Source: Deltaproteobacteria bacterium (GTDB taxonomy: Bacteria > Desulfobacterota > Syntrophia > Syntrophales > UBA2210). From it: a stretch of 34,821 nucleotides of DNA. Position 1 is the stretch's first letter, and each line of letters begins with the position of its first letter. The notes below the pieces were generated by a model that did no database searches, had not been told where the DNA came from, and saw only the letters and a list, made by a program, of their open reading frames with translations. The position numbers and the translations under genes are program-made. Below, piece after piece: positions 1 to 34,821 of this stretch. The stretch is from positions 1-34,821 of the forward strand of contig JAFGBH010000058.1 of the NCBI GenBank assembly GCA_016933215.1, written 5' to 3'.

Positions 1-1176
1 CGAAAGCTGCCGATCTTCATGGACAAGGACCGAGAACGGCAAAGCATGGAAGCATCACTGGACAAATACGGACATCCTTTCGGGCTGCATATTTGCTGTG
101 ACCCGGCAGATGTTGTTTCCACCGGAGGCACCTCCGGCACCACGGGCCACCCGACTTATCCGTACACCCAGTCGAAAGAAGATCAGGATTTTGTGACCGA
201 TTGTGTTGTATTTATGCATAAACTTGTGGGTCTGGGGAGAGGTGACAGGGCCTTTTTCCTTTACCCACTCGGTGTTTATGCAACGTCAGCAATACTTCCG
301 GGAGTTGAAAAGGCGGGTATACTCCCTCTCCCGATCGATATCAGGCTCGGACCTCAGCCAGCCTTTGAGATGGTCAAATGGACGAAACCCACCTTCTGGT
401 ACACCGGTGCGGCGATTGTCGAATTCTATGCTGATCTGCTGAAAAATCACCTCGGCATGGACCCCAAGGATCTCGGATTCAAATGCCTGCTCCTGACAGG
501 AGAAATGGGCTGCGGAATTCCCGAGTTGAAGAAAAAGGTGGAAGATGCCTATGGGTGTCGCTGGTATGACTGGTGGGGACCTTCGCTCCTCAATATCGCG
601 ATTTCCTGCAATTCTGATGAATATTATGGCCTTCACAATTTCGCTGAAGACTGGGACCTCACAGCGGAAGATCTGGTCGATCCCGTAACGAAAGAGCCGA
701 TTGAGATCAAGGAGGGTGCGGTTGGCGAGATCGTCGGAACGCATCTCAGAAAGAAGGCCTCGCCCTATCTCAGATACGCAACGGGCGACATTGTAGAGGT
801 CTTCACCTCAGAGTGTCCCGGGTGCGGATTTAAGGGATACAGGGTCAAGCCTGTCGGTCGTGCGGACGATATGATCACCGTAAAGGGGGTCAACGTATTT
901 GCCGGGGCGATCCACAAGAAACTGCAGCAGTTTACGCCGAGGGTAACGGGCCACATGCGAGTGATTAAAGACGATCCGTCACCGAGAATAACCAAATTGG
1001 TGATAAAACTTGAATATGGCGAGGGGATGGAAGGCAAACTCGAAGAGCTGGGCAAGGAGATAAAAAATGTGATGAAGGCAGAGTTGAGAATAAGCCCGAC
1101 CTTCGAGTGGGTGCCGCCGGAAACACTGGAACGGCCGATAAGAAAGCCGATACTGTTTGAAAAGAGCCAGGCGTAA
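1..1176 (+). CDS. Phenylacetate-CoA ligase-type AMP-forming acyl-CoA ligase, 5'-truncated
   Basis: The reading frame is open from base 1, and residues before the first visible ATG (base 19) still fit the family, so the gene starts outside the window; 391 residues are visible. The adenylate-forming P-loop STGGTSGTTG (about residue 41), the YATGDIVEV motif and a C-terminal VGRADDMITVKG hinge match the PaaK branch of AMP-binding enzymes. Such enzymes activate an aryl or other carboxylate with ATP and CoA, through an acyl-adenylate, in the cytoplasm. The true substrate cannot be read from the sequence. The next gene is an acyl-CoA carboxyltransferase, suggesting catabolism of a carboxylic acid via CoA thioesters. 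A strong hairpin follows the stop, so co-transcription with the next gene may be only partial. Confidence 0.88.
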   Translation, partial: RKLPIFMDKDRERQSMEASLDKYGHPFGLHICCDPADVVSTGGTSGTTGHPTYPYTQSKEDQDFVTDCVVFMHKLVGLGRGDRAFFLYPLGVYATSAILPGVEKAGILPLPIDIRLGPQPAFEMVKWTKPTFWYTGAAIVEFYADLLKNHLGMDPKDLGFKCLLLTGEMGCGIPELKKKVEDAYGCRWYDWWGPSLLNIAISCNSDEYYGLHNFAEDWDLTAEDLVDPVTKEPIEIKEGAVGEIVGTHLRKKASPYLRYATGDIVEVFTSECPGCGFKGYRVKPVGRADDMITVKGVNVFAGAIHKKLQQFTPRVTGHMRVIKDDPSPRITKLVIKLEYGEGMEGKLEELGKEIKNVMKAELRISPTFEWVPPETLERPIRKPILFEKSQA

Positions 1177-1215
1177 CGTAATACAAAAGAGGGACATTAT
1201 TCCTGCATTTCAAGC

Positions 1216-1265
1216 GGAAGGCCAACCCGCCGAGTTGAATGTATTTGTATGGTTGGCCTTCCCTT
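1216..1265 (+). terminator. Intrinsic terminator after acyl-CoA ligase gene
   Basis: A perfect 12-bp inverted repeat (GGAAGGCCAACC at 1216-1227 and GGTTGGCCTTCC at 1251-1262) encloses a 23-nt loop and is followed by CTTT. The T-tract is short, so termination may be partial and allow read-through into the carboxyltransferase gene. Confidence 0.6.
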
Positions 1266-1294
1266 TAGCATTTCAAAGAAAAGAGGGATGAAGT

Positions 1295-2836
1295 ATGGCG
1301 TTTGAAAAAATATTTGAGGAATATAAGATACGAAAGAAGAAAACACTTGCACAGGGTGGGCCGCAAAAGATCCAGCGGCAGCATGACAAGGGGAGATTGA
1401 CAGCGAGGGAGCGCATCGACAAACTGCTTGACCCCGGCACCTTTATGGAATTGGGCGCTTTCTGCACCTCGGATATGCCGGGAATGGAGGACAGAACTCC
1501 CGCGGATAGCCTGATTTGCGGCTATGGTTATGTGGATGGGCGCAGGGTTGCAGTTATAGTCAATGACTTTACTGTTCTGGCATCGACCAATGCCTTGGTA
1601 AATCTAAAAAAAATGCTCCTTTTCAAGACCCAGGTCCGTGAATACGGGATACCTCTGATCTGGCTGGGTGAAGCCGGGGGCGCAAGAATGCCTGACGTAC
1701 AGGGCGCTGAAAAAATCATGAGTGGCGGAGCCGGTTCCGACATGCACTGGGCCGAATACACCAATTTCCGGGAATGCCCTTTCGTCATGGCAGCGCTGGG
1801 AGAGTGCTATGGTGTTGCTGATTTCGAGGCGTGCACGGCGGACTTTGTTGTTCAGGTGAAGGGAACCGCCATTTGTGTTTCGGGTCCCAGGGCTCTTGAA
1901 AAGGCCATAGGACAGACCTATACGGCTGAAGAAATGGGCGGCTGGGAAGTTCACGCGAAAGTGACGGGCATGAATGACCAGGTTGCCGAAGATGAAGATG
2001 ATTGTTTCAAAATCATAAAAAAATACCTCGATTATATGCCGGCCAACAATCAGGAACTGCCGCCCAGACGACCTGTTCCCGACGGCTCGGACGAACGTGT
2101 AGAAAAGATTCTTAAAATCTTTCCCGATAACCGAAAGCGCGGGTACGACATGCGCAAGATCATCAGTTGCATTGTTGATGGTGGCGACTATCTCGACCTG
2201 AAGCCCGATTTCGGAAAGATGCTCATTACCTGTCTTGCCAGAATCAATGGAGAAGTCGTCGGTATAATCGCGAGCAATCCGATGTTCAACGCGGGTGCGA
2301 CGGATACGGATGCCCTGAACAAACAGACGAGCTTTCAGTGTCTCTGTGATTCTTTCAATATTCCCATCATATTCCTCGTTGATTCACCCGGTCATCTTAC
2401 CGGCAAGGATGCTGAGATCAAGAAAGTAGGAGCCAAGGTCGTCAACAATCTACAATGCCTTTTTCAGGTAACCGTTCCGAAAATTGTCATCATTGTAAGG
2501 AAGGGATACGGGCAGGCGCTCATAAACATGTGTGCTCTGGGCTCGGGATGTGATTTCATGGTGGCGTGGCCCACGGCTGAAATCGGGTTTATGGATCCTG
2601 AAATTGGGGCAGATGTTGTGTTTGGGAATCTGCCTAAAGAAGAAAGAGAAAAACTGATTGAACAGTTACGAGCCGATACAACGGCTTACGCCGCGGCAAA
2701 AGGCTATGGCATTCAGGATGTTATACATCCCCTCGACACCCGCGAGTACTTGATCAAGGTGTTAACCGTTATTCGCGACTCAAAAAACAAGGGTATCGGA
2801 AAACATCTGCTCGCAAACTGGCCGACGAAGTTTTAA
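1295..2836 (+). CDS. Acyl-CoA carboxylase carboxyltransferase (beta) subunit
   Basis: 513 residues, the usual length for biotin-dependent propionyl/methylmalonyl/methylcrotonyl-CoA carboxyltransferases or the alpha subunit of glutaconyl-CoA decarboxylase. The start ATG follows AGAGGGATGAAGT. The N-terminal half carries LTARERIDKLLDPGTF and the acyl-CoA-binding GGARM loop; the C-terminal half carries the biotin-side crotonase fold with LVDSPGHLTG and a GYGQA glycine-rich turn. It would transfer CO2 between a biotin carrier and an acyl-CoA. No biotin carrier, biotin carboxylase or membrane decarboxylase subunit lies nearby, so the direction (carboxylase or Na+-pumping decarboxylase) and the substrate remain open. 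The neighbouring CoA ligase points to carboxylic-acid catabolism. Confidence 0.88.
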   Translation: MAFEKIFEEYKIRKKKTLAQGGPQKIQRQHDKGRLTARERIDKLLDPGTFMELGAFCTSDMPGMEDRTPADSLICGYGYVDGRRVAVIVNDFTVLASTNALVNLKKMLLFKTQVREYGIPLIWLGEAGGARMPDVQGAEKIMSGGAGSDMHWAEYTNFRECPFVMAALGECYGVADFEACTADFVVQVKGTAICVSGPRALEKAIGQTYTAEEMGGWEVHAKVTGMNDQVAEDEDDCFKIIKKYLDYMPANNQELPPRRPVPDGSDERVEKILKIFPDNRKRGYDMRKIISCIVDGGDYLDLKPDFGKMLITCLARINGEVVGIIASNPMFNAGATDTDALNKQTSFQCLCDSFNIPIIFLVDSPGHLTGKDAEIKKVGAKVVNNLQCLFQVTVPKIVIIVRKGYGQALINMCALGSGCDFMVAWPTAEIGFMDPEIGADVVFGNLPKEEREKLIEQLRADTTAYAAAKGYGIQDVIHPLDTREYLIKVLTVIRDSKNKGIGKHLLANWPTKF

Positions 2837-2869
2837 CGAGTCCCGCAATTGCACCGCAGGATTTCCACT

Positions 2870-2893
2870 GTCCCCCCTCATGGAAGGGGGGAC
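2870..2893 (+). terminator. C/G-rich hairpin downstream of carboxyltransferase
   Basis: GTCCCCCCT and AAGGGGGGAC form a near-perfect stem around CATGG, 34 bases after the stop. The following tract (CCTCATTTCTC) is only moderately T-rich. Nothing else is recognised in 2837-3099. Confidence 0.4.
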
Positions 2894-3099
2894 CCTCATT
2901 TCTCCGGCAGGAACTTCCAACTAATGTATGGGATAATGATTGTCTTATAACTCTGCAGGGAAGCGATGATCAGGAAAATGCCAAACATTGGCTATAGAGT
3001 TTCCTATTCGCCTGTTGATCGATAGGACTATATGATTCTTTTGTCACGCCCTATTTATCAAACTTGAACGATTTCTTATTGTAGCCGAATACAATTCTG

Positions 3100-3531
3100 T
3101 TATTTTATCACCAGAATGGGTTTCTTAATCTTTCTGACCACCTTATAGGAGACGGACCCGAGGAGGAGTTCTTCGATATTTCCCGTCCCACGTGAACCGG
3201 TTACGATGAGGGAAACATTTTCCTCTTCGGCAACCTTCAATATTTCATTGTAGGGTCCGCCCCTCTCAATCCGCACCTTTACTTTAAACCCCCGTTCCTT
3301 CAATTCATTTTCTATGGGACTGATCTCCCGCATAGCCTTTTTTTCCATGTCCCTCTGAATCTCGGGAATATCTTTCGTGGCATAACGACCAAGATCGCTC
3401 AACCCCCTTCTGTCAATGACATGAAGGAGAATTACCTCTTTCCCGCCGGCATCTTTCAACTGCTTTACATACTCCAGCGCCTTTTTCGCTTCCTTAGAAA
3501 AATCTATCGGATACAGAATCTTCTCGAACAT
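3100..3531 (-). CDS. Universal stress protein UspA family
   Basis: 143 residues, one complete Usp domain. It starts MFEKILYPIDFSKEA and has the ATP-binding signature GSRGTGNIEELLLGSVS near residues 115-131. Its ribosome-binding site GGAGGAGGG lies 5 bases before the ATG. The protein is soluble and cytoplasmic. Family members bind ATP and accumulate under stress or energy limitation; the specific role is unknown. It stands alone on the minus strand, divergent from the exporter gene. Confidence 0.92.
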   Translation of the reverse strand: MFEKILYPIDFSKEAKKALEYVKQLKDAGGKEVILLHVIDRRGLSDLGRYATKDIPEIQRDMEKKAMREISPIENELKERGFKVKVRIERGGPYNEILKVAEEENVSLIVTGSRGTGNIEELLLGSVSYKVVRKIKKPILVIK

Positions 3532-3646
3532 TGTAACCCTCCTCCCGGATTTCGGAATACAAAATTACTCCCATTGAAAACAGAGAGTTATATAATTTCG
3601 CATATTTTGCCCTTAGTCAAGAAAAACATTTAGCGATTTAAAGATA

Positions 3647-3674
3647 TTGACAAACGTTTCTTGACGCATATAGT
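3647..3674 (+). promoter_or_regulatory. Sigma-70 promoter for the EamA exporter gene
   Basis: TTGACA (3647-3652) and TATAGT (3669-3674) are separated by 16 bp. Transcription would begin near 3681, upstream of the proposed ATA start at 3709, which supports an N-terminus there. Confidence 0.6.
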
Positions 3675-3708
3675 TTCGGAAAAACGGTTTTAACAAAAGG
3701 GAACGGCA

Positions 3709-4662
3709 ATAAATACTATAGGCGTAAATTCAACCAGGGGATACATCTGTATAGTCATCGCCGCAATACTATGGGCCTCATCGGCGACTGCCGGAAAAGC
3801 ACTTTTCCAGACAGGAATCACGCCCATGGAACTCGTTCAGATTCGTGTCACCCTCTCGGCTGCCCTCCTCGGAATCTTCTTCGGTATTTTCAGAAGAACG
3901 CTGACACGTATCCGTATCAAGGACATCCTCTACTTTCTCCTCCTTGGAGGAGCTGCAATGGCAATGGTTCAGGTATCCTACTTTTTCGCAATCAGCAAAA
4001 TACAGGTGTCAGCCGCCATTTTATTGCAATACCTGGGAACCATACTCATTGCCGCTTATTCCATTGCCTTCTGGCATGAACGATTAACGGCTGCAAAAAT
4101 AGCGGCGCTTTTTCTCGCCATGGGGGGCTGTTTTCTGGTGGTGGGTGGATATGACCTCCATCTCCTGGAGCTGAATCGAGGGGGCATCGTATGGGGGTTG
4201 GTCTCTGCCGTTTCCTTCGCCAGCTATACACTCCTCGCAGAACGGGGGCTGCACCGCTACTCACCCTGGACCGTTATCTTTTATGCCTTTCTTTTTGCAG
4301 CACTGACACTGAACATCCTCTACAAACCGACAGCCTATCTGAAGACACCATACAGCCTTGCCCAGTGGGGATGGCTTCTCTACATTGCGATTATGGGAAC
4401 GATCATTCCCTTTGGCCTTTACCTTATGGGAGTCAGTTACATTCGCTCAACACGGGCAAGCATTACCGCCATTTTTGAACCCGTTTCGGCTGCATTGATA
4501 GCCTTTTTAGCCCTCGGGGAAATCCTCCATTCATTACAAATCATAGGGGGCATCTCGGCAATCTTCGCCATCGTCCTTCTGCAGTTGCAGCGGGAACATG
4601 ACGAGATGGCACCGGAGCTTATCCGCATGCATAAAAAAGGGGATCCCGATTGTCGGGATTAA
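3709..4662 (+). CDS. EamA/DMT-family transporter with probable ATA start codon
   Basis: Ten-helix drug/metabolite transporter of the inner membrane made of two EamA repeats; 317 residues if counted from 3709. The first in-frame ATG (3826) would delete the whole first helix, because upstream codons encode a typical EamA start (GYICIVIAAILWASSATAGK). The frame is closed by TAA at 3691 and there is no ATG, GTG or TTG between. AAAAGGGA lies six bases before an ATA at 3709, ideal spacing for an ATA start. Known relatives export amino acids or metabolites; the substrate is unknown. The last residues (GDPDCRD) and the stop lie inside dispersed repeat copy R1, so the C-terminus was probably remodelled by the repeat. 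Confidence 0.8.
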   Translation: MNTIGVNSTRGYICIVIAAILWASSATAGKALFQTGITPMELVQIRVTLSAALLGIFFGIFRRTLTRIRIKDILYFLLLGGAAMAMVQVSYFFAISKIQVSAAILLQYLGTILIAAYSIAFWHERLTAAKIAALFLAMGGCFLVVGGYDLHLLELNRGGIVWGLVSAVSFASYTLLAERGLHRYSPWTVIFYAFLFAALTLNILYKPTAYLKTPYSLAQWGWLLYIAIMGTIIPFGLYLMGVSYIRSTRASITAIFEPVSAALIAFLALGEILHSLQIIGGISAIFAIVLLQLQREHDEMAPELIRMHKKGDPDCRD

Positions 4663-4738
4663 GGAAAATGTTTGTTTCTTATTCGCTCGCTTCCCCCGTC
4701 GCATAAAGTGGGGAATGATCTCGCTCACCAGTTCACCG
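4643..4738 (+). repeat. Dispersed repeat copy R1
   Basis: First of four related copies. It begins with the small hairpin ATCCCGA-TTG-TCGGGAT, continues through TAAGGAAAAT, a T-rich stretch and ATTCGCTCGC, and ends near CTCGCTCACCAGTTCACC. It supplies the stop codon of the EamA gene. Confidence 0.7.
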
Positions 4739-4807
4739 AAAACCTGAAAGGGATGTGAAACGATTCCCGAAACCCTCCACCAATCGTGAAACACGCCCAC
4801 TTTGTTC

Positions 4808-4836
4808 TTGACACATATCGATCTGTCTCATATACT
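4808..4836 (+). promoter_or_regulatory. Near-consensus sigma-70 promoter of the liv operon
   Basis: A perfect -35 TTGACA (4808-4813) and TATACT (4831-4836) are separated by the optimal 17 bp. Transcription should start near 4843, about 45 bases before livK. This predicts strong constitutive or weakly regulated expression. Confidence 0.75.
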
Positions 4837-4888
4837 TCCTCAGTTTTTTACCATGCTTCTTATAAAAATGAAAAAAGGAGTGAAGCTG

Positions 4889-6043
4889 ATGAAAATCATG
4901 AAGCACTTGTTAATCGTAGGTATTATTTTATGTGTATTGATGCCCTTCAATGCAACGGCGGCTGAGAAACCTGTTGTCATCGGACTTCAGGGACCGATTA
5001 CCGGCCCCTGGGCCTATGAAGGTGAGATGGCCAAGCAGTCATGCGAGATAGCAGCCCAGTTGATAAACGAAAAGGGAGGTATACTGGGGGGCCGCATGGT
5101 AGAAGTCAGGGTGGTTGATGACGCGGGCGAACCGAAAACCGGTGCCCTGGCGGCTACGAAGCTGGTAGGCCAGAAAGATGTGGTTGCGTCGGTATCCACC
5201 TACGGATCCTCCATATGTGAACCGGCATCCAACATCTATGAGAAATTCAAGAAGGTAAATATCGGCTACGGTGTGACGGCAGTCCGTTTGACCCAGAGGG
5301 ATTTCAAATATTTCTTCCGCACCTGCGGACGGGATGATTCACAGGGCAAGTTCTTCGCGGATTCCGTGCCTCAGAAGTTTGGCGCAAAGAAAATCGCCAT
5401 TATGCACGACAATACGGCGTTCGGTAAAGGCCTCGCCGAGGACACCAAGGGGGCCCTCAAACCGATGCTCGATGCCGGCACGGTGGAGCTCATTTACTTC
5501 GATGCAATCACCCCGGGCGAAAAGGACTTCCATGTTCCCCTGACACAACTTCGTGAAAAGAAACCTGATGTCTGGTACTTTACCGGCTACTACGCCGAAG
5601 CAGCGCTGCTGGTAACCCAGGCGAGGGAAATCGGCGTAACCTGTCCTTTTGTCGGCGGCAACGCGGCTATTAACAATGAATTTGTAAAGATCGCCGGCAT
5701 TGACCTAGCAAAGGGCTGCTACATGACCAACGAACCGTTACCCGCCGATCTTCCCTATAAAGAGGCCAAGGAATTTCTGAAGGCCTACAAGGATAAATTT
5801 GGTGAAATCCCCTCAAGTCCCTGGCCTATTTATGCCGCAGACGCCCTGAATATCATCGCCTATGCAATCGATAAAACAGGTTCCGTTGACTCTGACGTTC
5901 TCGCCGAGTACCTGAGAAATGATGTGAACGGAGTTCCCGGTATCACGGGACCGATCGGATTTACCGCTCAGGGAGATAGAGAGGGGGTTCCTTTCTATCT
6001 TTATGTTGTGGACGAAAACGGAAATATCGTCATCTCCAAGTAA
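4889..6043 (+). CDS. livK: Branched-chain amino acid-type ABC transporter substrate-binding protein LivK
   Basis: 384 residues from the ATG at 4889, chosen because AAAAGGAG lies eight bases upstream and the product then begins with a classic signal peptide (MKIMKHLL, hydrophobic core, cleavage after ATA-A near residue 22). The mature part is a type-I periplasmic binding protein: VIGLQGPITGPWAYEG, then two lobes that close on the ligand. It would capture substrate in the periplasm for LivHMGF. The family binds leucine/isoleucine/valine, but also amides, urea, aromatic acids or other carboxylates, so the ligand is uncertain; the CoA ligase upstream makes an acid plausible. It is the first gene of the operon and is separated from livH by a hairpin. 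Confidence 0.9.
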   Translation: MKIMKHLLIVGIILCVLMPFNATAAEKPVVIGLQGPITGPWAYEGEMAKQSCEIAAQLINEKGGILGGRMVEVRVVDDAGEPKTGALAATKLVGQKDVVASVSTYGSSICEPASNIYEKFKKVNIGYGVTAVRLTQRDFKYFFRTCGRDDSQGKFFADSVPQKFGAKKIAIMHDNTAFGKGLAEDTKGALKPMLDAGTVELIYFDAITPGEKDFHVPLTQLREKKPDVWYFTGYYAEAALLVTQAREIGVTCPFVGGNAAINNEFVKIAGIDLAKGCYMTNEPLPADLPYKEAKEFLKAYKDKFGEIPSSPWPIYAADALNIIAYAIDKTGSVDSDVLAEYLRNDVNGVPGITGPIGFTAQGDREGVPFYLYVVDENGNIVISK

Positions 6044-6095
6044 CTGCCGATTCCGTTACAGTTCTCACACTAAAGTAGTAGAGAAGTACAAAACG

Positions 6096-6133
6096 GCGAA
6101 GCGATCTCACTGAGGTTGCTTCGCTTCTTTTAT
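6096..6133 (+). terminator. Attenuating terminator between livK and livH
   Basis: Stem GCGAAGC (6096-6102) pairs with GCTTCGC (6118-6124) and can be extended by two further pairs; TTCTTTTAT follows. Placed between the binding protein and the permease genes, it would allow more LivK than membrane components to be made. Confidence 0.65.
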
Positions 6134-6197
6134 AACAGGGATACGCCCCTCGAAAGCGGGTATTCTCGCCACAGGCGGCGTCTATTAAAGAGAAATA

Positions 6198-7109
6198 ATG
6201 CAGGTTGTATTTGAACAGATTATAAATGGCTTGACGATCGGCTCTTTTTACGCACTCATTGCCCTGGGTTACTCCATGGTCTATGGTGTTCTGAAACTCA
6301 TCAACTTTGCCCACGGAGACTTCTTTACCCTCGGTTCATACCTCGGATATACACTGCTTGTTTTCGGATCCGCATTCATCACAACACATTTCGGCCTCTG
6401 GGGAGGCATGGTAGCCGCCATGCTGATGGCAGCCATGTGCCTCGCTTTTATCGGCGTCCTCGTTGAGCGGGCAGCCTATCGCCCCATCTATCCCGCGGGC
6501 CGTCTTCCCGCTGTGGTTTCCGCACTGGGCGCATCCATCGTCCTGCAGAATGCCATCATGGTAATCTGGGGTCCCCGCTATCAGGCCTATCCGGCAAAAC
6601 TGATTCCGAATATTCACCTCAATATATGGGGAATCAATATCACCGTACTTCAGATTGTGATACTCGTCCTTTCATTTGTCCTGATGGGGATACTTTACTA
6701 CATCATTCAGAAAACCGTCTTCGGAGCCGCTATCAGGGCCACAGCACTCGATAAAGATACCGCCTCATTGATGGGGATCAATTTCAATAAAGTAATATTC
6801 TTCATCTTTACCCTCGGGCCTGCCCTCGGTGCCATGACGGGTGTGATGGTGGGGATGTACTACCGACAGATAAGCTTTACGATGGGGTGGAACTATGGCC
6901 TTAAGGCCTTCACCGCAACGATACTTGGCGGGATCGGGAATCTCCCGGGCGCCATGTTCGGGGGACTTATCCTCGGCGTCCTTGAGATGCTCGGGGCCGC
7001 ATATATATCGGCGGCCTGGAAGGATGTCTTCGTCTTTATGATACTTATCCTCGTTTTGATCTTCCGTCCCAATGGTCTTTTCGGCGAGAAAATAGCGGAG
7101 AAGGTGTGA
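6198..7109 (+). CDS. livH: ABC transporter permease LivH
   Basis: 303 residues and about eight transmembrane helices, typical for LivH. The family's opening pattern is clear: NGLTIGSFYALIALGYSMVY followed by GVLKLINFAHGD. The EAA-like loop that contacts the ATPases is around GGIGNLPGAMFGGLILG. It forms the inner-membrane channel together with LivM. livM follows after three bases, indicating translational coupling. Confidence 0.94.
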   Translation: MQVVFEQIINGLTIGSFYALIALGYSMVYGVLKLINFAHGDFFTLGSYLGYTLLVFGSAFITTHFGLWGGMVAAMLMAAMCLAFIGVLVERAAYRPIYPAGRLPAVVSALGASIVLQNAIMVIWGPRYQAYPAKLIPNIHLNIWGINITVLQIVILVLSFVLMGILYYIIQKTVFGAAIRATALDKDTASLMGINFNKVIFFIFTLGPALGAMTGVMVGMYYRQISFTMGWNYGLKAFTATILGGIGNLPGAMFGGLILGVLEMLGAAYISAAWKDVFVFMILILVLIFRPNGLFGEKIAEKV

Positions 7110-7112
7110 TTC

Positions 7113-8102
7113 ATGGAGAGGGAAAAAACAGGATTTTTCGGTTCCCAGCAGAGTCTTCTTTTCGCTATTGTCGGCATCTTTATTATCTACCCCTTTTTCG
7201 TGAGCAACTATTACATTGACGTGGCCTTCTTTTTCGGCATCTACGCCCTTCTTGGTCTCAGTCTCAACATCGTTCTCGGCGAAGTGGGTCTCTTCGATCT
7301 GGGACACGCCGGTTTCTACGCCATCGGGGCCTACACAACAGCCATCCTGAATACGAAACTGGGAATACCAATTCTCGTCCTTCTTCCCGTAAGCGCGATT
7401 GCTGCCGGAATCTTCGCCTATATCGTATGTTCCCCGATTATCCACCTGAGGGGAGACTATCTCTGTATCGTTACCATCGGCATGGGAGAAATCGTCCGCC
7501 TTGCCCTCATCAACAACCCCTTCGATTTGACGGGGGGTCCGAATGGGGTCTACGGCATTGATTTTCCCTCCTTCGGCGGGCCCTTCGTCATCGATTCCTC
7601 GATAGAGTACTATTTTCTCATATGGATCATCGTGGTGCTCAGCATCATCGGCCTCATAAGGCTCCAGAACTCACGCATCGGACGGGCATGGAACTGTATA
7701 CGGGAAGACGAGGTTGCCGCGGGATCAAGCGGTATCGATGTAAAATCATACAAACTCCTCGCCTTTGTTATCGGTGCGGCGCTGGCCGGAGTGGCCGGTA
7801 ATATCTACGCGAGCAAACTGATGGCCGTATCACCGGAGAGTTTCAGCTTCTGGGAATCGTGCATGCTCTTCTGCATCGTCCTCATCGGGGGAATGGGTTC
7901 CATCCCCGGGATATTGATCGGTGCCGCCTTTATAAGCCTCTTTCCTGAAATATTCAGGCCCTTTGCCATGTATAGAATGCTCGTATTCGGTCTTGTGATG
8001 ATCCTGATGATGATGTTCAGACCGGGCGGCGTATGGCCGAGAAAAAGAGGGGGACCTGAATTCGTATCGCTCCTTTCAAGGATGAGGAAAAAAGATGTCT
8101 AA
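7113..8102 (+). CDS. livM: ABC transporter permease LivM
   Basis: 329 residues, multi-spanning. It carries the LivM signatures LSLNIVLGEVGLFDLGHAGFYAIGAY and the ATPase-contact loop GGMGSIPGILIGA. It would pair with LivH as the second half of the translocation pore. Its 3' end overlaps the start of livG by eight bases, so the two are translationally coupled. Confidence 0.94.
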   Translation: MEREKTGFFGSQQSLLFAIVGIFIIYPFFVSNYYIDVAFFFGIYALLGLSLNIVLGEVGLFDLGHAGFYAIGAYTTAILNTKLGIPILVLLPVSAIAAGIFAYIVCSPIIHLRGDYLCIVTIGMGEIVRLALINNPFDLTGGPNGVYGIDFPSFGGPFVIDSSIEYYFLIWIIVVLSIIGLIRLQNSRIGRAWNCIREDEVAAGSSGIDVKSYKLLAFVIGAALAGVAGNIYASKLMAVSPESFSFWESCMLFCIVLIGGMGSIPGILIGAAFISLFPEIFRPFAMYRMLVFGLVMILMMMFRPGGVWPRKRGGPEFVSLLSRMRKKDV

Positions 8103-8895
8103 AGGTGACCTCCATACCACACCAGAGAGGGTGCTCGAAACGCGAGGTCTGACAAAGATCTTCGGCGGCCTGATCGCTGTCAATAATTTCGACGCCACGG
8201 TCAAGAAGGGGGAAATCTTCAGTCTCATCGGGCCGAACGGTGCAGGGAAAACAACGGTTTTTAATGTCGTCACGGGAATTTATAAACCGGAAGCAGGACA
8301 GGTAATCTTCGGAGAAAAGGACATCACGGGAAGGAAACCGCATCAGATTGTCTCCTTCGGTATTGCCCGTACCTTTCAGAATATACGACTCTTTCAAAAT
8401 ATGACCTGCCTGGAAAACATAATGGCAGGACAGCACTGTCGTGCAAAAGCAGGGGTATGGTCCTCGATTTTCTCCTTTTCAGCCCAGAAGAAAGAGGAAC
8501 GCCGGATACGGGAGATTTCCGAATCGAGGATCGAACAGGTGGGGCTTGAGCGTTTCCGTGATGAGCTGGCAAAGAACATTCCCTATGGAAGCCAGCGCAT
8601 GCTTGAAATTGCGCGGGCACTAGCGACGGAACCGATGCTTCTCGTCCTCGATGAGCCAAGCAGCGGTCTGAACGCCGGTGAAACGGAAGTCCTTATGGGA
8701 TTCCTGAAGGAATTGATAGAAAAGGAACATCTGACCATCCTTCTCATAGAACATGATATGAATGTGGTCATGGGAATTTCCGACAAGGTCGCCGTCATGG
8801 ATGAGGGGAAAAAGATTGCCGAGGGAAACCCTGAAGAGATCTATAATAATCCCCGCGTCATCGAGGCCTACCTCGGGACCGAAGAGGAAGCGTGA
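8095..8895 (+). CDS. livG: ABC transporter ATP-binding protein LivG
   Basis: 266 residues. Walker A GPNGAGKTT (about residue 46), a Q-loop followed by the long LivG insert, a divergent signature (YGSQRMLEIARAL), Walker B LLVLDEPSSGLN and the switch histidine in IEHDMNVVM. It hydrolyses ATP on the cytoplasmic face to drive LivHM. It overlaps livM by eight bases and ends one base before livF. Confidence 0.94.
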   Translation: MSKGDLHTTPERVLETRGLTKIFGGLIAVNNFDATVKKGEIFSLIGPNGAGKTTVFNVVTGIYKPEAGQVIFGEKDITGRKPHQIVSFGIARTFQNIRLFQNMTCLENIMAGQHCRAKAGVWSSIFSFSAQKKEERRIREISESRIEQVGLERFRDELAKNIPYGSQRMLEIARALATEPMLLVLDEPSSGLNAGETEVLMGFLKELIEKEHLTILLIEHDMNVVMGISDKVAVMDEGKKIAEGNPEEIYNNPRVIEAYLGTEEEA

Positions 8896-8896
8896 A

Positions 8897-9646
8897 ATGG
8901 CACCACTCCTTATAATAGATGACCTTCAGATTCATTATGGTGCGATCGAAGCGCTGAAGGGCATCTCCCTCTACCTCGATGAGGGAGAAATAGTAGCCGT
9001 TTTAGGGGCAAACGGGGCCGGAAAAACAACGCTCATTAACGCGATCTCCGGGCTTCTCCCCATCAGCAGCGGAAATGTAACACTCGAGGGCAATCGTCTC
9101 AACGGAATCCCCCCTTACGAAATCGTCCAGAAGGGCATTTCGCAGTCCCCCGAAGGACGCAAGGTATTTTCCACCCTCACCGTTGATGAAAATCTCAATC
9201 TGGGCGCCTATACGCAGAGAAAGAAGAAACAGGAGGTCGGGGATGCCAAGGAGCGTGTTTTCTCCCTCTTCCCGATTCTGAGGGAACGGCGCCGCCAGTT
9301 ATCAGGCACACTATCGGGGGGAGAACAGCAGATGCTTGCCATCGGACGGGCCCTTATGAGTTCACCCCGTCTCCTTCTCCTTGACGAACCTTCACTGGGA
9401 CTTGCACCGATACTGGTCAATCACATATTCGGCATTATCCGTGAAATTAACTCGCAGGGTACTTCCATTCTGCTCGTCGAACAAAATGCCCATAAGGCAC
9501 TCTCCCTCGCCCACAAGGGGTACGTTCTTGAAAACGGTGTCATATCAACGAGCGGATCATCCTCGGAGTTGAAGTCCAACAGAAAAATCCAGGAGGCATA
9601 TCTGGGGGGGTCTGCTCTGAAGCGAAAAGGAAATCAAACAACCTGA
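8897..9646 (+). CDS. livF: ABC transporter ATP-binding protein LivF
   Basis: 249 residues from the ATG at 8897. An upstream-extended frame exists, but its extra residues are a shadow of livG. Walker A GANGAGKTT, signature LSGGEQQMLAIGRAL, Walker B LLLLDEPSLGLAP and the switch histidine region LVEQNAHKAL are all present. It forms the second ATPase of the LivG/LivF heterodimer. It is the last transporter gene, and the protease gene follows after 35 bases. Confidence 0.94.
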   Translation: MAPLLIIDDLQIHYGAIEALKGISLYLDEGEIVAVLGANGAGKTTLINAISGLLPISSGNVTLEGNRLNGIPPYEIVQKGISQSPEGRKVFSTLTVDENLNLGAYTQRKKKQEVGDAKERVFSLFPILRERRRQLSGTLSGGEQQMLAIGRALMSSPRLLLLDEPSLGLAPILVNHIFGIIREINSQGTSILLVEQNAHKALSLAHKGYVLENGVISTSGSSSELKSNRKIQEAYLGGSALKRKGNQTT

Positions 9647-9681
9647 CGCTCCACAATCCGAAATTTTCTCTCATTAAAACT

Positions 9682-10587
9682 ATGCAAAAAATGAAGAAAA
9701 TACTGATCTTTTCTTTTATTATCATCCTTTTGATCCCGGCTAAGCAGGGCCGTGGGGAAAAGGCCGAGATGATTCTCGGTGATGATGTGGTGGTCCTTTT
9801 TGAACAACCACTCAGGACTGTCGCCGACGAGGTCATCAGAATCTACCCCGCAATAAAATCGGAGATTGAAGAACAGTTTCGCTGGAAACTCGATTATAAG
9901 CCGACGGTCTTTCTCGTAAAAGAGAGGGAGAAATTTCAGAAGATGGTCGGTCACAGTCTCTTCGTCGCCTTTGCCAACCCCGAGAGAAAACTGATCGTTA
10001 TCGACTATTCAAGGATGAACGTCCAGCCCTTCACCCTGGCGACAACCCTCAAACACGAACTCTGTCATCTTCTGTTTCACCATCACATCAGGGATAACAA
10101 TCTACCCCGCTGGTTTGATGAGGGGGTGGCGCAATGGGCAAGTGACGGGATTGGGGAAATCATAATGGCAAACGGAAAGAGGCTCCTGAACAGGGCAAGC
10201 ATATCGGGAAGGTATATCCCCCTCGGCAGATTGAAGCATCATTTTCCCCGCGATGATATCGCACTGAAACTCGCCTATGAGGAGAGCAAGAGCTTCGTGG
10301 AATATATTACAGGGACTTACGGAAATGACAGTCTGCTCGACATCATGAACAAATTAAAGGAAGGGAAACCAATAGATGACGCAGTCTTGTGGAGTCTCTC
10401 GATTTCCCTGGAGGAACTTGAAGATAACTGGCACGAACACCTGAGAAAGCAGGTCCCCTGGCTTACCTATCTGAGCATGAACCTCTACCAGATACTCTTC
10501 TTTCTTGGAGCGGTCATAACGATAATCGGGTTCATACGGTACCTTATAAAGAAAAGAAGGCAGGAAGATTGGGAAGATTTCGAATAA
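9682..10587 (+). CDS. Exported peptidase MA-like (gluzincin) metalloprotease, membrane anchored
   Basis: 301 residues. An N-terminal hydrophobic segment (residues about 5-20) is a signal peptide or anchor. The catalytic motif HELCHLLFHHH, followed by RWFDEGVAQWAS, is the HExxH...E arrangement of gluzincins of the peptidase-MA type. One C-terminal helix (about residues 267-288) ends in a basic tail, so the catalytic domain should face the periplasm while the protein is anchored in the inner membrane. The substrate is unknown. No strong ribosome-binding site is seen; a second ATG three codons in is equally possible. It probably rides on the liv transcript. Confidence 0.75.
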   Translation: MQKMKKILIFSFIIILLIPAKQGRGEKAEMILGDDVVVLFEQPLRTVADEVIRIYPAIKSEIEEQFRWKLDYKPTVFLVKEREKFQKMVGHSLFVAFANPERKLIVIDYSRMNVQPFTLATTLKHELCHLLFHHHIRDNNLPRWFDEGVAQWASDGIGEIIMANGKRLLNRASISGRYIPLGRLKHHFPRDDIALKLAYEESKSFVEYITGTYGNDSLLDIMNKLKEGKPIDDAVLWSLSISLEELEDNWHEHLRKQVPWLTYLSMNLYQILFFLGAVITIIGFIRYLIKKRRQEDWEDFE

Positions 10588-10610
10588 TCCCCTTCCCCGC
10601 CCTGCCTTTT
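10557..10610 (+). terminator. Terminator ending the liv/protease transcript
   Basis: AAGGCAGG (10557-10564) pairs with CCTGCCTT (10601-10608), with an inner stem GGGAAG/CTTCCC; TT follows directly. The hairpin overlaps the stop codon and separates two convergent genes. Confidence 0.5.
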
Positions 10611-10644
10611 CATCGGGAAAGCACTTTGCTTTTCGTTCGGCTGA

Positions 10645-11484
10645 TTACCGTATATTCCTGAGCCTTTCGATCCTCTTCTCGATCGGAGGATGGGTGCTGA
10701 AAAGACCCGCCAGTGATTTTCTGCTCAGAGGATTCACGATAAACATATGCGCCGTCGAGGGATTTGCCTTCATCGGAATCGCCTCGGATGCCCGGGACAT
10801 CTTCTCCAGGGCACTGGCAAGTCCGTAAGGCTTCCCTGAAATACGGGCGCCCCCCTCATCGGCAAGGTACTCTCTCGAACGGGAGATGGCCATCTGAATA
10901 AGCATTGCGGCAATGGGAGCGAGTATGGCCATGAGTATGAGGCCGAAGATGCCGCCCCCCTCATCGTCGTCATTCCCTCCAACGCCAAAAATAGCCGCCC
11001 ATTTCGCCATACTGGCAAGCATCATAATGGCACCGGCTATCGTTGCCGCTATGGAACCGATAAGCATATCCTTGTTCTTGATATGGGTAAGCTCATGGGA
11101 GATGACCCCCTCCAACTCGTCCCTGTCAAGGAGCTTCAGAATACCCTCGGTAACTGCCACGACGGCGTGTTCTTCATCCCTCCCGGTGGCGAAGGCATTG
11201 GGCGTGTCTCCGGGAACTATGCACACCTTCGGCATAGGAAGACCAGCCCTGAGGGCAAGGTTTTTCACTATCGAATAAAGCTCAGGGGCTTCAGCCTCCG
11301 TTATCTCACGGGCCCGGTACATCTTTAAGACGATTTTATGGGAAAACCAGTAACTTCCGAAATTCATCACCATGGCAAAGGCAAAGGCTATAACGATGCC
11401 CTGTTTTCCGCCGAAATACCCGCCCAGTAACATTAAGAGACCCGTCAGGGCACCCAAAAGCAATCCCGTTCTCAACGTATTCAT
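10645..11484 (-). CDS. htpX: Heat-shock membrane zinc metalloprotease HtpX
   Basis: 279 residues, the usual length. Two N-terminal helices, zinc-binding [10 protein letters not shown] (about residues 130-139), two central helices, and the downstream glutamate in [11 protein letters not shown]. The C-terminus [16 protein letters not shown] is a family hallmark. HtpX degrades misfolded inner-membrane proteins from the cytoplasmic side. The ribosome-binding site GAGGAG lies nine bases before the ATG. It follows clpB on the same strand, with a weak hairpin between, and belongs with the heat-shock block that faces rpoH. Confidence 0.95.
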
Positions 11485-11501
11485 TACAACTACTCCTCTA
11501 T

Positions 11502-11543
11502 TATTGATAAATGCAGAAACCCTTTGGTAAGGTTTTCCGCATT
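11502..11543 (-). terminator. Hairpin between clpB and htpX
   Basis: An imperfect inverted repeat (arms near 11510-11525 and 11529-11543) begins at the clpB stop and is followed on the minus strand by TTTATCAAT. It may reduce read-through into htpX. Confidence 0.4.
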
Positions 11544-14133
11544 AGTTTTTCTTTGTAAAGACAACTTCGCCATTTTTATCGACATCGGCATGTATCTCGT
11601 CACCCTCGACAAACTCGCCTTCGAGAATCTTCGTCGCCAAGTTGTTTTCAATAAGATTCTGGAGGGACCGTTTCAGCGGCCGCGCGCCGTAAGTCGGATT
11701 GTACCCGTCCCCGGCTATATATTTCTTTGCCGCATCGGTAAGGTCAAGGGTGATTTTTCTCCCCTCGAGTCTCTTCTGTATCTGGCCTATCTGAATCTCG
11801 ATGATCCCTTCAATGTCTTCCATCGTCAGCGACCGGAAGGTAATGATATCGTCGATCCTGTTTAAAAACTCCGGCTTGAAGGTCGCCCGCAATGTTTCCA
11901 TGATCCTCGCACTTCTCTCCGCTTCATTCAGGGAAAGGTCCTGCATCCAGTGCCCCCCGATATTGGAGGTCATGATATTGATCGTATTCTTGAAATCGAC
12001 GGTTCTTCCATGGCCATCGGTTAATCTCCCGTCATCGAGAATCTGGAGGAGAATATTGAACACGTCCTGGTGTGCCTTTTCTATCTCATCAAAGAGGAGA
12101 ACCGAATAGGGCCGTCTTCGCACCGCTTCGGTGAGGTATCCCCCCTCATCATATCCCACATACCCGGGAGGCGCCCCAATGAGCCGAGCCACGGAATGCT
12201 TCTCCATAAACTCGGACATATCGATCCTGATCATGGCCTGTTCATCGTCAAACATGAATTCGGCCAGTGCCTTGCTGAGCTCCGTCTTTCCCACACCGGT
12301 CGGTCCCATAAATATAAATGATCCAATGGGCCGATTCGGGTCCTGAAGACCCGAGCGGGCCCTTCGGAGCGCATTAGAGATAATGTGGATCGCTTCATCT
12401 TGGCCGATAACTCTTTTGGCCAGTCTCTCCTCCATGTGGATCAGCTTTTCCACGTCGCTTTCCATCATCCGGGTCACGGGGATACCGGTCCAGTTGGCAA
12501 CGACCTCGGCCACATCCTCGGCATCGACCTCTTCTTTTAAGGTTTTTTTATCCTTCTGAAGCTCCTCGAGTGCGGCCGTTTTCTCTTCCAGTTCGCCGTT
12601 TAACTTTACCAGCGTCCCGTAGCGGATCTCCGCCGCCTTCGCCAGATCACCTTCACGCTGGGCGTTCTGCTCCGCTGTTTTAAATTCCTCTATCCTCTCT
12701 TTGATTGTCTGTATGCCCTTGATTGCCTCCTTTTCGCCGGACCAGTGCATCTTCATCCTGTCACTGGAATCTTTGAGATCTTCCAGCTCTTTTTCTATCT
12801 TCGCCCGTCTCTCCTTGGAGGTCTTGTCGGTCTCCTTTTTCAGCGATTCCTGTTCTATCTCGAGCTGCATGATTTTTCTTTCCACCGCGTCTATCTCGGC
12901 GGGCATACTGTCAAGCTCTATCCTGAGCCGCGATGCCGATTCATCAATGAGATCAACGGCCTTGTCGGGAAGAAACCGGTCGCTGATATATCGATTGGAA
13001 AGGGTTGCTGCTGCGATAATTGCAGAATCCTTTATTCTCACACCATGGTGCACCTCATATCGCTCCTTGAGGCCTCGCAGGATGGCGATCGTATCCTCTA
13101 CATTCGGCTCATGCACGATTATGGGCTGAAATCTCCTCTCCAGGGCTGCATCCTTCTCAATATATTTTCTATATTCATTGAGCGTCGTCGCACCCACGCA
13201 TCTCAGCTCTCCGCGGGCCAGCGCCGGTTTGAGCATATTCGACGCATCGACGGAACCCTCGGCGGCTCCTGCACCGACCATTGTATGAAGCTCATCGATA
13301 AAGAGGATAATCTCTCCGCTGGCGGCGGTAACCTCTTTCAGAACCGCCTTTAAACGATCTTCAAATTCGCCCCTGTACTTTGCACCCGCTACGAGGGAAC
13401 CGATATCGAGGCCGACAACACGTTTATCCTTCAGATTGTCGGGTACATCGCCGTTCACGATACGCTGGGCAAGACCCTCGACTATGGCCGTTTTTCCCAC
13501 ACCTGGTTCGCCGATGAGGACAGGATTGTTCTTGGTCCTCCTGGAGAGCACCTGCATTATCCTTCGTATCTCATTATCCCGCCCGATCACGGGGTCGAAC
13601 TGACCCTTGAGGGCCATTTCGTTGAAGTCTCTGGCAAAACGCTTCAGCGCCTGATACTTGTCTTCCGGATTGGGGTCGGTAATCCTCTGATTTCCCCTGA
13701 TCTCCGCCAGGACCCTCAGGATATTGTCCTTTGTGACACCCTGGCTCTGCAGTATCTGTTTTGTACTTCCCGCTTTCTCGCCCAATATCCCGAGGAGCAC
13801 ATGCTCGACACTGACATACTCATCCGTCAGCCGTGATGCCTCGGCAAAGGCAGTGTCCATGACACCTTTCAGTCTTGAAGTCACGTATCGCTGGGCCGAC
13901 CCCCCACCCGAGACCGAAGGAAGTCCCTGTAACGCCTTTTCTATCTCTTTTTCAATTATTCCCGGCTGCACGCCGAGTTTCTTCAGTATTTCGGGAACAA
14001 CCCCCTCGGACTGCCTCAGAAGGGCCAGCAGTAGATGCTCCACATCGATGCCCTGATGACCGTAATTGCCTGCCAGGGTCTCGGCCTCGCCAAAGGCCTC
14101 CTGAAGTTTTAAGGTAAATTTATCGAATCTCAT
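11542..14133 (-). CDS. clpB: Disaggregase chaperone ClpB
   Basis: 863 residues, full length. N-terminal Clp-N repeats (1-145), first AAA+ domain with GEPGVGKT near residue 205 and LFIDELHTM, the M-domain coiled coil (about 405-525) that distinguishes ClpB from ClpA/C, and a second AAA+ domain with [10 protein letters not shown] and [10 protein letters not shown]. It is an ATP-driven hexamer that extracts polypeptides from aggregates together with DnaK. The start is preceded by TAGGGAT. It lies 16 bases downstream of the diadenylate cyclase gene, so the two are probably co-transcribed from the promoter opposite rpoH. Confidence 0.97.
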
Positions 14134-14149
14134 TTTCTATCCCTACTCT

Positions 14150-15010
14150 TTACGCCTTTTCAATATCGACGAACATTTTTCCTTTCTTGTATATTCTTAC
14201 CGTCCCCGTTGACTCCGAAATAACGATGGCAATAGCATCAGTGACACTGGTAATTCCAGCGGCGGCTATATGCCTGCTCCCCAGTCCCTTAGGAAAATCT
14301 TTACTTTCTATGGCCGCACTGAGATGCCGTCCCGCCGTGACAAGGACACCGTCTTCCTTTATGACAAAGGCACCATCGAGGGCGGAAAATTCCTTAATCG
14401 TCTCTCTGAGATTCTGGTCGAGGATATTTCGCTCCTCCTCTTCATATCCCATAAAGGGATTGAAGATCATCTGCCTCGAGAGCTCCAGCACCTTCTCATG
14501 ATCTCCCAGGGTCATTATGGTACCGACCGGTCTCCCTTCCCTTCCCTGGGCGGCAAGTTCAAGAGCGATATTCAGGGCTGTATCGAATACCTCGGCACGA
14601 ACACCTTCAAAAATAGTCGATATATTTTCAGATGTCAGAATCTCAAATTCCTTTCCCACATCAATGAGAAAGATACTGTCCACATAGCCGAATTTCGGAA
14701 TGCCTGTAAGACAGACAAGTTTGTCCCCCTTTTCAAAGAGTCCCGTTGCAATCCCCTTGGTGATAGCTATCTTGACCTGACTCAAGCGGGTAAGGCCAAC
14801 ATCGGGGATACGGATAACATGGCCGATATGTTTGATATTTTTCGGCACCTCATCGGATTTGGATATCAAAATGGTCTGAGGACATAGCTCGTCACCTTTC
14901 TTCACCGATATGTCCTTGGCAACTTCACTGTAGAGCAATATGGCTTTTGCCCTTATCTCTCTGGCGAATGAACAGGCAAATTCCATAATCAAATCGTTAA
15001 CGGAACCCAT
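14150..15010 (-). CDS. DacZ-type diadenylate cyclase (c-di-AMP synthase)
   Basis: 286 residues from the ATG at 15010 (GGGAGG six bases upstream; a TTG two codons earlier is less likely). The C-terminal half is a DAC domain: DGAFVIKEDG (about residue 212) and GLGSRHIAAAGIT (about 242) correspond to the DGA and RH(R) active-site motifs, then ISESTGTVRIYKKGKMF. The N-terminal half resembles the pyruvate-kinase C-terminal-like domain (KAILLYSEV, KGIATGLFEKGDKLVCLTG). From memory, this architecture is that of archaeal DacZ/CdaZ, not of DisA, CdaA or CdaS. It would convert two ATP to cyclic di-AMP in the cytoplasm. It is coupled to clpB, suggesting a stress link. The third RHR position is isoleucine, which I believe also varies in the DacZ class. 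Confidence 0.82.
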   Translation of the reverse strand: MGSVNDLIMEFACSFAREIRAKAILLYSEVAKDISVKKGDELCPQTILISKSDEVPKNIKHIGHVIRIPDVGLTRLSQVKIAITKGIATGLFEKGDKLVCLTGIPKFGYVDSIFLIDVGKEFEILTSENISTIFEGVRAEVFDTALNIALELAAQGREGRPVGTIMTLGDHEKVLELSRQMIFNPFMGYEEEERNILDQNLRETIKEFSALDGAFVIKEDGVLVTAGRHLSAAIESKDFPKGLGSRHIAAAGITSVTDAIAIVISESTGTVRIYKKGKMFVDIEKA

Positions 15011-15067
15011 CGACAACCTCCCTCAAAGGTTCTATTTTTCCTGCTGTAATTTCCTGCATACATTGCT

Positions 15068-15096
15068 AAGGTAATCACAGTACCTGTCGATGTCAA
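15068..15096 (-). promoter_or_regulatory. Candidate promoter for the dacZ-like/clpB/htpX unit
   Basis: On the minus strand, TTGACA (15096-15091) and TACCTT (15073-15068) are separated by 17 bp. The -10 is weak. No clear sigma-32 promoter (CTTGAA-N13-CCCCAT) was seen here. Confidence 0.4.
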
Positions 15097-15129
15097 GACA
15101 AGAATAGGCAGCAATAACACCAAAATACC

Positions 15130-15159
15130 TTGACTATACAAACAATAAGTTTATATACT
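15130..15159 (+). promoter_or_regulatory. Candidate sigma-70 promoter of rpoH
   Basis: TTGACT (15130-15135) is followed by overlapping -10 candidates TATATA (15152-15157, 16-bp spacer) and TATACT (15154-15159, 18-bp spacer). The gene begins about 25 bases further on. Confidence 0.6.
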
Positions 15160-15184
15160 GAACCCCGAGAGTAAGGAAGGAACC

Positions 15185-16063
15185 ATGAGAGAAAAAACTA
15201 TGTATTTACCTGCAATTACCGATACGCTCGACCTTTATATTGCCGAGATCAATCGTTTTAATATACTCACAGCAGAGGAAGAGTTCAGACTGGCAGTCCG
15301 CTTCACAAAAAACGCCGATATGGAGGCTGCAGAAAAACTCGTAACCTCGAATCTCAGGTTTGTCGTAAAGATTGCCCATGAGTATAAGAATTATCGAGTT
15401 AAGTTGATCGACCTCATCCAGGAAGGAAACATCGGTCTCATGCATGCTGTCAAGAAGTTCGATCCCTATAAGGGATACAGACTCATCTCATACGCGGTAT
15501 GGTGGATCAGGGCATATATGCAGAATTACATAATAAAATCCTGGAGCCTCGTAAAGATAGGCACCACACAGACACAGAGAAAACTCTTCTTCAAACTGGG
15601 TCAGGCGAAAAAGAAACTTGAAGGGCTCTCAAAAACCAATCCGGAATTCCGCGAGATTGCAGAACTCCTCAATGTCAGGGAGGATCAAATTGAAGAAATG
15701 GACCTCCGCCTGAAAAACCGTGATGTCTCCCTCGACGCCTCGATGAATGATGAAGGTGATTCAACCTATATCGAGCATCTCGTCTACGACGGCGAAGACC
15801 AGGAAGAAATCCTGATGAAAAAGGAAGAGACGGCGCTGGTAAAGAAGAATATCGCGGGTGCACTGGAAATACTGAACGAAAGGGAGAAGCATATCATTCA
15901 GCATCGCATAATGGCCGATAAGCCTGAAACTCTTCAGGAAATCGGAGATAAGTTTAATATAACGAGAGAGCGGGCACGACAGATAGAAAAAGAGGCCTTA
16001 AAAAAACTGAGGACAGAGATACCCTATTTTGGAAGCGAGCCCGAACTCCTGACCCATCAATAA
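15185..16063 (+). CDS. rpoH: RNA polymerase heat-shock sigma factor RpoH (sigma-32)
   Basis: 292 residues. Region 2 is intact (LVTSNLRFVVKIAHEY, LIDLIQEGNIGLMHAVKKFDP, SYAVWWIRAYMQNYI). The RpoH box QRKLFFKLGQAKKKL, which separates RpoH from RpoD, is present, and region 4 ends ITRERARQIEKEALKKLR. It directs RNA polymerase to heat-shock promoters. The ATG follows AAGGAAGG. It diverges from the dacZ-like/clpB/htpX block, the kind of genes it would be expected to control. Its 3' end overlaps the convergent dnaB end by seven bases, so no terminator separates them. Confidence 0.94.
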   Translation: MREKTMYLPAITDTLDLYIAEINRFNILTAEEEFRLAVRFTKNADMEAAEKLVTSNLRFVVKIAHEYKNYRVKLIDLIQEGNIGLMHAVKKFDPYKGYRLISYAVWWIRAYMQNYIIKSWSLVKIGTTQTQRKLFFKLGQAKKKLEGLSKTNPEFREIAELLNVREDQIEEMDLRLKNRDVSLDASMNDEGDSTYIEHLVYDGEDQEEILMKKEETALVKKNIAGALEILNEREKHIIQHRIMADKPETLQEIGDKFNITRERARQIEKEALKKLRTEIPYFGSEPELLTHQ

Positions 16064-17406
16064 TCTTCCTTTTCCCAGGCAAGGTTTTCAAATCGTGTGT
16101 ATTCTTTCAAAAAAGAAAGCTTAACGAGACCGGTGGGACCGTTCCTTTGTTTTCCTACGATGACTTCCGCCAGACCCTTTTCGGGATTGTCTTCCGATTT
16201 ATTATACACCTCATCCCGATAGATAAACATGATGACATCGGCGTCCTGCTCGATTGCCCCCGATTCTCTGAGATCTGCAAGTTGCGGTCTTCTGTCCGAT
16301 CGTGTTTCAACCTGGCGGTTCAGCTGTGAAAGGGCTACCACAGGAACCTCCAGCTCTTTTGCCAGCGATTTAAGGGACCGGCTTATCTCGGATATCTCCT
16401 GCTCACGGGAAGGGCCTCTTCCCCTCATGAGTTGAAGATAATCGAGTATCACGAGACCAAGCCCCTTTTCCGCCTTCAGCCTTCTCGCCTTGGCCTTCAT
16501 CTCGAGGACTGAAATGGCCGGTGTATCATCGATATATATCGGCGCTTCGGACAATCGGCCCGCGGCCGTGGTGAGTTTCGGCCAATCCACCTCCCCCACA
16601 AATCCTTTTCTCAATCTCTGTGAATCCACTCGTGCTTCCGACGCAAGGAGACGGAAGGCAAGCTGCTCCTTGGACATCTCCAGCGAAAAAATAGCCACGG
16701 GCGTCTCATTTTCTATTGACGCGTACTGGGCAATATTAATTGCGAGGGCCGTCTTTCCCATACTGGGCCTTCCCGCAATAATGATGAGATCGGAGTTTTG
16801 AAAGCCCGAGGTAATCTCGTCCACTTTTTTGTATCCCGTCGAAACACCTGTAATGAGAGCCTTCCTTTCGTAAAGGCTTTCTATAGTCTTGAAGCTGTCC
16901 TTTATTATTTCCTTGATGGGATAGAAGGTGGGCTTTACCTTATTTTCAGATATCTCGAAGATGGTGTGTTCCGACTCGTCAAGGACAGTGTCGATATCGG
17001 AGCTGGAATCGTAACTCTTGTTTAATATTTCAGTGGCGGCACCGATAAGTTTCCGTAATATTGCCTTTTCTTTAACGATCTTCGAATAGTAACTTATGTT
17101 GGCAGCAGAGGGCACAGTGTCAACGAGGGAGGCGAGATATGACTCTCCCCCGATTCCTCCCAGCTGTTTTTTATCACGCAGTATGCTGCTCAGCGTTATG
17201 AGATCACTCGGCTCACTCTTCTCCGAGAGTTCAATGATGGCGGTGAATATCTTCCGGTGAGCCTCACTGTAAAAATCATCTGTTACAAGTATCTCCAGGA
17301 CGCTGTTGAGCGCCATATTGTCCAGGAGGATTCCACCGAGGACAGACTGTTCCGCCTCCAAATTCTGCGGAGGAACTTTATGCAAGGAGTAATCTACATC
17401 TTTCAT
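16057..17406 (-). CDS. dnaB: Replicative DNA helicase DnaB
   Basis: 449 residues. The N-terminal interaction domain opens PPQNLEAEQSVLGGILLD. The RecA-like domain has Walker A GRPSMGKTALA (about residue 215), Walker B LVILDYLQLM and the arginine-finger region SGAIEQDADVIMFIYRDE. A hexameric helicase at the replication fork. It follows rplI by 11 bases, the conserved rplI-dnaB order. No intein is present. Confidence 0.96.
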   Translation of the reverse strand: MKDVDYSLHKVPPQNLEAEQSVLGGILLDNMALNSVLEILVTDDFYSEAHRKIFTAIIELSEKSEPSDLITLSSILRDKKQLGGIGGESYLASLVDTVPSAANISYYSKIVKEKAILRKLIGAATEILNKSYDSSSDIDTVLDESEHTIFEISENKVKPTFYPIKEIIKDSFKTIESLYERKALITGVSTGYKKVDEITSGFQNSDLIIIAGRPSMGKTALAINIAQYASIENETPVAIFSLEMSKEQLAFRLLASEARVDSQRLRKGFVGEVDWPKLTTAAGRLSEAPIYIDDTPAISVLEMKAKARRLKAEKGLGLVILDYLQLMRGRGPSREQEISEISRSLKSLAKELEVPVVALSQLNRQVETRSDRRPQLADLRESGAIEQDADVIMFIYRDEVYNKSEDNPEKGLAEVIVGKQRNGPTGLVKLSFLKEYTRFENLAWEKEDY

Positions 17407-17417
17407 CGATACGATCC

Positions 17418-17864
17418 CTACTCTTCGGCAACCACAACGATTTTAATCTCTGACGTGACGCCATGATACAGCTTTACCGTAACGGGAAACTCTCCGAGGC
17501 TCTTTATCGGCTCATCAATACTGATGCTCTTTCTGTCTACCTTTATACCCTGTTCCTCCAGGGCCTTTTCTATATCCTTCGATGTGACGGAACCGAAAAG
17601 TTTGTCCTGCTCCCCCACTTTTCTCGTTATGATGCAGGTGACGTTTGCCATCTCGTCCCGCAGAGATTCGGCCTTCTTCTGCTCCTTTTCCACTTTCCGT
17701 TCGACGACGCCCTTTTCAAGCTCCAGGGCCTTGATGTTTTTTTCGCTCGCCTCTACCGCCAATCCTTTAGGAATAAGGTAATTTCTCGCATAACCAACCG
17801 AAACATTTAAAATGTCGCCCATTTTCCCCAGAGCATCAACATTATCCTTTAAAATGACTTTCAT
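17418..17864 (-). CDS. rplI: 50S ribosomal protein bL9
   Basis: 148 residues. MKVILKDNVDALGKMGDILNVSVGYARNYLIPKGLA is the bL9 N-terminal signature, followed by the central connecting helix (about 40-75) and the C-terminal domain (GSVTSKDIEKAL). A strong GGAGGAGG precedes the ATG. It belongs to the rpsF-rpsR-DUF2232-rplI-dnaB cluster, but 286 non-coding bases with a hairpin repeat separate it from the DUF2232 gene. Confidence 0.97.
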   Translation of the reverse strand: MKVILKDNVDALGKMGDILNVSVGYARNYLIPKGLAVEASEKNIKALELEKGVVERKVEKEQKKAESLRDEMANVTCIITRKVGEQDKLFGSVTSKDIEKALEEQGIKVDRKSISIDEPIKSLGEFPVTVKLYHGVTSEIKIVVVAEE

Positions 17865-17904
17865 TTACAACCTCCTCCTGCTACTCATCTTTGACAATCC
17901 CGCA

Positions 17905-18046
17905 AAAAGTGAAGCTCCCCGCCCACAGGGCGTGGCTTCCCGGCAATGAAGCCGAAGGTGAATAATATATTCCTTTTTAATTGCGCCCTTGACCCCGCCT
18001 AAACGGAGAGGCTTGCGGGTGCGCCCCCGGTCAAGATTTATGACAG
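17905..18046. repeat. Structured repeat with CCCCGCCC hairpins, long copy
   Basis: Begins GTGAAGCTCCCCGCCC-ACA-GGGCGTGGC, a hairpin, then continues to a second G/C-rich palindromic block ending CGCCCCCGGTCAAG. A shortened relative lies at 33844-33881. It fills most of the 17865-18150 gap. No open reading frame is associated, and the rest of the gap shows nothing recognisable. Confidence 0.55.
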
Positions 18047-18150
18047 TGCACTATTTTTCAGGCCCCTCTTAAGACATGAGGTACACAGACCTGAAAGGCA
18101 TCGACACGATATGACGTGTGCCCCACACGTCCGAAGACGTATAAAAAACG

Positions 18151-19119
18151 CTATGGTTTTGTATCCGGTTCAGCCTTTTCGAGTTTCCTGAAATCGGCCC
18201 AGACATCAACAAGCCCAAGACCGATGACGAGAAAAAGGAGAATCTGCTGTGCAAAGATCAGGAAATATCCGAAACCCCTGACAAACCATGGCATATTTTT
18301 TCTCTTAAAATAGAAGCTTACTATTGACAGCCCCTGAAGCATATAGATGAATAAGAGAACAATGAGTATATTAAGACCGATAATCTTCACAGCCTTCACG
18401 GGGATAACGATACATACCCCTGCAATTATGAAGACCCAGATCATCCTGTCGAAAATCTTCCAGCGCGACAGATCACCGAACTGAGGATACCACATTCCCT
18501 TTTTTTCAAACAGCAGTTTTCCTTCCAGGATATTAACCCACACGCAGAAGGAGGAACCGACAAGAATAAGTGATGGAAATAAACTGGTCAGTGCGTTTGC
18601 TATATAACCGGCGTTCTCACTAATGATAGCTATATGTTCCTGAGGAACACCGACCCGCGCATAGGAATCTATGTTTTCCCGAACAATCTCGAATATGTAA
18701 AGCTCGATCAGGCTCCAGGGACTCTTTCCCAGGATCATACTGTAAAAGAGAAGAAAGGACAATCCCAGGGCCAGGAATGCACCAACTCCATAGAGAACCG
18801 TCTTTTCTATTGAATAACCCCTTCGCAACACCTCTGAAAGCAGAGGTCCTACAGCACCCAGGAGAAAAAAATAGTGGAGGGTCAGTGGCGAATCGACAAT
18901 CCTCAAGGTTATCATCGCGGCGAGGAGGGATAAAAAGAAAATGAATATCCCCTGAACTCTGCCCAGCTTTGAGTAATAGTATAAAAGTGGCAGGGGTAAC
19001 ACGAGAGCGCCGAAGCTGCTAAGGATCGAGAATGCGGCCACCACAATGAAAACAAGAGAGGTTATGGCAGCGGCAAAGAAATACTCTCTATTAAGGATAC
19101 CTCTCCCTGCTTCTCTCAA
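18151..19119 (-). CDS. DUF2232 (YybS-like) integral membrane protein
   Basis: 322 residues, strongly hydrophobic with about eight predicted helices. Placement between rpsR and rplI, together with the PLPLLYYYSKLGRVQG region and the C-terminal GLSIVSFYFKRKNMPWFVRGFGYFLIF pattern, supports DUF2232. The function is unknown, although the family recurs in this ribosomal/replication cluster. The only possible start is TTG at 19119, since an in-frame TAG lies two codons upstream and the next methionine would cut into the membrane core. Confidence 0.75.
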   Translation of the reverse strand: MREAGRGILNREYFFAAAITSLVFIVVAAFSILSSFGALVLPLPLLYYYSKLGRVQGIFIFFLSLLAAMITLRIVDSPLTLHYFFLLGAVGPLLSEVLRRGYSIEKTVLYGVGAFLALGLSFLLFYSMILGKSPWSLIELYIFEIVRENIDSYARVGVPQEHIAIISENAGYIANALTSLFPSLILVGSSFCVWVNILEGKLLFEKKGMWYPQFGDLSRWKIFDRMIWVFIIAGVCIVIPVKAVKIIGLNILIVLLFIYMLQGLSIVSFYFKRKNMPWFVRGFGYFLIFAQQILLFLVIGLGLVDVWADFRKLEKAEPDTKP

Positions 19120-19148
19120 AGCCTATTCATTCCTCAAGTATTTGAAAT

Positions 19149-19409
19149 TTAACTCTCAGTAACTACGTAGGGCAAAAGAGCCAGCGTTCGTGATCGTTTT
19201 ATTGCAACCGTCAGTTCCCTTTGATGTTTTGCACAGGTTCCCGTTATTCTTCTCGGAATGATCTTTCCCCTCTCAGTGAGAAAACTTCGCAACATGGAAG
19301 GGTTTTTGTAATCTATCTTTAAATTTGAATCCACGCAGAACCTGCAGACTTTTCTTCTATGAAAAAATTTCTTTCTCGGAGTATGCGTTCTTTGTCGTTG
19401 GAATGCCAT
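19149..19409 (-). CDS. rpsR: 30S ribosomal protein bS18
   Basis: 86 residues. [13 protein letters not shown] and the conserved core [35 protein letters not shown] mark bS18. It keeps two N-terminal cysteines plus a later one, as in zinc-binding forms, but the full four-cysteine set is not complete. It starts three bases after the rpsF stop, so it is translationally coupled to rpsF, matching the S6:S18 complex on the ribosome. Confidence 0.97.
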
Positions 19410-19412
19410 TTT

Positions 19413-20036
19413 TTATTCCTCCCCCTCTTTCTTTTCTACTTCCACTTCCGCTTCAGCAGGTTCGGCCTCGGGCGCTACCTTCCCTTCCTCTTCCTTTTCC
19501 TCTACCTGCTCAGCCTCTCCATCAACACTTTCATCCGGTTTTTCTTCCGGCGGGGGGACATCGGTTGAGACCTCTTCAACAACCTTTTCTTCCGGGGGAG
19601 GAGCAACGGCTGCGGCTGCAGCGGCTTCTCTTTTTCTGGTCTCTGCTTCTTCTTTTCTCCTGGCTTCCGCTTCTTCTCTTCTTCTGGCCTCTTCCTCTGC
19701 CTTCTTCTTGGATTCGGCCAACTCTTTTTCAATCTCTTCCTGACTTATGCTGTCGGCGATCTTTACCGTCTGGAATCTTACAATCTTATCATCGATCTTA
19801 AAGTTTCTCTCAATCTCAGAGATGATCTTGCTCTCCCCGCCAAAATCAAAGAGAACATAAAAGCCCTCTTTTCTCTTCTCGATCGGGTAGGCAAGTTTTC
19901 GTTTACCCCACTTTTCAATCTTAATCATACTTCCTTCAAGGGATGTAACGATCGACTTGTACCTCTCGATCAACGCTTCCGTCTCTTCGGCCGGCATGTC
20001 CGCCAGTGTAATAAATATTGTCTCGTACCTTCTCAA
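19413..20036 (-). CDS. rpsF: 30S ribosomal protein bS6 with long acidic C-terminal tail
   Basis: 207 residues from a TTG start at 20036. GAGGAGGT lies seven bases upstream, and the product then begins MRRYETIFITL, the normal S6 start; an upstream ATG at 20099 would add 21 unrelated residues. Residues 1-about 98 are a complete S6 domain (KWGKRKLAYPIEKRKEGFYVLFDF). The remaining 110 residues are low complexity: first an Ala/Glu/Arg coiled-coil-like helix, then Pro/Glu/Val-rich acidic repeats with PPPEEK appearing twice. Typical S6 is 95-135 residues, so the tail is unusual. It binds 16S rRNA together with S18. Confidence 0.93.
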   Translation of the reverse strand: MRRYETIFITLADMPAEETEALIERYKSIVTSLEGSMIKIEKWGKRKLAYPIEKRKEGFYVLFDFGGESKIISEIERNFKIDDKIVRFQTVKIADSISQEEIEKELAESKKKAEEEARRREEAEARRKEEAETRKREAAAAAAVAPPPEEKVVEEVSTDVPPPEEKPDESVDGEAEQVEEKEEEGKVAPEAEPAEAEVEVEKKEGEE

Positions 20037-20170
20037 AACACTACCTCCTCGTGGCTCTATAGCCCGAACACCAAGTGCGGGCAAGGAGTCCTCATTCAAA
20101 TTTTAGAAAATTGCGCTTCCACTTATACTATATGTCTTCAGAAATCAAGCCCTTTTTCAAATGCCGGGAA

Positions 20171-20200
20171 AACATACTACACTTATTTACCGGCTGTCAA
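20171..20200 (-). promoter_or_regulatory. Candidate promoter of the rpsF cluster
   Basis: On the minus strand, TTGACA (20200-20195) and TATGTT (20176-20171) are separated by 18 bp. The roughly 135-base leader could hold an S6:S18-type autoregulatory structure, but I could not identify one. Confidence 0.4.
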
Positions 20201-20257
20201 CGCACATTATTTAAGCAACCGTATTGCCGTCACAAATAGATATCACTGAAAGCAACG

Positions 20258-20360
20258 GGCACCGCCATGAATTGAACAGCGAACGCATTCCCTGCTGCTT
20301 GAGGCGGTGTTAGCGAGCGAATAAAAAACAAACATTTTCCTCAATCCCGACAATCGGGAT
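20258..20360 (-). repeat. Dispersed repeat copy R2
   Basis: Reverse-oriented copy of the element at 4643. Read on the minus strand it opens ATCCCGATTGTCGGGATTGAG, passes ATTCGCTCGC, and ends near GTTCGCTGTTCAATTCATGG. It lies in the non-coding 20037-20776 interval. Confidence 0.7.
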
Positions 20361-20373
20361 AAGTGATTTAACG

Positions 20374-20497
20374 AATTTATTTTCTGCCGGAAAACACAGA
20401 AAATAAATTCTAACGTACTAAACAATCGAAGATCTCCCCGCAACGTGTCGGAGCAAAAGCGGAGATCCCGCTTATACGGGATTGCGGGGAGCTTCAA
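20374..20497. repeat. Nested inverted repeats next to R2
   Basis: A perfect 13-bp inverted repeat (20374-20386 with 20397-20409, AATTTATTTTCTG) is followed by CTCCCCGCAA...TTGCGGGGAG arms with an inner GATCTCC...GGAGATC pair. The outer end (minus strand ATTGAAGCTCCCCGCAATCCCG) matches the outer end of repeat copy R3, so this is probably an extension or composite of the same repeat family. Confidence 0.6.
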
Positions 20498-20584
20498 TAT
20501 TACATTTATCGCTTGAAAAGTATGCCGAAATAGTATAAGGTCGCTCAGATTTCGAACCTTAGTGAAGGTCGCTTTTACATAGAT

Positions 20585-20624
20585 ATAACCTTCCTTGATT
20601 TACGATACAATCTCGGAAGGTTAT
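20585..20624 (+). promoter_or_regulatory. Inverted repeat in the leader of fdhA1
   Basis: ATAACCTTCC (20585-20594) and GGAAGGTTAT (20615-20624) form a perfect 10-bp inverted repeat around 20 bases, about 150 bases before fdhA1. It could be an operator or an RNA hairpin. No convincing promoter or sigma-54 site was found near it. Confidence 0.4.
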
Positions 20625-20776
20625 TCAGAGTATGAATCGGGCATCATCAGCTTTTTAAATCCGGAGAATAGAAACAGTTTTTTAAGTTTCATGAGGAATG
20701 TAAGGCTCTATCTCTGTTCTTTTTCGGATTTTTGTCCCGATATTTAGAGATTATTTTGACGTTTAAGGAGCACGAA

Positions 20777-23470
20777 ATGGATCAAAGGTTTTCTATAACA
20801 ATCGATGGAAAAGAGGTAGCGGCATCGCCGGGACAGACTATCCTGGAAGTGGCGAGAGAAAACGATATATATATCCCGACGCTATGCCACTATGAAGGAA
20901 CCACGAATGTCGGTGCCTGCAGGGTCTGCGCCGTGGAGGTCGAAAATGCCCGATCTCTCGTCGCCTCGTGTTGCATGCCTGTCAGTGCGGGAATGATAAT
21001 CACCACAAATTCGCAGAGGGTTATAAACGCACGGAAACTGGTCGTGGAACTCATATGGGCCTCAGGTGACCACAATTGTCTTACCTGCGAAAAAAATGGC
21101 GACTGCGAGCTTCAGGATTTGATTTACAAGCTCGGTATCGAAAAACCCCGCTTTGAGATTGATCCTCCCGGATACGCAATCGAAGACACGAATTCAATGA
21201 TACAGAGAGATCTCAACAAATGCATCCTCTGCGGCCGATGTGTCCGGGTTTGCAACGAGATCCAGGTCCATGAGGTTCTCGATTTCTCGATGCGCGGGTC
21301 CCATGCGAAGGTCGGTCCGGCCTTCGATGCGGATTATATAGATTCCGCATGTGTATTCTGCGGTTCATGTGTTGACGCATGCCCCGTCGGTGCCCTTACA
21401 TTCAAACAGGCCCGATTCGAGGGACGTCCCTGGGAGATCGAAAAGGTTCGTACCACCTGCCCGTACTGCGGTGTCGGATGCCAGATGGACCTCAACATCC
21501 ACGAAGGAAAAGTTGTCAAGGTAACCACCGACCGTGAATACGGTCAGCCGAATTTCGGGAGTCTCTGTTCCAAGGGAAGATTCGGAATGAATTTTATCGA
21601 CAATCCCGACCGCCTGACCACACCGCTTATCCGCAAGGATGGTGAGCTTCAGGAGGCAAGCTGGGATGAGGCCTATGGGTATATCGCAGACAAATTTGCC
21701 GCTATAAAAGAGAAGAACGGTGCGGACAGCATCGCTGGACTCTCCTCGGCACGCGTCACCAACGAGGAAAATTATCTCTTTCAGAAATTCATGAGAGCAG
21801 TGATCGGAACGAATAATGTCGATCACTGTGCCCGTCTCTGACACTCCGTCACGGTAGCCGGTCTGGCTGCCACATTCGGATCAGGAGCAATGACGAATTC
21901 CATAGGAGAGATAGAATTTACCGATGCCATTCTTGCCATCGGAACGAATACGACAGAAAATCACCCGGTAATCGGGTCCTCCGTAAAAAGGGCTGTGCGT
22001 CGGCATGGGGCCAAATTGATTGTGATCGATCCCAGAAGAATCGGTCTCGTGGACTACGCCGACATATGGCTGCGCCCCAAACCGGGCACGAATGTTGCCG
22101 TCCTTAACGGCCTCATGAACGTAATCATTGATGAAGGCCTCTACGCAAAAGAATATGTGGAAACGCGTACCGAAGGGTTTGAGGCAATGAAAGAGGCCGT
22201 TGCACAATATACGCCCGACCATGTCGAAGGAATTACGGGCATACCGGCCGATGATCTGAGAACCGCCGCACGAATATATGCAGAGGCGAAAAGCGCGTCC
22301 ATCCTCTATGCCATGGGTATTACACAGCATTCCCATGGAACCGACAATGTAAAGTCCTGCGCAAATCTTTCAATGCTCTGCGGTAACGTCGGCATCGAAG
22401 GCGGCGGAGTCAATCCCCTGAGGGGACAGAATAATGTTCAGGGCGCCTGTGATATGGGTGCGCTTCCCAATGTGTTTCCGGCATATCAGCAGGTCGCAAA
22501 CGACGATGCCAGAGCCAAATTCGAAGAGGCATGGGGCGTTTCACTGCCTGCAAAACCGGGACTTACCATCATGGAAATCATGAATGCGGCTCATGACGGA
22601 ACGCTCAAGGGCCTCTACATAATGGGCGAAAACCCGATGGTCAGTGACCCTGATCTTACTCACGTCAAAGCATCCCTTAAAAATCTTGATATCCTCGTTG
22701 TGCAGGACATCTTCCTTAATGAAACTGGGCAGCTCGCCGATGTGGTGCTGCCGTCAGCATGCTTCGCCGAAAAGGATGGTACCTTCAGCAACACGGAGAG
22801 AAGGGTTCAGCGTATCAGGAAGGCCGTCGAGGCCCCCGGTGAGGCCAAGGCCGACTGGCAGATAATAGCCGAACTGGCGACAAAACTCGACTATTCGATG
22901 AGTTATTCCTCTGCCGAGGAAATCATGGGAGAGATTAACGGGGTAGCCCCCAGCTACGCCGGCATTACCTATGAGCGAATAGAAGAGGAAGGACTTCAGT
23001 GGCCATGCCCGAGCACGGATCATCCCGGCACCAAATACCTGCATAAGGATACGTTCAGCAGGGGGCTGGGACTGTTCTCAGCAATTGACTACAGGCCTTC
23101 CGATGAACTTCCCGACGAAGAGTATCCCTTTATACTGACTACGGGCCGCGTCCTCTATCACTTCCATACGGCAACCATGACGCGAAGGAGCGAGGGTCTC
23201 AATGAACGATATCCCGAGAGTTTGGCAGAGGTTAACTCAAAGGATGCAGAGAAGCTGGGAATCAAAGAAGGTGATGTTATAACGGTTTCATCGCGCCGCG
23301 GCAGCCTCCAGGTAAAGGCCAGCGTGGTTGATACGCCGCCCGAAGGAACTATATTTATGAATTTCCACTTCAGTGAAGCAGCGGTAAATCTTCTTACCAA
23401 TCCGGCACTCGATCCCATCGGAAAGATTCCGGAATACAAGGTCTGTGCGGTAAAGGTGGAAGCGGCCTGA
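20777..23470 (+). CDS. fdhA: Selenocysteine formate dehydrogenase alpha subunit with NuoG-like N-terminus
   Basis: 897 residues when the in-frame TGA at 21839-21841 is read as selenocysteine (Sec355). Its context [17 protein letters not shown] is the formate dehydrogenase active site, and the frame continues without interruption. Start ATG 20777, seven bases after AAGGAG. N-terminal Fe-S front end: [2Fe-2S] Cys37/48/51/65, NuoG-type His99/Cys101/104/110, and two [4Fe-4S] ferredoxin motifs at 149-159 and 192-202. The catalytic part begins CPYCGVGC (228-235) and binds a bis-pterin Mo or W cofactor. It oxidises formate to CO2, or the reverse, in the cytoplasm; there is no Tat signal. Usual NuoE/F-type partners are absent from the window. 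focA follows. Confidence 0.95.
21853..21871 (+). promoter_or_regulatory. Bacterial SECIS element of fdhA1
   Basis: GGTAGCC (21853-21859) pairs with GGCTGCC (21865-21871) around the loop GGTCT, starting 11 bases after the TGA. The GGUC loop on a short stem at this distance matches the known fdhF SECIS that recruits SelB. Confidence 0.85.
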
Positions 23471-23489
23471 GCCTGACAAAAAAAAGACT

Positions 23490-23525
23490 GAACAAAGGGG
23501 CTCTTCGGCCCCTTTGTTCAAATTT
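23490..23525 (+). terminator. Terminator between fdhA1 and focA
   Basis: A perfect 12-bp stem (GAACAAAGGGGC at 23490-23501, GCCCCTTTGTTC at 23508-23519) with loop TCTTCG, followed by AAATTTATATT. The flanking A-run could make it work on both strands. It may uncouple focA from fdhA1. Confidence 0.75.
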
Positions 23526-23551
23526 ATATTATAGATAGAGGAGGTATTTGT

Positions 23552-24424
23552 ATGGCTTTCAACCCCCCTGCAAAAGTGGTCGCTCTTGTGGGCAACGCAG
23601 GAGTCGCAAAAGCAAAACTGTCGGTTTTTAATCTTCTCATTCGAGGCTTCATGGCGGGTGCCTATATCGCCATTGGAGGAGCGCTCTGCACGGTATGCAT
23701 TACGGGCGTGGCAACTCCGGGCATCTCCAAGCTCGTCGGCGGTAGCGTATTCCCCGTCGGCTTGATCGCGATCGTTCTCACCGGCATGGAACTCTTCACC
23801 GGTGACTGTATGATCGTTCCCATGGCGGCAATGATGAAGAAGATCTCCTGGGGCGAAGTCCTGAGAAACTGGGTCTGGGTATACATCGGAAATCTTATCG
23901 GTTCAGTCTGTTATGCCTATATTATGACGGTCGGCCCCTTCGTAAGCGGACAGGCCGATGGTACCATGGCGGTCAATGCCTTTGGAATGACGGCAGTCGG
24001 TATCGCAGCAGGAAAGATCCTGGGATATAAAGCAGTCGGAGCTATGGGTCTCTGGTCCTGTTTCATTAAGGCGATCGGCTGTAACTTCCTGGTTAACATC
24101 GCTATCCTTCTTGCCATTACCGCAGACAACGTGATCGGTAAGTTCTTCGGCATCTGGTTCCCGATCATGGCCTTCGTCTCATCCGGTTTTGAACATTGCG
24201 TGGCCAATATGTACTTCCTGCCCGCAGGAAAGTTCCTCATGGACTGGTATCCGGCCGTAATAGCGCAGAAAGGCGGCATGCTGCTTACCAACGGAGGCCT
24301 CTCATGGTCCGATGTATGGCTCTGGAATCTTATACCTGTCACGATAGGAAATATCTTTGGCGGTTTCCTTTTCATCGGGGTTGCCTACTTCCTGATGTTC
24401 AAAAAGGACCTGCCCGCGGAATAG
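23552..24424 (+). CDS. focA: Formate/nitrite transporter family channel (FocA-like)
   Basis: 290 residues with six helices, typical of the FNT pentamer. The first broken helix LTGMELFTGDCMIVP, the GCNFLVNIAIL motif of the second broken helix, and the central-pore histidine in GFEHCVANMYFLPAG are present. It passes formate, or a related monoanion, across the inner membrane. GAGGAGG lies seven bases before the ATG. Its position directly after a formate dehydrogenase gene argues for formate rather than nitrite. Confidence 0.92.
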   Translation: MAFNPPAKVVALVGNAGVAKAKLSVFNLLIRGFMAGAYIAIGGALCTVCITGVATPGISKLVGGSVFPVGLIAIVLTGMELFTGDCMIVPMAAMMKKISWGEVLRNWVWVYIGNLIGSVCYAYIMTVGPFVSGQADGTMAVNAFGMTAVGIAAGKILGYKAVGAMGLWSCFIKAIGCNFLVNIAILLAITADNVIGKFFGIWFPIMAFVSSGFEHCVANMYFLPAGKFLMDWYPAVIAQKGGMLLTNGGLSWSDVWLWNLIPVTIGNIFGGFLFIGVAYFLMFKKDLPAE

Positions 24425-24436
24425 GGAAATGATACA

Positions 24437-24907
24437 TTGTCAGCATTAGCCTGGATAGCATTTATCATATGCGCAGCGGCAGTAGCGCTCCACTACACAT
24501 CAACAGGAGATGCCCGTTTTCTGCTCTTTGCTATCCCGGGGCTGATACTGCTTCTGGTCATTCCCATGACTCTGGCATGGATGAGCCGGAGAAGCTTCAG
24601 GCAGGCCGATGAGCAGTTCGGCTCGAAGGCCAAAAGATGCAAGATAGAAAAGATAAGCATGGGAATGGTCGGTGATATTGTCAAGGTAACGGGTGAGGTA
24701 GAAAAGATAAGTTTCAAGTGGTTAAACAGGCCTCACTTTCATATTAAAGATGGTACGGCAGGTATAAGGGTTATAATGTTTACAGCACCCTCCCAAGACA
24801 TACGCGTAGGGAATACTGTTGAGACGGTGGGAATCGTTATGAAACATCTGTTGACAAGAAATAAACCCATTATATCCGCGGTAAGCATCAAAACTATAGG
24901 AGTTTAA
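24437..24907 (+). CDS. Small membrane protein with OB-fold-like domain, unknown function
   Basis: 156 residues from a TTG at 24437, with AGGGAAA about eight bases upstream. No ATG occurs before residue 44, which would remove both helices. Two N-terminal transmembrane segments (about 3-20 and 27-48) precede a soluble beta-rich part (GDIVKVTGEVEKI, FHIKDGTAGIRVIMF, VGNTVETVGIV) whose pattern resembles an OB fold of the tRNA_anti/NfeD-like kind. I do not recognise the family. It sits 12 bases after focA, so it is likely in the same transcript and possibly accessory to formate transport. Confidence 0.6.
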   Translation: MSALAWIAFIICAAAVALHYTSTGDARFLLFAIPGLILLLVIPMTLAWMSRRSFRQADEQFGSKAKRCKIEKISMGMVGDIVKVTGEVEKISFKWLNRPHFHIKDGTAGIRVIMFTAPSQDIRVGNTVETVGIVMKHLLTRNKPIISAVSIKTIGV

Positions 24908-24920
24908 TCAGGAGGACATT

Positions 24921-25064
24921 ATGGACGCAAGAGAAGGAAGATTCGCCTTTGGATTTCTTCTTCTGGGATTAGCACCGATACTGGCAACAGCCGGGGGTGC
25001 AGGGCTGGGAGCGATCATCTTCGCCGCAGGCCTGCTGATTTCAGCTACAACAGCCTTTGCTTAA
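24921..25064 (+). CDS. Uncalled 47-residue membrane peptide
   Basis: A short frame with a strong GGAGG six bases before the ATG, beginning 13 bases after the preceding stop and ending just before a strong terminator. The product starts MDAREGRFAFGFLLLGLAPI, then a Gly/Ala-rich helix and ISATTAFA; one or two membrane segments. The good ribosome-binding site, operon position and terminator support a real gene. The function is unknown. Confidence 0.6.
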   Translation: MDAREGRFAFGFLLLGLAPILATAGGAGLGAIIFAAGLLISATTAFA

Positions 25065-25070
25065 GATACA

Positions 25071-25124
25071 AAAGGAGTTGCGAGAGATGCTACATCTCTC
25101 GCAACTCCTTTCACATTCTTCTTT
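25071..25124 (+). terminator. Strong intrinsic terminator ending the focA transcript
   Basis: A perfect 18-bp stem (25071-25088 with 25094-25111, AAAGGAGTTGCGAGAGAT) with loop GCTAC, followed by CACATTCTTCTTTT. It lies between convergent genes and can form on either strand. Confidence 0.85.
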
Positions 25125-25154
25125 TGGCGGATTTCTGTCCCCAGAAGAACCCGC

Positions 25155-26255
25155 TCACCGGGGTAATTTCAGCAGAAAGGTCGTACCCTCACCCTCTTTT
25201 GACTGCACTTCTATTGAACCGTCATGGGCCTCCATGATCTTCTTACAAAACGTGAGTCCGAGTCCGGAACCACGCTGCCGATCTTCCTTTCCCTTTCCCC
25301 TGAAAAAGGGCTCGAAGATAAAGGGGATCTTATCCTTTGGAATTCCCGTCCCCGTATCCGATATACTGATTCGTACATCGAGATCATCATATTCCGCCCC
25401 GATATGTATCCTGCCACCACTCGGCGTGTACTTAGTTGCATTCCCAATAATATTGATTAAAACCCTTACCAGACTCTCTTCATCCCCAATGACGGCGGGC
25501 AGATCTCCGGGGATATCCTTTTCCATTTCAAGACCCCTTCTCTGACAGAGGGGTATCATTTCTTCCATGCTTCTTGCCACGATTGCGGCAAGATTGACCG
25601 GCTCTTTTTTCTGTGTAAGTGTGCCGTTTTCTATCTTACTGATATCCAACCAGTGTTCCACCAGTGCCTCCAGATTCTGGATTCGCTTTTCACACCGCTC
25701 TATAATATGCATTGCATCCTCACCGAGACAGTCACCGGCTATCACCTTGAGAGACTCGATATACTGCTCGATAGTAACGAGGGGAGAGCGCATCTCGTGA
25801 CTCACAAAGGTAATAAAGTTTTTTTCAACCTGTTCTTTTTCCTCCTTCAGTCTTCGTGTCTCCAGTGTGAGGTTGCGGTGATCAATACCACGCGTCGTTA
25901 CCGCCCTCAGCTGATCCGGTGTAAAGGGCTTCGGCAGATAGTCGTAGGCACCCTTTTTCATGGATTCCACCGCCGATATAATCGACGCGTAGCCGGTAAT
26001 GACGATGAGGACAATATCGGGTATTTCCCTTGACAAAATATCGATGATATCCATACCGGGAATCCCGGGCATCTTAAGGTCGACATAGGCAATATCGGGA
26101 TGCTTCTCACGTGCAATTCTCACACCTTCATGCCCGTCACCGGTGGCAAGAACGGTGTATCCCGACTTTTCAAGGGCCTGCGTGCACCCGTCCCGTATGG
26201 ATTCCTCGTCATCAATTATTAGAATGAGGCCGCTGTTATTCTCTGTCATAGTCAT
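25155..26255 (-). CDS. Receiver-histidine kinase fusion
   Basis: 366 residues. The N-terminal receiver domain (about 10-125) has acidic DDEES, phospho-acceptor VDLKMPG, and KPF lysine. A coiled-coil linker leads to the HisKA box FVSHEMRSPLVTIEQY (about residue 160) and a HATPase with NIIGNATKY, DTGTGIP and GSGLGL. There are no transmembrane helices or sensor domain, so it is a cytoplasmic relay kinase that probably takes phosphate or signal through its receiver. It begins immediately after the preceding receiver gene's stop with no gap, so the two are an operon. The signal is unknown. Confidence 0.88.
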   Translation of the reverse strand: MTMTENNSGLILIIDDEESIRDGCTQALEKSGYTVLATGDGHEGVRIAREKHPDIAYVDLKMPGIPGMDIIDILSREIPDIVLIVITGYASIISAVESMKKGAYDYLPKPFTPDQLRAVTTRGIDHRNLTLETRRLKEEKEQVEKNFITFVSHEMRSPLVTIEQYIESLKVIAGDCLGEDAMHIIERCEKRIQNLEALVEHWLDISKIENGTLTQKKEPVNLAAIVARSMEEMIPLCQRRGLEMEKDIPGDLPAVIGDEESLVRVLINIIGNATKYTPSGGRIHIGAEYDDLDVRISISDTGTGIPKDKIPFIFEPFFRGKGKEDRQRGSGLGLTFCKKIMEAHDGSIEVQSKEGEGTTFLLKLPR

Positions 26256-26642
26256 TTAGCGCAACAGCTGCTTGGCATATTTGAGAAGATCATCTGCCTT
26301 GACAGGCTTGTGGAGCACCATATTTACCTTCGGAAATTCGTCGGACGGTTCATATGACTGATAGGGCCCCTGAAGGTCGACAGCACTGAGCACAATAAGC
26401 GGCATATCCTTGCCCTGTTCCATCGAGCGAATCTTTGAAACAACGGCAAAACCCTCACCCCAGGTCTCCATCATCATATCCGTGATGGTAAGATCGGGAG
26501 CAACAGATTTCACCATATCAACGCCGCTCTTTCCATCCTCCGCAAGAAATACCTCGTATCCGCCACTTTCGAGTATCAGCTTGGTCGCCATCAAGAAATC
26601 CATGTCATCATCGATCACGAGTATTTTCTTTTTCGCCGTCAT
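26256..26642 (-). CDS. Single-domain response regulator (receiver only)
   Basis: 128 residues, receiver domain only: DDDMD acidic pocket, TDMMMETWGEG at the phospho-acceptor aspartate, LSAVD at the switch threonine/serine position and HKPVK lysine. No DNA-binding domain. First gene after a sigma-54 promoter, upstream of the receiver-kinase gene. It likely works as a phosphate relay or protein-interaction switch. Confidence 0.85.
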   Translation of the reverse strand: MTAKKKILVIDDDMDFLMATKLILESGGYEVFLAEDGKSGVDMVKSVAPDLTITDMMMETWGEGFAVVSKIRSMEQGKDMPLIVLSAVDLQGPYQSYEPSDEFPKVNMVLHKPVKADDLLKYAKQLLR

Positions 26643-26681
26643 AATACATCGCCTCCCTATTTATTTTATGATTATAGTAAT

Positions 26682-26698
26682 TGCAAAGTGGATGCCAA
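26682..26698 (-). promoter_or_regulatory. Sigma-54 promoter of the receiver/kinase operon
   Basis: On the minus strand TTGGCATCCACTTTGCA has the invariant GG-N10-GC and matches the -24/-12 consensus TTGGCAC...TTGC closely. It lies about 40 bases upstream of the 26642 start. Confidence 0.8.
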
Positions 26699-26759
26699 AA
26701 CATAACTATATGTAATATATATATTATTTTACCTTCCGTCCCCGAGTATTCCTTTTTTC

Positions 26760-26795
26760 GGGGTAAAACTCCCCATCTGTGAGGAAGATAACCCC
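26760..26795 (-). promoter_or_regulatory. Palindromic upstream activator-like site A
   Basis: GGGGTAAAACTCCCC, six bases, then GAGGAAGATAACCCC, giving nested G/C and TAA palindromy. It begins 64 bp upstream of the -24 GG of the sigma-54 promoter and resembles site B at 31523-31558. Confidence 0.6.
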
Positions 26796-26828
26796 GGGAC
26801 CATACATGCTTTCCCTGGGGAGATAATG

Positions 26829-26938
26829 ATTGAAGCTTCCCGCAATCCCGACTCGTCGGGATTAAGGAAAATTTTATTTTTTATTCGCTCGCTAACCCCG
26901 CTGCAAGCAACGGGGAATGCGCTCGCTGTTCAGTTCAC
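26829..26938 (+). repeat. Dispersed repeat copy R3
   Basis: The most complete copy: ATTGAAGCTTCCCGCA, hairpin ATCCCGA-CTCG-TCGGGAT, TAAGGAAAAT, T-rich stretch, ATTCGCTCGC, hairpin CCCCGCTGCAAGCAACGGGG, then GCGCTCGCTGTTCAGTTCA. It occupies part of the 26643-27070 gap. The remainder (26940-27070) shows nothing recognisable. Confidence 0.75.
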
Positions 26939-27070
26939 CCTCTCTCTCCGTTCAATTGAAAGGAGTGTAAACACAGCAATCAGAAAACAGGACATGAGAA
27001 ATGAAGGAGAAGCGATCGAATTACAAAGGCCATACCACGAATAATTACAACGGAACTCTCAAAGAAACCA

Positions 27071-27469
27071 TCAATCGGCTGTGCCGATTAATTTATTCAC
27101 CCTGGATAACAACTCCGCAACCGGTACCGGCTTTGAGACGTAATCATCCGCCTCCAGGTATTCACCGTCCGTTTCCGGTGAGAATTTGAAACCCGTCTTT
27201 TCCGTCACCGCGGTCACCATCATGACGGGAATCAGCCGACAGGCCTCGTCATTTTTCAGGTCAGAGCAGAGCTCAAACCCGTCTGTATGCTTGTCCATCA
27301 TAACATCAAGGATAATGAGATCGGGAGGCATCCTGTCAATCGCCGCGCGACCATCCCTTATATTCATGGCATGTTCTACCTTGTAGCCGTTATTTTCAAG
27401 AACTATAGCGAGTGCGATCCCATAATCCTCGTCATCGTCAATGATAAGTATCCTTTTTTCCTCGGACAT
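27071..27469 (-). CDS. Single-domain response regulator linked to the formate dehydrogenase operon
   Basis: 132 residues from the ATG at 27469 (GGGAGG five bases upstream). A receiver domain with IIDDDEDYG, phospho-acceptor ILDVMMD, a VTA switch residue and SKPV lysine. A distinctive insert KFSPETDGEYLEADDYVSKP precedes the lysine; I recall similar receivers beside hydrogenase and formate dehydrogenase genes in Deltaproteobacteria. No output domain. It starts 30 bases after the hydB-like gene, so it is likely the last gene of that operon. Confidence 0.85.
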   Translation of the reverse strand: MSEEKRILIIDDDEDYGIALAIVLENNGYKVEHAMNIRDGRAAIDRMPPDLIILDVMMDKHTDGFELCSDLKNDEACRLIPVMMVTAVTEKTGFKFSPETDGEYLEADDYVSKPVPVAELLSRVNKLIGTAD

Positions 27470-27499
27470 TTCTTCCTCCCAGGTCTGCATAGTTAATTA

Positions 27500-28516
27500 T
27501 CAGTCCTCAGCGATTGCCTTTACGACCTCCAGGGTGCCGATATGAACGGGACAATAGTCGGAACACCTCCCGCACCCGACACAACCGCAGAGTCCTTCTA
27601 AAACATCGGTCTCATTGTAATAGAGAAGTTTATGCTCGTGACGTCGTTTCAGTCTCAGTGCCTGGGTACCCCGCGGATTATGGCCGGAAGCCTCCCTGGT
27701 AAATCCTCCAAAGAGACAGGCATCCCATGAGCGCACTCTCAAACCTTCACCCGGTTGTGTCTGAAAATCAGAAACGGTAAAGCAGGTGCAGGTAGGGCAG
27801 ACAAAGGCGCACCCCCCGCAGACGATACATTTCCGGCCGAAGTAGTCCCACACCTTCTCGCTTACCGAACCGTCGCGAAGTCTTTCCATGGCCTCTTTCA
27901 GGGCAGGTACCTCCTTTATAGCCTTTGATGCATGTACCTTAAATTCCTCTATCTTTGTCCCGGCCTCAGCAGCATCAATCTCTCCAAAGAAACCGTCGGC
28001 TATTAACTGTTTGCCACGCTCGCTTTCGGCCTCAACCAGGAACTCATCTCCCAGATCGTAAAACTGGAGATCAAACCCCGCCTCGGCAAAGGGACCGCTT
28101 CCAACGGTGGTGCAAAAACAGGTCTCATTCTGCGGTCCGGAACAGGCCATGACAACCTTCAGGATCCCTTCTTCCTTCGATTTATAATAGGGGTCCGTCA
28201 CATCGCGCTTCATGAAACTCCCCGCCTGTCTCATACCCATAACATCACAGGCTCTCATGCCGAAGAGCATCTTTCCGCTTCCGGCCATTACCTCTCTGTA
28301 CTCCCCCTTTTTCAGCTCGAATATCACCTCGCTCTGGGGTAAAAACTCTGACTTTTGCGGAAGTGAGGGTTTCCCATACTCAAGGGTAAAGGTGTCCGCA
28401 TCAAAGCGATCGAATATGACATCACCCGTCTCTTTCATGCTGGGTGCAAAGACATCGTAAGAATCCGACCAGTTTTTCAGGACATCGGGAAGATCCTTTC
28501 TGGCTAAAACCTTCAT
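27500..28516 (-). CDS. HydB/AsrA-like 4Fe-4S dicluster electron-transfer subunit
   Basis: 338 residues from the ATG at 28516, which overlaps the stop of the preceding selenoprotein gene (ATGA); AAGGAGG lies six bases upstream. The long N-terminal part has GMRACDVMGMRQ and clustered cysteines (ACSGPQNETCFCTTVGSGP). The C-terminal third has two ferredoxin motifs: CIVCGGCAFVCPTCTC (about residue 225) and CGCVGCGRCSDYCPVHIG (about 310). This is the architecture of sulfhydrogenase beta and anaerobic sulfite reductase A subunits, which pass electrons between the flavoprotein gamma subunit and a catalytic subunit. Here the catalytic subunit is a formate dehydrogenase, so it should relay electrons between that enzyme and NAD(P)H or ferredoxin. 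Confidence 0.85.
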   Translation of the reverse strand: MKVLARKDLPDVLKNWSDSYDVFAPSMKETGDVIFDRFDADTFTLEYGKPSLPQKSEFLPQSEVIFELKKGEYREVMAGSGKMLFGMRACDVMGMRQAGSFMKRDVTDPYYKSKEEGILKVVMACSGPQNETCFCTTVGSGPFAEAGFDLQFYDLGDEFLVEAESERGKQLIADGFFGEIDAAEAGTKIEEFKVHASKAIKEVPALKEAMERLRDGSVSEKVWDYFGRKCIVCGGCAFVCPTCTCFTVSDFQTQPGEGLRVRSWDACLFGGFTREASGHNPRGTQALRLKRRHEHKLLYYNETDVLEGLCGCVGCGRCSDYCPVHIGTLEVVKAIAED

Positions 28517-30549
28517 GCACACCTCCTTACCCTGACCGCACAACCCTTATACTCGGGTATGCCTGAGATGGGATCGAAAACGGGATTTGTCAGCAGATTG
28601 ACTGGCGCCTCGTGAAAATGAAACGTGGAAAAAACCACCCGCTTCGGTACACGGTCCGTCACCTCTGCCTTCGCTTTTATGGAACCACGCCGCGATATCA
28701 GCTCTACCACATCATTATTTTGTATGCCGAGTCGCCTGGCATCATCGGGATTTATTTCCACCAGAGGCTCCGGGGCCTCACGGTCGAGTATGCTGATACG
28801 CCTCGTCATGGTACCGGTATGGAAGTGATAATATACCCGCCCGGTGGTGAGGAGAAAATCATACTCCTCGTCAGGCACCTCGGAAACAGGCTTGAAATCG
28901 CAGGGCAGAAACGAGCCGAGCCCCTTCGTAAACTTGTCCTTATGCAGATAGGGTGTTCCAGGATGTTCATCCGTAAGGCAGGGCCACTGGAGACCATACC
29001 CTTTTACAAGCCTCTCGTAGGTAATTCCCGCATAGGAAGGGGTAAGCTCATTTATCTCTTTCAGTATGTCGCGAGTGGAGTTGTAGTTCATCGGGTATCC
29101 GGACCGCTCGCTCACCTCGCAGATGATCTCCCAGTCATCCCTCGCCGATCCCGGCGGATCAATCGCCTTATGGGCAATCTGTACTTTTCTCTCAGTATTC
29201 GTATAGGTACCCGACTTTTCGGCAAAGGATGTCGCGGGAAGCACCACATCGGCAAGGCGGGCCGTTTCCGACATAAAGATGTCCTGAACGACGAGAAAAT
29301 CGAGATTTGAGAGTGCCAGCTCTATATGGGATGAATCGGGATCACTCAGCATCGGATTCTCACCCATGATATAGAGGGCCTTCAGATCCCCCTTCTGGGC
29401 GGCCGCCATCATCTTCGTAATCGTAAGCCCCACCTTTCCATCGAGATTTTCCACGCCCCAGGCTCGCTCGAATTTTTTCCTCACCTCTTCGTTCGCCACC
29501 TGCTGATAACCGGAAAAGACATTGGGAAGTCCTCCCATATCACATGCACCCTGGACGTTATTCTGCCCCCTCAGTGGATTAACGCCCGTCGAGGGTCGTC
29601 CCACATGACCGGTCAGCATGGCAAGATTCGCACAGGTCTTCACATTGTCAGTTCCCGTTGCGTGCTGTGTAATACCCATGGCATAAAGAAGCATCGCCTT
29701 TTTCGTTGTCGCATAGGCGCGCGCCGCCTCTTCGAGGTCAGAGGCGCGGACACCCGTTATCTGCTCGACTACTCGGGGCGTGTATCGACTCACCACTGCC
29801 TTTAACTGATCGAAGTTCTCGGTTCTTTCTTCTACATACTCCCTGTCGTAGATATCCTCCTCAATAATGATATTCATTATCCCGTTGAGGAGCGCCACGT
29901 CGGTACCGATATTATGTCTCAAGTGAATATCGGCATAATCGGCAAGCTGTATTTTGCGGGGATCGGCAAGTATGATCTTCGCGCCCCGCTCCTTTGCATT
30001 GATAATCCGTGTCCCTATGAGGGGATGCTGTGCCGTTGTATTCGTACCCGTTATAAAAAAAAGCTCGGCCTCTTCCACTTCAGCGATGGAATTCGTCATC
30101 GCTCCCGAACCGAAGGCGGCGGCCAGACCGGCCACCGTCGCGCTGTGTCAGAGCCGCGCGCAGTGATCGACATTATTCGTGCCGAAAGCGGCGCGGGCCA
30201 TCTTCATGAAAATGTAATTCTCCTCATTGGTCACCTTGGCCGAAGCGAGGAAGGCAAGCGAATCGGGACCGTGCTCTTTTTTTATATCATTCAGTCTTCC
30301 AGAAACGATATCGAGCGCCTCATCCCAGGCAGTCTCGGTGAGTTCTCCGCCTTTCCTCACAAGTGGCATCGTTAATCTGTCGGGCGAATGAATGAATTCA
30401 TAGGAATTCCATCCCTTTGCACAGAGCATTCCCCTGTTAACAGGGTTTCCGGGGCTCGGCTCAACACCGACCACTCTCTCGCCCTTCGTAATGATATAGA
30501 AATTACACCCGCAACCACAGAAGGGACATACCGATAGAGTTCGTGCCAT
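28513..30549 (-). CDS. fdhF: Selenocysteine formate dehydrogenase, FdhF-type catalytic subunit
   Basis: 678 residues when the TGA at 30150-30148 is read as selenocysteine (Sec134; E. coli FdhF has Sec140). The context DHCARL-U-HSATVAGLAAAFGSG matches the first formate dehydrogenase in this window. The N-terminal [4Fe-4S] site is Cys8/11/15 with Cys43. It lacks the NuoG-like front end and has no Tat signal, so it is a cytoplasmic catalytic module. It begins two bases after the hydG-like stop and overlaps the hydB-like start, making a tight three-gene unit. Metal (Mo or W) and direction cannot be read. Reported as two separate frames by an ordinary gene caller. Confidence 0.95.
30118..30136 (-). 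promoter_or_regulatory. Bacterial SECIS element of the second formate dehydrogenase
   Basis: On the minus strand GGTGGCC (30136-30130) pairs with GGCCGCC (30124-30118) around loop GGTCT, 11 bases after the TGA. Same spacing and loop as the SECIS in the first gene. Confidence 0.85.
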
Positions 30550-30551
30550 GG

Positions 30552-31394
30552 TCAGATCGCCTCCTTTATTTTTTCAATCTCTGTGAAGGGGAAAACCGGT
30601 CCGTCGGTGCAGCAGTACTTATCCCCTATTGCACAGTGCCCGCATTTTCCGATACCGCACTTCATCATCCTTTCAAGCGACATGAAGATATGGTCTTTCG
30701 GAAAGCCCAGAGAGAGGAGCCGTTCAAGGACAAATTTGTACATGACAGGAGGCCCGCACAAAACGGCGTAGGTATCGTGGGGCGAAAGTTCAGCCTGGTC
30801 GAAGAGTCCCGTCACGACACCCACATACTGCTTCCAGATACCCTCCTCATCCCTGTCCACACTGTAGAGATACTTGATATCGTCACGGTCAAAAAATCCG
30901 AGAAGCTCGTACTTGAAGAGCACGTTGTCGGGATTGTTCGTCCCGTACATGAGGATAATTTCGTCAAATTTATCACGTTTATCGAGGAGGTAAAGGAGAA
31001 GCGACCTTAGGGGGGCAAGGCCTAGACCGCCCGCGATGAGGAGGACCTTATGCCCTTTAAGAATCTCAACAGGGAATCCCCTGCCGTAGGGTCCGCGGAT
31101 ATGCAGATGAGATCCTTTTTCCATGTCGAAGAGCGCATTGGTCAACCTTCCGGTGCGACGTACGCAAATCTCAAGGGCATCAAGCCTCGTAGGCGGAGAG
31201 GAAATGCTAATGGGCGCTTCTCCCTTACCGAAGATGGAAACTTCAACAAACTGTCCCGGCTGATGGCCGAAATCTTCCCATGAGCCTCCGTCTTCAAGCT
31301 TCAGTTGAAATAACCGGTGCTCATTTATTTGCGGCAGTGTTCTAATGATTGATACGGGACGCGGCTGATAGGCATTGCCGGAATTATTCCCCAT
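30552..31394 (-). CDS. HydG/AsrB-like FAD/NAD(P)-binding flavoprotein
   Basis: 280 residues. Ferredoxin-reductase-like FAD domain (GQFVEVSIFGKGEAPISISS, about residues 46-65), NAD(P)-binding GGLGLAPLRSLL (about 120), and a C-terminal [2Fe-2S] motif CGIGKCGHCAIGDKYCC, as in sulfhydrogenase gamma, anaerobic sulfite reductase B and PyrK. It exchanges electrons between NAD(P)H and iron-sulfur carriers. AAGGAGGG precedes the ATG. It is the first gene of the sigma-54-controlled operon and should form the NAD(P)H-facing end of a formate dehydrogenase complex. Confidence 0.9.
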   Translation of the reverse strand: MGNNSGNAYQPRPVSIIRTLPQINEHRLFQLKLEDGGSWEDFGHQPGQFVEVSIFGKGEAPISISSPPTRLDALEICVRRTGRLTNALFDMEKGSHLHIRGPYGRGFPVEILKGHKVLLIAGGLGLAPLRSLLLYLLDKRDKFDEIILMYGTNNPDNVLFKYELLGFFDRDDIKYLYSVDRDEEGIWKQYVGVVTGLFDQAELSPHDTYAVLCGPPVMYKFVLERLLSLGFPKDHIFMSLERMMKCGIGKCGHCAIGDKYCCTDGPVFPFTEIEKIKEAI

Positions 31395-31441
31395 TCTAAA
31401 CCCTCCTTATCCCGGTTTCGTCTATTGCTTAAAAACCATAA

Positions 31442-31458
31442 CGCAATTTTGATACCAT
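31442..31458 (-). promoter_or_regulatory. Sigma-54 promoter of the hydG-like/fdhF operon
   Basis: On the minus strand ATGGTATCAAAATTGCG has GG-N10-GC and fits TGGYAY...TTGC. It lies about 50 bases upstream of the hydG-like start and 67 bp downstream of palindrome B. Confidence 0.7.
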
Positions 31459-31522
31459 CATCACAACTGTTTGATTTAATAAGATATGTCATGCAAGGAA
31501 CGGTATTTTATGGGTGATTGCC

Positions 31523-31558
31523 GGGTAATCTTACCCCCTCCGTGGGGAAATATTACCC
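31523..31558 (-). promoter_or_regulatory. Palindromic upstream activator-like site B
   Basis: GGGTAATCTTACCCC and GGGGAAATATTACCC flank CTCCGT; 13 of 15 arm positions pair. It resembles site A at 26760-26795 in sequence and in distance from a sigma-54 promoter. Confidence 0.6.
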
Positions 31559-31608
31559 TGCCCATTCTCACGCGAGATAACGTTTTTTCATGTCGGAAGA
31601 GGGAACTA

Positions 31609-31935
31609 TTACGATAGCGTCAGGAAGGTTACGGCGGCGAGGGAAAAGATTGACCCTTTTACTCGGCGAGGCCCATCAGTTTTCAGTACTTTCACTGCCG
31701 GAGGGAAAACATCCCCGATTGTCTCGAAAAACCTGAGCTCAGCATACCGATCAAAGTGTGTATCACCCCTGTTGATAATGACAAGTTTTGCACCGGAGCG
31801 AAGTGCCTCGGCGGGCATGTCGACCGCCGGTGTGACCACGAGGCTGGACTCAACGACGACAAAACAATCGCTCTTTCGGGAATGCTCATAGGTTACACTA
31901 GAACACTTATCCAAAGTCAGTGATGAAAAAGACAA
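31609..31935 (-). pseudogene. Sirtuin (SIR2) C-terminal remnant
   Basis: 108 codons with no good start or ribosome-binding site. From SDCFVVVESSLVVTPAVDMP through RSGAKLVIINRGDTHFDRYAELRF to IGDVFPPAVKVL it matches the last third of NAD-dependent protein deacylases (the GSSLVV and IIN motifs; the usual G of GSSLVV is E here). The NAD-binding N-terminal two-thirds, with the catalytic histidine and zinc cysteines, are absent upstream, where only stop-rich sequence is found. Most likely a decaying fragment. Confidence 0.65.
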
Positions 31936-32021
31936 AGAAATGCATCATTTCGATGGTGAACCTCGCAGACCTGAAGAACACCCGATTCCACACCATTCTA
32001 TAACGGTGGCTGGGGCCACCC

Positions 32022-32264
32022 TTAACTGGCGAAGGCTTCTTTAATTTCCTTTTTCCAGATGACGAGGAGTTTTCCGGCGTGAGACTGGCATTGCACCAGT
32101 TCCCATTCGCTTTCGCCTTCCTTATCCAGAATGTCCTTAAGGGCTTCGAGGCTGCCCGGAATGCCATCGACGGTACAGTTCCCCTCCTCGTCGCACGAGA
32201 CCATATCGGGGGGAATTATCGCATCAAGATCCAGAATACTTGTTTTGTATTTCCAGCGTGCCAT
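32022..32264 (-). CDS. Small conserved-looking protein, DUF4177-like, unknown function
   Basis: 80 residues, starting MARWKYKTSILDL with AGAGGAGG about seven bases before the ATG. The C-terminal pattern ESEWELVQCQ...GKLLVIWKKE resembles DUF4177-like small cytoplasmic proteins. There is a Cys-x4-Cys pair (CDEEGNC). The function is unknown. It stands alone on the minus strand. Confidence 0.65.
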   Translation of the reverse strand: MARWKYKTSILDLDAIIPPDMVSCDEEGNCTVDGIPGSLEALKDILDKEGESEWELVQCQSHAGKLLVIWKKEIKEAFAS

Positions 32265-32471
32265 TTTGTTACCTCCTCTTTTCTTGTTGATTACGATTAA
32301 TCAGCCCATTGCCATTTGAAATTCGCAATCCGATGAAGAAAATAACTTCACGATTATTATTATAGGTATCTGCCACCCCAGTGTCAATACGAAGTAAAAA
32401 CTGAATACCAGCTCATGAACTATGATAGAAATCAAAGAATATATTGCAAGCAAGCTTATAGTATGGCGTTT

Positions 32472-32732
32472 TCAGACATCCTTCTTTTCGGAAGATTCCT
32501 TTCTGCGGGAAAAGATATCAGGCAATTTCTCTTTCTTGAAATAGTAGATCAAAAGCCCGAGAACGCCAAGATCATCAAGCCATCCCACGGGAATGATAAA
32601 GTCGGGAATAATATCGTAGGGGCTTATGATATATAAAAGTGTCAGTATGCCGATCACAACTTTGCGAAGATTGAATCTCCCCGCAACAAGTTGCGGTAAT
32701 ATCCGACTGTTAAGGAAATTTTTATTTTTCAT
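32472..32732 (-). CDS. DUF1232 (YkvA-like) small membrane protein; N-terminus altered by repeat
   Basis: Up to 86 residues. VVIGILTLLYIISPYDIIPDFI followed by GWLDDLGVLGLLIYY is the DUF1232 core, with two membrane helices. The apparent ATG at 32732 falls within repeat copy R4 and has no ribosome-binding site, so the first 15-20 residues may be repeat-derived. A GTG at 32657 is an alternative start. The function of the family is unknown. Confidence 0.65.
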   Translation of the reverse strand: MKNKNFLNSRILPQLVAGRFNLRKVVIGILTLLYIISPYDIIPDFIIPVGWLDDLGVLGLLIYYFKKEKLPDIFSRRKESSEKKDV

Positions 32733-32788
32733 TCGCTCGCTAAACCCGCTGCAAGCAGCGGTGTATGTGCTCGCTGTTCAGTTCATGA
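32670..32788 (+). repeat. Dispersed repeat copy R4
   Basis: ATTGAATCTCCCCGCAACAAGTTGCGG replaces the first hairpin, then TAAGGAAATT, ATTCGCTCGC, hairpin CCCGCTGCAAGCAGCGG and TGCTCGCTGTTCAGTTCA. It lies between, and overlaps the edges of, the DUF1232 and GNAT genes. Confidence 0.75.
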
Positions 32789-32794
32789 TGCACC

Positions 32795-33427
32795 TTAATT
32801 GCGCTCACCTTTCTCCATCGATGGACGCATCATATACCATAGCCTGACATTATCTAGATCTTCAATTCTCTCTTCATCGAGCATTTCATACCCGAAGCTT
32901 TGATAGAGAGAGACATTTTCAGGCTTATCCGTTTCAAGATAGCAGGGTACCCCGTCCCGATCAGCGCGTTCCGACAACCTTCGGAGAAGCTTTCCCGCAC
33001 ATCCTCTTCCCTGAAACGGGGGCGCCACGCCGAGCATGTAGAGATACCAGTGTCTGACGGTGATATGTTTTTTCCGGATATGGGAGTCAAATTTTGCACA
33101 TCGCCACGTGTATCGTGGTCCGATAAACGCCGCGCCTATTCCGCTTCGCAACCAGGCCCAAAACGATAGCGGATAGGAATCGGGAGGATAGGCAAGTGAT
33201 ATACCTGCAAGCTCATCATTGCATAGTACAGCGTTTGCAACTCCATAGGCGATGCATGCGTCCACAACCCCTGAAGAGAGTGTACGCAGTTTTTTCTCTC
33301 TCTTCCCGGCTGTAATTCCTGACAGGATAGCAATACTGCCCGGGTTATCGCGAAAGGCCTCGGAAAGAAGCCGCGCTGCCTGTCGTGCCCGATCGGCTTG
33401 GAGGGAAATTATTTCGATACGGCTCAT
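32795..33427 (-). CDS. GNAT family N-acetyltransferase
   Basis: 210 residues. The acetyl-CoA-binding motif A is LYMLGVAPPFQGRGCAGKLLRRL (about residues 129-151; R/Q-x-x-G-x-G/A form), followed by CYLETDKPENVSLYQSFGYEML. It would transfer an acetyl group to an unknown small molecule or protein. Its stop codon lies seven bases beyond repeat R4, so the last residues may be affected by the repeat. The ribosome-binding site is weak (AGGA). Confidence 0.85.
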   Translation of the reverse strand: MSRIEIISLQADRARQAARLLSEAFRDNPGSIAILSGITAGKREKKLRTLSSGVVDACIAYGVANAVLCNDELAGISLAYPPDSYPLSFWAWLRSGIGAAFIGPRYTWRCAKFDSHIRKKHITVRHWYLYMLGVAPPFQGRGCAGKLLRRLSERADRDGVPCYLETDKPENVSLYQSFGYEMLDEERIEDLDNVRLWYMMRPSMEKGERN

Positions 33428-33471
33428 AGGGAAATCCTGAAGGAGGTTTCACTACCCATTTCTTCTGAGCA

Positions 33472-33819
33472 TTACATGATGCCGGGAGAAAAAACGTCAT
33501 AGACCAGGAGATCTTCCGATACATCGAATATCCTGTGTTTCGTGTTACGCGGCACACGAACGACCGTACCTTTTTGAAGTGTCATCTCTCCGATTTCATC
33601 GATCCACATCGTACCTCGGCCGGAGAGGATAAAAAGGATATCTTCACTTTTATCATGGATATGTTCCGGCACCTCGACATGCGCGGGAATCTTTACCATT
33701 ATTATCGTGGGACTCTCCTCTCCGAACTGTTCTTTCGTAATGATCTTTTTTATGGAGACATTTTTGACGGTGGGATGATCCACCCACGGCAGGACTTCCG
33801 TATTATACAAAATTTTCAT
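33472..33819 (-). CDS. Cupin-domain protein
   Basis: 115 residues, a single cupin barrel. Motif 1 is PEHIHDKSEDILFILSGRG (metal ligands His, His, Glu) and motif 2 is VPRNTKHRIFD. AGAAGGAG lies about seven bases before the ATG. Probably a small metal-binding cytoplasmic protein; the substrate is unknown. Confidence 0.85.
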   Translation of the reverse strand: MKILYNTEVLPWVDHPTVKNVSIKKIITKEQFGEESPTIIMVKIPAHVEVPEHIHDKSEDILFILSGRGTMWIDEIGEMTLQKGTVVRVPRNTKHRIFDVSEDLLVYDVFSPGIM

Positions 33820-33843
33820 GGCGTACTCCTTCTTTCGCTGCTA

Positions 33844-33881
33844 AGTGAAACTCCCCGCCCACAGGGCGGGGCTCCCCCGGT
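33844..33881. repeat. CCCCGCCC hairpin repeat, short copy
   Basis: GTGAAACTCCCCGCCC-ACA-GGGCGGGGCTCCCCCGGTCAA. Relative to the copy at 17905 it keeps the first hairpin and the last ten or so bases, but lacks the roughly 100 bp between them. Confidence 0.55.
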
Positions 33882-33909
33882 CAACATTACATAATATGTG
33901 CCCAGGCAA

Positions 33910-34419
33910 TCAAGCGGTTATTTTGGTCTTTCTCTTTTCCCACGGCTTTAAGACAGATATGAAGAGGGCGAAAAGAAGCGTCGCAACCTGGAACGTTCCC
34001 CAGTAATACAGCATCGTCCGGTTGTGGATATAGACAGGATTCGAGAGAGCACCTATTCCCTCGGCCTTCGCAATGGGCGGCAGGCTGTTTAACCACGGAC
34101 CGAGCCAGAAGGTACCAAACACGATTCCAAATATGTTGATAATCCATTTAACCGTGACCCATCGGTGAATAAACCAGCCCCACTTCGTGAATACGGAATA
34201 GAGAAGTCCCGTGATGAGACATCCAAAAGCCCCCGGAATTATTATGACGTCATCGATAAATTTCATGGAAACGTGGATGCCATAGAGTTGCATGCCCTCG
34301 GAGGCCGTCATTGAAAAATTCATTATTGTCAGGATGAGGGCCGCTCCGACCCAGGAGCAGACAAAAAAGAGATGAAAGCACTTCAGCCATCGCTGACCCT
34401 TCGAACTCAGTTTCTTCAT
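33910..34419 (-). CDS. DUF2269-like integral membrane protein
   Basis: 169 residues from the ATG at 34419, seven bases after GAGAGGA. Four transmembrane helices are visible, with FHLFFVCSWVGAALIL in the first and a later GAFGCLITGLLYSVFTKWGWF. This resembles DUF2269/CopD-like four-helix proteins. Histidines in helix 1 and near helix 3 could bind a metal or haem, but that is only a guess. The function is unknown. Confidence 0.6.
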   Translation of the reverse strand: MKKLSSKGQRWLKCFHLFFVCSWVGAALILTIMNFSMTASEGMQLYGIHVSMKFIDDVIIIPGAFGCLITGLLYSVFTKWGWFIHRWVTVKWIINIFGIVFGTFWLGPWLNSLPPIAKAEGIGALSNPVYIHNRTMLYYWGTFQVATLLFALFISVLKPWEKRKTKITA

Positions 34420-34631
34420 GAAAGCATCCTCTCTTCGCAGCACACGATTCGCTTCAACACCCCCAATGTTTCACATCATGCGGAAAAACCCAAGCCACAT
34501 TTTAACGGAAAATGAAAAATTTCAGCTCATGATCGATCTTGAGACCCCTGACAGCAGTCGAACACCTGAAAGATTCATGACATCTTCGACCGACAGCAAC
34601 ACACGAGAGGCAGATAAAGATCGACACACAT

Positions 34632-34663
34632 ACAAAACGAGAGGGCACAAGGCCGCTGCCCTC
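34632..34663 (-). terminator. Terminator after the outer-membrane protein gene
   Basis: On the minus strand GAGGGCA (34663-34657) pairs with TGCCCTC (34647-34641) and is followed by TCGTTTTGTAT. It lies 70 bases after the stop of the gene at the window edge. Otherwise 34444-34732 shows nothing recognisable. Confidence 0.6.
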
Positions 34664-34732
34664 CCGTGAGAATGCTTTCTTTATGCACATTACGCACGCA
34701 CCATTAACACAGCGTGCGTATGGCATCGACCA

Positions 34733-34821
34733 TCAGAACTCGTAGCGAAGCTCGCCGATAAGGCCGTGCGCTCCATAACCATCCCGGAATTCACCATTGT
34801 ACTTCAGCGACGTGGTGAAAC
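34733..34821 (-). CDS. 3' end of an outer-membrane beta-barrel protein, partial
   Basis: Only the last 28 residues are visible: FTTSLKYNGEFRDGYG, then AHGLIGELRYEF and stop. The alternating hydrophobic pattern and terminal phenylalanine are the C-terminal signature recognised by the BAM complex. The family cannot be named from this fragment. Confidence 0.6.
   Translation of the reverse strand, partial: FTTSLKYNGEFRDGYGAHGLIGELRYEF

Follow-up and report, generated by a model that had tools for sequence, protein, structure and literature searches.

The window, by which we mean the whole 34,821-nucleotide stretch of DNA analysed, carries a plus-strand gene of the EamA transporter family together with the following features around its start and its 3' end.

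3647-3652, plus strand: -35-like hexamer TTGACA, from a promoter scan
3669-3674, plus strand: -10-like hexamer TATAGT after a 16-base spacer, from the same scan
3691-3693, plus strand: in-frame stop codon TAA, 5' of the EamA frame, read directly from the sequence
3697-3702, plus strand: Shine-Dalgarno-like AAGGGA, six bases before ATA 3709, predicted duplex -5.3 kcal/mol, same layout in relatives L009 and L007
3709-3711, plus strand: ATA, the preferred start codon, located 11 codons ahead of the Y in the RGY motif, with Shine-Dalgarno spacing, unpaired in the predicted fold and aligned by MAFFT with a GTG of L007
3709-4662, plus strand: EamA-family transporter gene, 317 codons if the start is 3709 (PF00892, E 3.4e-40; orthologues at most 65% identical)
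3718-3720, plus strand: ATA, the other possible start codon, 8 codons ahead of the same Y, in a column that holds ATG in L007, L008, L010, L038, L040 and L041
3826-3828, plus strand: ATG, first canonical start in the EamA frame, whose use drops the conserved first 39 residues
4643-4698, plus strand: dispersed repeat overlapping the EamA 3' end and supplying the last codons and the stop of the gene

The EamA frame is closed by TAA at 4660-4662, and its 317 codons contain neither a stop nor a frameshift. Reading the frame confirmed what an earlier note on this DNA had stated, namely that no ATG, GTG or TTG lies between the TAA at 3691 and the ATG at 3826. Over all frames, the only canonical starts within 3641-3830 are TTG 3647, TTG 3661, the out-of-frame ATG 3771 and ATG 3826, with none between 3662 and 3770. 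Since the transcript is predicted to begin at about 3681, it would offer no canonical start before 3771. A frameshift from another start was ruled out because the interval between TTG 3661 and ATG 3771 is empty of canonical starts in every frame; TTG 3661 itself lies upstream of the predicted transcript start. With the Pfam EamA model (PF00892), the long frame scores 137.9 bits against a cut-off of 28.2 and matches as two EamA repeats, whereas the frame from 3826 scores 118.1 bits, 20 bits lower, so the homology does reach well 5' of that ATG, as had been proposed. The gene thus shares its two repeats with the EamA/DMT transporters (PF00892) but lacks their canonical start codon. Its product falls below the cut-offs of the NCBIfam models RhtA and YddG, and a sequence search of solved structures gave no match at 0.001.

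We collected EamA orthologues from 15 of 155 genomes of the order (E 1e-60 or better) and from 34 of 395 genomes of the phylum (1e-85 or better), both counts including the window's own genome, the closest being 65% identical. Four further loci, one of which duplicates L007, came from named draft genomes of Deltaproteobacteria/Desulfobacterales. Identity was computed against 38 of the 49 relatives, a set that contains L038 and L072 but not L012-L014 and L042-L049, which are more distant. Within residues 15-44 of the long frame, identity to these 38 orthologues is 60.0%, compared with 55.5% for the remainder of the protein. Base differences within this stretch number 339, 220 and 773 at codon positions 1, 2 and 3 (773 of 1332 at the third), and against L007 alone they number 6, 2 and 21. 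Because the differences fall mainly at third codon positions, the stretch was kept as protein, and by this comparison the DNA before ATG 3826 is coding. These data bear directly on a start at ATG 3826, which would yield a shorter protein without the first conserved segment. This codon is the first canonical one and is preceded, at a distance of 8 bases, by CAGGAA (-4.3 kcal/mol). Yet the 30 residues that precede it match the remainder in conservation across the 38 relatives, with changes mainly at third positions, the Pfam score of the frame from 3826 is 20 bits lower, and a canonical start lies well upstream in 48 of 49 relatives. ATG 3826 is thus not the ancestral start, and we ruled it out as a highly improbable present one.

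With codons numbered relative to the Y in the [RK]GY motif, a canonical start is found between codons -22 and -3 in 48 of 49 relatives (4-17 codons before Y), whereas ATG 3826 lies 28 codons after Y. Orthologues starting near 3826, which the earlier note had named as an argument against its ATA start, were therefore not what we saw. Canonical starts occur at -8, the column of ATA 3718, in 17 of the 49 relatives and at -11, the column of ATA 3709, in 14; 28 have one at either column. MAFFT aligned ATA 3709 to a GTG and ATA 3718 to an ATG, both of L007. L009 reads AAGGGA-N6-GTG and L007 reads GAGGGA-N6-GTG, a layout matching AAGGGA-N6-ATA 3709 in the window. In this alignment the window has ATA at both homologous start positions. 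The earlier proposal of a probable ATA start stands in part: a canonical start is truly missing, 3826 is contradicted by the orthologues and ATA 3709 is a reasonable choice, but the second in-frame ATA at 3718, which went unmentioned there, occupies the ATG column of several close relatives and is a homologous start position too. ATA is retained at the EamA start in none of the 49 relatives (the genomes searched included none of the same genus), making it a rare codon without conservation at this gene. One orthologue from another family, L072, has no canonical start from -22 to -3; its ATG is at -28, and AAGGAG precedes a GTC at -7.

We then looked at the signals upstream. The sigma-70 promoter that had been placed just 5' of the gene is present as TTGACA-16-TATAGT (3647-3674), with a score of 11/12, in a region where the scan gave 6 promoter-like sites versus 2.5 expected. 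AAGGGA likewise lies where it had been described, six bases before ATA 3709, though the match is only moderate. Its energy of -5.3 kcal/mol is equalled by 20% of 3000 random positions, which makes it weak evidence by itself, and 59% of 237 training starts have a Shine-Dalgarno at least as good; the element is an ordinary one. The corresponding energies are -3.9 kcal/mol at ATA 3718 and -4.3 kcal/mol at ATG 3826, and on this ground 3709 is weakly preferred over 3718. The bases 3709-3711 are unpaired in the predicted RNA fold, and structure around the EamA start showed nothing beyond chance (z -0.11).

The finding of ATG in the column of 3718 and GTG in the column of 3709 among relatives would also fit a recent loss of the start, in which an ancestral ATG or GTG became ATA and left a gene with little or no expression, a pseudogene in the making that still keeps its reading frame. 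We examined constraint in 37 sequences, leaving out the 3'-truncated L038 and L072. Where the other 36 sequences are invariant, the window carries 3 changes versus 0.65 expected (nominal P 0.028, one test, uncorrected), a mild leaning towards start loss, while three other sequences show as many such changes or more. The 3' end of the gene has, in addition, been overwritten by the dispersed repeat. Against this, all 317 codons can be read without interruption, conservation at the N-terminus is not below that of the remainder, promoter and Shine-Dalgarno are in place, and the terminal branch of the window's EamA is only the 11th longest of 37. Taken together, start loss seems an unlikely account, albeit one with appreciable weight.

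The repeat itself is about 55 bp long, is mostly headed ATCCCGANNNTCGGGAT and occurs in some 40 copies in the genome, three of them in the window (4643-4698, 20312-20360 and 26845-26900). The copy at the EamA 3' end resembles a minus-strand terminator.

An ordinary start could also be masked by a base error at 3709-3711 or 3720. A single wrong base, at 3711 or 3720, would be enough, and the source genome is a 102-contig draft assembly. Such an error, however, would have to fall on one of a handful of bases in a gene that shows no other lesion. In the sampled part of the genome, 49 regions with homologues were compared, and none has a clear frameshift or nonsense lesion; 6 were flagged, and these we judged to be shadow-frame or paralogue matches. 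Moreover, two further odd starts of this genome, the ATA of infC and the CTG of rdgB, are found again in other genomes, so that the odd starts here are not all errors. We consider a base error unlikely too, with nearly as much weight as start loss.

The infC locus, looked up on purpose, reads TAA ACC TTC AGG AGG TGG CAC ATA GCT (L079, C71), with a very strong Shine-Dalgarno of -15 kcal/mol. Across the order, 31 loci were compared, the one of this genome and 30 others (L180-L209) read among 57 other genomes with a match; at the position set by the Shine-Dalgarno, 25 of them carry ATA and 6 carry ATC. By comparison, then, this lineage does appear to start infC with ATA, which makes AUA initiation plausible at the EamA gene as well. 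The rare infC start is expected to serve autoregulation by IF3. Gene finders likely mis-start infC in this order.

The rdgB/Ham1 gene (L086:6006 = C44:26006) has no canonical start either and carries CTG at the site. The same CTG is found in one other genus of the family (L217), and four relatives have GTG at the same place; in all six (2 CTG and 4 GTG, 6 of 17 loci) the codon shares bases with the stop that ends the upstream frame, in the form NTGA. We infer that CTG is the rdgB start. The selD frame (L084) reads on past a TGA (C61:84518-84520) that precedes ACKIGPGDL, and in two relatives the corresponding frame opens behind a stop. This TGA is probably a selenocysteine codon, and the organism thus likely makes selenoproteins. 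In a separate observation from our own reading, peroxiredoxin-like frames in L132 (near 9580) and L145 (near 6509), from the relatives G005 and G059, have a conserved ATEISAVAEKF right after a stop, a probable selenocysteine codon too.

We took a census of 332 selected ORF-genes in 20 stretches plus the window, covering 424,621 of the 2,685,877 bases of the genome; the infC locus falls outside this sample. A gap of 20 codons or more separates the upstream stop from the first canonical start in 55 of the 332, and inspection by eye found conserved protein ahead of that start in 3 of these: EamA, rdgB and selD. Comparison of N-termini with parts of three other genomes covered 49 comparable genes and flagged 3, of which, on our own reading, only selD is real. 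A coding-potential model for finding further odd starts gave about 0.25 bit per codon, which is too weak, and was near zero at the EamA N-terminus. The broader idea that this bacterial family tolerates non-canonical starts unusually widely (ATA at infC and EamA, CTG at rdgB in two genera), with a small set of genes besides infC coupled to IF3 through their start codons and truncated or missed by gene finders, strikes us as quite doubtful.

Starts of this kind are known elsewhere. In other bacteria, infC starts with AUU, AUC or AUA (PMC5472188, PMC13009471), and the ATA and ATC starts of the order fit that pattern. According to the available part of PMC13009471, Staphylococcus aureus uses AUA at infC, ccpN and citZ, and ccpN and citZ reporters with AUA gave about 10% of AUG output, rising for ccpN up to 30% in rich medium. 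The EamA gene shares with these the codon AUA, the lack of a canonical start in place and a prediction of weak initiation. In contrast, the S. aureus cases are backed by ribosome profiling, plus reporters for ccpN and citZ; infC and ccpN there have extended Shine-Dalgarno sequences, and the rare ccpN start is common to B. subtilis, whereas the EamA Shine-Dalgarno is moderate and its ATA is not conserved (PMC13009471, as far as its available part goes). The infC gene, ATA-started in the same genome and mostly so in the order, differs by its very strong Shine-Dalgarno and deeply conserved rare codon. Streptomyces sigR, which starts with GTC, resembles EamA in being one gene outside infC that has a non-canonical start while its genome is otherwise normal, but its start was experimentally shown and tied to IF3 regulation, in what is available of PMC5472188. 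Among 61,358 reconstructed ancestral AUG starts, 363 changed to GUG, 113 to UUG, 2 to CUG and 1 to AUU; AUA is not mentioned in the available text of that study, whose reconstructions rest on annotation, where such codons are rarely allowed (PMC5622118).

Used AUA, lost start and base error all predict what is seen at this locus. Our preferred reading, to which we give a probability of roughly 0.55, is that of a functional gene of the EamA family (drug/metabolite transporter superfamily) translated from an AUA, with 3709 as the most likely position and 3718 as a possible one. The promoter would yield a transcript whose leader measures about 27 nt, on which AAGGGA would position the 30S subunit at the AUA. 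The initiator tRNA would read this codon with a third-base mismatch, and because IF3 disfavours such a mismatch, the protein would be made at a low level; judging from the published cases, output might rise when IF3 activity is low. The intact frame, the conserved N-terminus, the promoter and Shine-Dalgarno in place and a lineage that appears to start infC with AUA all argue for use of the AUA. The ordinary Shine-Dalgarno, unlike the very strong ones of infC and the extended ones of S. aureus, speaks against it, as do the surplus changes at invariant sites, which hint at relaxed constraint. Since the conservation of the rare codon seen in the best known cases is missing, we grade the EamA AUA start as a candidate rather than a demonstrated member of the AUA-initiated genes.

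Gene finders as a rule consider just ATG, GTG and TTG, so a gene of this type is called 39 codons short and loses its first conserved segment. If the AUA is not used, the locus would be a clean example of start-codon loss or of draft-genome error. If it is truly used, the transporter would join the short list of bacterial genes whose start codon keeps their expression low, and would do so in a lineage with an AUA-started infC. AUA starts with weak expression are already known in S. aureus, as the available part of PMC13009471 describes, and EamA is a new candidate beside them.
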